Positions 1-53,899 of a DNA stretch of 53,899 nt are shown here, one piece after another; position 1 is the stretch's first letter, and every line of letters starts with the position of its first letter. The DNA is taken from the NCBI GenBank assembly GCA_016197225.1, contig JACPWC010000060.1, positions 1 to 53,899 of the forward strand, in the 5' to 3' direction. The notes beneath the pieces are model-generated. The model did not search any database. It had not been told where the DNA came from and saw nothing but the letters and a program-made list of their open reading frames with translations. The translations under genes and the position numbers were made by a program. Source of the stretch: Chloroflexota bacterium. Its GTDB lineage: Bacteria; Chloroflexota; Anaerolineae; Anaerolineales; VGOW01.

Positions 1-214
1 CAACTATGTCAATATGGAAGGGAACGTCTCCAAGTATCTCGCGCCTCTGCCATCATTATTGGAAACGATCTTGTCGTGCTTGCGTTTGTCGCCTGCGATC
101 TACACTTCGTTGGCTGATAATTCGGTTTTGACAACTTAAACTCGAAACGAGAGTTGAGAACAACGGATGGGTGGAATTTAACGGATCGATCCGTTAAATT
201 CCGCGAATCCGTTG
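1..214. other. Left edge, no gene recognised
   Basis: I see no convincing coding region before the stop codon of the STAND gene at 215. The open frames that cross this stretch have no recognisable protein and run into the neighbouring gene in another frame. Bases 159-216 are a large palindrome, listed separately. The first 150 bases could be the flank of a gene lying outside the window. Confidence 0.5.
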
Positions 215-216
215 TT
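159..216. repeat. 58-bp interrupted palindrome at the end of the STAND gene
   Basis: The outer arms AACAACGGAT and ATCCGTTGTT enclose inner arms GGAATTTAACGGAT and ATCCGTTAAATTCC. Two 4-base bulges, GGGT and GCGA, face each other, and all other positions pair. The right end overlaps the TAA stop of the STAND gene (215-217 on the complement). It could fold as a transcript-end hairpin, but no T-tract follows, so a mobile palindromic repeat is equally likely. Confidence 0.8.
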
Positions 217-3200
217 ATTTCCCCTCCGCCCACTGTTCGCAAGTCTCGCGGTAAGGCTCTTCGGGCGGGAAGAATCGCCGCCATTCGGACGGGGTGAAGT
301 TGCGCCCCACAATGCGGCAGGCGCGTTCCATCCAGGCTTGCGGCGAGAGCGGCCAAAGAATGATCGCCCTGTCGTCACTGCTGGAAGTCAGGGTCGCCCC
401 ATTGGGGCTAAAGGCTACGCTCCACACCGAACCCGAGTGGCCGGCCAGTGGCTCGCCCAGCGATTTAGGTGCGCTTGGGTCGGACACATCCCACAGGCGG
501 ACGGTCGTGTCGTCACTGCCGGAAGCCAGGGTCTTCCCATTCGGGCTGAAGGCCACGCTCCACACCGAATCCGCATGGCTGGTCAGCGGCTCGCCCAGCT
601 GTTTGGGCGCGCCTGGGTCGGACACATCCCACAGACGGACGGTCGTGTCGTTACTGCCGGAAGCCAAGGTCTTCCCATCCGGGCTGAAGGCCATGCTCAA
701 CACAAAACCCCTGTGGCCAGTCAACGGCTCGCCCAGCGGTTTGAGCGCGCTTGGGTCGGATACATCCCACAGGCGGATTTCGCCAAAACTGCTGGAAGCC
801 AGGGCCTTCCCATCCGGGCTGAAGGCCACGCTCCACACCGAATCCCTGTAGCCGGTTAGCGGCTCGCCCAGCGGTTTAGGCGCGCCAGGGTCGGACACAT
901 CCCACAGGCGGACGGTCCTGTCGTCACTGCCAGAGGCCAGGATCACCCCATCCGGGTTGAAGGCCACGCTATACACCGCACTCGTGTGGCCGGTCAGCGG
1001 CTCGCCCAACGCCTTGGGTGCAGTCGAAACGTCCCACAGGCGGATTTCGCCAAAACTGCCGGAAGCCAGGGTTGCCCCATCGGGGCTGAAGGCCACGCTC
1101 GACACCCGATTCGTGTGGCCAGTCAGCGGCTCGCCCAGCGGTTTAGGTGTGCTTCGGTCGGGCACACTGGTGTTGAGCGCAGTCGAAACATTCCAAAGAC
1201 GGACGGTTCTGTCGGCACTGCCGGAAGCCAAAGTCTTCCCATCCGGGCTGAAGGCCACGCTCAACACCGAACCCGTGTGGCCGGTCAGCGGCTCGCCCAG
1301 CTGTTTAGGCGCGCCAAGGTCGGATACATCCCACAGGCGGACGGTCGCGTCATCACTCCCGGAAGCCAAAGTCTTCCCATCCGGGCTGAAGGCCACGCTC
1401 AACACCGAACCCGTGTGGCCGGTCAGCAGCTCGCCCAGCTGTTTAGGCGCGCCAGGGTCGGACACATCCCACAGGCGGACGGTCGTGTCGTCACTGCCGG
1501 AAGCCAGGGTCTTCCCATTCGGGCTGAAGGCCACGCTCCACACCGTATCCGCGTGGCCGGTCAGCGGCTCGCCCAGCGATTTGGGCGCGCTTAGGTCGGA
1601 TACATCCCACAGGCGGACGGTCCTGTCGCCACCCCCGGAAGCCAGAGTCGCCCCATCCGGGCTGAAGGCCACGCTATAAACCGCACTCGTGTTGCCAGTC
1701 AGTAGCTCGCCCAGCGACTTGGGCGCGCTTGGGTCGGATACATCCCACAGGCGGATGGTCCCATCGTCACTGCCGGAAGCCAGAGTCTTCCCATCCAGGC
1801 TGAAGGCCACGCTCCACACCGAACCCGTGTGGCCAGTCAGCGGCTCGCCCAGCGCCTTGGGCGCGCTTGGGTCAGAGGCATCCCACAGGCGGACGGTCCT
1901 GTCGTCACTGCCGGAGGCCAGGATCGCCCCATCCGGGCTGAAGGCCACGCTATACACATAACTCGTGTGGCCGGGGAGAAGGGCGCGTAAACGCGGCTGG
2001 CTCTGTAAGGCGCGCAGGAGGCTGTCGCGCGAGTCAAACGTATCGTCGAAGTTTCCACTTTGATAGCGATAGGCTTCCATCCCTAATAGCAAAGCCAGAT
2101 CCAACCGATTTTTGATCTGGGCCACGGATTGGGCAGCCAGCTCCCGGGCGCGGGCCAGGCGGGTTTGCTGTTGGGCTTCTTGGCGTTGCTCGTCGGCGAC
2201 GGCTTCAGCGGCAACGGCAATTTGTTGTTGCTCAACGGCAACGGCTTGAGCGGTAACAGCGATTTGCTTTTGCTCAACCGCTTGCGCCTCGGCAGTCCGG
2301 GCGATGTTGGCGCTCCGGGTGGATTGCACGCTAAATATTCCTGCCGCTGCCACCGCCACGAGAGCGGCAATCAACGCAACAGCCAAATACAGCGAGCGGC
2401 GGCGTAGTTGGGTTGCGGCCCGGGTTTGTTCCTCGGCCCGCCGTCGTTCCACCTCGGCCACCTTGCGCGCGGTTTCGGCTTCGCGGGCTTGCTCTTCAGC
2501 GCGGCGCTTTTCTGCCTCTGCCGCCGCATCCGCCGCGCGCCCGGCGCTCACAAACTCGGCCTCCAATTCGTTCAAATCCTCGTACCGGGCCGCCTCGTCG
2601 AGCAGAAGGCCGCGCCACAACGCCGAAGGGTCTTTATCCAACCTCTGCCATTCTTCGGCGGCAACAGTCAGGCGTTGCCGTTGGCGCAAGGTAGTGCGTT
2701 CCTCTTCCAGCCAATCCACCAGGCGCGGCCAATTGCGCACCAGCGCCTCGTGGGCTACTTCCACCTGATCGTTGGCCCCGGTCTCGCCCTCGGTCAGGCG
2801 CAAGAGCCGCGCCCGGAAAAACTTGCTCAGCACCCGGTCAATGCGGTCACTAGCTTCGGCTTTGGTATAGAGATCGAGCCGCAACGCGCGGTTGCTGGTC
2901 ACTTCCAACCCTTCGCCGGGGCGCACTAACTTGAGCAGGATGCGTTTGGCCGTCACCTGCTCTTCGGGAATAAGGGCGCTGTAAAACGCGTCGGCGGTCT
3001 TGGCCAGCGCCTGCCGCCCGCCGCCCAACTGCTTGTAGGTCTCCCACGTCACCCGGTTGCGGTCGCGGCCTTCCCACAATTTCAACAACGTAAACTGCAA
3101 CAGCGGCAGAGCCGCCGGTTCACCCACAATGTCGTTGAGCAGGGCGTCCACCACCCCGGCCTCGAACCTCAGGCCAATGCGGGCCGCGGGCGCTTCAATC

Positions 3201-4093
3201 GCCTCGCGCAGTTCGCCCGCCGACAGCGGCGTCACCCGCCGCACTGCGCCCTCGAACCGCTCCTGAAGTTCCGGCAAGCGACCCACCAGCGACTCGAAGT
3301 CCGTCCGCATCGTCAGGATAACCCGATGTCCGGCCTCGGAGTCGATCAACGCCATCAGTCCATCCACAAACGCCTGACGCTCTTCGTCGTCGTGGCACAA
3401 CGTGAACGCCTCTTCAAATTGATCCACGACGAGGACATGGGGCAAGACTTCGGCGTCCTCCAAGACCCTAAAGGTCTTAGAGACCTTTAGGGTCTTTAGC
3501 GGGTGCGAGCCAGGCACGATAGGCGGCAGATACGTCCAGCCGTCACTGCCGGGGAGGCCGCCTCTTTTCAACGCCGGAATCAGCCCCGCCCGGACCACCG
3601 ACGATTTGCCACTGCCCGACGGCCCCAGCACGGCGAGCAGCCGCCCCTCGGAGACTGCGCCGGTCTCTGAGACCGGCGCGGTCTGGGGGCGCAACGTGTT
3701 CACTAGTTCGGCCACCAGCCGCTCCCGCCCGAAGAACATCTCGCTCCTGGTTTCGGTGAAGGCGTCGAGGCCCAAATAAGGGCAGAGTTCGTCGGGCAAT
3801 TCCGGCGCGAGTTGGGGATCGAACTCGGCTAAGGTGGCGTCGGGCGGTTCGTGCCCGAGGCGATACAACGACGTTGTCCAGTAGTTGAGCAAACTCTGGG
3901 CCGCTCGCCGATCAGCCTCGGCATCCAACAATGCGCCCGTTGCCTGGCCGCGCTGGAGAAACGACTCGACAGCCGCAATCGACTCGGTTGCGTCGCCGCC
4001 CAGGAGTTCGCGCTGACGCTGAAGCAGGTCGTTATGGGCCGTGCGCAGGGAGGCGAAAGAGGGAAAGCGAGTGGTATCGTCAAGTGTCGTCAT
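215..4093 (-). CDS. STAND NTPase with C-terminal WD40 propeller
   Basis: This 1292-residue protein belongs to the novel-STAND (nSTAND1) NTPases with WD40 sensors, which act as signalling or conflict switches. An N-terminal helical region (about 1-105) precedes the NTPase. The P-loop GPSGSGKSS is at 157-165 and the Walker B VVDQFEE has Asp224. A hydrophobic segment near 570-590 should be a membrane anchor and is followed by an Ala/Gln-rich coiled coil. Twelve WD40 repeats from about residue 705 end mostly in VRLWD and would form the ligand-sensing propeller. The start overlaps the upstream partner by 4 bases (ATGA), implying translational coupling. The WD40 repeats are nearly identical at DNA level, and two palindromes lie inside the NTPase codons. 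No enzymatic effector domain is visible, so the output is unknown. Confidence 0.85.
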   Translation of the reverse strand: MTTLDDTTRFPSFASLRTAHNDLLQRQRELLGGDATESIAAVESFLQRGQATGALLDAEADRRAAQSLLNYWTTSLYRLGHEPPDATLAEFDPQLAPELPDELCPYLGLDAFTETRSEMFFGRERLVAELVNTLRPQTAPVSETGAVSEGRLLAVLGPSGSGKSSVVRAGLIPALKRGGLPGSDGWTYLPPIVPGSHPLKTLKVSKTFRVLEDAEVLPHVLVVDQFEEAFTLCHDDEERQAFVDGLMALIDSEAGHRVILTMRTDFESLVGRLPELQERFEGAVRRVTPLSAGELREAIEAPAARIGLRFEAGVVDALLNDIVGEPAALPLLQFTLLKLWEGRDRNRVTWETYKQLGGGRQALAKTADAFYSALIPEEQVTAKRILLKLVRPGEGLEVTSNRALRLDLYTKAEASDRIDRVLSKFFRARLLRLTEGETGANDQVEVAHEALVRNWPRLVDWLEEERTTLRQRQRLTVAAEEWQRLDKDPSALWRGLLLDEAARYEDLNELEAEFVSAGRAADAAAEAEKRRAEEQAREAETARKVAEVERRRAEEQTRAATQLRRRSLYLAVALIAALVAVAAAGIFSVQSTRSANIARTAEAQAVEQKQIAVTAQAVAVEQQQIAVAAEAVADEQRQEAQQQTRLARARELAAQSVAQIKNRLDLALLLGMEAYRYQSGNFDDTFDSRDSLLRALQSQPRLRALLPGHTSYVYSVAFSPDGAILASGSDDRTVRLWDASDPSAPKALGEPLTGHTGSVWSVAFSLDGKTLASGSDDGTIRLWDVSDPSAPKSLGELLTGNTSAVYSVAFSPDGATLASGGGDRTVRLWDVSDLSAPKSLGEPLTGHADTVWSVAFSPNGKTLASGSDDTTVRLWDVSDPGAPKQLGELLTGHTGSVLSVAFSPDGKTLASGSDDATVRLWDVSDLGAPKQLGEPLTGHTGSVLSVAFSPDGKTLASGSADRTVRLWNVSTALNTSVPDRSTPKPLGEPLTGHTNRVSSVAFSPDGATLASGSFGEIRLWDVSTAPKALGEPLTGHTSAVYSVAFNPDGVILASGSDDRTVRLWDVSDPGAPKPLGEPLTGYRDSVWSVAFSPDGKALASSSFGEIRLWDVSDPSALKPLGEPLTGHRGFVLSMAFSPDGKTLASGSNDTTVRLWDVSDPGAPKQLGEPLTSHADSVWSVAFSPNGKTLASGSDDTTVRLWDVSDPSAPKSLGEPLAGHSGSVWSVAFSPNGATLTSSSDDRAIILWPLSPQAWMERACRIVGRNFTPSEWRRFFPPEEPYRETCEQWAEGK
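350..1990 (-). repeat. Tandem WD40-encoding DNA repeats
   Basis: Twelve consecutive units of about 120-150 bp encode the WD40 blades. Phrases such as CATCCGGGCTGAAGGCCACG and ACATCCCACAGGCGGACGGT recur almost unchanged. Two blades read SFGEIRLWD and lack the usual DDRTV residues. One blade has an 8-9 residue insertion (STALNTSVPDRST). Such DNA identity points to recent expansion or ongoing unequal recombination. Confidence 0.85.
3462..3496. repeat. Perfect 16-bp inverted repeat inside the STAND gene
   Basis: The arm AAGACCCTAAAGGTCT and its exact complement are separated by 3 bases. It lies in frame between the P-loop and Walker B codons, at about residues 200-211 of the STAND protein, and adds a short basic stretch. 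The loop it occupies appears shorter than in the family as I remember it, so the palindrome may have replaced native sequence. Confidence 0.75.
3652..3684. repeat. 16-bp inverted repeat just ahead of the P-loop codons
   Basis: The arms AGACTGCGCCGGTCTC and GAGACCGGCGCGGTCT pair with one mismatch around a single central base. The insertion is in frame and encodes the Ala/Val/Ser/Glu-rich stretch at about residues 137-148, just upstream of the Walker A strand. Confidence 0.7.
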
Positions 4094-5241
4094 TCAGTCA
4101 TCCTCAACACCGAGGCCAGCGGCTCGCCGACCTTGCGCAGTTCACCGCACAGCCGCTTCAAGTCCACGTCAATGCGATAGAAAAGCTGGCCGGCGCGGGT
4201 GCGGTAACTGAGAAAGCTTTTGCGGATGCGGTCGGGGTTGGCCGAGGCAATAGTTTCTTCTAGCGTAGCCGCCTCTTTCAGGAAGGCGATGGCCGGTTTG
4301 TCCGTCCGCCGACTGCACAGCGGCGCCGACATCGTTTTCAAATCCGGCCACGACATCTCCAACTCCTGAGTGTCGGCCTCCATCATGTCCTCGATCCGCT
4401 TGAGTAAAGCTTCCACCGCCTGCCAGCCGTCATGATCATCTATCAGCGCTGTCAACGTCCCGCTGATGTTGACGAGGGCATCCACGCCTCTGTGGAACTG
4501 GCTCACCTTATCGGAGTCGAGATCAGGTTGGGCACTCAAGTTGTCGCGCACTTGAGCCAGGGCCTGCACCAGCGCTGGCAGGCGCAGAGCGCGGGCGGTG
4601 GTGTTCAAGCGGGTGTTGATCTGCGAGGGCTGGATGTCCAGCGTTTGTTTGATGCGCCGCAAGACGTTGTCCAGCAGTTTCTTGTCGGTCGTGTTCAGGG
4701 CGCGGTCGAGGTCGGCGGGCAGGACGGCCAGGCGTTGAATCCATACCGTGTCTTGTCTGGCGACGAAGCCGCGCCCGTTCACTTCCTGTAGTTGGTCGGC
4801 GATGTCTTCGAGTTTGAGGTGATATTTAATCAGGCTGTCGTCTTCGTCGTCGGGGAAAGTGGCGGCGGCCCCCAGCAGGACATCGTAACACTCGAACTCC
4901 AACTGGTGCAGGAGATCGTGCAAATCTTTGTAATCGCCCAGCACGTCAATTTGATGGCTGGCTTCCTGAAATTCGGTGCGGAAGGCGACGATGGCGTCGC
5001 GCACGGCAGAGGAGCGCCCGGCCAACTCGCCCAGCGCCTGCAAACCGGCCCCGGCCTGGGCAGTGGCCGCGCCGCCGATGATGACGGTAGCCCCAGGCTC
5101 GGCGTGAATGTTGACCACATTCTTATCGCGCCCGGTCACATCGCCCTGCCCAACCGTGATCGAACTGCCCTCGCCCGTCGTGAGGCCGCCCTGAGTAACG
5201 TTGGAAGATGAAGTGTCAGCAGGCGGATCAGTGTCTGGCAT
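4090..5241 (-). CDS. STAND-partner protein with Gly/Val/Thr-rich N terminus
   Basis: This 383-residue protein has no family that I can name. Residues about 10-60 have short Gly/Val/Thr/Asn motifs such as GQGDVTGRDKNVVNI, a pattern that suggests a small beta-solenoid or oligomerisation head. Similar heads occur beside STAND and caspase-like genes in bacterial conflict systems. The rest (about 75-383) is predicted by eye to be mostly alpha-helical with no catalytic motif. It is the first gene of a minus-strand pair and its stop overlaps the STAND start by 4 bases. A promoter with -10 TACAAT (5249-5254) and -35 TTGCGT (5271-5276) leaves only 7 bases before the ATG, suggesting a leaderless message. 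A role as adaptor or effector for the STAND protein is inferred from the operon alone. Confidence 0.7.
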   Translation of the reverse strand: MPDTDPPADTSSSNVTQGGLTTGEGSSITVGQGDVTGRDKNVVNIHAEPGATVIIGGAATAQAGAGLQALGELAGRSSAVRDAIVAFRTEFQEASHQIDVLGDYKDLHDLLHQLEFECYDVLLGAAATFPDDEDDSLIKYHLKLEDIADQLQEVNGRGFVARQDTVWIQRLAVLPADLDRALNTTDKKLLDNVLRRIKQTLDIQPSQINTRLNTTARALRLPALVQALAQVRDNLSAQPDLDSDKVSQFHRGVDALVNISGTLTALIDDHDGWQAVEALLKRIEDMMEADTQELEMSWPDLKTMSAPLCSRRTDKPAIAFLKEAATLEETIASANPDRIRKSFLSYRTRAGQLFYRIDVDLKRLCGELRKVGEPLASVLRMTE

Positions 5242-5248
5242 AGCTGAA

Positions 5249-5276
5249 ATTGTAAATCAATAAACTCAGAACGCAA
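5249..5276 (-). promoter_or_regulatory. Promoter of the STAND operon
   Basis: On the minus strand TTGCGT is followed after 16 bases by TACAAT, and the ATG of the partner gene lies 7 bases further on. This fits a sigma-A type promoter with a very short or absent leader. Confidence 0.4.
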
Positions 5277-5326
5277 CCTGCGCCCCATTTGTCGTTTTAC
5301 GCTTTACGCATTACGATCCCTTCGCC

Positions 5327-6724
5327 ATGTATCCCTATCGCCGCCCCTCGCCCCTGCCGCGCATTCTCGCGCTGGGCGCAGTCGGCATCGTCGTCGGGCT
5401 GGGCGTCATCATCCTGTTCTTCGGCCTGCCCCGCGTCACAGTGTTTTCTCCTGAAGGTGACGGCGCTTCGTCGCTCGCGCCCATCGTCATCACCTTTAAC
5501 CAGCCCATGCAACACGAGTCAGTTGAGAGTCGATTCCGGGTTGAGCCAGGCATGCCGGGCGTGTTCAGTTGGTCGGCGAACACCTTGCGCTTCACGCCGG
5601 GCGGCGAGTGGCCGGCTGGAACGATCAAAGTCACGCTGGCTTCGGGCGCGGTCTCCGGGCGCGGCCTGCCGCTGTGGGTCGAGTCGAGTTGGGAGTTCAG
5701 CGTTGGCGCGCCCGGCCTGGCGTTTCTGTTGCAGACGAACGAGGTGGCGAATATCTGGGTAATGTCGTTTGATGGAACTGAGCCGGCTCAAATTACAAAA
5801 GAGACATTCGGGGTGGAAGATTTCGCCGTCAGCCCCGATGGGACACAGATTGTGTACGTCGCCCGTCGCGCCGACGGCGGCGGCGATTTGCGCAACATCA
5901 GCCGCGACGGCTCAACCGTGAGCGACCTGCTGGCCTGCCCGGACGATCTTTGCACCGCGCCCGTCTTCTCGTTCGACGGTCTGCGTCTGGCCTTTGAGCG
6001 CCACTCGCTGGCCGAAGCGGGGACTTCGCAAGTCCAGGTTTTGGATCTGGAGACGGCTCAACTCATGAGTCCGGGCGACGATGAGTCCCATCTCACCCAA
6101 AGCCCGCGCTTCGCTCGTGATGGCCGGTTGAGTTACTTCAACCGGACTCTGCAAGCCATTGCTGTTTACGATTTCAACGCCAGGTTCACCACTTTCATCC
6201 CGGCCTCCTCGGGGGAAGTCGGCTCGTGGTCGCCCGACGGCCAGTTCATCGTTTACCCGGAGATCATCTTTCCCCCCGAACCGACGCTCGCCCCGGAGTC
6301 CACTCACGATCCGGACGAAGAACACACCGATCTCTTTTATAGTCATCTCCTGAAGGTGACGGTGGCGACCAATCACACCCAAAACTTGTCGGGTGAGGGC
6401 GTGGTTGAAGATGCTTCGCCGGTCTATTCGCCGTCCGGCGGGTGGCTGGCCTTTGGCCGCAAGCTGTTGGCGCAAGACCAGTGGACGCCGGGCAAGCAGT
6501 TGTGGCTGATGCGGGCTGACGGCTCGGAGGCGCATGTTTTGAGCAACGAGCCGCTTCGCAATTACAGCGCCTTCGTCTGGAGTCCCGACGAGAAGCAGTT
6601 GGTGTACATGCGTTTCGATGTCACCGATCCTTCCAGCCTGCCGGAGTTGTGGGTCGTGAACGCCGACGGCTCGAACCCGCGCTTGTTAGTGGCCGGCGGG
6701 TATTTGCCGGAGTGGTTGCCGTAG
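5327..6724 (+). CDS. Membrane-anchored SbsA-Ig / PD40 beta-propeller protein
   Basis: This 465-residue protein has one N-terminal transmembrane helix (about 10-35), so the rest should face the outside. Residues about 40-125 form an SbsA-type Ig-like (Big_5) domain with the signature 'ITFNQPM...V...F.V.P...G.F.W....L.F.P'. Residues about 130-465 contain WD40-like PD40/TolB propeller blades with SPDG motifs (for example VSPDGTQIVYVA). A close paralogue lies at 9328 and a lipoprotein relative at 21723. The family binds or displays surface ligands, and no enzymatic motif is visible. The function is unknown; its place at the edge of a metal region may be coincidental. Confidence 0.75.
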   Translation: MYPYRRPSPLPRILALGAVGIVVGLGVIILFFGLPRVTVFSPEGDGASSLAPIVITFNQPMQHESVESRFRVEPGMPGVFSWSANTLRFTPGGEWPAGTIKVTLASGAVSGRGLPLWVESSWEFSVGAPGLAFLLQTNEVANIWVMSFDGTEPAQITKETFGVEDFAVSPDGTQIVYVARRADGGGDLRNISRDGSTVSDLLACPDDLCTAPVFSFDGLRLAFERHSLAEAGTSQVQVLDLETAQLMSPGDDESHLTQSPRFARDGRLSYFNRTLQAIAVYDFNARFTTFIPASSGEVGSWSPDGQFIVYPEIIFPPEPTLAPESTHDPDEEHTDLFYSHLLKVTVATNHTQNLSGEGVVEDASPVYSPSGGWLAFGRKLLAQDQWTPGKQLWLMRADGSEAHVLSNEPLRNYSAFVWSPDEKQLVYMRFDVTDPSSLPELWVVNADGSNPRLLVAGGYLPEWLP

Positions 6725-6725
6725 G

Positions 6726-6768
6726 CCTCGCCCCCACCCCGGCGCTTCGCGCCGGGGTGGGGGCGAGG
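6726..6768. terminator. 20-bp perfect hairpin after the PD40 gene
   Basis: The arm CCTCGCCCCCACCCCGGCGC and its exact complement flank the loop TTC, beginning 2 bases after the TAG stop. The stem is very strong, but the following bases (TTGTGC) give only a weak U-tract. It may end transcription or be one of the C-rich palindromic repeats common here. Confidence 0.55.
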
Positions 6769-6790
6769 TTGTGCTAGAATATCCGCCGAG

Positions 6791-7336
6791 ATGAACGACC
6801 TCATCAACCGCCCCGCACCCGACTTTGCTCTGCCCATCGCCGGCAGCGGGCGCGTGGTGCTGGCCGACTTGCGCGGGAACGTGGTCGTTCTGCACTTCTG
6901 GTCGGCAGAGTGCCCGTGGAGCCGCCGGGCCGACATCATGATCGTCTACCGGCAGGCGGCGTGGGAGCGCAAGGGCGTGCGGGTGGTGGGCGTTGCCTGT
7001 AGCAGTAACGAGCCGGAAAGCGAGATCCGCTACGAGGCCGGAATCCGGCACATCAAATATCCCATCGCCCTCGACGCCGACCAGTATGTGGCCAATCTTT
7101 ATAAAGTTCAAATCACGCCGCACTTCTTCGTTCTGGACTCGCGCGGGGTGATTCGATACACCGGCGGCCTCGACGATGTGACCGACAAACAAAGAATGCC
7201 GCGCAAGCTTCACCTCGACCGCGCCGTGAGCGCCCTGCTCGGCAACCGCGCCCCCGACCCGGCTTTCACCCCGCCCTTTGGCACGCCCATCGTTCGCCCC
7301 GCTTCTTCCACCGACCTCTCGACACAGCCCAGTTGA
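6791..7336 (+). CDS. Thioredoxin-fold redoxin (AhpC/TSA-like)
   Basis: This 181-residue cytoplasmic protein has the redoxin fold: APDFALP near the N terminus, then VVVLHFWSAECPWSRR with a single Cys in place of the CXXC of thioredoxins. A cis-Pro region follows in ITPHFFVLDSRG with GVIRYTGG after it. It resembles one-Cys or resolving-Cys-less peroxiredoxin/TlpA-type reductases. No signal peptide is visible. It precedes the YraQ permease by 13 bases and is probably co-transcribed. A role in thiol or metal-site redox chemistry is inferred only from the neighbours. Confidence 0.7.
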   Translation: MNDLINRPAPDFALPIAGSGRVVLADLRGNVVVLHFWSAECPWSRRADIMIVYRQAAWERKGVRVVGVACSSNEPESEIRYEAGIRHIKYPIALDADQYVANLYKVQITPHFFVLDSRGVIRYTGGLDDVTDKQRMPRKLHLDRAVSALLGNRAPDPAFTPPFGTPIVRPASSTDLSTQPS

Positions 7337-7349
7337 GTCAAAAGTATAT

Positions 7350-8399
7350 ATGTCCGCCATGTCGCGTTTTGGCCGAACCATCCTCCTTTTCGCCTTTGCT
7401 CTCGCCGCCGTGTTCCTGTGGCTGGCTCTGGGCCAGCTTGCCAATGCCAATCTGCTCAGCGGCGTCCTTGATCAGCTTGCCACTTTCACCACCGTCTTCC
7501 TCGGCATCTTCATCGAAGCCGCGCCGTTCTTGTTGCTGGGCACGCTGGCCTCCGGCATCGTCGAAGTGTACGTGAGCAAAGACGATCTGGCCCGCCTCAT
7601 TCCACGCGATCCGATTCGCGGGGCGCTGGTGGGGGCGACGATGGGCGTGTTCTTTCCGGTGTGTGAGTGCGGCGTGGTGCCGCTCACCCGCAAGCTGTTC
7701 AGCAAAGGCCTGCCGCTCTCGGTCGGCGTCGCCTTCCTGCTGGCCGCGCCGGTGTTCAACCCCATCGTCATTGCCAGCACTATTGCCGCCTTTGGCGTCG
7801 GCAAAATTTTGTTTCTGCGCCTCGGCCTCACCCTGGTCATCTCGACGATCACCGGCCTGATCTTCTCCACCCAAAAACAGCCTGAGCAGTTGTTATTGCC
7901 CTCCGGCCTCCACTCCCCTCCCCTGTTCGATGCTGTTTCGAACGGCGCGCAGGCGGGGGTCGGGGGTGGGGGTAGCCGCCCCTCCCTCCGCGACGGCATC
8001 CCGCAAATCCTCACTGTGGCCGTAGACGAGTTCTTTGAGATGGGGCGTTATCTGATCATCGGCGCGCTGCTGGCCGCCCTCACCCAGGTCATCGTGCCGC
8101 GCTCGGCTCTGCTGGCCGTGAGCGCCGGGCCGGTGATCTCGGTGCTGGCCCTCATCGTCCTGGCCGTCATCCTTTCCATCTGCTCCACCGTTGACGCCTT
8201 CATCGCCCTGGCCTTCGCCGGAACGTTCACCACCGGTTCCATCACGGCCTTTCTTGTTTTCGGCCCGATGGTTGACATCAAGAGCACGATTATGTTCCTC
8301 GGCGTCTTCAAACGTCGGGCCGTCGTCTATCTGATCCTGTTGCCGCTGGTCATGATTATTCTCGCTTCCGTCTTTATCAACTTGAACACGACCTGGTGA
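7350..8399 (+). CDS. YraQ/COG0701-family permease
   Basis: This membrane protein of about 349 residues has some eight transmembrane helices and the family motif FPVCECGVVPL near residue 102, with a second conserved half after the central loop. The family (DUF318/ArsP_1-like) includes putative metal or metalloid permeases. The start at 7350 is chosen because upstream in-frame codons overlap the redoxin and are Pro/Ser-rich, whereas MSAMSRFGRT leads straight into the first helix. The central loop (about residues 184-210) is Gly/Pro-rich and encoded by a palindromic G/C-rich insertion. The next gene encodes its usual TIGR03943 partner. Confidence 0.8.
   Translation: MSAMSRFGRTILLFAFALAAVFLWLALGQLANANLLSGVLDQLATFTTVFLGIFIEAAPFLLLGTLASGIVEVYVSKDDLARLIPRDPIRGALVGATMGVFFPVCECGVVPLTRKLFSKGLPLSVGVAFLLAAPVFNPIVIASTIAAFGVGKILFLRLGLTLVISTITGLIFSTQKQPEQLLLPSGLHSPPLFDAVSNGAQAGVGGGGSRPSLRDGIPQILTVAVDEFFEMGRYLIIGALLAALTQVIVPRSALLAVSAGPVISVLALIVLAVILSICSTVDAFIALAFAGTFTTGSITAFLVFGPMVDIKSTIMFLGVFKRRAVVYLILLPLVMIILASVFINLNTTW
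7900..7980. repeat. C/G-rich palindromic insertion inside the permease gene
   Basis: CTCCCCTCCCC on one side and a GGGGGTCGGGGGTGGGGG run on the other flank a core hairpin, GTTCGA...TCGAAC. It is in frame and encodes a Gly/Ser/Pro-rich linker between membrane helices. The sequence type recurs at 6726 and 40831. Confidence 0.55.
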
Positions 8400-8400
8400 A

Positions 8401-8475
8401 AACACGAAGGCACGACGCGTAGCGCGCAAAGACACCAAGAAAACTTTGTGTCTTCACGCCCTGGTGTCTTCGTGT
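8401..8475. repeat. Imperfect palindromic repeat, CACGAAG type
   Basis: AACACGAAGGCAC at the left pairs with a right arm ending GGTGTCTTCGTGTT, with CAAAGACACCAAG and CTTTGTGTCTTC as inner arms. It fills the gap between the permease and its partner gene. Related elements lie at 9255, in the core of the element at 23963, and inside the gene at 40065. Confidence 0.75.
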
Positions 8476-8484
8476 TGCCAAGAT

Positions 8485-9243
8485 ATGTCCCTAAGAATGT
8501 ATCGCTCTCTTCAAGCCCTCATCCTGGCCGCGCTCGGTATGTTCTTCCTGTACAAAATCTGGTCGGGCACGCTGTACTGGTACATCAACCAGCGCTTCAC
8601 CGCCCTGACGCTCATCGCCGCTCTGGGCTTTCTGGCCCTGGCTCAGGCTGTCCTCGCGCGCCGCAAGCAAGCCACGGCTGAAACGCATCACGAACACGAC
8701 GGCCATGATCATCACGATCACGAACATCCGAGACTCCCTGTCTGGAGTCTGTGGGTGGTGGCCCTGCCGGTTCTCCTCGGCGTTCTGCTCCCGGCCAAGC
8801 CGCTCGGTTCCGCCGCCATTGCCAACCGGGGCGTGAACACAACCGCCCCCCTCACCGCCGGGGCGGCTCAACCGGCAAGACTCGACATCTCTCCGACCGA
8901 CCGCACCATCCTCGACTGGATTCGCGCCTTCAACTATGCCTCTGATCCCAAAACGTTTGAAGACCAACCTGCCGACGTGATCGGATTCGTTTATCACGAC
9001 AGCCGGTTGCAAGGCGGACAGTTTTTGGCCGGGCGCTTCACCGTCAACTGCTGTGTGGCCGACGCGATGGCGCTGGGCGTGATCGTGCAGTGGCCCGACT
9101 CGGCCGGGCTGGCCGACAACAGTTGGGTGCGCGTGCGCGGCTCGGTTCAGGCCGCCAAGATTGACGGGCGCTCGATTCCGCTCATCGTGGCCGAGTCCGT
9201 CGAGTCGGTCCCGCCGCCCGACCAGCCTTACCTCTATCCATGA
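8485..9243 (+). CDS. TIGR03943-family permease partner (DUF1980)
   Basis: This protein of about 252 residues has two N-terminal transmembrane helices, a His-rich loop (HHEHDGHDHHDHEH), a third helix, and a C-terminal soluble domain with the family motif FTVNCCVADAMALG. Members are encoded next to YraQ-type permeases, as here, and the pair is linked to metal handling in other bacteria. The start at 8485 (MSLRMYRS) avoids reading the palindromic repeat upstream; 8497 is the alternative. The His-rich loop and the neighbouring zinc genes suggest zinc or a similar divalent metal as substrate. Confidence 0.8.
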   Translation: MSLRMYRSLQALILAALGMFFLYKIWSGTLYWYINQRFTALTLIAALGFLALAQAVLARRKQATAETHHEHDGHDHHDHEHPRLPVWSLWVVALPVLLGVLLPAKPLGSAAIANRGVNTTAPLTAGAAQPARLDISPTDRTILDWIRAFNYASDPKTFEDQPADVIGFVYHDSRLQGGQFLAGRFTVNCCVADAMALGVIVQWPDSAGLADNSWVRVRGSVQAAKIDGRSIPLIVAESVESVPPPDQPYLYP

Positions 9244-9254
9244 TCGCACGAAAT

Positions 9255-9314
9255 GAACACGAAGACACAAGGGCACAAAGGCTCGAAGAAATTTTGTGCC
9301 CTTGTGCCTTTGTA
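9255..9314. repeat. Imperfect palindromic repeat, CACGAAG type
   Basis: AACACGAAGACACAAGGGCAC pairs with the following TTTTGTGCCCTTGTGCC region around a short A/T centre. It resembles the element at 8401 and lies directly before the next PD40 gene. Confidence 0.75.
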
Positions 9315-9327
9315 TTGAATCCGGCTT

Positions 9328-10680
9328 ATGAAGTTCAGCAAGTTTGATGTCGTCGTCTGGGGCGCGGTGATCGTCGCCGGCCTGATCATCATCGGCGTGC
9401 TGGTCATCGGCGATCAGGTGGGCGCGCGCGCCGCCCGCACTTACCCGAACGACGGCGGCAGTGTGGGTGGCCGAGAGCGCATTGGCCTTGAGTTTGCTCA
9501 GGCGATGCAAACCGAGTCGGTCGAACAACGATTCAGCATTGAGCCACCCGTTCCGGGCCACTTCGTCTGGGAAGGGCAGGCGTTGTGGTTCGTGCCGGAT
9601 GATCTTTTCCAGCGCGGCGTTCGTTACACGGCCCGGCTGGCCGCCGGGGCGTTGGCGCAATCGGGCCAGGCTATGAAGCGTGACCTGTCGTGGGGCTTCA
9701 GTGTGCGCCCGGCGTGGGTGGTCTACACCTCACCTTCCACCGGAGCGCGCCAGTTGTGGCGAATCAGCAGTGAGGGCGGCGAAGCGGCCCAACTGACAAA
9801 CGGCAGCGGAACCGTGTACGAGTTCACCGTCTCGCCCGACGGATCGCAAATCGCCTACGCCGCCAGTAATTCACAAAATGGCATTGACTTGTGGGCAATG
9901 GCCAGCGATGGATCGAACGGACGATTGCTGGTGAATTGCGGCCCCGACCTGTGTTTCGAACCGGCCTGGTCGCCAGACGGCCAACGAATTGCCTACAGCT
10001 TCATCGGCAGTGGCCTCGTGCCCGGCTCGCGCAACACGGCCCGCATTTGGACGCTCGACCTGAACACCAACCAGACTGCGCCGCTTTACGAAGACACGCA
10101 AATGCTGGGCAACCGCGCCAGTTGGTCGCCTGAGGGCAAGCGGCTAGCGTTTTATGACTCCGGGGCGGGCGGCATTCGCGCCCTGAACCTTGAAACGAAG
10201 CAGGAAGTTGTGGTGAAGACCGCCATCGGCGAAATGGGCGCGTGGTCGCCCGATGGCAACGCCATGTTGTTCAATGATTTGCAGTTGGGCGAAACCCCAT
10301 TCATCGGACTCTATCGCGCCGATCTGAACACGGGCGATCTCACGCTTCTGCTCGGCCCGGAATCACAATGGGAGGCCTATGCCGCCCCCGCCCTCTCGCC
10401 CGACGGCCAGTGGGTGGTGCTGGGCCTGCGAACCAAAGACGGCGCCGGCAAGCAATTGTGGCTGATGCATCCCGACGGCTCGGAAGCGCGAGCCATCACC
10501 GACGACAAGAATTACACCAACGACAGTTATCGCTGGGATTCCTGGGGACAGGCCATCGTCTTTCAACGCATCAAGCTGGACACGCCCGAGGCCGCGCCGG
10601 AGATCATGGTCTGGCCGGTGAACGGCGGCACGCCGCGCCTGCTGGCGAAGGACGCGGTTTCGCCGGCCTGGATGCCTTGA
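9328..10680 (+). CDS. Membrane-anchored SbsA-Ig / PD40 beta-propeller protein
   Basis: This 450-residue paralogue of the protein at 5327 has the same plan. One N-terminal membrane helix (about 8-32) is followed by an SbsA-type Ig domain (about 36-120, with LEFAQAMQTESVEQRFSIEP) and then PD40 propeller blades (SPDGSQIAYA, SPDGQRIAYS, SPEGKRLAFY, SPDGNAMLF). It probably sits on the outer face of the membrane. No catalytic residues are evident. It lies between the metal permease pair and the zinc repressor, but whether it takes part in metal handling is unknown. Confidence 0.75.
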   Translation: MKFSKFDVVVWGAVIVAGLIIIGVLVIGDQVGARAARTYPNDGGSVGGRERIGLEFAQAMQTESVEQRFSIEPPVPGHFVWEGQALWFVPDDLFQRGVRYTARLAAGALAQSGQAMKRDLSWGFSVRPAWVVYTSPSTGARQLWRISSEGGEAAQLTNGSGTVYEFTVSPDGSQIAYAASNSQNGIDLWAMASDGSNGRLLVNCGPDLCFEPAWSPDGQRIAYSFIGSGLVPGSRNTARIWTLDLNTNQTAPLYEDTQMLGNRASWSPEGKRLAFYDSGAGGIRALNLETKQEVVVKTAIGEMGAWSPDGNAMLFNDLQLGETPFIGLYRADLNTGDLTLLLGPESQWEAYAAPALSPDGQWVVLGLRTKDGAGKQLWLMHPDGSEARAITDDKNYTNDSYRWDSWGQAIVFQRIKLDTPEAAPEIMVWPVNGGTPRLLAKDAVSPAWMP

Positions 10681-10715
10681 CAGCCTTCGCCGGCGCATGA
10701 TATTCTCTCTGCCGT

Positions 10716-10734
10716 ATTGAAAACGGTTTTCAAT
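10716..10734. promoter_or_regulatory. Fur/Zur-type operator upstream of the repressor gene
   Basis: ATTGAAAACGGTTTTCAAT is a perfect 9-1-9 palindrome of the form bound by Fur-family regulators. A second copy (11242-11260) lies in front of znuA. Together they suggest autoregulation of the repressor and control of zinc import. Confidence 0.75.
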
Positions 10735-10735
10735 T

Positions 10736-10789
10736 AGCCTTTGAGACACCAAGTGTCTTCGCGAAGCGACACTTGGTGTCTCAAAGGCT
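10736..10789. repeat. Perfect 22-bp stem hairpin between operator and repressor gene
   Basis: The left arm at 10736-10757 begins AGCCTTTGAGACACC and pairs perfectly with 10768-10789 around a 10-base loop rich in TTCGCGAA. It starts 1 base after the operator and ends 11 bases before the repressor start, so it occupies the whole leader. Confidence 0.85.
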
Positions 10790-10800
10790 GACCATCACTC

Positions 10801-11220
10801 GTGCTTACCGAAACCTCCCTCGTCGAAGCCTTCGCCGCTCGCGGCTACAAGCTCACCCAGCCGCGCCGGGCAGTGCTCAAAGTCATCGCCGAAGCCGGGG
10901 CCAGCCTCAGCCCGGCGGAGATTCACGCCCGCGCCAAAAAGATGCACGCCCGCACAGGGCTGGTGACGGTCTATCGCACCCTCGAAGCATTGGTTGAGTG
11001 TGGCTCGATTCGCAAAGTGCATCAAACCGACGGCTGTCACTCGTACGCCCCGGCCAGCGAGGGCCACGCCCACCACGTCATCTGCGAGAAGTGCCACGCC
11101 GTGACCGAGTTCGACAACTGCGACCTGGCCGACCTGCTCAAGGCCGTGCAACGACGCACTGGATTCAAAGTTGAAAGTCACTGGCTGGAATTGTTCGGCC
11201 TGTGTCCGAATTGCAAGTAG
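10801..11220 (+). CDS. zur: Fur-family metal repressor, probably Zur
   Basis: This 139-residue regulator has the Fur-family winged helix (about 1-80, with TYRTLE-type core LVTVYRTLEALVECG) and a dimerisation domain with the metal cluster GHAHHVICEKCH. The CxxC pairs CEKC and C-terminal CPNC form the structural zinc site. The GTG start at 10801 is used because no ATG begins the HTH domain. Zur rather than Fur is inferred from the divergence-free neighbour order: a matching operator lies ahead of this gene and ahead of znuA. Repression under zinc sufficiency would shut down the znu genes. Fur or PerR specificity cannot be excluded from sequence alone. Confidence 0.8.
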   Translation: MLTETSLVEAFAARGYKLTQPRRAVLKVIAEAGASLSPAEIHARAKKMHARTGLVTVYRTLEALVECGSIRKVHQTDGCHSYAPASEGHAHHVICEKCHAVTEFDNCDLADLLKAVQRRTGFKVESHWLELFGLCPNCK

Positions 11221-11241
11221 CCTCTCTTTTTTTTGCCGGGT

Positions 11242-11260
11242 ATTGAAAATCGTTTTCAGT
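11242..11260. promoter_or_regulatory. Fur/Zur-type operator upstream of znuA
   Basis: ATTGAAAATCGTTTTCAGT matches the palindrome at 10716 with two symmetry mismatches. It ends 12 bases before the ancestral znuA start at 11273, well placed to block initiation of transcription. Confidence 0.7.
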
Positions 11261-11272
11261 TTCAGGAAAGCC

Positions 11273-12331
11273 ATGATTCGCAAAACAATTCTGGGTCTCC
11301 CGACTTTAACGGGAAATGGGACGCGGATTCACGCAGATGAACGCGGATTTTTCTTTTTTATCCGCGAAAATCAGCGTTCATCCGCGTCCAAAATGTCTTT
11401 TCACGCCAGACCCGGTAGAGCCACAATTCTCGTCTTCAGCTTGTTGTCGTTCCTGTTCGCCGCCTGCGGCAACCCCCTCGGCGAACCGGCCAGCGGCAAG
11501 CTCAACGTCATTGCCACTTACAGCATTTTGGGCGACCTGGCGCAGAACGTGGGCGGCGACAAAGTTGACGCGCGGACTCTGGTGGGGCCGGACGGCGACG
11601 CTCACACCTTTGCCCCCAGCCCGGCAGACGGCGCCGCTTTGATCGGGGCAACCGTCGTGTTTGAAAACGGCCTTGAGTTTGAACCCTGGCTGGACGATCT
11701 TTACGCTTCATCCGATTCAAAAGCGACTCGGGTTGTAGTGACCGATGGCATTGAGCCGCGCATGACGCCGGAAGAGCCGGGGCACAGCCTCGGCGAATCC
11801 GATCCGCACGTCTGGCACAGCGTTGCCAATGTCATTCACATGACGCGGAACATTCGTGACGCCCTGGCCGGGGCCGACCCGGCCAACGCCGCAACCTACG
11901 CCGCCAACGCCGAAGCTTACATTGCCAAATTGCAGGAACTGGATACGTGGATATTTGAGCAGGTGAAAACTCTGCCGGAGGCCAGACGCAAGCTTGTCAC
12001 CTCGCACGACACCTTCGGCTACTTTGCCGAACGATACGGCTTCGAGATCGTCGGCGCGGCGCTGGAGTCGGCCAGCACCGAGACCGCCGACCCGTCGGCT
12101 TCAGACCTCGCGGCGCTGGTGGACGAGATCAAGGCCGTTGGCGTGCCGGCCATCTTTGCCGAGAACGTTCATAACCCGAAGCTCATGGCCCAGGTCGCCG
12201 CCGAGGCCGGCGTGACTCTGGCCCCGCAACTTTACACCGACGCCCTGGGCCGCCCCGGCAGTGACGGCTCAACCTACCTCGATATGATGCGCTACAACGT
12301 CATCACCATCGTGACCGAGCTTGGCAAATAG
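11273..12331 (+). CDS. znuA: Zinc ABC transporter substrate-binding lipoprotein, signal region interrupted in frame by a small mobile element
   Basis: This TroA/ZnuA-family lipoprotein captures zinc or manganese outside the membrane for the ABC importer. Ligand candidates are His in GDAHTFAP, His in SDPHVWHS, His in TSHDTFGY and Asp in the C-terminal YTDALG segment. There is no long His-rich loop. The lipobox is LFAAC. The ATG at 11273 has an AGGAAAG Shine-Dalgarno, but 138 bases (element plus duplication) now split the signal peptide: removing them restores MIRKTILVFSLLSFLFAAC. The insertion equals 46 codons without a stop, so the product is either 352 residues with an extended head or starts at an ATG inside the element (11393, 312 residues). 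Zur control is likely. Confidence 0.85.
   Translation: MIRKTILGLPTLTGNGTRIHADERGFFFFIRENQRSSASKMSFHARPGRATILVFSLLSFLFAACGNPLGEPASGKLNVIATYSILGDLAQNVGGDKVDARTLVGPDGDAHTFAPSPADGAALIGATVVFENGLEFEPWLDDLYASSDSKATRVVVTDGIEPRMTPEEPGHSLGESDPHVWHSVANVIHMTRNIRDALAGADPANAATYAANAEAYIAKLQELDTWIFEQVKTLPEARRKLVTSHDTFGYFAERYGFEIVGAALESASTETADPSASDLAALVDEIKAVGVPAIFAENVHNPKLMAQVAAEAGVTLAPQLYTDALGRPGSDGSTYLDMMRYNVITIVTELGK
11285..11430. mobile_element. 130-bp ISL3-like miniature element with 8-bp target duplication
   Basis: The element spans 11293-11422 and is flanked by the exact direct repeat ACAATTCT (11285-11292 and 11423-11430). The left end reads GGGTCTCCCGACTTTAACGG. The right end, reversed, reads GGCTCTACCGGGTCTGGCGT. 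Both ends match the element at 23963 in the opposite orientation. ISL3-family elements begin GGCTCTT or similar and duplicate 8 bp, which this fits. The core is a long imperfect hairpin of GCGGATTCACGCAGATGAACG type that also occurs alone at 29522. Confidence 0.85.
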
Positions 12332-12390
12332 ACCACAGACGACAGACGAAGGACGAAGAGTCTGCCATCGTCTGTCGCCCATCGTCCTTC
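12331..12390. repeat. Palindromic spacer repeat between znuA and znuC
   Basis: ACAGACGACAGACGAAGGACGA pairs imperfectly with the following ATCGTCTGTCGCCCATCGTCC. It fills the gap between the stop of znuA and the start of znuC, and no Shine-Dalgarno sequence remains in front of znuC. Confidence 0.6.
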
Positions 12391-12393
12391 AAT

Positions 12394-13167
12394 ATGGAAA
12401 CTCTCGCCCTCCACCTCACCGACATCTCGGCCAGCTACAACGGCAAGCGCGCCCTCGACGATATTCACTTCACAATTGCTCAAGGTGAGCGGGCCGCCGT
12501 CGTCGGGCCGAACGGCGCAGGCAAGTCCACCCTGTTCAAAGTCATCGTCGGCCTCATGCCGCACCTGACCGGCGACGTGCTGGTGCACGGCCACTCGCAC
12601 CACGCCGGCGATTGCCCCTCCATCGGCTACGTGCCGCAACGCGAGGCGGTGGACTGGAACTTCCCGGTGACGGTGATGGACGTGGTGCTGATGGGCCGGG
12701 TGAAAGAGATCGGCTGGTTGCGGCGAGCGGGCCGCGCCGACCGCGAGGCCGCCCACGAGGCGCTGGCGCAGGTGGGCATGGCCGAGCTGGCATCGCGCCA
12801 CATTGGCGATCTGTCCGGCGGCCAGCAACAGCGCGCCTTCATCGCCCGCGCCCTGGCCCAGCGCGCCGACGTGCTTCTACTCGACGAACCCTTCGGCGGC
12901 GTGGACGTGGAAGCCCAGAACGCCATCTTCAACATTCTCGACCATCTGCGCGAGCAGGGCGTCACCGTCCTGCTCTCGACTCACGATCTGGAAATGGCGA
13001 CGACTCGCTTTGATCGCCTGATTCTTCTCAATCATCGCCTCGTCGCCGACGGCCCGGCTGAATCCGTTCTCACACCCGAACGCCTGGCCGCCGCCTACGG
13101 TGGCCGCCTCACCTTCTGGCAAAACGGCCAGCCGGTGACGGTGACGGCGGACGATTGTTGCCCGTAG
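12394..13167 (+). CDS. znuC: Zinc/manganese ABC transporter ATP-binding protein
   Basis: This 257-residue ABC ATPase of the ZnuC/MntB type energises metal uptake. Walker A is GPNGAGKST near residue 35, the signature is LSGGQQQR, Walker B is LLLDEPFGG, and the switch is STHDLEM. It lies 62 bases behind the binding-protein gene, and the permease gene comes only after two serine genes. The C terminus ends VTADDCCP, a Cys pair of unknown meaning. Confidence 0.88.
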   Translation: METLALHLTDISASYNGKRALDDIHFTIAQGERAAVVGPNGAGKSTLFKVIVGLMPHLTGDVLVHGHSHHAGDCPSIGYVPQREAVDWNFPVTVMDVVLMGRVKEIGWLRRAGRADREAAHEALAQVGMAELASRHIGDLSGGQQQRAFIARALAQRADVLLLDEPFGGVDVEAQNAIFNILDHLREQGVTVLLSTHDLEMATTRFDRLILLNHRLVADGPAESVLTPERLAAAYGGRLTFWQNGQPVTVTADDCCP

Positions 13168-13177
13168 CCAAACCAGC

Positions 13178-14044
13178 ATGACCCAACTGCCTGCCATCTG
13201 GCCCGCCACCGACCTGATCATTTTCGATTGTGACAGCACCCTGACCGCCGTCGAGGGCATTGACGAGTTGGCTCGCCTGACCGACAGCGTGGAAGACGTG
13301 GCCGCGTTGACGAAACGGGCGATGGACGGCGAAATCCCGTTGGAGTCGGTCTACAGCCACCGTCTCGATATTTCCAACCCCACCCGCGCCCAGGTCAATC
13401 ACATCCGGCGCATCTACCGCCAGCACGTCATCCCCGGCGCGGCCAAACTGATCGAGGCCCTGCAAGAACTTAACTGCAAAGTGTTCATCGTCAGCGGCGG
13501 GCTGATCGAGCCGGTGCGCGACTTTGGCGTGTGGCTCGGTGTCCCGCGCGAGAACATCTACGCGGTAGACATGGAATACGATCAACTGGCCGGGCAATGG
13601 TGGCGCTACTGGGAACAGCCGGGCGGCCACAACCCGCAGGCCAACTATCTTAATGTGCGCGAGAGTCCATTGACCGGAACCGGCGGCAAGAACTTGATGA
13701 TTCGAGCCATTCGCGCCAATCATGCCGGGCGGGCCATGCTCGTCGGCGACGGACTTTCCGATCTGGAGGCCCGTTCTGAAGTCGAGTTGTTTGTCGGTTT
13801 CGGCGGAGCGGCCTATCGCGAGCGGGTCGCCCGCGAGTCGCCGCTCTACATCCAGCGCGGCGGTCTGGCCGCGCTTCTGCCGCTGGCGCTGGGGCGGCTG
13901 GCTTCCCGGCGCGGCCAAGTCTGGGCGAGCTTGTACACCGAAGGCCTGGCCCAGATCGAGCAGGGCGACGTTCTCTTCAACGACCTCGAAATGCAAAAAC
14001 ATTTTGCCGACGCGGTTCTGCATGTTCAAAATCGTCATTTCTGA
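13178..14044 (+). CDS. serB: Phosphoserine phosphatase (HAD family, PSPH-like)
   Basis: This 288-residue HAD phosphatase would remove phosphate from L-phosphoserine, the last step of serine synthesis. The nucleophile motif is FDCDSTLTAVEGIDELA (Asp17, Asp19), motif II is IVSGG, and the metal motif is VGDGLSDLEA, followed by FVGFGG. The ordering resembles eukaryotic-type PSPH. It starts 10 bases after znuC and overlaps the dehydrogenase gene by 23 bases, so all are likely one transcript. A 30-40 residue insertion lies before motif III. Confidence 0.78.
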   Translation: MTQLPAIWPATDLIIFDCDSTLTAVEGIDELARLTDSVEDVAALTKRAMDGEIPLESVYSHRLDISNPTRAQVNHIRRIYRQHVIPGAAKLIEALQELNCKVFIVSGGLIEPVRDFGVWLGVPRENIYAVDMEYDQLAGQWWRYWEQPGGHNPQANYLNVRESPLTGTGGKNLMIRAIRANHAGRAMLVGDGLSDLEARSEVELFVGFGGAAYRERVARESPLYIQRGGLAALLPLALGRLASRRGQVWASLYTEGLAQIEQGDVLFNDLEMQKHFADAVLHVQNRHF

Positions 14045-15605
14045 TCACCTCAGCGACTCCGGTTGGGCCGTCTTGCGCTCAGCAGAGGATGTGACTCTGG
14101 CCGGGCCGTTCGCCGAACGAGAGGCAGTGCTCGAAGCGGCGCGAGACGCTCACGCCCTCATCGTCCGTTCCATCACCCGAGTGGATCGAGAACTGCTGAC
14201 GAACGCGCCGAACTTACAAGTTGTAGCCCGGGCCGGCGCCTCGTGGGAAAACATCAATCTCGACGAATGCACCCGGCGCGGCATCATGGTCATCAACGTG
14301 CCAGACGCCAACGTGATTGCCCTGGCCGAGCATGCCCTGGGCATGATGCTGGCCCTGGCCCGCCACATTCCCAAAGGTTACGCCAGCCTGCGCGCCGGCG
14401 AATGGCGGCGCTACGAATTGATGGGCGTGCAACTGCATGGCAAGACGCTGGGCATCATCGGCTACGGGCGGCACGGGCGGGAGGTGGCCGCCCGCGCTCA
14501 AAGCTTCGGGATGATAGTCTTGTCCTACGACCCTTATATTGACGAGGGCCACGCCCGGACGCAACGGGTGAGTATCGTCGGCATTGACGAACTGCTGGCC
14601 CGGTCAGATTTCATCTCACTTCACGCCACGCTCACCCCCGAGACGGCGGACATTCTAAATCATGACGCGTTTTCAAAAATGAAAGAGGGGGTGCGGATCG
14701 TCAATTGCACCCACGCCGGTTTGATTGACGAGACGGCTTTGCTCGAGGCGCTAGACGGCGGCAAAGTGGCCGGGGCGGCTCTGGATTTTCTCAAGGTTGA
14801 GCCGCCGTCGCCGGGTCACCCGTTGGTGATGCACCCGAACGTCATCGTCCTGCCCCACCTCAACCAGAACACCCTCGACTCGCAAACGGCCACCTCGCGC
14901 CAGGCCGCCGAAGACGCGCTGGCCGCCCTGCGCGGCGACGACTACCGCAACGTCGTCAACCTGCCGTTCCGGCCCGGCGCTGACTACGTGACGGCCAAAC
15001 CTTATTTGCTATTGGCCGAGAAGCTGGGCAAGGTGCAGGGCCAGTTGGCCGGCGGCGCGATCAACCGCGTGGAGATCGAGATACTGGGCGACGGCTTGCA
15101 GGGGCTGGTGCGGCCCGTGGCCGCCGCCCTGCTCAAGGGCATGCTCCGCCCGGTGGACGAGCGCACAGTGAATTACGTGAGCGCGCCGGTGATCGCCTAC
15201 GAGCAAAACATCCAGACTACTCAGACCCGCTCGCTGGAACTGGTGGATTATCCGAACCTGCTTTCGTGCCGGGCGCACTGGCCGGGTGGCTCGCGCACCC
15301 TGGCCGGGGTGATCTTCGCCGGCGGCGAGCCGCGGCTGGTGCAGTACGAAACCTTCCGCATTGACGCCAACCCCGAAGGCTACGTGCTGGTGCTGGAAAA
15401 CGAAGACGTGCCCGGCGTGATCGGCCAGGTGGGCGCATTGATGGGCGCGCACGGAGTCAACATTGGCGAGTGGCGCTACGGGCGCGACCGGCCCGGAGGC
15501 CGGGCCGTCTCTTTTATCAACCTGGATTCGCCCATTCCAGCCCCGGCCCTGGAGACCCTGCGCCAACTGCCCAACATCATCGGCGCAAAACTGGTGAAAC
15601 TCTGA
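14022..15605 (+). CDS. serA: D-3-phosphoglycerate dehydrogenase-like protein, altered active site
   Basis: This protein of 527 residues has the long SerA architecture: catalytic/NAD domain (about 1-315), an ASB-type intervening domain and a C-terminal ACT domain (PGVIGQVGALMGAHGVNI). The NAD motif is IIGYGRHGREV. The usual catalytic Arg segment (N-x-A-R-G-G) reads NCTHAGLIDE, so Arg is replaced by His. The catalytic His is kept in LPHLNQNT, and the usual Gly after Leu is Asn. The start at 14022 (MFKIVISDHL) is the canonical N terminus and overlaps serB by 23 bases. It could oxidise 3-phosphoglycerate for serine or act on a related 2-hydroxyacid. Confidence 0.75.
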   Translation: MFKIVISDHLSDSGWAVLRSAEDVTLAGPFAEREAVLEAARDAHALIVRSITRVDRELLTNAPNLQVVARAGASWENINLDECTRRGIMVINVPDANVIALAEHALGMMLALARHIPKGYASLRAGEWRRYELMGVQLHGKTLGIIGYGRHGREVAARAQSFGMIVLSYDPYIDEGHARTQRVSIVGIDELLARSDFISLHATLTPETADILNHDAFSKMKEGVRIVNCTHAGLIDETALLEALDGGKVAGAALDFLKVEPPSPGHPLVMHPNVIVLPHLNQNTLDSQTATSRQAAEDALAALRGDDYRNVVNLPFRPGADYVTAKPYLLLAEKLGKVQGQLAGGAINRVEIEILGDGLQGLVRPVAAALLKGMLRPVDERTVNYVSAPVIAYEQNIQTTQTRSLELVDYPNLLSCRAHWPGGSRTLAGVIFAGGEPRLVQYETFRIDANPEGYVLVLENEDVPGVIGQVGALMGAHGVNIGEWRYGRDRPGGRAVSFINLDSPIPAPALETLRQLPNIIGAKLVKL

Positions 15606-15610
15606 TTTTT

Positions 15611-16438
15611 ATGAACTTCCTGCTTGAACCTTTGCAATACGCCTTCATGCTTCGCGGCCTGGCCGCCGCCCTCATGGTCGGCCTGGTGTGCGCCGTCGTC
15701 GGCTCCTTCGTCGTCTTGCGCGGCATGGCCTTCTTTGGCGACGCGCTGGCCCACGCCATTTTGCCCGGCGTGGCTGTGGCCTATTTGATCGGCGGCGCAA
15801 ACGGCCCGCTGTTTTTGGGCGCAATGGCCGCCGCCATCCTCACCGCGCTCGGCATTGGCGCTGTCACTCGCGGAGGCCGTTTACGAGAAGACACGGCTAT
15901 CGGCGTGATCTTCGCCGGCGTGTTTGCGCTCGGCATCGCCCTCATGAGCACCATCCGCAGTTACAGCGTTGACCTGACCCACATCCTCTTCGGCGACATT
16001 CTGGCCATCACCAACAACGATTTGCTTCTCATCGCCGGTTTTGGCGGCGCTGTCGTCCTGGCCATCGCCGCCTTCTACAAAGAACTCGTCATCATCTCCT
16101 TCGACCCGACTCACGCCGCCAGCCTGCGCCTGCCTGCCGAGCAACTTCGCTATCTTCTACTCGTGCTGGTTGCCGTCACCGTCGTCGTCTCCCTGCAAAC
16201 CATCGGCGCCGGTTTGATGACGGCCATGCTCCTCACCCCCGCCGCCGCCGCGTCTTTGCTCACCAAACGCCTCTCGCGCATGATGCTCATCGCCGCCGTC
16301 ATCGGCGGCGGCTCCGGCCTCGTCGGCCTCTACCTGTCGTATTACATTTCAATTGCTTCAGGCGCGGCCATCGTCCTCATCTGCACCGCTTGTTTCATCG
16401 TAGCCTGGCTCACCAGCAGACTGTTCCGAAAGAGTTAA
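15611..16438 (+). CDS. znuB: Zinc/manganese ABC transporter permease
   Basis: This 275-residue ABC-3 family permease has about eight membrane helices and would form the channel for the ZnuA/ZnuC system. Characteristic segments include VVLRGMAFFGDALAHAILPG near residue 35 and QTIGAGLMTAMLLTPAAAA near 200. It begins 5 bases after the SerA stop, so it is translated from the same message. Separation of znuB from znuC by serine genes is unusual. It converges on the CDF gene with only 26 bases between stops. Confidence 0.87.
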   Translation: MNFLLEPLQYAFMLRGLAAALMVGLVCAVVGSFVVLRGMAFFGDALAHAILPGVAVAYLIGGANGPLFLGAMAAAILTALGIGAVTRGGRLREDTAIGVIFAGVFALGIALMSTIRSYSVDLTHILFGDILAITNNDLLLIAGFGGAVVLAIAAFYKELVIISFDPTHAASLRLPAEQLRYLLLVLVAVTVVVSLQTIGAGLMTAMLLTPAAAASLLTKRLSRMMLIAAVIGGGSGLVGLYLSYYISIASGAAIVLICTACFIVAWLTSRLFRKS

Positions 16439-16464
16439 CTGCCATAATGCAAAGCTATTTACGC

Positions 16465-17541
16465 TTACGCCCTCTGAACGTGATGCTCGGTCGGGTGGTA
16501 GTTTCTCGTTTCGTCACACTCGCATGGGTCAACATGAACAGTGACCTCGGCCAGCGCCGGTAGAGCGTGAAATAGCACATGCCGAACTTCTTCGGCAATA
16601 TGGTGGCTTTCGACGGTTGATAACTGGCAGTTCACGATTACATGCAATTCTCCGCGTTGGCGATGCCCCACCCACCTCAAAGCAACATCGTGCACATCCA
16701 GCACACCAGGCACAGGCCGAACGGTGGCTTCTATCCGCTCAAGGAGCGTTGGGTCAACTGCGTCCATCATCCGGTGCCACATATCCCGCGCCGCATTCCA
16801 CACAACCGCCAGAATGGCAATGCCAATGACAAAGCCGATCAGCGGATCGGTTAGTGGAAAGCCCAGCCACACGCCCACCGCTCCGGCTAACACGCCGAGC
16901 GAGGTAAAACCGTCGGCGCGGGCGTGCAAGCCATCGGCTACCAGGGCCGCCGAACCGATTTCGCGCCCTACCTTGATCCGAAAGACCGCCACCAGTTCAT
17001 TGCCCAGAAAACCGATGATGGCTGCTGCCGTCACCCAACCCAGGTTGCTCAAGGGTTGCGGGTGAACAATCCTTTGGATCGACTCATAAAACACCACCAA
17101 CGCACTGCCAAAGATCATCAAGACGATGAACGCTCCGGCTATGTCCTCCGCCCGGCCATAACCATAAGTGTAGCGGCGGTTGCGGGCGCGGCGGGCCAGG
17201 GTGAACGCCAGCCAGAGAGGGATGGCTGTCAACGCATCCGAAAAATTGTGAACCGTGTCGGCCAGCAAAGCCACACTGCCACTGATAGCTACCACGGCTA
17301 CCTGAAATAGTGCGGTCACCAACAGCCCGGCCAGTGATAGCTTGAGCGCCCAAATGCCGCGTTTGTCGGCCAGCGCGGGATCGAGCGCCGCTTCGTGATG
17401 GCTGTGGGAGTGAGGCTGAAAGAGGCGCCTCAACCAGTCCCACAAGCCCGAACGGTGTTCGTGCTCATGAGCGCTTTGAGGATGATGGTGGCCCTCATGA
17501 TCATCATGGGGATGTGAATGGTCGTGAGATTGATGACTCAT
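16465..17541 (-). CDS. czcD: CDF-family zinc exporter
   Basis: This 358-residue cation diffusion facilitator has six membrane helices, a very His-rich N-terminal tail (HQSHDHSHPHDDHEGHHH) and a second His stretch (HSHSHHE) before helix 1. Both metal-site motifs are HxxxD (HNFSD in helix 2, HARAD in helix 5), the pattern of zinc transporters. A cytoplasmic C-terminal domain with HVDPCECDET follows. It is translated 14 bases after the SmtB-type regulator and probably shares its operator. Confidence 0.87.
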   Translation of the reverse strand: MSHQSHDHSHPHDDHEGHHHPQSAHEHEHRSGLWDWLRRLFQPHSHSHHEAALDPALADKRGIWALKLSLAGLLVTALFQVAVVAISGSVALLADTVHNFSDALTAIPLWLAFTLARRARNRRYTYGYGRAEDIAGAFIVLMIFGSALVVFYESIQRIVHPQPLSNLGWVTAAAIIGFLGNELVAVFRIKVGREIGSAALVADGLHARADGFTSLGVLAGAVGVWLGFPLTDPLIGFVIGIAILAVVWNAARDMWHRMMDAVDPTLLERIEATVRPVPGVLDVHDVALRWVGHRQRGELHVIVNCQLSTVESHHIAEEVRHVLFHALPALAEVTVHVDPCECDETRNYHPTEHHVQRA

Positions 17542-17555
17542 ATCAGGTATCGCTC

Positions 17556-17906
17556 CTAAATTTGGTCCGGATCATGATCCGGGAGATTGCGCTTGACGTG
17601 ATCCAGGTGGTAAAGCGCCTCGCGGAAGAGATTGGCGACGTGGGCATCATCTACAGAATAAAACACTTGATTAGCGGCTCGTCGGGCCTTAACCAGTCGT
17701 ATATTTCGTAAACGCGCCAAATGATGTGATACCGCCGAAGGCGATACCCCTGTCATCTCGGCGAGCGCATTGACGCTCCGCTCCCCTTGAGTCAGCGTAA
17801 ATACAATCTGAGCGCGGGTCGGGTCGCCAAGCGCGGCAAAGGTCTGGGCCACAAAGTCGGCCTGATCAGCAGGCAATGTGGAGTTGTGGTATTGAGAAGT
17901 CGGCAT
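17556..17906 (-). CDS. ArsR/SmtB-family zinc sensor repressor
   Basis: This 116-residue winged-helix repressor carries the complete alpha-5 zinc site DxHx10HxxH: Asp87, His89, His100 and His103. This is the motif by which SmtB and CzrA sense zinc. The recognition helix is VSPSAVSHHLARLR. It heads the operon with the CDF exporter and would release its operator when zinc is high. The operator at 17914-17933 begins 8 bases before the start codon. Confidence 0.88.
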   Translation of the reverse strand: MPTSQYHNSTLPADQADFVAQTFAALGDPTRAQIVFTLTQGERSVNALAEMTGVSPSAVSHHLARLRNIRLVKARRAANQVFYSVDDAHVANLFREALYHLDHVKRNLPDHDPDQI

Positions 17907-17913
17907 CTTTAGT

Positions 17914-17933
17914 ATCTGAACAGTTTTTCAGAT
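17914..17933. promoter_or_regulatory. SmtB-type operator
   Basis: ATCTGAACAGTTTTTCAGAT is an imperfect inverted repeat of the 12-2-12 form bound by SmtB/CzrA regulators, with half sites close to the TGAA...TTCAGAT consensus. Its position right before the regulator gene supports autoregulation. Confidence 0.75.
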
Positions 17934-18022
17934 GTACAAAAATATACCCGCCTGCCGTGAGCAATGAAGTGTTGAATCTCCAAATAACAGGGTGACATCC
18001 GACACCCAATTGCGCCTCCAGA

Positions 18023-18050
18023 GAGATTATACCGCTTGCGGTATAATCTC
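18023..18050. promoter_or_regulatory. 12-4-12 palindrome containing TATAAT before a small Cys/His gene
   Basis: GAGATTATACCG and CGGTATAATCTC flank CTTG. The right arm contains TATAAT (18042-18047), a perfect -10 box placed 8 bases before the ATG at 18056. It could be a promoter overlapped by a regulator site, with a leaderless message, or a small mobile palindrome that brings a promoter. No clear -35 is seen. Confidence 0.5.
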
Positions 18051-18055
18051 AGGGT

Positions 18056-18394
18056 ATGCCCCGCCCGACCATCATTCTCCTTATTTTGCTCGTCGGCCTC
18101 ACCACCTTTACCCAGCCCGGCCTCTGCCCGTGCTGGCTGATGGCCGACGTTCAGATCCACCACCCTCACCCTAGCGGCGACCCTGACCGTGATCACGGCC
18201 ATGACTACCTCGACGACCTGTTCAGCGCCGGTTTGGCCGCCGTGGCTACCCTCTCCCTGGTTCCTGCCCACGCCTTGATCGCCCTGCTTGCCACCGGCAA
18301 CTTGTGGCGGCCCATTGCCGACCATTCAAGCTTTGCTCACGGCTGGACACCAGCCCTGGAGCCTCCGCCGCCCCGACTCAGCGCCTCCATCTAA
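18056..18394 (+). CDS. Small Cys/His-containing membrane or exported protein
   Basis: This 112-residue protein is not recognised. A hydrophobic N-terminal helix (about 4-19) is followed by GLCPCWLMADV with a Cys-Pro-Cys pair, then a His/Asp-rich stretch (HHPHPSGDPDRDHGHDY) and a second hydrophobic segment (about 57-80). These residues would suit binding of a soft or borderline metal at or near the membrane. It stands first in a group with YtkA-like and CopCD genes, so a copper role is inferred. No Shine-Dalgarno is visible and the message may be leaderless. Confidence 0.55.
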   Translation: MPRPTIILLILLVGLTTFTQPGLCPCWLMADVQIHHPHPSGDPDRDHGHDYLDDLFSAGLAAVATLSLVPAHALIALLATGNLWRPIADHSSFAHGWTPALEPPPPRLSASI

Positions 18395-18439
18395 GTTTCC
18401 CTGATTTCCATTTCATTTCCTGAAGGAGGCTTTTCTATC

Positions 18440-19345
18440 ATGTTTCGCTTTTCTAAGCGTGTTATTACCACGCTCACCCTGTTTGCATTACTGATCACCC
18501 CGTTAGCCGCGCTGGCTCACGAAGGCGTCACCGCCGGCAACTACACCATCGAATACGGCTGGCTCGACGAGCCGCCCGTCTCTGGCAAAGAGAACGCCAT
18601 CATCATCAACATCAGCGGCCAGGCCGAGGCCGCTCAACCGGCAACAGAAGGCGCTGTCCACCTCGTCGGCCCCGCCGACGGCGAAACTGTCACCGGCGCC
18701 TCGTTTGAGGTCAACGTCAGCTTCGAAGGCCTGGACGAACACGCCGAAGGCATTCACTGGCATCTCTACGTTGACGACAAAGAGTTGGTCATGGCCCCGG
18801 TGGATCAAACGGCCCTCACTGTCAACGGCTTGTCCAACGGATCACACACGCTCAGAGTCGCCCTGGCCGGTTCCGATCATGCTGAGTTCGGCGAATCGGG
18901 CCAGGCGGTGATCACCGTCGAAGGCTCAAGCGATTCCGGCGAGCCAACTGTGTCGGGCCTAGACTCGGCTGAGACACACGGCCACGAATCCGACTTTCAC
19001 GTGGATGTCTCTGGCCTGAAGCTGGAGCTTGTGTACGGCGGCCAGACCATTCCACTCACTCTTCAACCATTACATGACGGCGAAGCAGGTCAATTCACAG
19101 CTTCCTTCACGCCCGACCGTCCCGGCCTCTACACCCTCAAAATCACCGGCAAGCTGGCCGGCGATTTCGGCGAAGCCGAGGTGAACGCTGAGGTGGAGCC
19201 GGAAGAAGTTGAACCCGGCGAGGCGGCCCCAATCGCCGAAGGAACCGAAACCGGCGCATCCAATCTGCCGATCATCTTGACAATTGGCGGCGTGGTCGTC
19301 GTAGGCCTTGCGCTCGGCGTCTTCGTCTTTATGCGCCGCAAGTAG
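18440..19345 (+). CDS. Exported YtkA-like domain protein with C-terminal membrane anchor
   Basis: This 301-residue protein has a cleavable signal peptide (ending near LAALA), a central Ig-like region with conserved HWHLYVDDKE at about 110, a YtkA-like domain (about 185-240), an acidic linker, and one C-terminal helix followed by RRK. It would stand outside the membrane on a stalk. YtkA-type domains are found with copper proteins, and the next gene encodes CopC-CopD. The Shine-Dalgarno is GAAGGAGG at 18421. Confidence 0.65.
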   Translation: MFRFSKRVITTLTLFALLITPLAALAHEGVTAGNYTIEYGWLDEPPVSGKENAIIINISGQAEAAQPATEGAVHLVGPADGETVTGASFEVNVSFEGLDEHAEGIHWHLYVDDKELVMAPVDQTALTVNGLSNGSHTLRVALAGSDHAEFGESGQAVITVEGSSDSGEPTVSGLDSAETHGHESDFHVDVSGLKLELVYGGQTIPLTLQPLHDGEAGQFTASFTPDRPGLYTLKITGKLAGDFGEAEVNAEVEPEEVEPGEAAPIAEGTETGASNLPIILTIGGVVVVGLALGVFVFMRRK

Positions 19346-19351
19346 TCATCA

Positions 19352-19378
19352 GTAGAGCGAGTTGACAACTCGCTCTAC
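19352..19378. repeat. Perfect 13-1-13 palindrome
   Basis: GTAGAGCGAGTTG and CAACTCGCTCTAC flank a single A. It sits between the YtkA-like and CopCD genes, 16 bases before the chosen start. It could be a regulator site or a palindromic repeat; no T-tract follows. Confidence 0.75.
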
Positions 19379-19394
19379 ACCATTTACCCCTTTT

Positions 19395-21578
19395 ATGAAA
19401 CTCCGCCTCGTTGCTCTCACGCTAACTCTGACTCTCACTCTAACGATTGTCGCGCCTGTCTTCGCCCACGCCGAACTCGTGCAGTCCTCGCCCGAAGCCA
19501 ACGCAGCCCTCGACCGCGCCCCGGCCCAGATCGAAATGACGTTTAGCGAAGCGCTTGAACCCTCCTTCAGCGAGATTCAAGTGCTGGACTCCAACGGCGT
19601 CCGGCGGGACAACGCCGACTCGCGGGTGGACGCCGCCGACCCAACCCGTCTCATCGTCTCGCTCCGCTCCCTGCCCGACGGCGTCTACACCGTCGTCTGG
19701 AAAGTGCTCTCGGCAGTGGACGGCCACGTGACCGAGGGCGCATTCCCGTTCGCCGTCGGGGACGTGGACGTTGCGGCGCTCTCCTCGGCGGCGCAAGCCA
19801 GCCGCCAGGTGAACATCTCAATCGGCGAAGTGATCGCCAAGTGGTTGTTGTACATCTCGGCGACCGCGCTTGCAGGCGGCACGCTTTTTATCCTCCTCGT
19901 TTGGAAACCTGCTTATCAGGCCGTCAACCCCCGCAAGTCCGATCCTAATCAATCAGTGTGGCGCAGTCTGGCCACGCTTTCAATTGCCTTCGTCCTCGTC
20001 GCCAACATCGTTGGCTTACTGGTGCAGGCCGGGCAAGCCGCCGGAACCGAGATCGCCCTGCCCTGGGACAGTGTCGTCAACACTGTGCTGTTCACCACCC
20101 GCTTCGGCGTGTTGTGGATCGCAAGGGCGGCGCTGGCTTTGGCCGTCGTCGGCATCCTGCCAACCGCAAAAACTGATCGCGAACGCTGGATCGCCTTCGG
20201 CATCTCGCTCCTGATTCTGCTCACCATCGCCCTCGGCAGTCACGCCGCCGCCGACCCCGACCCGTTCTTGCCGGTGGCCGCCGACTGGCTTCATCTGGCG
20301 GCGGCTTCAGCCTGGGTGGGCGGCCTGACCCATTTTGTGGCCGGGATGTGGTCGGCGCGCTCGCTCGACTCAAAGTTACGAACCCGGCTCACCGCCCGCC
20401 TCATCCCGCGTTTCTCGGCCGTGGCCTTGCTTAGCGTGGGCGTGCTCGTCCTCACCGGCTTGTACGCCAGCGTCCTGCGGATCGGCTCGTTCGAGGCCCT
20501 CAACAATTCGTTTTATGGCCGGGTGCTCATCGTCAAATTGATTCTCCTCCTGCCCATGCTCGCCATCGGCGCGGTGAACCTGCTGGGCGTCAGCCCGGCC
20601 ATGAAGCTGGCGGCGGCTGAAGACCTGTCAGGTCTGGCCCTGGCCGATCGCTTCCGCAAAATCATCACCAGCGAGATCACGTTGGGCGTGACTCTGTTCC
20701 TCAGCGTGGGCCTGCTCACCTCGGTTCCCCCGGCGCGCGTGGCGACGGCCCCGACCGGTTTCAACGCCTCAGCCAAAGCCGACGATCTCGCGATCGCCCT
20801 CAACATCACCCCGAACCGGATCGGCATCAACAACTTCACCCTCACCCTCACTGCCGGCGGCCAACCGGTGAACGAAACCAAAGACGTCCTCCTTCGCTTT
20901 ACGCCAGCTTCCGGCAAACTGCCGCCCAGCGAAGTGGCGCTAACGGCGAAAGGAAACGGCCAGTACACCGTGCGCGCTTCAAATTTAAATTTGGCCGAAC
21001 AGTGGCAGGCCCAGGCGGTGGTGCGGCGCGAGGGCCAGTTCGACACCTTCGCCAACTTCAATGTGGACTTGCGCCCGGCAACGGCAGGGCAAAGTTACCC
21101 CTGGAACCGGATTGCGGGCGGGTTGTTGCTGGGCGCGGCGCTGGCCTACATCTTTGCCTTTAGCGGCTTGCCGGGCCGGCGGACGCAATACATTTGGCTT
21201 GGCATTTTGCCGGGCGTGGCCCTGGCCCTGGCCAGCGTGGCCGTGTTCTACCGCCCGGCCCCGGCCGAGCAAACGGGCCGCATCAACCCCGTCGCCGCCA
21301 ACGCCGACTCGGTAGCCGAAGGCAAGGGATATTACACGACGCTGTGCGTGCCGTGTCACGGCGAAACCGGCAAAGGCGACGGCCCTGTCGGCCTCACCCT
21401 AAACCCGCGCCCGGCAGACCTTTCACTCCACGCCGTGCCCGGCGTTCACACCGACGGCAAGCTCTTCGAGTGGATCAGCAACGGCTACCCCGGCTCGGTG
21501 ATGCCGGCCTTCGGTCAGGCCCTCACCGAGGAACAACTCTGGCACATCGTCAACTATATGAGGACGCTCGCTCCATGA
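19395..21578 (+). CDS. CopC-CopD-cytochrome c fusion protein
   Basis: This protein of 727 residues joins three parts. A signal peptide with a Thr/Leu repeat precedes a CopC domain, mature start HAELVQSSPEANAAL, whose N-terminal His is the expected copper ligand. A CopD membrane domain of about eight helices follows (about 150-450). After an extracellular beta-rich region and two more helices comes a C-terminal cytochrome c domain with the haem motif CVPCH and distal Met in VMPAFGQ. CopC-CopD fusions are known as copper import proteins; the cytochrome suggests coupling to electron transfer. The start at 19395 is used because the earlier in-frame ATG overlaps the palindrome. Confidence 0.82.
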   Translation: MKLRLVALTLTLTLTLTIVAPVFAHAELVQSSPEANAALDRAPAQIEMTFSEALEPSFSEIQVLDSNGVRRDNADSRVDAADPTRLIVSLRSLPDGVYTVVWKVLSAVDGHVTEGAFPFAVGDVDVAALSSAAQASRQVNISIGEVIAKWLLYISATALAGGTLFILLVWKPAYQAVNPRKSDPNQSVWRSLATLSIAFVLVANIVGLLVQAGQAAGTEIALPWDSVVNTVLFTTRFGVLWIARAALALAVVGILPTAKTDRERWIAFGISLLILLTIALGSHAAADPDPFLPVAADWLHLAAASAWVGGLTHFVAGMWSARSLDSKLRTRLTARLIPRFSAVALLSVGVLVLTGLYASVLRIGSFEALNNSFYGRVLIVKLILLLPMLAIGAVNLLGVSPAMKLAAAEDLSGLALADRFRKIITSEITLGVTLFLSVGLLTSVPPARVATAPTGFNASAKADDLAIALNITPNRIGINNFTLTLTAGGQPVNETKDVLLRFTPASGKLPPSEVALTAKGNGQYTVRASNLNLAEQWQAQAVVRREGQFDTFANFNVDLRPATAGQSYPWNRIAGGLLLGAALAYIFAFSGLPGRRTQYIWLGILPGVALALASVAVFYRPAPAEQTGRINPVAANADSVAEGKGYYTTLCVPCHGETGKGDGPVGLTLNPRPADLSLHAVPGVHTDGKLFEWISNGYPGSVMPAFGQALTEEQLWHIVNYMRTLAP

Positions 21579-21742
21579 TGTACTCTCCCCAACTCCTGCA
21601 CGGCGCAACCGGCTTTTGGGACGAAGTGATTTACGTCGTCTGCTTCATCGTCTCCATCATTTTATTCATTGCCCTGGCTCTGGGCGACCGGAACCGGGAT
21701 CAACAGAAAGAAGAAAGCAAAGATGAAAGTAAAAGCGATTAG
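21575..21742 (+). CDS. Small single-helix membrane protein
   Basis: This 55-residue product has one membrane helix (VIYVVCFIVSIILFIALAL) and a charged Lys/Glu tail. Its ATG overlaps the stop of the CopCD-cytochrome gene (ATGATG, so 21578 is also possible), and its end overlaps the next start by 20 bases, which argues for real, coupled translation. It may be an accessory subunit of the copper/cytochrome protein. Confidence 0.6.
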   Translation: MMYSPQLLHGATGFWDEVIYVVCFIVSIILFIALALGDRNRDQQKEESKDESKSD

Positions 21743-22811
21743 CCTCTTGCTGGCCGTGATGTTGGCGGCCTGCTCAATTCAAATTTCGGACGTGACTCCC
21801 GGGCCGACCGCCCCTGTTCAAGTGGCGGCCACCCCGGCCTCGGCGCTTCCCCCGGCCACGTCGGCTGGCCCGGCCTGGGCAGGCCTCAATCTCAGCGGCC
21901 AACTGTTGTTTACGCAGGGCGTGAGCGGAGTCGAGCGAGTCAACCTGGCCACCGGGGCGCGAGTCACGCTCTTCAAACCGCCGGAGAACGCCTGGCTCAC
22001 AGCGGCGGCAGTCTCGCCCGACGCTTCGCAAATTGTGCTGGCTTACGCCCCGCCGCCGCCCGAGGGCCAGATTCAATTTGGCTACACCAGCCTCTACCTC
22101 ATGCCCGCCGACGCCTCGGCCACGCCCGCGCCCATGCTGGAGCGCACTGACCCACAAGAGTCGTACTTCACGCCCTCGTGGTCACCCGACGGCAAATACA
22201 TTTATTACGCGCATTTCATTCCGCTCAAAGGCGAGAGCGGCAACACGTTTCGCTACACGGTCGAGCGGCTGGCTCTCGGCGGCTCGCCGGAAGTGCTGGT
22301 GGACAATGCCATCTGGCCGCGCCTCTCGCCCGACGGTTCGAAGCTGGCTTACCTGTCGTTCGACTTGCAGACCTTCAACAACGATCTCTACGTGGCCGAG
22401 GCCGACGGCCAAAACGCGCGGCCCGTGATTCCGCCCGGCACGTTTCAGGCGGTGGACGCGCATTTGTGGATGCCTGACGGCGAGGCGATCCTTTTCAGTG
22501 CTGTCGGCGAAGGCCCGGCCTACCAGTCCACGCCCGCGCCCGCCCTCTCCTGGCTCGACCGTTTGCTTGGGGTGGAAGCCGCCTCGGCTCACAACGTTCC
22601 TTCCGACTGGTGGCGAGTCTCGCTCGATGCCACCGCCCTCACCCGGCTGACGAAGATTTACGACACGGGCATGTATGGCAGTTTTGCGCCCGACGGTTCG
22701 CGCCTGGCCTTCATCGCCGCCAGCGGCGTTTACGTGATGAACCCGGACGGCAGCGGCCTGACGCCGATGATTCCGGTGGAGACGTTGGGGACGTTGGAGT
22801 GGATTCGGTGA
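21723..22811 (+). CDS. PD40/TolB-like propeller lipoprotein
   Basis: This 362-residue protein begins with a lipoprotein signal (MKVKAISLLLAVMLAAC) and then Thr/Pro-rich linkers and PD40 blades (VSPDASQIVLA, WSPDGKYIYYA, LSPDGSKLAYL, FAPDGSRLAFI). It overlaps the small membrane gene and therefore belongs to the copper operon. Family members are usually binding scaffolds; no enzymatic motif is seen. It lacks the Ig domain of the two related proteins upstream. Confidence 0.75.
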   Translation: MKVKAISLLLAVMLAACSIQISDVTPGPTAPVQVAATPASALPPATSAGPAWAGLNLSGQLLFTQGVSGVERVNLATGARVTLFKPPENAWLTAAAVSPDASQIVLAYAPPPPEGQIQFGYTSLYLMPADASATPAPMLERTDPQESYFTPSWSPDGKYIYYAHFIPLKGESGNTFRYTVERLALGGSPEVLVDNAIWPRLSPDGSKLAYLSFDLQTFNNDLYVAEADGQNARPVIPPGTFQAVDAHLWMPDGEAILFSAVGEGPAYQSTPAPALSWLDRLLGVEAASAHNVPSDWWRVSLDATALTRLTKIYDTGMYGSFAPDGSRLAFIAASGVYVMNPDGSGLTPMIPVETLGTLEWIR

Positions 22812-22885
22812 ACAGTGAACGGTGAACAGTTATCAGTTATCAGTAGCCACTATTCACTGCCCATTGTTCACTGTTCACTATTGTT
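22808..22885. repeat. Imperfect palindrome of GTGAACAGTGAAC units
   Basis: GTGAACAGTGAACGGTGAACAG pairs with the later TTGTTCACTGTTCAC region, with a short direct repeat (TTATCAG) in the centre. It occupies the gap after the PD40 lipoprotein gene. Confidence 0.7.
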
Positions 22886-22899
22886 AGCCCGAACCTGAT

Positions 22900-23256
22900 A
22901 TGAAAGCCCTGCACTTCATCGAAGAACCCATCGAAGCCCGCTTCGACGAGCAACCGGCGCTGGAGAAGAAGCCGCCTTGCCCGAACGGGTTTACGTGGCG
23001 CGGGGAGAGTTACCGCATTGTCGAGATGCTGGCTGAGTGGCACGACTTCAAGCGGCGGGGCCGGATGGCGCGAAACATGCAACCGGCCCACGCCGCCCGC
23101 GCAACCATTCGCGGCTCGTGGGGCGTGGGCCGTGACTACTTCCGGGTGCGCGTCGAGGGTGGCCGCCTCTTTGAGCTATATTACGACCGCGAGCCGAAGG
23201 ATGCCGACAAGCGGAAGGGCGGGTGGTTTTTGGCGAGAGAGGTGGAGGAAGAATGA
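22900..23256 (+). CDS. DUF6504-like protein
   Basis: This 118-residue soluble protein has the pattern of DUF6504: a short acidic start, then FTWRGESYRIVEMLAEW, and a central strand region with WGVGRDYFRVRVEGGRLFELYYDR. No catalytic residues are evident and the role is unknown. In other bacteria such proteins often sit near DNA-repair genes, but no such neighbour is seen here. Confidence 0.65.
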   Translation: MKALHFIEEPIEARFDEQPALEKKPPCPNGFTWRGESYRIVEMLAEWHDFKRRGRMARNMQPAHAARATIRGSWGVGRDYFRVRVEGGRLFELYYDREPKDADKRKGGWFLAREVEEE

Positions 23257-23293
23257 AGAGAACACCACTCACGGCTTTGCGCACTCGGACACG

Positions 23294-23395
23294 ATGCGCC
23301 CGAACCGGCCAGAAACGAAGATCGAGCTAAATCTGGATTTCAACCGCGCCTTCACTTACGCCCAGCGCGATATTTCTCAGAACTGGAAGTTTTAG
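23294..23395 (+). CDS. Possible 33-residue leftover frame before DUF5647
   Basis: A short frame (MRPNRPETKIELNLDF... to NWKF) ends 17 bases before the next gene. It has no recognisable family and no Shine-Dalgarno. It may be a fragment of a former partner gene or non-coding. Confidence 0.2.
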   Translation: MRPNRPETKIELNLDFNRAFTYAQRDISQNWKF

Positions 23396-23412
23396 TGCGA
23401 AAGGTACGAACG

Positions 23413-23721
23413 ATGGCTAAACGAGTCAAAAAAGCAGGATTGACTGAGGACGATATTGTTCAGCGCAATCTCGATCTTCAAACTGCGTTCAACAATTACC
23501 TTTTCGAGAACCCTGATATGCTGGATCGCTTACCGGCCAGTTTTCGTTTGGTCATCCTGCCGGAGGACGACCCCGAATTGAGTCTGATCAATTTGCAAAT
23601 GTTGAACAAGCGGCCAAAGCGCGATAAGCCCGTTGTCATCGTTCTCATGCGCTCAAGTGGGCGCGTGTCTATCAAAAAGAGCCAGTCTGATGTGTTCCTG
23701 CCGTTGCCTCTGGCCGCGTGA
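23413..23721 (+). CDS. DUF5647-like small protein
   Basis: This 102-residue protein contains the pattern NLDLQTAFNNYLFENPDMLDRLP followed by LVILPEDDPELSLINLQ and a VVIVLM strand, close to DUF5647. The function of that family is not established, though members are often scattered in mobile or toxin-antitoxin-like contexts. It has a GAAAGG Shine-Dalgarno in front of the ATG at 23413. It borders a repeat-rich gap. Confidence 0.6.
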   Translation: MAKRVKKAGLTEDDIVQRNLDLQTAFNNYLFENPDMLDRLPASFRLVILPEDDPELSLINLQMLNKRPKRDKPVVIVLMRSSGRVSIKKSQSDVFLPLPLAA

Positions 23722-23765
23722 ACGAAAAGCGCACAGGCGCAAAGAACGCAAAGCAAGTGCTAAGA

Positions 23766-23798
23766 GGCCTGGCGACGTTCCTCAAGTTGTCAGGTCTT
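23766..23798. repeat. Imperfect hairpin, AGGCCTGGCGAC / GTTGTCAGGTCT
   Basis: The two 12-base arms pair with two G-T type mismatches around a CGTTCCTCA-like loop. It is one of several short palindromes in this gap. Confidence 0.5.
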
Positions 23799-23831
23799 TT
23801 GATTCGGTGCAATCTGCTCCTGGAAGTTTGA

Positions 23832-23901
23832 GTAGCCGCTCTCTCTAATCCGCCCACTACCTTTGATCCAAAGTTGGCGCGCTTCGCGGATTAGAGGCTA
23901 C
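23832..23901. repeat. GTAGCC-ended palindromic repeat
   Basis: GTAGCC with CTCTAATCCGC on the left faces GCGGATTAGAG with GGCTAC on the right. A short central stretch contains a second hairpin, TTTGATCCAAA. Non-coding. Confidence 0.6.
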
Positions 23902-23954
23902 CCTTGCCAAACCTATTTCAGCCAGGCGGAACGCCGCTTCCCAAATCAGTGTAA

Positions 23955-24102
23955 ACTTATATGGCTCTACCAGATTGAGTGTGAAAATCCTTAACGCTAA
24001 GGCGCAAAGCCGCTAAGAAATAAACGGGTTTTTCTTTGTGCCCTGGCAACTTTGCGGCTTTGCGTTAAAAAATCCCGTTAAACCCGGAAGAGCCACTTGT
24101 AT
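23955..24102. mobile_element. 132-bp ISL3-like miniature element abutting the AAA+/release-factor gene
   Basis: The element spans 23963-24094. The left end is GGCTCTACCAGATTGAGTGT; the right end, reversed, is GGCTCTTCCGGGTTTAACGG. Flanks are ACTTATAT (23955-23962) and ACTTGTAT (24095-24102), an 8-bp target duplication with one later change. The two ends match those of the element at 11293 in swapped order, so the family has distinct, conserved left and right ends. The core is different: a CGCTAAGGCGCAAAGCCGCT / TTTGCGGCTTTGCG hairpin. Confidence 0.8.
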
Positions 24103-27100
24103 GAAACGAGGGTACGTCGAAGTAAAGCGCAAGCCAAACCTAATTCTTGAAGAGCTCCTCAAAAATCGCCCGCCGCCGGGCTACCCAACCGCCTTCACTC
24201 GTTTACTCAAACGCCTCAAAAAACTTCTCCGCAAAAGGAAACGTCCCAGACACTTTATGCTCCCACAACCCGCCCCGCTTCCTCCCGCCGACATCCGCAC
24301 TATGCTTGCCAGCTTCGCCGAGAACCTGACGGCCAAAGCCACCGCCGGCGGCCAGCCCGGCATTTACAACCGCGAGGCCGAAGTGAACCAGATTTTGCAG
24401 GCGCTGGCCTCGCCGCTCAAGGGCCGGGTGGCCATCGTAGGCCGGAGCCGGGCCGGCAAAACGGCAGTGGCCCAAATGGTGGCGGCTCGCATCGTGAGCG
24501 GGGAGTGTCCAGCGGAACTGGCAGGCAAGGAAGTGTGGCGCTTCACGCCCAGCAGTCTGCCCGGCCTTTCGGCGCGCGGCGCGTGGCAACTATATTTCGA
24601 TCAGCTCATCACCCAGTGGGCGGCTCACCCGGAGATCATCCTCTTCTTCGATCAGATCAACCGCGCCACCCGCCTCCCCGGAATCCAGGATGAAGAGGGC
24701 GACACCAACGTGGACGTTGCTACCGTGCTGGCCTCGGCCCTCAAGCGCCTCAACGGTTTGTGCCTGGCCGAGGCCGAAGAGAACGCCTGGCGGCGCTTCT
24801 CCGAAACCTACACCGACTACGGCCAGATTTTTCTGCCGGTGTACGTGGACGAATTTGACGTGGCGGCGACGCGGCGGGTGGTGCGTCGCGTGGCCGACGA
24901 CCTGGGCATCCTTCACGGGTTGGCCGTCACCGACGACGCCCTGGAGCAAGCCCTCGACCTCAGCCACCGCTACGCCCTCGACCGCGCCCAGCCCGGCAAG
25001 ACAATTGACCTTCTGCGCGACTCGCTGGCCGTGACCAAAGCCGACGGCGACGCCCAACTTACGGCCGAGCACGTCATCCAGCGCTTCGGCGAGCAGAGCG
25101 GCCTGCCGCGCATGTTGCTCGACGACACAGTGCCCTTCAACGAAGACGAAGTGCTGCGCTACTTCAAGAGCCGGGTGCTGGCCCAGGATCAGGCAGTGGA
25201 GGCGATTGTCCAATCGCTGAGTCTTCTGCGGGCGCGAGTCAACAACCCGTCGCGGCCTATGGGCGTCTTTCTCTTCCTCGGCCCCACCGGAGTCGGCAAG
25301 ACCGAGCTGGCCCGGACCCTGGCCGAGTATCTTTACGGCGAGCGCGAGCGCCTCGTCCGCTTCAACATGGGCGATTACGCCAACCCTTACCAGCACACCG
25401 AACTCTTCGGCAACCCGTACGCCGACCAAATGGTTCACCGTCGCGGCCAACTCACCAACCGCCTCGCCGGCAAAATGTTTTCGGTCATCGTCCTCGACGA
25501 GTTCGAGAAGGCCAACCCGCTCATCTATCAACGCTTTTTGCAGTTGTTCGACGAAGGCCTGCTCATCAACGGCAACGACGAGATCGTCAACCTGCGCAAC
25601 TCGATCTTCATCCTTACCTCCAACTTCGGCGCACAGTTGCTCTACCAGCCTAAGCTAGGCTTCAATCGCGGCGAAACCCCCGAGGCTCGCGAGACGCGCA
25701 TCCTTACCGAAACCGAGCGCTACTTCACGCCCGAGTTCATGAACCGCATTGACGCCGTCTGTATCTTTCACCCCCTCAACCGGGCCGTCATGGCCGACAT
25801 CGCCCGCCGCGAGATCGGCGACCTGCTCCTGCGCGAAGGCCTCACCCGCCGCAAGTTCGAGGCCGACATCGCCGACGAAGTCATCGAGCAGGTGGTGGCG
25901 CTTGGCTACAGCCCCTATTACGGCGCTCGTTATCTCAAACGGCAGATCGAAAAGACGATCACCTACCCGCTCGCCCGCGAGATCAACGCCCTCTCTTCGA
26001 CGATGGCCGGCGGGGCGATTCGACTCTACGTGAAGCATGGCCGGATCGTCTCGGCCTATCTTGCCCCCGATGCTGATCAAACGGTTCAGCCGACGCCTGC
26101 GGTGGAAGCGGCTTCTGCCGCCACCCTGGCCGAAATTCGTGAGGCCCTGCCGGTGCTGGCCGCGCGCGTGGAAGCGTTGGAAGAATTGCACGGCGTGGCC
26201 GAAGCCAGGGCCGAGCGCGAAGCGATCCTGTCCGAAATGGCCGACGTGAGCTTTTGGAACGATCAGGCCTCGGCCCGCCGCAAGCTGGACGCTTATCAAC
26301 GAGCGAGCAGCACCGTAGACTTGTTGAGCAGTCTGCGGCAGGCGTTGGACGGTTTGACCGAGTCGTTTTCCACATCGGCGGCTCCCCCGTCCGAGTCGGT
26401 GATGCGGCAGCACAAGTTCCTGCTGAATGAGCTGCCGCGAGTCGAGTTCACCTCCTGGCTCAGCGGCCCGCACGATCAATGCGGCGCCTATTTGCAGATC
26501 AGCATCAAATCAAAATTGAACGCGGCCCGGCAGTGGATCGTCTCGCTGGCGAAGATGTATCTGGGCTGGGCCAAGAGTCGAGGGCTGGCCGCCAGCGTGC
26601 TGGGCGAGGAGCAATCGCCCGATGGCCGGAACATGACGGTGACGCTCGTCGTCAGCGGCTACGGCGTGTTTGGGCTGTTGCAGGGCGAGACCGGGGCGCA
26701 CCGGCTGGTGCAGACGGTGAAGGCGGGCGGGCAGGAGAGTTTGCAGAGGTTGTCGGCCAGCGTGAGCGTTCTGCCGGAGTGGACGGACGACGAAATGCCG
26801 ACACCGCTTCCGCGCGTGGAGACCAACGTCAAAGAATTGAACCGTAATGGTCTCCTCGTGCCGCGCCTCACGGCTCAGGTGATGGCCCGCCACTTGAACA
26901 GCGAGGGCCGCCTAAGCTTTGCCAGCAACCTGCCGCCCGACGACCTGACCGCCGAGGCAACCCGAATCCTGCAAACCCTCATTCACTTCGAGAGCACCCA
27001 GAACGACACCCGCCCGGCCCCGCCCTCGGGCGGCATCGTGCGCTCGTACTTCCGAAACACCAAAGACAAGGGCGTGCAAGACCACCGCACCGGGCGGCGC

Positions 27101-27181
27101 ACGGTGAAGCTCAAGCAGATTCTCGATGGCGACTTGCAGGAGTTTTTAGATGAGGCGCTCAAACAGCGAAGCGGGAGTTGA
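24101..27181 (+). CDS. Clp/ClpB-type double AAA+ ATPase fused to a degenerate release-factor domain
   Basis: This 1026-residue protein has a basic head (KRLKKLLRKRKRPRHF near 35-50), AAA-1 with P-loop GRSRAGKT (114-121) and Walker B ending Asp184-Gln185, and AAA-2 with GPTGVGKT (394-401) and an intact Asp466-Glu467. Sensor ILTSNFGAQ and the ClpB-type YYGARYLKRQIEKT follow. From about 675 it reads as an RF1/RF2 protein: a PCRF-like helical domain, then GETGAHRLV (His867) and a C terminus (IVRSYF, KDKGVQDHRTG, ILDGDLQEF) like RF2. The SPF stop-reading motif is missing and the catalytic GGQ loop reads near NRNG (914-917). It may act on stalled ribosomes rather than terminate. The ATG overlaps the target duplication of the element upstream. 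Confidence 0.85.
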   Translation: MKRGYVEVKRKPNLILEELLKNRPPPGYPTAFTRLLKRLKKLLRKRKRPRHFMLPQPAPLPPADIRTMLASFAENLTAKATAGGQPGIYNREAEVNQILQALASPLKGRVAIVGRSRAGKTAVAQMVAARIVSGECPAELAGKEVWRFTPSSLPGLSARGAWQLYFDQLITQWAAHPEIILFFDQINRATRLPGIQDEEGDTNVDVATVLASALKRLNGLCLAEAEENAWRRFSETYTDYGQIFLPVYVDEFDVAATRRVVRRVADDLGILHGLAVTDDALEQALDLSHRYALDRAQPGKTIDLLRDSLAVTKADGDAQLTAEHVIQRFGEQSGLPRMLLDDTVPFNEDEVLRYFKSRVLAQDQAVEAIVQSLSLLRARVNNPSRPMGVFLFLGPTGVGKTELARTLAEYLYGERERLVRFNMGDYANPYQHTELFGNPYADQMVHRRGQLTNRLAGKMFSVIVLDEFEKANPLIYQRFLQLFDEGLLINGNDEIVNLRNSIFILTSNFGAQLLYQPKLGFNRGETPEARETRILTETERYFTPEFMNRIDAVCIFHPLNRAVMADIARREIGDLLLREGLTRRKFEADIADEVIEQVVALGYSPYYGARYLKRQIEKTITYPLAREINALSSTMAGGAIRLYVKHGRIVSAYLAPDADQTVQPTPAVEAASAATLAEIREALPVLAARVEALEELHGVAEARAEREAILSEMADVSFWNDQASARRKLDAYQRASSTVDLLSSLRQALDGLTESFSTSAAPPSESVMRQHKFLLNELPRVEFTSWLSGPHDQCGAYLQISIKSKLNAARQWIVSLAKMYLGWAKSRGLAASVLGEEQSPDGRNMTVTLVVSGYGVFGLLQGETGAHRLVQTVKAGGQESLQRLSASVSVLPEWTDDEMPTPLPRVETNVKELNRNGLLVPRLTAQVMARHLNSEGRLSFASNLPPDDLTAEATRILQTLIHFESTQNDTRPAPPSGGIVRSYFRNTKDKGVQDHRTGRRTVKLKQILDGDLQEFLDEALKQRSGS

Positions 27182-28426
27182 TTATTGCTTCACCAACCGA
27201 TACACCGCCCCGCCGTGATCCACCACGTACAACTCCCCGTTCACGTCTTCGCCAAAGGAGCTGATGGTGAAGTCCGTGTTCATGAACACGTTGCGCTCCC
27301 ACGCGCCGTCGGCTTGCGGTGTGAGGCTCCAGATGATGCCGGAGCAGTAGTCGGCGAAGAAGTAGATGCCGCTTAGTTCTGGCAGGGCTGTGCCACGATA
27401 AACGTAGCCGCCTGTCACCGAGCAACCGCCCTCGGCGTGCGAGTATTCAGCAATCGGCGGCACAACCAAATCTGCCGGGCCGTCGGAATAGCGGTGCGTG
27501 CCTTCGAAGATGTTCCAGCCAAAGTTTGGGCCGGGTTCAGCCAGGGCCGAGGCCGCCACCGAGTCAATTTCCTCCCACTCGCCCTGCCCCACATCGCCGA
27601 TGAACAAGTCGCCCGTCAGCCGGTCGAACGAAAAGCGCCAGGGGTTGCGCAAGCCCAGCGCCCAGATCAACGGCTGGGTCGGGTTGGTCTCCACATCCAC
27701 TCGCAACATCTTGCCCAAAAACGAATAGGGGTTCTGGCCGTTGCCTCGCGGGTCGCCCTGGCTGCCGCCGTCGCCCATGCCAACGTAAAGCAAGCCATCG
27801 GGGCCAAAGGCCAGACCGCCGCCGTTGTGATTCACATACGGCTGATCAATCGTGAACAGGATTTCGCCTGAGGCAGGGTCGGCGAGATTCGGATCAGAAG
27901 AGACGGTGTAGCGAGCGATGACAGTGTCACCCAGTGAGTTTGTGTAGTTCACGAAAAACTGGCCGTTCTCGGCATAGTTGGGATGAAAGGCCAGGCCGAG
28001 CAAGCCCTGCTCGTTGGCCCGGTCACTCACAATTGCGTCAATGTCCAGGAACGGCGCGGCCACCAGTTGGCCGTCCACGACGACTCGAACCTGGCCGGAC
28101 TGTTCAAGGATGAAGAGGCGCTCGTCGCCGGCGTGCGTGACCAGGGTTGGGCGATAGAGACCATCGGCGACAAGTTGGAAGTCGCAACACGAGCCGCCAG
28201 GAATTGAGGGCGAGGGCGTTGGCGGGGCGGGCGACGGAACTTCAGGGGGGGCCGTCGTAACAGTGGGCGGCGGTGAAGTCGGGGCAACGGTTGAAGTAGG
28301 GGCAGGTGCTGAGGCGAGAGTCAGGGCCGGGGGAGCCAGAGTCGGCTGAACCGTGGGCGTTGCAACAGGCGAGGCGATGCAGGCGGTCAACAAGATCGCC
28401 ATCAGCAAAAAACGGAGTCGTGGCAT
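27182..28426 (-). CDS. PQQ-type sugar dehydrogenase lipoprotein (GSDH family)
   Basis: This 414-residue protein begins with a lipoprotein signal (LLMAILLTAC) and a Thr/Pro-rich linker (about 25-75), then a six-bladed propeller of the glucose/sorbosone dehydrogenase family. Typical segments are GLLGLAFHPNY, HNGGGLAFGPDGLLYVGMGDGG, GLRNPWRFSFD and FIGDVGQGEWEEID. It would oxidise aldose sugars outside the membrane with PQQ, although many family members have no proven substrate. Its stop codon directly abuts that of the AAA+/release-factor gene, with no intergenic base. Confidence 0.82.
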   Translation of the reverse strand: MPRLRFLLMAILLTACIASPVATPTVQPTLAPPALTLASAPAPTSTVAPTSPPPTVTTAPPEVPSPAPPTPSPSIPGGSCCDFQLVADGLYRPTLVTHAGDERLFILEQSGQVRVVVDGQLVAAPFLDIDAIVSDRANEQGLLGLAFHPNYAENGQFFVNYTNSLGDTVIARYTVSSDPNLADPASGEILFTIDQPYVNHNGGGLAFGPDGLLYVGMGDGGSQGDPRGNGQNPYSFLGKMLRVDVETNPTQPLIWALGLRNPWRFSFDRLTGDLFIGDVGQGEWEEIDSVAASALAEPGPNFGWNIFEGTHRYSDGPADLVVPPIAEYSHAEGGCSVTGGYVYRGTALPELSGIYFFADYCSGIIWSLTPQADGAWERNVFMNTDFTISSFGEDVNGELYVVDHGGAVYRLVKQ

Positions 28427-28437
28427 GAGTCAGGCTC

Positions 28438-29412
28438 CTATAAACTTTTTTTCATCCAAACCAGAGATTGGGTGGCGCGGAAGCCAAGTTCGCGCAGGGG
28501 CGCTTCAGCCTCATTGAACGGGTGGTCGAGCCGCACCGGCCAGCGGCGCTCGTGCAGGCGGCGAATAGCAGTCACCAGCAAGGGGCGTTCGAGGCGGGTC
28601 TGCCAGTCGGGGTGAATGAGGAGATCAATGTGATCGACCGGGCCGAACATGAGGCTGAGGCCGAAGAAGCCGACGAGGCGGCCCGAAGCCGCCTCTACGG
28701 CCACCCAGCGTTCCTCGCGCTGGCCAGAGAGGGCCTGCCCCAGCCGTCGCCAAAACAAGGGCCGCCAGTCCTCGCGGCGCAGAGGGTGCGCCCAGAGAAA
28801 GCCTTCGGGCCGGAACGTGGAGGCCAGTTCAAAGCCGGCCTGCCACTCGGTTGAACGTTCGGGGCGGATTTCGACGCCGGGCGCCGACAGGGGTTGCGGT
28901 TGAAAGCGGCCCACACGTTCCCACACGGTTCGAGCGGTGATAAATTGGAAGTTGAGCGAGTCGTAAAGCTGGCGCGCGCCGGTGTTGTCGTGGTTGACTT
29001 GCAGGAGGGTTTGGGTTGCGCCGTGTTCAGCCGCCAACTGCAGGGCGGCTTCGGTGAGGGCGCGGGCGATGCCGCGCCGGCGGTAGTCGGGGTGGACGGC
29101 GACGTTGGCAACGAGCCAGGCGCGCCGCTCGGCTTCTGAAGGCTGGGTGCTCACATTGCCGACGAGGCGGCCATCTTCCACCCACACAAAGCCGTGTTGC
29201 CAGGCCGGAGCCACTGTGCCCATGATCCACTGCAGGAAGCCGGAGCGCGAGAGCATTTGCATTTCGCGCATGGTGCCGCGTCCGCCGGCGTCCAGCGTTT
29301 CGCCGAAGCACAGTTCCATCAGGGCGGCAACGTGGCCCAGGTCGCGCCGCAGGTCAACCGGGCGAAGCCCTGAGCCGTTTTGCTTTTTGAGTGAAAGTGC
29401 GCCAGCGGCCAT
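28438..29412 (-). CDS. GNAT-family N-acetyltransferase, two-domain
   Basis: This 324-residue protein has an N-terminal GNAT domain with the acetyl-CoA loop VAVHPDYRRRGIARALT and QLYDSLNF, and a C-terminal half that looks like a second, degenerate GNAT domain. The substrate is unknown. The start at 29412 (MAAGALSLKK) is chosen because the upstream in-frame extension reads through a terminator-like hairpin and a palindromic repeat. It follows closely before the PQQ dehydrogenase gene in the same direction, 11 bases apart. Confidence 0.75.
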   Translation of the reverse strand: MAAGALSLKKQNGSGLRPVDLRRDLGHVAALMELCFGETLDAGGRGTMREMQMLSRSGFLQWIMGTVAPAWQHGFVWVEDGRLVGNVSTQPSEAERRAWLVANVAVHPDYRRRGIARALTEAALQLAAEHGATQTLLQVNHDNTGARQLYDSLNFQFITARTVWERVGRFQPQPLSAPGVEIRPERSTEWQAGFELASTFRPEGFLWAHPLRREDWRPLFWRRLGQALSGQREERWVAVEAASGRLVGFFGLSLMFGPVDHIDLLIHPDWQTRLERPLLVTAIRRLHERRWPVRLDHPFNEAEAPLRELGFRATQSLVWMKKSL

Positions 29413-29437
29413 GCCGGATATTTTACCTTTGTGCCGG

Positions 29438-29467
29438 AAAAAAAACCGCCGGACTTTAGTCCAGCGG
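29438..29467 (-). terminator. Rho-independent terminator after sigA
   Basis: On the minus strand CCGCTGGACT and AGTCCGGCGG form a stem with one mismatch around two A, followed by eight T. It lies about 120 bases downstream of the sigA stop, beyond the repeat at 29522-29578. Confidence 0.7.
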
Positions 29468-29521
29468 CAGTCGGCCAACGTAGTATTGCCCCGCAAGAAC
29501 TGCGCTAGCGCGAAGATTATT

Positions 29522-29578
29522 GGACGCAGATGCACGGAGATTTACGCGGATAAAAAATCTCAGCGTTCATCAGCGTCC
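29522..29578. repeat. Palindromic repeat, GACGCAGATGCACGG type, without mobile-element ends
   Basis: GGACGCAGATGCACGGAGAT faces ATCTCAGCGTTCATCAGCGTCC around an A/T centre. It is the same core as in the element at 11293, but here the GGCTCT ends and target duplication are absent. Confidence 0.75.
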
Positions 29579-29585
29579 TAAACCT

Positions 29586-30758
29586 TTAGGTCAGGTAATC
29601 GCGCAGTTGGCGGCTCCGGCGCGGGTGGCGCAGGCGGCGCAGGGCGCGGCCTTCGATCTGGCGGATGCGCTCGCGGGTGAGGCCGAATTTCTGGCCCACT
29701 TCTTCGAGGGTGTAGGCTCGCCCGTTTTGCAGGCCGAAGCGCAGGCGCAGGATTCGGGCTTCGCGCGGCGGGAGCGTGCCCAGCACCTCTTCCACCGTTT
29801 CGCGCAAAAGGTTCTGCTGGGCGCTCTGGGCGGGCGAGAGAGCGTTGTCGTCTTCCACGAACGAGCCAAGCTCGTCGTCTTCGTCTTCGCCCACCGGCTG
29901 TTCGAGCGAGAGCGGTTGCCACGACACCTTCAACATCCATTGCACTTTGCGCGGCTCAACGTCCAACTCGTGGGCAATTTCTTCGGGGGTGGGCTTGCGG
30001 CCCAGGAACTGCTCAAGCTCGCGGGCCACTTTGTAGAGGCGGCGGATGCGGTCGCTCATGTGAACCGGCACGCGGATGGTGCGGCTCTGGTCGGCGATGG
30101 CGCGGGTGATGGTCTGGCGGATCCACCAGGTGGCGTAGGTGCTGAAGCGGAAGCCGAGCCGGTAGTTGAACTTTTCGACGGCCTTCATCAGGCCCAGGTT
30201 GCCTTCCTGAATCAGGTCGAGGAAGGGCACGCCCCGGTTCATGTATTTCTTGGCAATGGCGACCACGAGGCGGGTGTTGGCTTTGATCAGGTGGTCGCGG
30301 GCGGTCTTGCCGTCTTCCACGTGGCCGAGCAGTCGTTCGCGGCTCTTCTGCGCTTTGGCGCTCAATTCTCCCAGGCGGGCGTCGGCATCCAGGCCGCGTT
30401 CCAGGCGCTTGGCCAGGTCTACTTCCTGCTCGGTGGTGAGCAGGGGCACGCGGGCCATTTCTTTGAGATACAAGCCAACGGTGTCGTCGGACGAGATCGC
30501 CGAGAGGTCGAACTCGTCGGCCTGGCCGCGGCGGGTACGCAGTTTTCGCATCACCGCCTGCTTGTCCACCCGCGCCTCTTCCGGGCCGGGCATGAACAGC
30601 ATCAAGTCGGCAAACTGCTCAGGATCGTTGGCGCCGCCGACAAAAGACTCAATCTGCTTGGCCATGCGATGAGCCAGCAAATCGGCTTCATCAAGGGGCG
30701 ACCCGGCTCCCCTGGTTTTGGCTTTCGTTTTCTTGGCGCTTTTTCCCTGCTGATTCAT
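29586..30758 (-). CDS. sigA: Primary RNA polymerase sigma factor (RpoD/SigA)
   Basis: This 390-residue sigma-70 has region 1.2 ([17 protein letters not shown]), region 2 with the RpoD core ([22 protein letters not shown] and [10 protein letters not shown]), region 3 ([14 protein letters not shown]) and region 4.2 ([27 protein letters not shown]). It recognises the -35/-10 promoters of housekeeping genes. The start at 30758 has a GAGGAGAGG Shine-Dalgarno. It follows the DUF177 gene by 19 bases in one operon. Confidence 0.92.
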
Positions 30759-30777
30759 CGGCCTCTCCTCAGTGAAC

Positions 30778-31251
30778 TTACGACTCTTTGTTCTCAAGCA
30801 GTTTTTTCAACACCGCCAGACGCGGGTTGAGGTCATCTTTCTCGCAATTGCAAGAGCCTTCGTTCAAATCCTGGCCACAGGTGGGGCACAGTCCCTTGCA
30901 ATCCGGGCGGCACAGGGGCCGCATGGGCGCAGATAGCAGAAGGTCTTCGCGTAGAACCGGCGCTAAATCCAGAAAGCCGGTTTCGGCAATAACAAATTCG
31001 GCCTTGGAATTAGGCGGAAATTCATAGAGCTGTTTGATCTCAGTTTTGAGGGGCTGATTGACGGTGGTGAGGCAACGAACACACTCGGCTGGCTGTTCAC
31101 CTTTGAAGCGGCCTTCCAAGTAAACTCCCTGGGCAGTGTGGGTGAGGCGCACAGAACCGTGGAAGTTCAGAACATCTAAATCGTCGGCGACTTCGAGAAT
31201 GGGATAATCGAAGTCCATTTTCCGGCTATAGCCGACGTTTTCTTTTAGCAA
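30778..31251 (-). CDS. DUF177 / YceD-family protein
   Basis: This 157-residue protein carries the DUF177 pattern: [12 protein letters not shown] in the centre and a C-terminal Cys cluster [23 protein letters not shown]. In E. coli YceD affects 23S rRNA amount and is usually encoded before rpmF. Here the next gene is sigA and no rpmF is seen. The Cys clusters could hold a metal. A TTGACT-N18-TATACT promoter lies about 95 bases upstream. Confidence 0.82.
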
Positions 31252-31345
31252 GAAGCCGACGTTCAGCCGGAGAACGTCTCGTCGTGTCTTATACAGGTTA
31301 GGCTCTCAGGAATCAGGGTTTGCAACTTGTCAATAAGATGCCGCC

Positions 31346-31375
31346 AGTATAGCACTTTGGAATACATCAAGTCAA
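31346..31375 (-). promoter_or_regulatory. Promoter of the DUF177-sigA operon
   Basis: On the minus strand TTGACT (31370-31375) and TATACT (31346-31351) are 18 bases apart, close to the sigma-A consensus. The first start codon is about 95 bases downstream, leaving a leader long enough for regulation; no known leader element was recognised in it. Confidence 0.65.
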
Positions 31376-31488
31376 GGATTCCGTGTAAAATTTATACATA
31401 ATAATAAAGGACAAAGGTCATGCTACACCATATAAAGGCGGATTCACCGTTCATAAACCGGTATTTCCAGACAGGAGTGACATAAAAA

Positions 31489-32106
31489 GTGACGGCTTCC
31501 CCACTTCCAAAACTGCTTATCGCCACCCACAACCCCGGAAAAATAAAAGAATTCGCCGCCATTTTTGATGGGCTGGCCGTCGAGTATTTGACTTTGAACG
31601 ATGCCGGAATCACTGAGGCCATCCCTGAAACTGGCGACACCTACGCCGCCAACGCCCTGCTCAAGGCAACCGCCGCCTGCCGGGCTACCGGACTCCTGAC
31701 CCTGGCCGACGACTCCGGCCTGGAAGTGGATGCTTTGGGTGGCCGCCCCGGCCTGTACGCCGCCCGCTACGCCGGGCCAAACGCCACCAACGCCGACCGC
31801 TGGGCTAAGTTGTTGGGCGAACTAGGGGAAACGCAACAAGCCGGGCGCGCCGCCCGCTTTCGTTGCGCGATCGCGCTGTGCGCGCCGGGCCGCGAACCTG
31901 TGATTGTCGAAGGAGTCTGTGAAGGCCAAATTGCCTTTGCTCCCGCCGGAACCGGTGGCTTTGGCTACGACCCGCTCTTCTACATGCCGGAGTTTGGCTG
32001 TACCATGGCCGAACTTGACGAGGCCATCAAGAATCAGGTCAGCCACCGCGCCCGGGCGGCGCAAAAGGCGAAAGCGGTTATTTTGGAGTGGATGCAATCC
32101 AGCTAA
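31489..32106 (+). CDS. rdgB: Non-canonical purine NTP pyrophosphatase (RdgB/HAM1)
   Basis: This 205-residue enzyme hydrolyses dITP, ITP and XTP to monophosphates, keeping deaminated purines out of DNA and RNA. The family signature THNPGKIKEF is at residue 13, followed by ALLKATAACRATG, LADDSGLEVDALGG and FGYDPLFYMPE, with the C-terminal SHRARAAQKA. The start is GTG at 31489, directly before the conserved N terminus. It is divergent from DUF177. Confidence 0.9.
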   Translation: MTASPLPKLLIATHNPGKIKEFAAIFDGLAVEYLTLNDAGITEAIPETGDTYAANALLKATAACRATGLLTLADDSGLEVDALGGRPGLYAARYAGPNATNADRWAKLLGELGETQQAGRAARFRCAIALCAPGREPVIVEGVCEGQIAFAPAGTGGFGYDPLFYMPEFGCTMAELDEAIKNQVSHRARAAQKAKAVILEWMQSS

Positions 32107-32143
32107 TAAAAAGCGCACCTCCTCCTCCCGCAGAAAGTGCGCT
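32106..32143 (-). terminator. Possible terminator after trxB
   Basis: AGCGCAC and GTGCGCT form a short stem with a purine-rich loop, and in the minus-strand direction it is followed by TTTTTATT. The loop of 18 bases makes it weaker than usual. Confidence 0.45.
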
Positions 32144-32178
32144 CACCCAAACCACCTAACAACCCAACCACCAAGCTT

Positions 32179-33105
32179 CTACTCCACCCCTCGCTCCGCC
32201 AACCACCTCTCCGCCGCAATCGCCGCCTCGCACCCATGCCCGGCTGAGGAGATGGCCTGCTTGAAGATCGGGTCCTGCACCTCGCCGGCGGCGAACACGC
32301 CCGGCACTGAGGTTTGCCGGTTCTTGTCGGTGATCAGGAACTTCTGATCGTCCATCGCCAACTGGCCCTCGAACAGCCTGGTGTTCGGGAAGTGGCCGAC
32401 GAACACAAACACGCCGTCCGTCTTCCATTGTTCCACCTGACCGGTCTTCAAGTTCCTGGCCCTCACTTCCTGCACCGCCCCGTTGCCCTTGATTTCCTCC
32501 AGCGCCGTATTCCACACAAACGCCATCTTCTCATTGGCGTTGGCGCGTGACTTCAACAACTCGCCGGCCCGCAGTTGGTCACGGCGGTGAACCACGCGCA
32601 CCCGGCTGGCGTACTTGGTCAGGAACAGCCCTTCCTGCAAAGCCGAGTCGCCGCCGCCCACCACCAGCACATCCTTGTCGCGGAAGAAGAAGCCGTCGCA
32701 GGTGGCGCAATACGACACCCCCCGCCCGATGAACTCGTCTTCGCCCGGAATGCCCAGCCGCCTGGCCGAAGCGCCAGTGGTAATAATCACCGCCTTCGCC
32801 TGATACTCCTGGCTGTAAGTCTTGAGAGTAAACGGCGAGCCTTTGGTGAAGTCCACCTCCGTCACTTCGTTGTACTCAAACCGGGTGCCGAACTTTTCGG
32901 CCTGGGCCTTCATCTTCTCGGTCAGGTCAGGGCCGAGGATGGAATCGAACCCTGGATAATTCTCGACTTCGTTGGTGATGGCGATTTGGCCGCCCAGCTC
33001 GTTGCCGGTGATGAGCAATGGATTGAGGTTGGCGCGGGCGGCGTAGAGCGCCGCCGTCAGCCCCGCCGGGCCGGAACCGATGATAATAAGATTTTCCTGA
33101 ATCAT
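32179..33105 (-). CDS. trxB: Thioredoxin reductase
   Basis: This 308-residue flavoprotein reduces thioredoxin with NADPH. It has the FAD motif GSGPAGLTAALYAARA, the redox-active CATC in YCATCDGFFF, the NADPH motif VVGGGDSALQEG, and FVGHFPNT plus the C-terminal FAAGEVQDP (usually FAAGDV). The start at 33105 (MIQENLIIIG) is canonical. No thioredoxin gene is seen nearby. Confidence 0.92.
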   Translation of the reverse strand: MIQENLIIIGSGPAGLTAALYAARANLNPLLITGNELGGQIAITNEVENYPGFDSILGPDLTEKMKAQAEKFGTRFEYNEVTEVDFTKGSPFTLKTYSQEYQAKAVIITTGASARRLGIPGEDEFIGRGVSYCATCDGFFFRDKDVLVVGGGDSALQEGLFLTKYASRVRVVHRRDQLRAGELLKSRANANEKMAFVWNTALEEIKGNGAVQEVRARNLKTGQVEQWKTDGVFVFVGHFPNTRLFEGQLAMDDQKFLITDKNRQTSVPGVFAAGEVQDPIFKQAISSAGHGCEAAIAAERWLAERGVE

Positions 33106-33201
33106 GCAAACTCCTGACTCATCCGCTCTGGCCGCAATTGAACTGCGGCCAGAACAGTGTGCGATTATGATGGACAGGCCGCATTATGCCACAAACCCAT
33201 T

Positions 33202-33242
33202 AGACGAAAATAAAAAACGGGTAAGCCGTCGCGGCTACCCGT
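33202..33242 (-). terminator. Rho-independent terminator after the HTH gene
   Basis: In the minus direction ACGGGTAGCCG and CGGCTTACCCGT pair with one bulge around CGA, followed by TTTTTTATTTT. It ends transcription coming from the small HTH gene. Confidence 0.8.
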
Positions 33243-33264
33243 CACTTTGATTCCATGACATCCG

Positions 33265-33513
33265 TCACTTTTTATCGCCCTCGTACTTGAACCCCACCTG
33301 CTCGCCAATCATCGTCAGCAGAGTCACCGTCGCCCCGCGTGGGCGGTAGATGCCCTTTTCCCATTCCGACACCGTCTGCTGGCGCACACCCAGCCGTTTG
33401 GCGAACATCTGCTGGGTCAGGCCCATATAAAAGCGCAGTGCTTTCACTTTTGCGGCGTCCCACTGAGGTTTAGGGTCCGCCGAGGTACGACGCTTCACAG
33501 CAGAAGTCGGCAT
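33265..33513 (-). CDS. Small XRE-family HTH regulator
   Basis: This 82-residue protein has a single Cro/C1-type helix-turn-helix (LTQQMFAKRLGVRQQTVSEWEKG) and a basic N terminus. It could regulate itself: TTGTATACAA, a perfect palindrome (33523-33532), overlaps a TATACA-like -10 box just upstream. It has the same orientation as the histidine kinase upstream but its own likely promoter. Confidence 0.75.
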   Translation of the reverse strand: MPTSAVKRRTSADPKPQWDAAKVKALRFYMGLTQQMFAKRLGVRQQTVSEWEKGIYRPRGATVTLLTMIGEQVGFKYEGDKK

Positions 33514-33522
33514 ACCCGATGA

Positions 33523-33532
33523 TTGTATACAA
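33523..33532. promoter_or_regulatory. Palindromic candidate operator/-10 for the HTH gene
   Basis: TTGTATACAA is a perfect 10-base palindrome lying 9 bases before the HTH start. It includes TATACA, a plausible -10 box in the minus direction. Autorepression is inferred from position only. Confidence 0.35.
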
Positions 33533-33555
33533 AGGTGAGAATCGGGGCAACTCGG

Positions 33556-35313
33556 TCAGCTCATCAACTTCTCCCGCGCTTCTTCTGTGAGCGGAACCAG
33601 AATTGTGATCTTGGCGCCTTTGCCTTCCGCCGAGTCAATGTGCAGTTGGCCGCTCACCAGTTCGGTGCGCTCGCGCATGTTCACCATGCCCAGGCTTCCA
33701 CGCTGGTCGTAATTCGCGCCCACTGCCCCAACGTTGAACCCCACTCCGTCGTCCTCAATCACCAGATAAAACATTTCCGGCGAGCGCAAGCCAATTCTCA
33801 CCCAGATGTGCTTGGCGGCGGCGTGCTTGCGGGCATTGCCCACCGCCTCTTCGGCAATATAGAACAGCACGCCCTGAGCGTGAATCTCCAGCTTCTCTCC
33901 CGCGCCCGGCTGGGCCTCAATAATCACATTCAAGTCATAGTTCTCGCGCATCTTGTCGGCCAGCGACTGCAACGCGGCGGCCAGGCCTTGCGACTCGAGC
34001 ACCAGCGGGCGCAGGGTGAAGAGCATGTGGCGGATTTCTTTGGTGGTGCGGCGGGCCAGCTCTTCCACTTTATAAAGTTCTTCGGCGGCAGACTGCGGTT
34101 CGCGCTCCAACAGGCGGCGGATGTAGTTGGCCCGCATGGCCAGCGCCGCCACCGACTGGGTGGGGCCGTCGTGCAGGTCGCGGGCCAGCTTCTTGCGCGC
34201 TTCTTCTTCAACTTCGACGATGCGCTCTTTCTCTTCCAGCAGTTTCTGGTAGAGCCGCCCGTTCTTCACGGCGATGATGGTGTGCTTGCAAATGGCTTCG
34301 AGCAGTTCGATGTGATCCAGGTCGAAGAAATCCGGGCGCGGATGGGCAAAGATCATCACCCCGTAGTTGTCCATGCCGGCCTGAAGAGGGGCCGCCATCA
34401 ACGTCCGACAACCGCGCAGGGCAATAAATCGCGAAAGTTCCGGATCGCGCGCTGGGTCGGACGAATAACCCGATTCGCCGCTGGCCAGCACTTCGGCGAC
34501 AAGGCCCGACTGAGCAGGAAGCGTCACTTTATGATCGGCCTGAGTGAAACGGCGGGCCGTGATCACTTTTAGCTCGTCGTCGTGGAACAACAGCGCCGCG
34601 CACACCATTTGCGAGGCGGCGGCCCCGGTGTCGGCCATGCTGGAAATGCTCAGATCAAGAGCGGCGTCCAGCACCCGTTCATAGTTCAACGTCTCACTCA
34701 CCAGCAAAGCCATCTTATAAATGGCGCGAGCCTGTTCGCGGATGTGCTTGAGCCGCCGCTCTTCAATATCGCGTTCGGCATGAGCGCGCTTTACGGCCAA
34801 AGTCCGCGTGCGCTCGCCCACCAGTCCGGCCACCAGCGCGCCGGTGAGTAAAAAGATGGCGTTAGGGATCAACGAGATCAGGGAACTTTGATAATCGGTG
34901 GTGTCGAAGGCAATGAGCAAAGCGGCATCGGCGGCGGCAATGACCAGCGCCACCAGGAGCGCCCACACCCAGCTAAACCGAAGCGAGGCGGTGACTACAA
35001 CAAAGGCCGCCGCCCAGTAAGAAGAGGTAAGGGTGCTGGGGCCGGGCGCGGCAAATAATCCTATCGCCAACATGGTGTCGGTAAACAACGTCAGGCCGGG
35101 CGCGGCTTTGGGCCAGGCGCGCGCCAGCAGGAAGACAGCCAGGGCGACGTTGTACAACACGCCGGCCGCCAGCACCGCCAGCCGGGGCAACTGGGTGGTC
35201 GGGTCGCCCTGAGCCAGAAAGTAGGTTTCCGCCGCTGTAGCAATCAGCAAAGGCCAACGCAGGCCGAACAACAGCCAGTCTATTTGAATAACACCGCGAG
35301 ACGCATGTTTCAT
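33556..35313 (-). CDS. Membrane sensor histidine kinase with GAF domain (HisKA_3, NarL-type)
   Basis: This 585-residue protein has about five membrane helices (1-180), a GAF domain (about 220-370), the HisKA_3 dimerisation helix with ARDLHDGPTQSVAAL (phosphorylated His) and a HATPase domain (IAEEAVGNARKHAAA; DDGVGFN; GMVNMRERT). Such kinases signal to NarL/FixJ response regulators, none of which is adjacent. The start at 35313 (MKHASRG) is preferred, because an earlier GTG at 35352 would translate through the terminator hairpin at 35325-35345. Confidence 0.85.
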   Translation of the reverse strand: MKHASRGVIQIDWLLFGLRWPLLIATAAETYFLAQGDPTTQLPRLAVLAAGVLYNVALAVFLLARAWPKAAPGLTLFTDTMLAIGLFAAPGPSTLTSSYWAAAFVVVTASLRFSWVWALLVALVIAAADAALLIAFDTTDYQSSLISLIPNAIFLLTGALVAGLVGERTRTLAVKRAHAERDIEERRLKHIREQARAIYKMALLVSETLNYERVLDAALDLSISSMADTGAAASQMVCAALLFHDDELKVITARRFTQADHKVTLPAQSGLVAEVLASGESGYSSDPARDPELSRFIALRGCRTLMAAPLQAGMDNYGVMIFAHPRPDFFDLDHIELLEAICKHTIIAVKNGRLYQKLLEEKERIVEVEEEARKKLARDLHDGPTQSVAALAMRANYIRRLLEREPQSAAEELYKVEELARRTTKEIRHMLFTLRPLVLESQGLAAALQSLADKMRENYDLNVIIEAQPGAGEKLEIHAQGVLFYIAEEAVGNARKHAAAKHIWVRIGLRSPEMFYLVIEDDGVGFNVGAVGANYDQRGSLGMVNMRERTELVSGQLHIDSAEGKGAKITILVPLTEEAREKLMS

Positions 35314-35318
35314 AAGCA

Positions 35319-35345
35319 ATAAAAGGCCAATCACAAAGATTGGCC
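35319..35345 (-). terminator. Rho-independent terminator between the two kinases
   Basis: In the minus direction GGCCAATC and GATTGGCC form a perfect stem around TTTGT, followed by TTTTATT. It lies about 80 bases after the upstream kinase gene and only 11 bases before the ATG of the next one. Confidence 0.75.
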
Positions 35346-35427
35346 CCCACACTATATCATGAACTTCAGCCCGGTAAAGATTGGAAACGAATGAGTCACC
35401 CGGTTTTCACCGAACGGCATCTTTCGG

Positions 35428-36657
35428 CTAGGCGGCTGGTGGAGGCGGGTTGACGGGCAATTGCAAAAAGAAGGTGCTACCGGGAAAATTCGTCTCGTCG
35501 TGGCCGGGGCTTTCCACCCAAACCTTGCCGCCGTGCGCACGGGCCACGCCGCGAACGATAGCCAGGCCCACACCCGGGCCGCCGCCTTTGAATGCCGTCT
35601 TGCTCGACGAATGCAGGGCCACCGAACCGACTTGATAGAATTTTTCAAACACCAGTTCCTGATGTTCTGCGGCCAGGCCGACGCCGGAATCCTGAATGGC
35701 AATTTCGACTCCGGGAACGCCGCCGTCGAGGAGGATGGGCCGGGTTCTAATTTGAATCTGCCCGTCGTCCGGCGTGTATTTAATGGCGTTGATGATCAGA
35801 TGATGCAAGGCCTTTTGAATCAACGTCGGGTCGGCATTGATGTTGGGCGTGTCGGGCGAATGTTCGACGGTGATCGCCACCCGCCGATCGACGGCCTGCT
35901 TGTTCAAGTCGTGCGCCACATCGTTGACCACGCTCTTAAGCGGCACTGGCACCGGCAGGATGCGCAGGTTGTCGCTGTCGAGGCGGGTCACGTCGAGCAT
36001 GGCGTTGACTACCTGGTGCATCCGGTCGGTGCCTTTTTCAATCCCTTCCAGCACTTCGGCCAGCGAAGCGTTACCTTTAACCCCGGCGGCCATCTTCATG
36101 ATGTTGATGTAGCCTTTCATAACCGTGATCGGCGTGCGCAGTTCGTGGGCGGCCACCTGGATGAATTCCAGCTTGTTGCGGTCGAGCTGGCGGAGCATCT
36201 TGTTGGTGCGTTGCAGGTCTTGAATATCGCGCTGGTCGTTGGAGCGCAAACGGTCGAGGGTGCTGCGAATGAGGCTGAGGGCCATGCGCGGGCTTCGCTG
36301 AAGCATGGCTTCAAAGTCCGACTTGCCCACCTCCAGCACGGTGCAGTCGGTGGTGGCGCGGACGGTGGCGGCGCGGGGCGCGTTCTGGATCAGGGCCATT
36401 TCACCCACGTAGCCGCCGGGGCCGATGGTGCGAATTTCGCGCTCACCCTCGTTTTCGCTGATCTTTTTGGTGATGCGCACCTGGCCTTTGGCGATAATAT
36501 AGAAGATTTCTTCGTAAGCGCCTTCGAGGCACAGGACGTGATTGGGTGGGTACTGGCACAGCCGGGTCATGGCGGCCAGTTCACGCAAGTCGCCATCCGA
36601 CAGGCCGTCAAAAGCCTGGCTAAGTAATGAAAGTTTGTCCACCGCCGTCTCAGTCAT
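35428..36657 (-). CDS. Histidine kinase with N-terminal cyclic-nucleotide-binding domain
   Basis: This 409-residue soluble kinase begins with a CRP-like cNMP-binding domain (about 25-140, GGYVGEMALIQNAPRAATVRA). It continues with a HisKA helix containing FIQVAAHELRTPIT and a HATPase domain (ALHHLIINAIKYTP; DSGVGLA; GGPGVGLAIVRGV). There is no receiver or membrane helix, so it would sense a small ligand in the cytoplasm. Whether the cNMP domain binds a nucleotide is not certain: the phosphate cassette is only partly like CRP. A promoter TTGCTT-N17-TATACT lies upstream (36705-36733). The start at 36657 (MTETAVDK) is used. Confidence 0.82.
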   Translation of the reverse strand: MTETAVDKLSLLSQAFDGLSDGDLRELAAMTRLCQYPPNHVLCLEGAYEEIFYIIAKGQVRITKKISENEGEREIRTIGPGGYVGEMALIQNAPRAATVRATTDCTVLEVGKSDFEAMLQRSPRMALSLIRSTLDRLRSNDQRDIQDLQRTNKMLRQLDRNKLEFIQVAAHELRTPITVMKGYINIMKMAAGVKGNASLAEVLEGIEKGTDRMHQVVNAMLDVTRLDSDNLRILPVPVPLKSVVNDVAHDLNKQAVDRRVAITVEHSPDTPNINADPTLIQKALHHLIINAIKYTPDDGQIQIRTRPILLDGGVPGVEIAIQDSGVGLAAEHQELVFEKFYQVGSVALHSSSKTAFKGGGPGVGLAIVRGVARAHGGKVWVESPGHDETNFPGSTFFLQLPVNPPPPAA

Positions 36658-36704
36658 CAGGGTCACGGGTGAATTAACCAATCAGGCATCCACTCTCTGC
36701 TCAC

Positions 36705-36733
36705 AGTATAACCGCGAGTGTCCCGGCAAGCAA
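36705..36733 (-). promoter_or_regulatory. Promoter of the cNMP-kinase gene
   Basis: TTGCTT (36728-36733) and TATACT (36705-36710) are 17 bases apart on the minus strand, about 48 bases before the start codon. Confidence 0.5.
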
Positions 36734-36890
36734 TTGGCGAAAATTTCATTTTCGTGGCAAATGGCCGGCTTTTTGAGCTGGGACAAGAACGAGGGAAAAT
36801 GTTGTAAAATTCCAGCCGGACGCGCAGGGCCAACCCGGGCAAGCATGGGCGCTCTGCGTTTGTCAATTTTAGAACTCGAGGGCATCTTTA

Positions 36891-37514
36891 ATGAGCAGAC
36901 CAACCCAACGAAAGCCAACCCAGACGGCGAGCTTCAGCAACCAGCAACGCTCGGCCCAAATTCGCCTCATCGCCATCGTCGCCGTGGCTGTGTTGATAGT
37001 GAGCGCCGGAATTTGGTACATTGTTGACCAAACGATCAAGGGCGAGCAGGACAAGATCCGGCCCGACGTCAACCCGGCAGAACAGATCATCCCCAGTGAA
37101 AGCGCCGGCCACGTGGACGTTGACACACCTCTCATTTTCAAACATTACCCGCCTTCGTCCGGCACGCATTACGGCACGACGATGCCGAATCTCGGCTTCT
37201 ACGATCAGCCCTGGCCTGAAGGCTATTGGGTTCACAACCTGGAGCATGGCGACGTTGTTGTGCTCTACAATTGCGGTGATGATTGCGCCAATTTGAAGGC
37301 CCAACTCAAAGCGTTGGTGGATAAAGCGCCGCAACGCCGTTGCCCGACGCCGAAGCTTATCGTCCTGCCCTACTCGCAAGGCATGACGACGCCCATTTCG
37401 GTCATTGCCTGGGGCAGGCAACTCGACGTGGCTGAGTATGACGAGAAGGCCATTTTGGATTTCTACAAACGCTACGAAGATCGCGGCCCGGAGACCGTCG
37501 CCTGTTCACAGTGA
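36891..37514 (+). CDS. DUF3105 protein, membrane-anchored
   Basis: This 207-residue protein has one N-terminal membrane helix (IRLIAIVAVAVLIVSAGIWY) and an external DUF3105 domain with PPSSGTHYGTTMP, YWVHNLEHGDVVVLYNC and CPTPKLIVLPY. The two conserved His residues (GTHYG, HNLEHG) could hold a metal. The family function is not known. It directly precedes a dihydrouridine synthase gene with 1 base between stop and start. Confidence 0.82.
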   Translation: MSRPTQRKPTQTASFSNQQRSAQIRLIAIVAVAVLIVSAGIWYIVDQTIKGEQDKIRPDVNPAEQIIPSESAGHVDVDTPLIFKHYPPSSGTHYGTTMPNLGFYDQPWPEGYWVHNLEHGDVVVLYNCGDDCANLKAQLKALVDKAPQRRCPTPKLIVLPYSQGMTTPISVIAWGRQLDVAEYDEKAILDFYKRYEDRGPETVACSQ

Positions 37515-37515
37515 T

Positions 37516-38529
37516 ATGACCACCACAGCGTTTTTCGTCCGCGATGTCCCGGTCTACGGAGTAACCGTCCTCTCGCCGATGGACGGTTACTCCGACCTGC
37601 CCTTTCGCCTCATCTGCCGCGAACTCGGCTCGGCCATGAGCTACACCGAGTTCGTGTCGGTGGACGAACTGCTGACCAACGTCAAGCGCACCGCCCGCAA
37701 GCTCAAGTTCGACTCGAGCGAGCGCCCGATGACGTTCCAGATTTACGGCCACGACGAAGACCGGCTGGTGGAAGTGGCGGGGCGCATCGAGAGCCTCGGC
37801 CCGGACATCATTGACTTGAACATGGGTTGTTGGGTGAACAGCATCTCCGGGCGCGGTGCGGGCGCAGGGCTTCTGCGCGAACCGGCCAAGATTGGCCGCA
37901 TCTTCACCCGCCTGACTCAAACCCTCAAGGTTCCCGTCACCGGCAAAATCCGCCTCGGCTGGGACGACGCCTCGCGCAACTATCTCGAAGTGGCAAAGGT
38001 TCTCGAAGACAGCGGCGCATCACTCATCGCCGTGCATGGCCGCACCAAAACTCAGGGCTACAAAGGCTCTGCCGACTGGGACGCTATCGCCGAAGTGAAA
38101 GCGGCGGCGAAAGTGCCGGTGATCGGCAGTGGCGACGTGAAGACTGTGGCCGACATCGAGCGCATGAGACTCTACACGAGTGTGGACGCAGTGATGATCG
38201 GTCGGGCCGCCATCGGCAACCCCTGGCTATTTGCCGGCAAAGACCGGTCGCAGGTGACTCCGTCAGAAGTCGTCAAGCTAATGCGGCGGCATCTGGCGCT
38301 CAACATTGACTTCTACGGCGAAGCGGGCGGCCTCATCCTCTTCCGCAAGCACGCCGCCCGCTACATTCCCGACTCTGCCGCCGACCGCGCCCTGCGCCTG
38401 TCCATGCTGACCACCACCCGCCGCGCCGAACTCGAAGACATCATCAACCGCTACGAGGCCGGAGAACTTTTCACCGCCGAGAGCGCAGAAAAAGAAGAAG
38501 CATTCGCTTCCGAGTGCGCCCTCGTTTGA
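37516..38529 (+). CDS. dus: tRNA-dihydrouridine synthase, copy 1
   Basis: This 337-residue flavin enzyme reduces uridines of tRNA to dihydrouridine. It has the N-terminal LSPMDGYSDLPFRLICRELG, YTEFV, and the catalytic Cys in LNMGCWVNSISGRGAGAGLL (typical NxGCP has Pro replaced by Trp). FMN-binding segments are VHGRTK and VIGSGDV, followed by VMIGRAAIGNPW. The C terminus carries about 25 extra residues. A second copy follows immediately, and a 116-base stretch is identical between them. Confidence 0.87.
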   Translation: MTTTAFFVRDVPVYGVTVLSPMDGYSDLPFRLICRELGSAMSYTEFVSVDELLTNVKRTARKLKFDSSERPMTFQIYGHDEDRLVEVAGRIESLGPDIIDLNMGCWVNSISGRGAGAGLLREPAKIGRIFTRLTQTLKVPVTGKIRLGWDDASRNYLEVAKVLEDSGASLIAVHGRTKTQGYKGSADWDAIAEVKAAAKVPVIGSGDVKTVADIERMRLYTSVDAVMIGRAAIGNPWLFAGKDRSQVTPSEVVKLMRRHLALNIDFYGEAGGLILFRKHAARYIPDSAADRALRLSMLTTTRRAELEDIINRYEAGELFTAESAEKEEAFASECALV

Positions 38530-38601
38530 GATTTGAAGTTCATTCTTGTCATTTGACGTTTGTCGTTTCACTTTTGACGTTTGTCGTTTGCCGTTTCACT
38601 C
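38527..38601. repeat. Short direct repeats between the two dus genes
   Basis: The units TTTGACGTTTGTCGTTTCAC and GACGTTTGTCGTTTGCCGTTTCAC repeat in tandem with small changes. The block fills the gap between the copies and could be a repeat remnant or slippage product. Confidence 0.6.
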
Positions 38602-39561
38602 ATGCCTCCGACCTTCTTCATCCGCAACATTCCCGTTTACGGCGACGCCATCCTTGCCCCTATGTCGGGCTACTCGGATTTGCCGTTCCGTTCGATCTGC
38701 CGCGAACTTGGCTCAGCCATGAGCTACACCGAGTTCGTGCCCGCGCCCGGACTCCTGGCCGGGGCCGAGGCCGTATTCCGCCGCCTCATCTTCACACCCG
38801 CCGAGCGCCCCATCACCTTCCAAATCTTTGGCGCGAACGAAGACGACCTGGCCGAAGCCGCCAGGCGGATTGAACAGTTGGAGCCAGACATCATTGACGT
38901 GAACATGGGTTGTTGGGCCGACACGGTCGCCGGGCACGGCGCAGGAGCGGGCCTGCTCTGCGAGCCGGCCAGGATTGGCCGCATCTTTGCAAAACTAACT
39001 CGGTCAGTCAGCGTTCCCGTCACCGGCAAAATCCGCCTCGGCTGGGACGACGCCTCGCGCAACTATCTCGAAGTGGCAAAGGTTCTCGAAGACAGCGGCG
39101 CATCACTCATCGCCGTGCATGGCCGCACGAAAGCTCAAGCCTACAAAGGCAACGCCGACTGGGACGCCATTGCCGAAGTGAAAGCGGCGGCGAAAGTGCC
39201 GGTGATCGGCAGTGGCGACGTGAAATGCCCTGCCGACATCGAGCGCATGAAACGGCACACCGGCGTGGACGCAGTGATGATCGGTCGGGCCGCCATCGGC
39301 AACCCGTGGGTCTTCGCCCGCCGCGAGCGCCGCGACGTGCCGTTCGGCGAAGTGGCGGCCATGATCCGCAAGCACCTCGCCCTCTCGCTCGAATTCTACG
39401 GCCCGCAGGAAGGCTTTATGCTCTTCCGCCGCCACGCCCACAAATACATCTTCGCCATTCCCATGGCCGATTCTCTGCGCAACTTTCTGTCCAACGCCAA
39501 GACGCCGGAGAGCGTGCTGGAGGCGATTAAGATGTATGAAACCAGTCTGATAGTAGCATAG
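38602..39561 (+). CDS. dus: tRNA-dihydrouridine synthase, copy 2
   Basis: This 319-residue paralogue of the preceding gene has LAPMSGYSDLPFRSICRELG, YTEFVP and the same NMGCWADTVAGHGAGAGLLCEP catalytic segment. Residues flanking the FMN site are identical to copy 1 over 116 bases of DNA, while outer parts differ clearly. The two proteins may modify different tRNA positions. The start at 38602 is the first codon after the direct repeats. Confidence 0.87.
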   Translation: MPPTFFIRNIPVYGDAILAPMSGYSDLPFRSICRELGSAMSYTEFVPAPGLLAGAEAVFRRLIFTPAERPITFQIFGANEDDLAEAARRIEQLEPDIIDVNMGCWADTVAGHGAGAGLLCEPARIGRIFAKLTRSVSVPVTGKIRLGWDDASRNYLEVAKVLEDSGASLIAVHGRTKAQAYKGNADWDAIAEVKAAAKVPVIGSGDVKCPADIERMKRHTGVDAVMIGRAAIGNPWVFARRERRDVPFGEVAAMIRKHLALSLEFYGPQEGFMLFRRHAHKYIFAIPMADSLRNFLSNAKTPESVLEAIKMYETSLIVA

Positions 39562-39656
39562 ACCTTATCGGAAATAAGATCACAGCCCGCGTCCTCGCGG
39601 GCGGCCAACCGCGAGGACGCGGTTGGGAAGCGTCATAATGTTATTCCCGATAAGGT
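39562..39656. mobile_element. 95-bp element with ACCTTATCGG ends and a GC-rich hairpin
   Basis: The left end ACCTTATCGGAAATAA and the reversed right end ACCTTATCGGGAATAA differ at one base. The centre holds CGCGTCCTCGCGG / CCGCGAGGACGCG. No target duplication is clear. It could be a miniature element, or a terminator-like structure after the dus genes. Confidence 0.6.
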
Positions 39657-39679
39657 TTAATGCGTAAAACGTAATTGCC

Positions 39680-40846
39680 TTGAACAATTCGTCTCGTTTC
39701 TCCCTCTTCGCCGTCACTCCACCCGGCCTCGAAGACCTCACCCGCGCCGAACTGTTCGCCCTCGGCGTCAACCACCCGCGCGCCGTGCCGGGCGGCGTGG
39801 AGTTTGAAGGCTTCCTCAGCCATCTCTACAAAATCAATTTGTGGTCGCGCACGACTAGCCGGGTGCTGGTGCGGCTCGGCGAATTTCAAGCCGTTGCCTT
39901 CGACGAACTGCGCCGCAAAGCCGCCGGCCTGCCGTGGGAGAATTTTCTCCTCCCCGGCCAGCCCGTCAGCGTCCGCGCCACTTGCCACAAATCCAAACTC
40001 TATCACTCCGATGCCGTCGCCGAGCGAGTCGCGCTGGCGATTGAGGATCGTTTCGGTCAAAAAGATTCACCGCAAAGACGCCAAGAGCGCAAAGAAGAGA
40101 AAGAAAACTTGGCGTCCTTCGCGCCTTCGCGGTTAAATTCAGAAGTGATCGTCAGGATTGATCACGATCACTGCATCGTCAGCCTCAACAGTTCCGGCGC
40201 GCACCTGCACCAGCGCGGCTACCGCCTGCAAACGGCCAAAGCACCCCTGCGCGAAACGCTGGCCGCCGCGCTCCTGCTTCACGCCAACTACAACCCGGCC
40301 CAACCCTTGCTCGATCCCTTTTGCGGCTCCGGCACATTCGCCATCGAAGCGGCGCTCATGGCCCGCAACGTCGCCCCCGGCCTCAACCGCCGCTTTGCCT
40401 TCATTGATTGGCTGAACTTCGACACCCAGGAATGGGGCGAACAGTTGAGAAACGCGCGCGCGGCGATCAACGACTCAGCGCCAATCATCATCGCCTCAGA
40501 TCGAGACGAAGGCGCGATTGCCGCCGCCCAAGCCAACGCGAAAAGAGCCGGTGCCGCCGACTCTATTCAGTTCAGCGTCCGCCCTATCTCGGCCATCGAA
40601 CCGCCGCCCGCCCCCGGCCTGCTGATCAGCAACCTGCCCTACGGCGAACGAGTCGGAAGCGATGTGAGAAGTTTGTACGCGCAGTTTGGGAAGGTGATAA
40701 AAGAAAAATGCCCGGGCTGGCGAGTCGGCGTTCTGGCTGGAAGCACGGCGCTGGCAAAACAAACGCGGCTCGCTTTTGGCGAGCCGCTGATGATTGAAAA
40801 CGGCGGTCTGCGCGTGCCGTTCGTCCTTAGCTCCCCTCTCCCGTGA
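39680..40846 (+). CDS. THUMP-domain class I rRNA/tRNA methyltransferase
   Basis: This 388-residue protein has a THUMP domain (about 1-165) and a Rossmann methyltransferase domain: QPLLDPFCGSGTFAIEAAL for SAM binding and LLISNLPYGERVG, the NPPY-type motif of N2-guanine methyltransferases such as RlmL or Trm14. The start is TTG at 39680, close behind the element upstream. A 72-bp palindromic insertion lies in frame inside the THUMP region. The last codons (SSPLP and stop) are supplied by another palindromic repeat. It may modify rRNA or tRNA; the base cannot be told. Confidence 0.82.
   Translation: MNNSSRFSLFAVTPPGLEDLTRAELFALGVNHPRAVPGGVEFEGFLSHLYKINLWSRTTSRVLVRLGEFQAVAFDELRRKAAGLPWENFLLPGQPVSVRATCHKSKLYHSDAVAERVALAIEDRFGQKDSPQRRQERKEEKENLASFAPSRLNSEVIVRIDHDHCIVSLNSSGAHLHQRGYRLQTAKAPLRETLAAALLLHANYNPAQPLLDPFCGSGTFAIEAALMARNVAPGLNRRFAFIDWLNFDTQEWGEQLRNARAAINDSAPIIIASDRDEGAIAAAQANAKRAGAADSIQFSVRPISAIEPPPAPGLLISNLPYGERVGSDVRSLYAQFGKVIKEKCPGWRVGVLAGSTALAKQTRLAFGEPLMIENGGLRVPFVLSSPLP
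40065..40140. repeat. In-frame palindromic insertion in the methyltransferase gene
   Basis: ATTC (40065-40068) recurs at 40137-40140 and encloses arms ACCGCAAAGACGCCAAGAGC and GCGCCTTCGCGGTTAA. The spacing of the two ATTC copies is 72 bases, or 24 codons with no stop. The encoded stretch is charged, rich in Lys, Arg and Glu. It resembles the elements at 8401 and 9255. Confidence 0.75.
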
Positions 40847-40891
40847 TGCGTTTGCGAAGCACATCATGGGGGAGGGGCCGGGGGTGGGGGC
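40831..40891. repeat. C/G-rich palindrome over the end of the methyltransferase gene
   Basis: CTCCCCTCTCCCGTGATG faces CATCATGGGGGAGGGG, with a smaller hairpin around TTTGCGAAGC. It supplies the last codons and the stop of the methyltransferase gene and ends before the stop of the convergent transporter gene. It could work as a bidirectional transcript end. Confidence 0.65.
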
Positions 40892-40893
40892 GG

Positions 40894-42264
40894 TTAGGCG
40901 GCTTCACTCGCCACCTGCGCCTCTTTGATCGCTCGTGGGACGTTCACCGTCACCAAAATCCCCAGCCCCACCACGAACAACACGATAAGCGACAGGATGC
41001 CGGTGCGGAAACTCCGGGTGATGTCGTTAACGCGGGCAAAGATAAACGGCCCCATCCACGACGTGCCGCGCTCGCTGACTTCGTAGAACGAGAAGAACTC
41101 GGCCTCGCGTCCCTTCGGGATCATCTGCGAGAAAATACTCCGACTGAGGGCCTGGCTTCCGCCCAAAATCAGGGCCACCACAAAGGCCAGCAACCAGAAC
41201 TCCAACTCGCGTTGGGCGATTTTCAACCCCGGCACAATCGCCGTGCTCTTCATTCCGGCATAAGCGTAAACAACTACCACGCACCAGATGATGAGGCTGG
41301 TAATGAGCGCCCGCACCGCGCCCATCTTCCCAGCCAGCCAGCCATAGAGGTAAGCGCCAAAGAAGGCCACCGCCTGAATCATCAAGATCACCAGGATGCG
41401 ATTCGTCGCATTCATCCCCAGCTCCTCGGCGGCAAACACGGCGGCAATAACGATCACGGTTTGAATACCGTCGTTGAAAAACAAGTAGGCGATCAAATAG
41501 CGCACCGTCTCCGGAAACTTGTTCACCTCGCGGAAAGTGCCGGCCAATTGCTTGAAGCCGATGGTGAGATAGCTCTCGCCCGCCGGCAGAGGCTTGGCCG
41601 CGTGGCGCGGGCGAAGCGTGTTAAACGTCACTTGCGCGAACAGCAACCACCACAGCCCGGCTGAGGCCAGGCAGATGCGGGCCGCCAGCGCGCCGTCTTT
41701 CATGAGCGAAAACAGAACCAGGTTGAGCAGAAGCAAGAGGCCGCCGCCCGCATAACCCAGGGCAAACCCTGCCGACGAGACGCTGTCCCGTTTGTCTTCG
41801 CTGGCAATGTCCGGCAGGTAGGCGTTATAAAACACGACCGCCGCCCCAAACGCCAGGTTGGCGATGATGAACAGCAAGCCGCCCAGCAGATAGGTGTCTT
41901 GAACAAGAAAAATCAAGGCCAGCGTGGCAACAGCGCCGATGGTGGCAAACAACTGCATCATCCGCTTGCGCAAGTGCGAATAATCGGCGATGGCCCCCAG
42001 AATGGGCAGAAAGAAGACCTGAAGAAGCACCGAAATCGAAACGCAGTAGGTAAACAACGAGTCGAAGCGGATGCCGCCAAACAGAGGCAGGGTGAAGATG
42101 ATACCGTTGGCGTCGGCGGCGTTCTCGGCCAGGTTGGTCAGGTAGGGGCCAAGAAAGACGGTGACGACGGTGGTGCTAAAGGCCGAGTTGGCCCAGTCGT
42201 ACATCGTCCAGCCAAAAATCTCGCGCTTGTCGTTGACGGGTACAGCCATTGATGCAGTTGCCAT
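40894..42264 (-). CDS. Atg22/UMF1-like MFS transporter
   Basis: This 456-residue protein has about 12 membrane helices and the family start FGWTMYDWANSAFSTTVVTVFLGPYLT, with TLRPRHAAKPLPAG in the central loop. The family includes vacuolar amino-acid exporters in fungi; the bacterial substrate is unknown. The start at 42264 has a GGAGGCAATC Shine-Dalgarno; an earlier in-frame ATG would read through about 40 residues without similarity. It is divergent from the dipeptidase gene. Confidence 0.8.
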   Translation of the reverse strand: MATASMAVPVNDKREIFGWTMYDWANSAFSTTVVTVFLGPYLTNLAENAADANGIIFTLPLFGGIRFDSLFTYCVSISVLLQVFFLPILGAIADYSHLRKRMMQLFATIGAVATLALIFLVQDTYLLGGLLFIIANLAFGAAVVFYNAYLPDIASEDKRDSVSSAGFALGYAGGGLLLLLNLVLFSLMKDGALAARICLASAGLWWLLFAQVTFNTLRPRHAAKPLPAGESYLTIGFKQLAGTFREVNKFPETVRYLIAYLFFNDGIQTVIVIAAVFAAEELGMNATNRILVILMIQAVAFFGAYLYGWLAGKMGAVRALITSLIIWCVVVVYAYAGMKSTAIVPGLKIAQRELEFWLLAFVVALILGGSQALSRSIFSQMIPKGREAEFFSFYEVSERGTSWMGPFIFARVNDITRSFRTGILSLIVLFVVGLGILVTVNVPRAIKEAQVASEAA

Positions 42265-42377
42265 GATTGCCTCCAGAGATGGGGATGCGGCTAATATAGT
42301 CGAAATCGGCTTGGAGCGAAAGCTCACAAATGAAACCCCCGCCGCGCAAACAAGTTCCGGGCTTCTTTCAGTCCCGC

Positions 42378-42406
42378 TTGACAACGTCTCCTCTTCTGAC
42401 TACCAT
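42378..42406 (+). promoter_or_regulatory. Promoter of the dipeptidase gene, leaderless type
   Basis: TTGACA (42378-42383) is 17 bases from TACCAT (42401-42406), and the ATG at 42414 follows 7 bases later, so transcription would start at or next to the start codon. Confidence 0.5.
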
Positions 42407-42413
42407 CCGCGCC

Positions 42414-43508
42414 ATGCCTACTAACCTCATCATTGACGCTCACCAGGACCTGGCCTGGAACGCCTTGACCTTCGGGCGCGATTACACCAAGTCGGCGCTA
42501 GCCACCCGCCAGGCCGAAAGCAACAACTCGGCCCCGTCGCACAACGGCAACTCTCTTCTTGGCCTGGGCGACTATTTGCTCGGCCATGTCGCCGTCATCT
42601 TCGGCACACTTTACGCCTCACCCACCCGCCACAAAATGGGCGAGTGGGATCGCCTCTCTTACGCCGACTCGGGACAGGCCCACCGCTTCTACTTGCAACA
42701 ACTCGATTACTATCACCAACTGACCGACACCTGCCCCTCCTTTAAATTAATTGGCGATCGGGGCGACCTGGAGCAAGTGCTCGACTCATGGTCAGCCGCC
42801 GACTTGGAAAATCGGCGGGTCGGCCTCGTGCCCCTGATGGAAGGCGCGGACGCCATCCGCGAACCTCAAGAGGCCGAGTGGTGGATGGAACGCGGGGTGC
42901 GCATTGTGGGCCTGGCCTGGGCCGCCACCCGCTACGCCGGCGGAACCGGCGAACCCGGCCCGCTCACGCCCGAAGGCCGCCGCCTGCTCGGCGTGCTGGC
43001 CGACCTCGGCCTCATCCTCGATCTCTCGCACGCCTCCGACGAATCCTTCCTCGAAGCCCTCGACTTGTTTGAAGGCGTGGTCATTGCCTCGCACGCCAAC
43101 CCGCGCGCCGTGCTCAAAGGCAACGTTCGCCGCCCGGAGCGTTTTCTTTCCGACGAGATGATCCGGCGGCTGGCCGCGCGCGGCGGCGTGACCGGCATTG
43201 TGCCTTACAACCGATTCCTCAAAGCAGATTGGGCCGAGTCCGATGGCAAGAACGCCGTGACGCTGACGGAGGTGACGGCGATGATCGATCACGTTTGCCA
43301 GGTGGCGGGTAGCGCCGATCACGTTGCCATCGGCTCCGACTTCGACGGTGGCTTTGGCGTGGAGAGTGTGCCAGCCGAGATTGACACCGCCGCCGACCTG
43401 GGCCTGATCGGCGCGGCGCTGAAAGAATGCGGCTACACCGAGGCCGACGTGGAAAAGGTGATGAGCGGTAACTGGCTCAACATTCTGAGGCGGGGTCTCC
43501 CGGCATGA
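42414..43508 (+). CDS. Membrane dipeptidase family (renal-dipeptidase-like)
   Basis: This 364-residue zinc peptidase of family M19 hydrolyses dipeptides. Metal ligands are visible in IDAHQDLAW, in LMEGAD and in LDLSHASDES, with a further His in IASHANPRAV. The C terminus includes VAIGSDFDGGFG, typical of the family. No signal peptide is present, so it is cytoplasmic. It overlaps the next gene by 4 bases (ATGA). Confidence 0.85.
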   Translation: MPTNLIIDAHQDLAWNALTFGRDYTKSALATRQAESNNSAPSHNGNSLLGLGDYLLGHVAVIFGTLYASPTRHKMGEWDRLSYADSGQAHRFYLQQLDYYHQLTDTCPSFKLIGDRGDLEQVLDSWSAADLENRRVGLVPLMEGADAIREPQEAEWWMERGVRIVGLAWAATRYAGGTGEPGPLTPEGRRLLGVLADLGLILDLSHASDESFLEALDLFEGVVIASHANPRAVLKGNVRRPERFLSDEMIRRLAARGGVTGIVPYNRFLKADWAESDGKNAVTLTEVTAMIDHVCQVAGSADHVAIGSDFDGGFGVESVPAEIDTAADLGLIGAALKECGYTEADVEKVMSGNWLNILRRGLPA

Positions 43509-43942
43509 AGACCCCGCCGCTCGAGGACACCCGCCTCGCCCGCGCCGCCATCGCTCTGATCGTCGCCGGATTCTTCGTCTTCGTCATCGGCATCTTCCCT
43601 GAGATCGTCCGCCTCAACCTCACGCCCGGCTTTGGCATCATCCAAATTTTTACATTTTTGCTGGGCCTCGGCTGGATGACTCTGGGCGGCTATGTCTACG
43701 CATATGCCACCCGCCGCCGCGCGCGCGAGCGGCGGCTGAGGCATGACATTGGCATCCGGCTGATCGCCACCGGCTACGTGTTGTGTTGCGTCGCCGCCCT
43801 GGCTGACATTTTGGGCATTGGCAGTCACAACATCCCCGAAAGCCTGCCCTTCTTTGGCCTGTGGCAAAGCGGCGGCGTCCTGCTGGGCGTGCTGGTCATT
43901 ATCTTCGGCCTGTTCCTCTACGTAATGAAAGTGGACGATTAA
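43505..43942 (+). CDS. Small membrane protein, unknown
   Basis: This 145-residue protein has four predicted membrane helices with short loops (RRRARERRLRHD is the only charged loop). I do not recognise a family. Coupling to the dipeptidase by a 4-base overlap suggests co-expression and possibly related work at the membrane. Confidence 0.65.
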   Translation: MKTPPLEDTRLARAAIALIVAGFFVFVIGIFPEIVRLNLTPGFGIIQIFTFLLGLGWMTLGGYVYAYATRRRARERRLRHDIGIRLIATGYVLCCVAALADILGIGSHNIPESLPFFGLWQSGGVLLGVLVIIFGLFLYVMKVDD

Positions 43943-44048
43943 CTGGAGAATTGTCATTTGTCACCCTCAGAAGGTTGCTTTTCTCCCTCGCTCCGCTCTT
44001 CCCACTCGCGCTATAATCTCGCCGGATTCCAGAAGGAGGCCGCGTACC

Positions 44049-44477
44049 ATGAAAATCAGCAATATTCTGGCTACCAAAGGCAATAACGTCGTCACTATCC
44101 AGCAGGATCAGACGATCAAAGAAGCCGTTGGCCTGCTGGCCTCGCGCAAAATTGGGGCGCTGGTGGTGCTCGACGCCGCCGGCCAGTTGGCCGGCATCCT
44201 TTCCGAACGCGACATCGTCCGCATCGCCGCCGCCCAGGCCGAGCCTTTTTCTGCGCGCGTGAGTCAGGCCATGACAAACGTCGTCGTCACCGGAACGCCT
44301 AACGACGATCTCAAATCCGTCCTGCAAACGATGACCGAAAAACGGTTTCGCCACCTGCCGATCCTGGAAAACGGCAAACTGATCGGCATCATCTCCATCG
44401 GTGATTTGGTCAAGGCTCAACTCGACGAGTACGAGGGCGAGATCGACTCACTGCAGACCCATATCGCGAAAGGGTAA
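44049..44477 (+). CDS. CBS-domain pair protein
   Basis: This 142-residue protein consists of two CBS motifs (about 8-65 and 75-130), with IGALVVLDAAGQLAGILSERDIVR and RHLPILENGKLIGIISIGDLVK. Such stand-alone pairs bind adenine nucleotides and tune partner enzymes. The Shine-Dalgarno AGAAGGAGG is strong. The next gene, a ferredoxin reductase, starts 10 bases after the stop. Confidence 0.85.
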   Translation: MKISNILATKGNNVVTIQQDQTIKEAVGLLASRKIGALVVLDAAGQLAGILSERDIVRIAAAQAEPFSARVSQAMTNVVVTGTPNDDLKSVLQTMTEKRFRHLPILENGKLIGIISIGDLVKAQLDEYEGEIDSLQTHIAKG

Positions 44478-44487
44478 CCCGCCACTC

Positions 44488-45891
44488 ATGACCCAGCCCG
44501 GCACGTCAACCCAACCCCTCCGAGTCGCCATCCTCGGCTCCGGCCCGGCGGCTTTTTACGCCGCCGATCATCTGCTCAAGCAAAACGGCCTCGTCGTCGA
44601 AGTAGACATGTTCGACCGCCTGCCCACGCCCTTCGGCCTGGTGCGCGGCGGCGTCGCCCCCGATCACCAAAAGATCAAATCCGTCACCAAAGTCTACGAC
44701 AAGATCGCCGCCGACCCGCACTTCCGCTTTTACGGTAACGTCGCGTTCGGCCAGCACCTCAAGCTGGCCGACCTCAAGGCCCACTATCACCAGATTCTTT
44801 ATGCCACCGGCGCCCAAACCGACCGCCGCATGGGCGTCCCTGGCGAAGACCTCAAAGGTAGTCACCCGGCCACCGAATTTGTGGCCTGGTACAACGGCCA
44901 CCCCGATTATCGCGACTATCAATTTGATCTGTCACAGGAACGGGTCGCCGTCGTGGGCGTGGGCAACGTGGCAATAGACGTGGCCCGCATCCTCTGCCGC
45001 ACGCCCGAAGAACTGGCCGACACCGACATCGCTGATTACGCCCTCGAAGCTCTGCGGAACAGCAAGGTGAAAGAAGTGTATCTGCTTGGCCGGCGCGGCC
45101 CGGCCCAGGCCGCCTTCACCAACCCCGAAGTGAAAGAGGTGGGCGAGATGGAAGACGCCGACTGCCTGACTCTGGCCGACGAAGTGGCGCTGGACGAACT
45201 GAGCAAGGCCGACCTGGACAAAGGCATGGATCAGGCCCTCAATAAAAAAGTGGATATGTTGCAAAGCTACGCCAAGCGAAAATCCACCGGCAAGTCGCGC
45301 AAGCTGATCATTCGCTTCCTCGTCTCGCCCACTGAACTCGTGGGCGATGAAAACGGGCGCGCGGCCAACATGAAGCTGGTGCGCAACGTCCTCTATCGCA
45401 CTGACGCCGGAACCCTCAGCCCCAAAGCTACTGACCAGACCGAAGAACTGCCCGTCGGCCTCGTCTTCCGATCCGTTGGCTATCGCGGCGTGCCTCTGCC
45501 CGAAGTGCCGTTTCACGACAAGTGGGGAGTCATCCTCAACGAAAAGGGCCGGGTGATCGACTCTGACACAAAGCAGGCCCGCCCCGGCGAATACACGGCT
45601 GGCTGGATCAAGCGCGGGCCGAGCGGCGTAATCGGCACCAACAAACCCGACTCGGTGGAAACGGTGGTGGGCATGATGGAAGACCTGTCGAACGGGGCCT
45701 TCAACCAGCCCGTTCAGCCTGAAGTGGCCGCCGCCGAAGCCCTGGTGCGCCAGCGCCAGCCCCACTACTTCACCTACGCCGACTGGCTGAAGCTGGACGA
45801 ACTGGAGCAGGCCAACGGCAAAGCCATTGGCCGCCCGCGCCTCAAGTTCACTTGTGTTGAAGAGATGTTGAAGGCGTTGGGGAAATCGTAG
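44488..45891 (+). CDS. FprA-type ferredoxin/adrenodoxin-NADP reductase
   Basis: This 467-residue flavoprotein resembles mycobacterial FprA and adrenodoxin reductase, transferring electrons between NADPH and ferredoxin-like proteins. Visible are the FAD motif VAILGSGPAAFYAADHLL, FGLVRGGVAPDHQKIK, YATGAQTDR, the NADP motif VVGVGNVAIDVARILCR and, near the end, GWIKRGPSGVIGTNKPDS. No ferredoxin gene is adjacent. The start at 44488 avoids overlapping the CBS gene. Confidence 0.88.
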   Translation: MTQPGTSTQPLRVAILGSGPAAFYAADHLLKQNGLVVEVDMFDRLPTPFGLVRGGVAPDHQKIKSVTKVYDKIAADPHFRFYGNVAFGQHLKLADLKAHYHQILYATGAQTDRRMGVPGEDLKGSHPATEFVAWYNGHPDYRDYQFDLSQERVAVVGVGNVAIDVARILCRTPEELADTDIADYALEALRNSKVKEVYLLGRRGPAQAAFTNPEVKEVGEMEDADCLTLADEVALDELSKADLDKGMDQALNKKVDMLQSYAKRKSTGKSRKLIIRFLVSPTELVGDENGRAANMKLVRNVLYRTDAGTLSPKATDQTEELPVGLVFRSVGYRGVPLPEVPFHDKWGVILNEKGRVIDSDTKQARPGEYTAGWIKRGPSGVIGTNKPDSVETVVGMMEDLSNGAFNQPVQPEVAAAEALVRQRQPHYFTYADWLKLDELEQANGKAIGRPRLKFTCVEEMLKALGKS

Positions 45892-45907
45892 CGCCGACTC
45901 TGGCCTC

Positions 45908-47218
45908 TCAAGTCGAATACATTAACGCCACAGCCACGTCATTGACATTGGTCCCGGTCGGGCCGGTGAGAATCAAATCGTCCAGCCTGGCGAAAAAAGT
46001 GTGGCTGTCATTCCGATTCAGAAAACGGGCAGGGTCAAGCCCCAGCGCCCGTGCCCGCTCACACGTCTCGCCGGTCACGTAAGCGCCCGCCGCCGGAGTC
46101 GGGCCGTCAATACCATCTGTAGCAAAGGCGGCCAGGGCGACCTTCTCAAAACCGTTCATCGCAATGGCCGCCGCCAACGCCAATTCCTGATTGCGCCCGC
46201 CGAGTCCGTTCCCTCTCACCATTACCGTCGTTTCGCCGCCGAAAATAATGCATTGAGGCCGCGTATGCCCGAACCACTGTCGAGCCAGCGTTCCTATTCT
46301 TTGGCCGACCTCGCGGGCTTCCCCTTGCACGCCGGTCTCCACGCACGCCACCGCAAAGCCGGACGCTTTAGCGGCGGCTTCCACGGCCTCCACTGCCAAC
46401 AGATTACTTCCGATGATTGTATGACTCACCAGCGCCAGCAACGGGTCGCCGGGTTTTAGAGTCTCGTTCTCCCCGCTCGTCAAATGACGGCGAACGGCAT
46501 CAACCGCCAGGCCGTATTTGTCGAGCACCTTCAGAGCGTCGGCATAAGTCGTCGGGTCGGGCGAGACCGAGCCGGAGGCAATCACGTCCAGCGGGTCGCC
46601 GATCACGTCGGACAGGATGAAGGCTTGAACCCGGGCCGGGGCGATGAGGCGCAGAAGCCCCCCGCCCTTCAATTGCTCACAATGCTTTCGCACCGCATTC
46701 AATTCCTGGATAGTCGCGCCGGATTTGAGCAAGGCATCCGTCGTGATCTGCAAATCGGCCAGGGTGAGGCCGGCGACGGGCAGGGTGAGATGGGCGGAGC
46801 CGCCGCCGGAGACGAGGGCGATGACGAGATCACCGGCGCCGACTTGCGTTGCGATCCTGGCGATGGCCTGCGCGGCCAGAAGGTTGCGTTCGTCGGGCAA
46901 CGGGTGCGCGGCCGGGTAAAGTTGAAATGGCAGAGCGCGGCGGGTCGCCTCATCCACTTGCGCCAAACGCTCCGGCGGGGCGGCAACGGCTCCGCCCGCG
47001 AGGCGCTGGCCGAGTTGCGACTCGAGGGCCAGCGCCATCTCCAGCGCGGCCTTGCCAATGCCAATCACCCAGCAATGCCGCGCTTGTTCGAGCGAGGCGG
47101 CGAGGATGGGCAGGTGAGCCAACAAGCGAACCTTTGGATCTGCGGCGCGCAAAGCGGCCTCAATCAATGTATTGAGGTGCGCTCGATAATTTTGATGGTT
47201 GCGCTCTCTCAAAGGCAT
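45908..47218 (-). CDS. Glycerate 2-kinase (DUF4147/MOFRL family)
   Basis: This 436-residue enzyme would phosphorylate D-glycerate to 2-phosphoglycerate. It has the N-terminal DUF4147 domain (IGIGKAALEMALALE and VSGGGSAHLTLPVAGLTLADLQ) and the C-terminal MOFRL domain (GGETTVMVRGNGLGGRNQELALAAA and ATDGIDGPTPAAGAYV). It could channel glycerate into glycolysis. It converges on the reductase gene, with 16 bases between stops. Confidence 0.87.
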   Translation of the reverse strand: MPLRERNHQNYRAHLNTLIEAALRAADPKVRLLAHLPILAASLEQARHCWVIGIGKAALEMALALESQLGQRLAGGAVAAPPERLAQVDEATRRALPFQLYPAAHPLPDERNLLAAQAIARIATQVGAGDLVIALVSGGGSAHLTLPVAGLTLADLQITTDALLKSGATIQELNAVRKHCEQLKGGGLLRLIAPARVQAFILSDVIGDPLDVIASGSVSPDPTTYADALKVLDKYGLAVDAVRRHLTSGENETLKPGDPLLALVSHTIIGSNLLAVEAVEAAAKASGFAVACVETGVQGEAREVGQRIGTLARQWFGHTRPQCIIFGGETTVMVRGNGLGGRNQELALAAAIAMNGFEKVALAAFATDGIDGPTPAAGAYVTGETCERARALGLDPARFLNRNDSHTFFARLDDLILTGPTGTNVNDVAVALMYST

Positions 47219-47305
47219 TACCGGTTGAGGCGTTGCGATGGACGACGGCGGCGGGCAGTTTGCCCCAAAAGACTTCGAGCGGTTGCAGGCGCAGGCAATC
47301 GTGGT

Positions 47306-48043
47306 TTAGGCCGGCCCGTATTGCTGAAGCCACCACTGCTTCAGCGGAATGTCACTTTGCGAGACCACTTCGTAAAACGCCGCGATGTCGAATGGCACGC
47401 GGCGCAGGTCAACGCTCACCACCCCGCTCTCCCAACTCACAATCGCATACTCGGCCCACGGAAGCAGAGCCGGTGTTACGCCCGGCGCGGGCAGTTGGGC
47501 AAAGGCGCTCCCTACACTGCCGGGATTGATGAACAACTTCCCGCCATGTTGCCGGAGCATTTGAAGGTGCGAGTGCCCGCCAATAAAAAACGTGGCCGGT
47601 TGCCCGGCAAGCAGGCCGTCCAATTCTTCGACCGGCGTGGTGGGCAGGAGCAGGCCGATGTTGGAGCCAGGCGTACCGTGAAAACATAACACTTCCGCGC
47701 CAGGGCCGAGCGAAAGATTGAGGACGGGTTGAAACGATGCCAGGTAAGCGACATCATCCGGCGCGAGTTGGCCGGCACACCACTCCAGCGTGGGCCTGAG
47801 CGGCGGCGGGATCAGAAGTTGAGGTGCGTTGGCCGGGTTGAGCAGAGCGGCATCGTGATTGCCCATGATGCAGGCGCACCCCAGGCTTTTGAGCCGGGCG
47901 ATCACTTCCAGAGGCTGAGGGCCGATAGTGGCGACATCGCCCAGGCACACGACAGAGTCAATGTGTTGCCGGGAAAGGTCATTAAGAACGGCGTCGAGGG
48001 CGGTGTAGTGACCGTGAATGTCGGAGAGGACGGCAAGATTCAT
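47306..48043 (-). CDS. Metallophosphoesterase (YfcE/DUF2437-like)
   Basis: This 245-residue calcineurin-like phosphoesterase has the five metal motifs: LAVLSDIHGH, VVCLGDVATIGP, GNHDA, CFHGTPG and FIGGHSHLQM. It would hydrolyse phosphomonoesters or diesters; the substrate is unknown. Two starts are possible: ATG at 48043, chosen, and GTG at 48049, overlapping the stop of the upstream regulator gene. Its order after the regulator suggests one transcript. Confidence 0.82.
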   Translation of the reverse strand: MNLAVLSDIHGHYTALDAVLNDLSRQHIDSVVCLGDVATIGPQPLEVIARLKSLGCACIMGNHDAALLNPANAPQLLIPPPLRPTLEWCAGQLAPDDVAYLASFQPVLNLSLGPGAEVLCFHGTPGSNIGLLLPTTPVEELDGLLAGQPATFFIGGHSHLQMLRQHGGKLFINPGSVGSAFAQLPAPGVTPALLPWAEYAIVSWESGVVSVDLRRVPFDIAAFYEVVSQSDIPLKQWWLQQYGPA

Positions 48044-48045
48044 GA

Positions 48046-50400
48046 TCACCCTGTCTTTGCGTGTGCGGTGTGCTCTTTAACGGCTAACGCCTGCTCAGGT
48101 TGACCGTTCAGTTCGTAGGCCCAGCCCAACTGCAAATATAAATCACGGAGGTGCGCCTCGACCGCCACGCCGGCGAGTGAGGCTTCCTGCGCCAGTTGAC
48201 GGGCCTTTTCAAAATGAACCACAGCCTCGCCGGCTGCAGACAGGCGCAACGCTTCTTGCCCGGCAGCCAGGCTATAGCGGAAAGCAGCCTCTGCCAGTCC
48301 GGCGGCCAGAGCGTGGTAGGCCAACACGGCCGCGGGCTCCCGGGCCGCTTCGAGGACGTCCAACGCCCGGCGATGGAAAAGCCGCCGGCGCGCATCCCCG
48401 GCTTCAGTATAAACGACATCCCAGATCATCTGGTGCGCGAATACGTAGGCGCTGGCATCGCCAGGCTGTGCCACTTCCAGCAAGAGCTGGCCGCTGACTA
48501 ATTCGTCGAGGGCGGCCAATCCCATATCTTCGGCCACATTGGCGATCGCACACAAGCGCTCGAATGTGAGCCGGTGCTCAAGCGTCGCGCCGGCGGCCAA
48601 CAGGGTGAAGGCCTTCGGGCTGAGGCGATTCAAGCGAGAGCGGATGACGGCCCGCACGGTGGACGGGACGCGGACCGCATGGCCGAGATCGTGCTCAGCA
48701 TCCACCTCAAATGCCCATTTGCCGTCGGCCTGTCGCTTGGGATGGAGGGCGCCTCGTTCAAGTAAATCCTTCAGGGTCTCCATCAAGTAGAATGGCTGCC
48801 CGCGCGTTTCGTTGAACACCCACTGGGCGAAGTCAGCGGCGGGCGGCGCCAGCATCGAGAGCACCATTTGCACTGTATCGCGTTCACTCAACGGTTCTAG
48901 CGCGAGATGATACAGCCCAAGTTCACGCTCCACCTGCGCCAGCCACGCGAGCAGGCTCGGTCGCTCGGGTCGAGCTGAAGGCGGTAAGGTTTCTGACCGC
49001 AGGCTGACCAAGAGCAATATCCGAGCGGCGCTCTCTCGCCAGCGCCGGACGGCGTATTGCAACAGATCCAGCGTCGCGCTATCGGCCCATTGCATATCGT
49101 CCACGAACAGCACCAGCAGCGGCGGATTGGCCAGGGCCAGCGTTAAGCGCACCAGTGACTCGAATAGCTGGGTTCGGTCAGCTGGCGCCTTCAGTTGAGC
49201 GAGAGGCAATTCAGGATAACGATCGCGCAGTTCTGGGAACAACTGACTCAGCGGGGCCAGCCATGCCTCCCCCAGCCAATCCTTCAGTGCGTTGTCCCGC
49301 TCGAGCCGGGGACGGAAGGCTTCAATCAATGTCTGATAGGACATACGACTGCCACTCTCAAAAGCGCGCCCGTGGAGCGTCTCGGCTCCCTGAGCAACCG
49401 CCCAGGTCAAGAATTCCTCGGCCAGGCGTGTTTTGCCGATCCCGGCCTCGCCGCGCAGGGTCACGACCTGGGGCTGGCCTGTGGCGGCATATCCGTAGCG
49501 CTCAACCAGCACCTGATACTCAGCGGCGCGCCCAGCAAACAGGCTTTCCAAAAAGGCAACTGGAGTGTCGAGCCGGTCAAGCTGAGATACGGAGTGTGAG
49601 AGGGGGTGTTGAGTGCGAATGCGCGCAGCCAGCGCCTCGGTATCTGGCCCTGGTTCAATACTCAACTCAGCCGCCAGAACGGCGCGACACGCGTCATAGG
49701 TTTCCAAGGCCTGACCCCGCTCGCCGGCCGCGAAGTGGGCGCGCATCTTGCGGCGATAGGCCACTTCATTCAGCCCATCGAGGGCGATCCAGAGTGAGGC
49801 AGTTTCGGCGGTACTGGCGAGTTCGCCACGCGCAAATTGGATTTCGGACAGCCGGTCGAGAATCAGGCCCAGGCGGCGACGCCAAGCTTCACGTTGGACG
49901 GCGGCCCAATCGTCGAAGCCGGGCGCATCGCCGAGCGAAAACCCCGCGAGAAAATCGCCGCGGTAGCAGGCAGCAGATGACTGCAACAACAGCAGGCTGG
50001 CCGAACCTTCCGGGAGCGTCCGGCTCGAACGGTCGGCGCGGGCCTGGGTATAGGCGCGCTCCACCGTATGCAGGTCAAGGTGAATATCGGCGTCCGGATT
50101 CAGCCCCAGCGCATTGTGAGTGACTGAGAGGTAGTTGGTTTGGGCCTGGCCGCTAGCCTGGCGCAGAGCAGATTGCAGGTGGCCGAGGGTGTTGCGGAGT
50201 GAGGCGTAGCTGCGCTCGGGCTTTGCTTCCGGCCACAGGAGAGCCGCCAAATGCTCACGGGGTTGCTCTCCGCCCTCAAGCGCCAGGTAAATTAATAGGG
50301 CCGCCGTCTTGCGCGTGGGAAACGTCAGCAGTTTTTCGCCCAGGCGCACTTCCAACGGTCCTAGTGCATATAGATGCAATTGTGAGGCATGGCTTGCCAC
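48046..50400 (-). CDS. BTAD/AAA-ATPase transcriptional activator (SARP-like), short C terminus
   Basis: This 784-residue protein has a winged-helix plus BTAD region (about 1-250, with LHLYALGPLEVRLGEK and FLAGFSLGDAPGFDDWA) and an AAA-type NTPase with Walker A TLRGEAGIGKTRLAEE and Walker B LLVLFVDDMQWAD, then helical repeats. It should activate genes on nucleotide or ligand signals. The start is GTG at 50400, preceded by AAGGAG at 7 bases. A TATAAT (50438-50443) supports it. Chloroflexota relatives usually carry a long TPR tail; this one ends after about one repeat, so it may be truncated. Confidence 0.82.
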   Translation of the reverse strand: MASHASQLHLYALGPLEVRLGEKLLTFPTRKTAALLIYLALEGGEQPREHLAALLWPEAKPERSYASLRNTLGHLQSALRQASGQAQTNYLSVTHNALGLNPDADIHLDLHTVERAYTQARADRSSRTLPEGSASLLLLQSSAACYRGDFLAGFSLGDAPGFDDWAAVQREAWRRRLGLILDRLSEIQFARGELASTAETASLWIALDGLNEVAYRRKMRAHFAAGERGQALETYDACRAVLAAELSIEPGPDTEALAARIRTQHPLSHSVSQLDRLDTPVAFLESLFAGRAAEYQVLVERYGYAATGQPQVVTLRGEAGIGKTRLAEEFLTWAVAQGAETLHGRAFESGSRMSYQTLIEAFRPRLERDNALKDWLGEAWLAPLSQLFPELRDRYPELPLAQLKAPADRTQLFESLVRLTLALANPPLLVLFVDDMQWADSATLDLLQYAVRRWRESAARILLLVSLRSETLPPSARPERPSLLAWLAQVERELGLYHLALEPLSERDTVQMVLSMLAPPAADFAQWVFNETRGQPFYLMETLKDLLERGALHPKRQADGKWAFEVDAEHDLGHAVRVPSTVRAVIRSRLNRLSPKAFTLLAAGATLEHRLTFERLCAIANVAEDMGLAALDELVSGQLLLEVAQPGDASAYVFAHQMIWDVVYTEAGDARRRLFHRRALDVLEAAREPAAVLAYHALAAGLAEAAFRYSLAAGQEALRLSAAGEAVVHFEKARQLAQEASLAGVAVEAHLRDLYLQLGWAYELNGQPEQALAVKEHTAHAKTG

Positions 50401-50437
50401 CTTAGCGCTCCTTGTGACGCTTTTGAGACTCCACGTC

Positions 50438-50443
50438 ATTATA
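50438..50443 (-). promoter_or_regulatory. -10 box of the BTAD regulator gene
   Basis: TATAAT on the minus strand lies about 38 bases before the GTG start at 50400. No good -35 match is seen 16-18 bases upstream, so it may need an activator. The divergent FmdB gene starts 40 bases away. Confidence 0.4.
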
Positions 50444-50482
50444 CTCATTGTTAAGAGCAGAGTTTCATATCGAGGTTTCAAA

Positions 50483-50740
50483 ATGCCCGTTTACACGTAT
50501 AGATGCCAGAGTTGCGGCGCTAAATTGACACAAAAGGAAGCCTTTTTAGACAGACCGCCAAAGCGTTGTCCGGAATGCCATACAGGCATTCTGCGGCGTG
50601 TTCCCCAACTGCCGGTCATTGTCTTCAAAGGTTCCGGCTGGTATTCCACCGATCATCGCTCTCCCTCTGGCCAGACCCGCACGCTTAGCCAGAAGAATGA
50701 TAAGGCCGAGCATCCTGCCGGCGAAAAGAATGGGAGCTGA
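50483..50740 (+). CDS. FmdB-family zinc-ribbon protein
   Basis: This 85-residue protein has the FmdB N-terminal ribbon: MPVYTYRCQSCGAKLT and RCPECHTG, four Cys in two CxxC pairs that hold zinc, followed by VIFKGSGWYSTDHR and a polar tail. Such proteins are proposed regulators but their target is not known. It is divergent from the BTAD gene. Confidence 0.85.
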   Translation: MPVYTYRCQSCGAKLTQKEAFLDRPPKRCPECHTGILRRVPQLPVIVFKGSGWYSTDHRSPSGQTRTLSQKNDKAEHPAGEKNGS

Positions 50741-50758
50741 CAGCTGGAGGGCCCCTCA

Positions 50759-51133
50759 ATGCCTGGAATAGTTCTGACACTCCCCATCGTAGCCGGTAAA
50801 GTGGAAGCCTGGCGGCGGTTTTGCCAGGAGATGTCCAGCTCACGACTACAGATGTACGAAGCCTCTCGCCGGCGGCTGGGCATCACGCGCGAACGATTGG
50901 CGTTGGTGGAAACCGCTTTTAGGTCGGCGACCGTGACCACCCTCGAAGCCCAGGATGTGGGTCAAGCGCTGGGCCAAATCATCACCTCTGCGCTTCCGTT
51001 TGACTGCTGGTATCGGGAGCAGGTGCAGGAGTTACATGGCGTCAACCTGGCCGGATATGAGCATTTCGCTCAGCCAGTATCGCCGCCACAAAATCAAGAG
51101 TTGCTTTTTGAGTGGACGCACTCGTATGCCTGA
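50759..51133 (+). CDS. Unrecognised small protein
   Basis: This 124-residue soluble protein looks alpha/beta, with a start IVLTLPIVAGKVEAWRRFCQEM like that of ferredoxin-like ABM folds. It then reads YEASRRRLGITRERLALVETA, where a short strand and helices alternate. No active-site motif is visible. It has a TGGAGGG Shine-Dalgarno and follows FmdB by 18 bases, so it is probably expressed. Confidence 0.55.
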   Translation: MPGIVLTLPIVAGKVEAWRRFCQEMSSSRLQMYEASRRRLGITRERLALVETAFRSATVTTLEAQDVGQALGQIITSALPFDCWYREQVQELHGVNLAGYEHFAQPVSPPQNQELLFEWTHSYA

Positions 51134-51214
51134 AATATGTCGTACATAAACCGAGCGAGCGGTTTGTAACGTTGTCTCTCGGTCAACCTGGTCTCCGGAC
51201 CGAAAGGAAATGAA

Positions 51215-51410
51215 ATGGCAGCCGCAGTAATGCATCAAGGTGAAAGCGTACAAGATCCGCCATTCGTGCAGAGGTTATTGAGCGACCCACATGTCGGGCG
51301 GTTATGGCTGTAACCCTGCTTCTGGCTGGGCTGGCAGTGGCTCATTGCCGCCCAGCACCAACAACTCCATGCCAGCCGTCTTGTTCGGCGGCCTCAAGAA
51401 TTGGAGCAAC
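51215..51410 (+). pseudogene. Possible DoxX-family remnant
   Basis: A 32-residue frame with a GAAAGG Shine-Dalgarno reads MAAAVMHQGESVQDPPFVQR and ends LWL at a TAA (51311-51313). Reading on in the same frame gives CFWLGWQWLIAAQH, and DoxX proteins begin with a similar 'LWL...LGWQWL' helix. The frame then degrades. It may be a broken DoxX gene or a chance frame. Confidence 0.4.
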
Positions 51411-51413
51411 AAA

Positions 51414-51656
51414 ATGACTGGATCAGCAAGCCTCACCCCCCTGCTATTCGTGATGGTGATTGTATTAATCCTGGTATGGCAGACCCTGGGCAACATCAGA
51501 CCCGAATATTATTTTCTCCACTGGATCGGCACGCCCTGGCGCATCCCGCCTGTTATCATGGAGCCAGTAGCAGTTGCCAGCCCTCGGGCTTTGATGGTTT
51601 GGGCTGATGAGGATAGCGCGGGAGAAAAGGCCACCCAGGGCTGGCCGCTAAAGTAA
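51414..51656 (+). CDS. Small single-helix membrane protein
   Basis: This 80-residue product has one membrane helix (LTPLLFVMVIVLILVWQTL) and a polar tail with MEPVAVASPRALMVW. The ATG at 51414 has a GGAGCAAC Shine-Dalgarno at 7 bases. No family is recognised. It lies on the degenerate DoxX-like stretch in a different frame. Confidence 0.4.
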   Translation: MTGSASLTPLLFVMVIVLILVWQTLGNIRPEYYFLHWIGTPWRIPPVIMEPVAVASPRALMVWADEDSAGEKATQGWPLK

Positions 51657-51667
51657 GGGAGGCTTAC

Positions 51668-51925
51668 TTGGATTACAAGCGACAAATTTCAGCTACAGAA
51701 GCCTATACGGTTGGAGTGCGTCTTGGACTCAACTGGGCGCAAGTTGACCTAGAGCAGTTTCGGCATGGGCTAGAGGTAGAACTCGACCGTTCCGGGCGCA
51801 GGCGGGCAACCCCTGTCACCTACGCCAGTCTGGTGCTCATGGGCAAGATTGCCTGGACTCACTTGAAAGAGACTCGGGACTACTACAGCCAGTTGGGCTG
51901 GTTTGCGGCTCGGGCCGAAAGCTGA
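51668..51925 (+). CDS. DUF5661-like protein
   Basis: This 85-residue protein matches the layout of DUF5661: a helix with GLNWAQVDLEQFRHGLEVELDRSG, then VTYASLVLMGKIAWTHLKETRDYYSQL. The usual VT..D motif of that family is replaced, so it is a divergent member. The start is TTG at 51668, supported by GGGAGGCTTAC in front. Function unknown. Confidence 0.6.
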   Translation: MDYKRQISATEAYTVGVRLGLNWAQVDLEQFRHGLEVELDRSGRRRATPVTYASLVLMGKIAWTHLKETRDYYSQLGWFAARAES

Positions 51926-51930
51926 GATTA

Positions 51931-51956
51931 GGGGAGACTTCAGCGTGAAGTCCCCC
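51931..51956. terminator. Hairpin after the DUF5661-like gene
   Basis: GGGGAGACTTCA and TGAAGTCCCCC form a stem around GCG just behind the TGA stop. The trailing bases CGGCC give no U-tract, so termination is only possible. Confidence 0.4.
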
Positions 51957-52063
51957 CGGCCTGAGATTGATAGTTGTGTTAAAACAGCCCCGGAACATTC
52001 CATCGGGCTGGCGATATTCTAGTCGGTCGGCCCTGAGAGGCCGCACCGGAGGAGATCTAAATC

Positions 52064-52360
52064 ATGGAAATCAAGTTGTATGTTGGCAATTTATCTTATG
52101 AGACGAGCGAAGAGGATTTGCGCGCTTTGTTTACTCAAGCAGGCGCCGTCGCCTCGGTGGCCCTGATCAAAGACCGAGACACCGGCCGGTCGAAAGGGTT
52201 CGCGTTTGTCGAAATGGCCACTCAGGCTGAAGCCGAGAAAGCTATCAGTATGTATAGCGGCCACAAAATGAACGATCGCGACCTTACGGTAAACCTCGCC
52301 CGCCCGCGCGAGACGCGCGGCAGCTTTGGTAGTTCATCTGGTTCGAAATACAAAGGCTAG
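52064..52360 (+). CDS. RRM-type RNA-binding protein
   Basis: This 98-residue protein is a single RRM: RNP2 is KLYVGNLSY and RNP1 is KGFAFVEM, followed by a Gly/Ser-rich tail. Bacterial members are common in cyanobacteria and Chloroflexota and are often cold-induced RNA chaperones. The Shine-Dalgarno GGAGGAG is strong, and a 138-base leader lies upstream, which could respond to temperature; no known motif was recognised in it. Confidence 0.88.
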   Translation: MEIKLYVGNLSYETSEEDLRALFTQAGAVASVALIKDRDTGRSKGFAFVEMATQAEAEKAISMYSGHKMNDRDLTVNLARPRETRGSFGSSSGSKYKG

Positions 52361-52391
52361 AGTGGCAACCACGGGTGGTCAAGGGGACTCC

Positions 52392-52907
52392 ATGAAATTC
52401 AAAGTTGGCGACGAGGTCATGCATACCAGCCACGGCAGCGGCCAGATTGTGGCGATTGAAGAAAAGCAGCTGTCTGGCCGCGAGTCCCGGCTATTCTATG
52501 CTGTGTCAATTAATAAGAGTACGATCTGGGTGCCGGCCGATTCGGACAGCGACGCCAGTCTCCGCCAGTTGGCTTCCAACAGCGATCTGACTCACTGCCG
52601 GGTGTTGCTCAAAAGCCGCCCCGCCCAATTGAATACCGATCGACAGCAACGGGGTCGCGACCGAACCGAGAGTCTTCGAGCAGGCTCTTTTGAAATCAGA
52701 TGCGAGGCCGTTCGCGACCTCACCGCCCATGGTTGGCTCAAACCCTTGAGCGAGTCGGATGCCGCGGCGCTTCGCAAAATTCAAGAAGTGGTTTGCCAGG
52801 AGTGGGCCTTCGCCGAAGGTGTGCCGCCGTCGGAGGCCTCTCGGGAAATTGCGGCCTTGCTGCAGGAGGGCTGCCAGAGGTACAAGGCCGACGCCGCTCT
52901 CTCGTAG
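52392..52907 (+). CDS. CarD/CdnL-family transcription factor
   Basis: This 171-residue protein starts with the CarD/TRCF Tudor-like domain (FKVGDEVMHTSHGSGQIVAIEEKQLSG and FYAVSINKSTIWVPAD) and continues with a helical DNA-binding part. CarD proteins bind the RNA polymerase beta subunit and stabilise open promoters. The start at 52392 begins the domain exactly. It lies 31 bases after the RRM gene. Confidence 0.82.
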   Translation: MKFKVGDEVMHTSHGSGQIVAIEEKQLSGRESRLFYAVSINKSTIWVPADSDSDASLRQLASNSDLTHCRVLLKSRPAQLNTDRQQRGRDRTESLRAGSFEIRCEAVRDLTAHGWLKPLSESDAAALRKIQEVVCQEWAFAEGVPPSEASREIAALLQEGCQRYKADAALS

Positions 52908-52931
52908 TCAAAAGACTCTATCGGAAAGAGC

Positions 52932-52977
52932 GGCCTTCGACAGGCTCAGGCCGCGCGCTGACGCGAAGCGGTCGAAG
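52932..52977. repeat. Palindromic repeat with CTTCGAC / GTCGAAG ends
   Basis: CTTCGACAGGCTCAGGC... at the left faces a right end GGTCGAAG. Similar 'CTTCGACAGGCTCAG' sequences are frequent in many bacterial genomes, as I recall. It lies in the gap between CarD and groEL. Confidence 0.55.
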
Positions 52978-53035
52978 CGCCCACCGGCTTAGTTTGAATA
53001 GAGACCAATGCTTGGCTGATAGCCGTCGTAATGAA

Positions 53036-53066
53036 AACGTCCCTTCGCAGTTTGCGAAGGGACGTT
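53036..53066. terminator. Bidirectional terminator between CarD and groEL
   Basis: AACGTCCCTTCGCA and TGCGAAGGGACGTT form a perfect 14-bp stem around GTT. It lies 26 bases from the groEL stop, and short T-runs are on both sides, so it may end both convergent transcripts. Confidence 0.75.
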
Positions 53067-53092
53067 GTATTTAGCTCAGCAACCTTGCCGAT

Positions 53093-53899
53093 TTAGTAAT
53101 CCGGCATGGGTGGCGGAGCGGATTGTCCGTTCTCTGGCATGTCAGTGATGAGCACGTCCGTCGTCAGGATCATGGCCGCGATGCTGGCCGCATTCTCCAG
53201 CGCGCCACGGACAACCTTCACCGGGTCAATGACGCCGGCTTTGATCATGTCGCCGTATTCACCCGTGATCACGTTGTAGCCGACGTTCTTATTCTTGTCC
53301 TCTTTGGCCTTGCGGCGGATGTTGGCAATGATCACCGAACCATCTTGCCCGGCGTTGTTAGCCAGCTTGCGCAGAGGCGCTTCGAGGGCGCGGCGGACGA
53401 TGGTGATACCGGCCTGCTCATCATCGTCTTCCAGCTTAATCCTGGATAGAGCTTCGGCGGCGTTGATGAGCGAGACTTCACCGCCGGCCACGATACCTTC
53501 CTCCACAGCGGCGCGGGCAGCCGAGAGTGCGTCTTCCACACGGTGCTTCTTTTCCTTCAGTTCCACTTCAGTGGCCGCGCCCACACGAATGATGGCGACC
53601 CCGCCGGAGAGCTTGGCCAGACGTTCCTGCAATTTCTCTTTGTCGTAATCCGACGTGCTCTTGTCAATCTCAACCTTGATCTCTTCAATGCGGCCTTTGA
53701 TGGCTTTGGCATTGCCGGCGCCATCAACGATGGTGGTATCCTCTTTGGTGGCCACCACCTTCTTGGCCCGGCCCAGGTCGGCGATAGCCGTGCTTTCGAG
53801 TTTCTTGCCGAGTTCGTCAGTGATGACGGTGCCGCCGGTGAGCACGGCAATATCCTGCAACATAGCTTTGCGGCGGTCGCCGAAGCCGGGGGCCTTGAT
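53093..53899 (-). CDS. groEL: Chaperonin GroEL, C-terminal part (cut by the window edge)
   Basis: The frame is open to the last base of the window, so only the last ~268 residues are present. They include [18 protein letters not shown], the intermediate domain with [22 protein letters not shown] and the C-terminal equatorial part with [23 protein letters not shown]. The tail ends [14 protein letters not shown], without the usual Gly-Met repeats. GroEL folds proteins in an ATP-driven cage. The 5' end and any groES gene lie outside. Confidence 0.93.

What the first reader, a model, noticed from the sequence alone, without database searches (positions are those of the whole stretch)
24101..27181. 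Double AAA+ ATPase fused to a release-factor domain without SPF or GGQ
Two Clp/ClpB-like ATPase modules are followed by about 350 residues with the layout of RF1/RF2, including the HRLV-type core and the RF2-like C terminus. The two functional sites of a release factor are gone: the SPF stop-reading region is replaced, and the GGQ position reads near NRNG. A release-factor scaffold that docks on ribosomes but cannot hydrolyse peptidyl-tRNA, attached to an unfoldase motor, could pull on stalled nascent chains or ribosomal proteins. I know of no characterised system of this design, but I could not search.
Basis: partly seen in the sequence, partly recalled or inferred. Interest (0 to 1): 0.88.

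Follow-up and report, generated by a model that had tools for sequence, protein, structure and literature searches.

The report
Clp motor with dead release-factor domain
A scattered family of bacterial proteins, unnamed in anything I could search, joins a Clp-type ATP-driven motor to a former translation release factor that can no longer read stop codons or release proteins; it looks like an uncharacterised remodelling machine and is present in a cultured bacterium, so it can be tested.

Summary
Window 24101-27181(+) encodes one 1026-aa protein: two Clp-type AAA+ domains plus a full-length RF2-like C-terminus (PCRF domain, E 1.7e-16) lacking SPF and GGQ. It is a real family, found in 24 Chloroflexota genomes including Herpetosiphon aurantiacus, in a subset of Acidobacteriota, and as clusters of three genes in a deltaproteobacterial lineage. 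The RF domain is under purifying selection, but every codon-reading and peptide-release site is gone; four Acidobacteriota members lack the GGQ domain entirely. The motor is unusual too. D1 keeps Walker A but has usually lost Walker B and always the arginine finger. D2 keeps its catalytic residues but lost the GYVG pore loop (present in 0/19 members, 75/75 ordinary Clps) that grips threaded substrates; an [LIW]GF loop like that used for ClpP docking remains. So a non-releasing RF scaffold on a Clp motor is supported; threading nascent chains is disfavoured, and ribosome docking is untested. Best reading: an ATP-driven remodelling machine with an RF2-derived docking module, its target perhaps the translation apparatus. 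No paper found describes it.

The parts
24101..27181 (+). whole gene: double Clp-type AAA+ ATPase fused to a release-dead RF2-like domain (1026 aa; an in-frame GTG lies upstream at 24038)
24284..25120 (+). D1 AAA+ module with AAA lid; no ClpA/B/C N-domain before it, instead a short basic N-terminal tail
   Evidence: Pfam AAA_16/AAA_lid_9; NCBIfam ClpA from residue 65; AF2 D1 pLDDT mostly above 80
24440..24463 (+). D1 Walker A GRSRAGKT, kept
   Evidence: alignment
24650..24655 (+). D1 Walker B reads DQ (natural E-to-Q); degenerate in most relatives; arginine finger also lost
25163..26050 (+). D2 AAA+ module with ClpB_D2-small
   Evidence: Pfam AAA_2 1.6e-38; Foldseek nearest ClpC/ClpB
25280..25303 (+). 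D2 Walker A GPTGVGKT, intact
25421..25432 (+). position of the D2 pore-1 loop: canonical GYVG replaced by ADQM
   Evidence: 0/19 family members against 75/75 canonical Clps carry the motif; also absent in all 10 Acidobacteriota ORFs
25490..25501 (+). D2 Walker B VLDE, intact
25655..25663 (+). LGF tripeptide in the loop where ClpA/ClpC dock on ClpP
   Evidence: xGF kept in nearly all members
25922..25930 (+). D2 sensor-2 GAR, intact
26111..27178 (+). RF2-like C-terminal region (all four RF domains recognisable)
   Evidence: phmmer to RF2 1.5e-22; Foldseek 1gqe E 4.8e-19
26252..26257 (+). RF domain 1 'FW' motif, kept in most relatives
26501..26536 (+). tip of helix alpha5: RF2 GAGGxxAQDW (reads stop-codon base 1) replaced by IKSKLNAARQW
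   Evidence: role of this tip from PMC3418547
26699..26710 (+). HRLV core of RF domain 2, kept
26717..26725 (+). SPF stop-reading position, reads VKA
26846..26854 (+). GGQ catalytic position, reads NGL
27041..27094 (+). RF2 C-terminal signature RSY...DHRTG, kept

Best explanation
It is a Clp/Hsp100-derived, probably hexameric ATP-driven remodelling machine whose fused RF2 domain has been turned into a docking module. Shown by sequence: D1 can bind ATP but lacks residues for hydrolysis (static or regulatory ring); D2 is the only complete ATPase; the D2 pore motif that grips a threaded polypeptide is lost; the RF2 part keeps its fold but no codon-reading or peptide-release site. Inferred: ATP cycles in D2 move or strain whatever the RF2-like domain is bound to, in a non-processive way (Torsins are a precedent for Clp relatives without aromatic pore loops), instead of unfolding chains by threading. 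The target is most likely something an RF2 scaffold already binds (a ribosomal or translation-factor surface), used to remodel or clear translation complexes without termination. That last step is inference only.
For: Architecture and homology. A family in Chloroflexota, Acidobacteriota and the G905 lineage as clusters of three genes. D2 catalytic set conserved in all but one aligned member, D1 catalytic residues mostly lost. D2 GYVG present in 0/19 against 75/75. RF sites lost in every member examined. Purifying selection on the RF part. Genus members also keep a normal RF2, so this is an addition, not a replacement. Fusions are one side of a branch in both the D2 and the RF trees, SH-aLRT 99.
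Against: No direct evidence for any binding partner. Gene neighbours are not conserved. The RF surfaces known to touch mRNA and the peptidyl-transferase centre are gone, so the ribosome may not be the target. The kept xGF loop is compatible with a ClpP partnership instead. One member (G569) has also lost D2 catalytic residues.
Confidence: 0.45

Rival explanations
1. The RF2-like domain is a protein- or RNA-binding scaffold unrelated to ribosomes. It recruits a specific substrate or transcript to the Clp motor, as plant PrfB3, an RF2 paralogue that lost SPF and GGQ, became an mRNA-binding protein.
For: All stop-codon and peptidyl-transferase elements lost; domain 3 deleted in four Acidobacteriota members; PrfB3 precedent (PMC5897788). 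The conserved residues look like fold core (judged from sequence, not mapped on a structure).
Against: RF domain 1 and the domain 2/4 core are kept with purifying selection, as a ribosome-facing surface might be; no partner gene travels with it.
Confidence: 0.27
2. It is a ClpC-like partner of ClpP with a built-in adaptor: the RF2-like domain selects substrates and the xGF loop docks ClpP for degradation.
For: [LIW]GF at the ClpC docking-loop position in nearly all members; ClpP in all six genomes tested; structurally nearest to ClpC, including ClpC-ClpP complexes. The role of IGF loops is described in PMC9035409.
Against: The pore loops needed to feed ClpP are lost in D2 in all members and in D1 in most Chloroflexota members. 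Herpetosiphon-type members have WGF. The RF domain follows D2 and would sit on the ClpP-facing side (inference). The tripeptide may simply be inherited.
Confidence: 0.16
3. One reading: a ribosome-docked unfoldase that pulls stalled nascent chains or ribosomal proteins through its pore.
For: Clp motor plus RF2 scaffold in one chain; D2 ATPase intact; Acidobacteriota and G905-type members keep an aromatic D1 pore loop.
Against: D2 pore-1 motif present in 0/19 members against 75/75 canonical Clps; D1 pore aromatic also gone in the window lineage; codon-reading and GGQ elements used for A-site accommodation lost.
Confidence: 0.1
4. A decaying or chimeric gene without function.
For: Patchy distribution (9/201 genomes of the order; absent in G001 of the same genus); G569 member degenerate.
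Against: dN/dS 0.06-0.17 over the RF part and lower over D2; same architecture in three phylum-level groups; long intact frames.
Confidence: 0.02

Closest known systems
ClpC / ClpA / ClpB (Hsp100, double AAA+)
   Same: D1-D2 order, D2-small domain, D2 Walker A/B, sensor 1, arginine finger, sensor 2, and the ClpC-type xGF loop
   Different: no Clp N-domain in the window protein; D1 Walker B and arginine finger lost; D2 GYVG pore motif lost; 350-aa RF2-like C-terminus added
RF2 (PrfB), class-I release factor
   Same: whole fold including domain 1 FW motif, HRLV core and C-terminal RSY/DHRTG signature
   Different: helix-alpha5 tip, SPF and GGQ all lost; fused to an AAA+ motor; domain 3 deleted in four Acidobacteriota members
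PrfB3 of land-plant chloroplasts
   Same: RF2 paralogue that lost SPF and GGQ and was recruited to another job (PMC5897788)
   Different: stand-alone RNA-stabilising protein, no AAA+ motor, eukaryotic nuclear gene
Torsin AAA+ ATPases
   Same: Clp/Hsp100 relatives that lack the aromatic pore loops critical for processive unfolding (PMC5425593)
   Different: single AAA+ domain, eukaryotic ER lumen, arginine finger supplied by cofactors; no RF domain
PrfH (RFH) and Dom34/Pelota
   Same: release-factor relatives with altered or lost function; Dom34 is a catalytically inactive RF relative used on stalled ribosomes (PMC6514570)
   Different: PrfH keeps GGQ and lacks domain 1 (PMC1586002); Dom34 belongs to the unrelated aeRF1 superfamily; neither carries a motor

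Membership tests
Clp/Hsp100 double AAA+ ATPase | two AAA+ modules with ClpB-type D2-small domain | tested here: met
Clp/Hsp100 double AAA+ ATPase | complete D2 ATPase site (Walker A/B, sensor 1, Arg finger, sensor 2) | tested here: met
Clp/Hsp100 double AAA+ ATPase | hydrolysis-competent D1 | tested here: not met
   Walker B DQ, arginine finger lost
Processive Clp unfoldase | aromatic-hydrophobic pore-1 loop in D2 (GYVG) | tested here: not met
   0/19 family, 75/75 canonical Clps
ClpP-partner Clp (ClpA/C/X) | [LIVMP]G[FL] docking tripeptide | tested here: met
   LGF in the window protein; xGF in nearly all relatives, but WGF in Herpetosiphon-type members
ClpP-partner Clp (ClpA/C/X) | physical ClpP binding | not testable with these tools
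   only presence of ClpP in the genomes shown
Class-I release factor RF2 | RF2 fold and sequence homology | tested here: met
Class-I release factor RF2 | SPF stop-codon motif and helix-alpha5 GG tip | tested here: not met
Class-I release factor RF2 | GGQ motif | tested here: not met
   Pfam RF-1 domain not hit
Ribosome-bound rescue or remodelling factor | ribosome binding | not testable with these tools
   no experiment possible; RF contact loops lost
Known anti-phage defence system (PADLOC) | match to a defence model beyond the generic Clp D2 | tested here: not met
   only generic AAA hits covering D2

The most novel reading that the evidence does not exclude
A previously undescribed class of bacterial ribosome-remodelling AAA+ machine. 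A pseudo-release factor places a non-threading Clp motor on the A site or the factor-binding region of idle, stalled or hibernating ribosomes, and ATP hydrolysis in D2 pries the complex apart or holds it inactive, without reading codons or releasing peptide.
Probability: 0.27. Interest if true: 0.93.

Novelty: new variant of a known kind. Interest (0 to 1): 0.74.

Why it matters
Two of the best-studied bacterial machines have been fused, and each half has lost its textbook activity while staying under selection. That makes a clean, testable case of an ATPase motor addressed by a retired translation factor. If it works on ribosomes it would be a new bacterial ribosome-remodelling ATPase; if not, it shows the RF2 scaffold reused as a docking module in bacteria, parallel to plant PrfB3. 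Members occur in Herpetosiphon aurantiacus, a cultured type strain, so biochemistry is feasible.

Tried and rejected
(1) Split genes: two relatives appeared to have a separate RF frame, but these frames run to contig ends. (2) Replacement of RF2: rejected, genus members G001, G002 and G003 keep an intact RF2, and the G000 RF2 match lies at the end of contig C95 (78211-78501 of 78505). (3) Defence system: PADLOC hits cover only the generic D2. (4) Operon partners: no conserved neighbour. (5) Mobile element or phage origin: plasmid and phage collections gave only ordinary RF1/RF2 in the annotated rows listed; viral contigs gave no fusion. (6) The one genome-contig scan used a generic GVGKTE-type pattern and returned mostly ordinary Clps, though it did find L080. 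(7) Literature: no paper found in the open library describes Clp-RF fusions; an RF evolution survey never mentions Clp. (8) T6SS link: one Acidobacteriota member (G1117) sits beside tssK/L/M/A genes, but others do not, so not pursued. (9) Structure-job rules limited the alignment for the RF part to three sequences, so that model is only moderate (pLDDT 66).

Full report
What is in the window. A single uninterrupted gene, 24101-27181(+), encodes 1026 aa. Pfam finds the Clp D1 lid, AAA_2, ClpB_D2-small and a PCRF domain well above its cut-off; the RF-1 (GGQ) domain is not found. NCBIfam scores the tail as prfB (106.8 bits) over prfA (45.2 bits), and phmmer aligns the entire tail with solved RF2s at 1.5e-22. 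The gene stands alone; its neighbours are ordinary. The genome groups with Chloroflexota by its own ClpC and also has RF1, an RF2 fragment cut by a contig end, ClpP and two ClpC-type proteins.

It is a family. The fusion was found in 24 Chloroflexota genomes: nine of 201 in the order, six more in the class, and nine more in other classes. One of the last has a chromosome of exactly 6,346,587 bp (L199 record), which is the published length of the Herpetosiphon aurantiacus type-strain chromosome (PMC3368417). More distant members occur in Acidobacteriota: 9 of 297 genomes exceed the threshold, and the RF-like tail is confirmed by HMM in six of them. In a deltaproteobacterial lineage with five held genomes (G905), all five carry family matches, with three genes clustered on one contig in G905, G906 and G908. 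The RF-like region of L080a and L080c scores 5e-10 and 5e-8 against at best 0.29 for shuffles with the same HMM, while L080b is not significant. None was found in 298 genomes of the Gemmatimonadota-type group with the same query, nor in ten genomes of other phyla.

The motor half. D1 keeps Walker A in all aligned members, but the Walker B acidic pair is DE only in G002 and G003, and the arginine-finger motif is absent in all full-length members. D2 keeps Walker A, Walker B, sensor 1, arginine finger and sensor 2 in all but G569. The D2 pore-1 motif G-aromatic-hydrophobic-G occurs in 75 of 75 canonical Clps retrieved in the same session and in 0 of 19 family members, and in none of ten Acidobacteriota ORFs. 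The D1 pore aromatic is also gone in the window's lineage, although Acidobacteriota and G905-type members keep it. The loop used by ClpA/ClpC to dock ClpP keeps xGF almost everywhere (LGF, IGF, VGF; WGF in Herpetosiphon-type members). The full-length model has D1-D2 at high confidence, and its nearest solved structures are ClpC and ClpB.

The release-factor half. Alignment with true RF2s shows loss of three functional sites: the helix-alpha5 tip that recognises base 1 (role: PMC3418547), the SPF loop and GGQ. What remains is the fold: the domain 1 FW motif, the domain 2 core with HRLV, and the C-terminal RSY/DHRTG region. In G1117, G1130, G1149 and G1194 the GGQ-bearing domain 3 is missing altogether. 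The region is constrained: dN/dS over the RF part is 0.06-0.17 in the less saturated comparisons. Foldseek of the RF model returns RF2 over about 365 columns (1gqe, E 4.8e-19); TM is only 0.42, model confidence is moderate and two RF2 rows were in its alignment, so this is support rather than proof.

Origin. In a D2 tree all fusion rows lie on one side of a branch (SH-aLRT 99) with the L080 trio between the Chloroflexota members and ordinary Clps; the RF tree likewise separates fusions from RF2s (99). Both are quick trees with long branches, the RF tree has no RF1 outgroup and contains one stray ORF, so a single ancient fusion is consistent but not proven.

How it probably works. Inference: a hexamer with a nucleotide-binding but non-hydrolysing D1 ring and a D2 motor that does not grip a threaded chain in the usual way, addressed by an RF2-derived docking domain. 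Torsins are a precedent for a Clp relative without aromatic pore loops (PMC5425593), and PrfB3 for an RF2 paralogue that lost SPF and GGQ and took up another job (PMC5897788).

Limits. No binding or activity evidence is obtainable here. Distribution counts come from samples of genomes, mostly nameless. The literature library holds only open-licence papers, so a description elsewhere cannot be excluded.

Noticed in passing
L210:1977-2513 (IMGVR_UViG_3300025687_004659): A viral contig encodes a 178-aa mini-RF2: intact GAGGTEAQDW and SPY codon-reading parts, but no domain 1 and the whole GGQ domain deleted. It could be a stop-codon-reading decoy that blocks release.
   Followed up: no
L230:1620-2702 (IMGVR_UViG_3300031555_003080): A 121-kb viral contig encodes a full-length RF2 with SPF and GGQ.
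   Followed up: no
L080:236-10496; G905, G906, G908: Three clustered double-AAA+ genes, at least two with degenerate RF2-like tails; all five genomes of this lineage have family matches. The three may form a hetero-oligomer.
   Followed up: partly
L254:8236-19997 (G1117, Acidobacteriota): The Clp-RF gene lies directly upstream of type VI secretion genes (TssK, DotU/TssL, IcmF/TssM, ImpA/TssA) on the same strand; other Acidobacteriota members checked lack this neighbourhood.
   Followed up: partly
L255:3929-7279, L254:8236-11520, L256:8129-11536: These Acidobacteriota members start with a hydrophobic segment that looks like a transmembrane helix, suggesting membrane anchoring in that subgroup.
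   Followed up: no
L251:16905-19208, L226:17364-19628, L259:16404-18779: Proteins near the Acidobacteriota and G908 members begin with a sequence resembling the HicB antitoxin fold (recalled resemblance, not tested; sequences); the G908 one is itself a family match.
   Followed up: no
L194:4181-7141 (G569): This fusion member has lost D2 catalytic residues too (GKI, DD, no arginine finger); either a decayed copy or a further-derived form.
   Followed up: no
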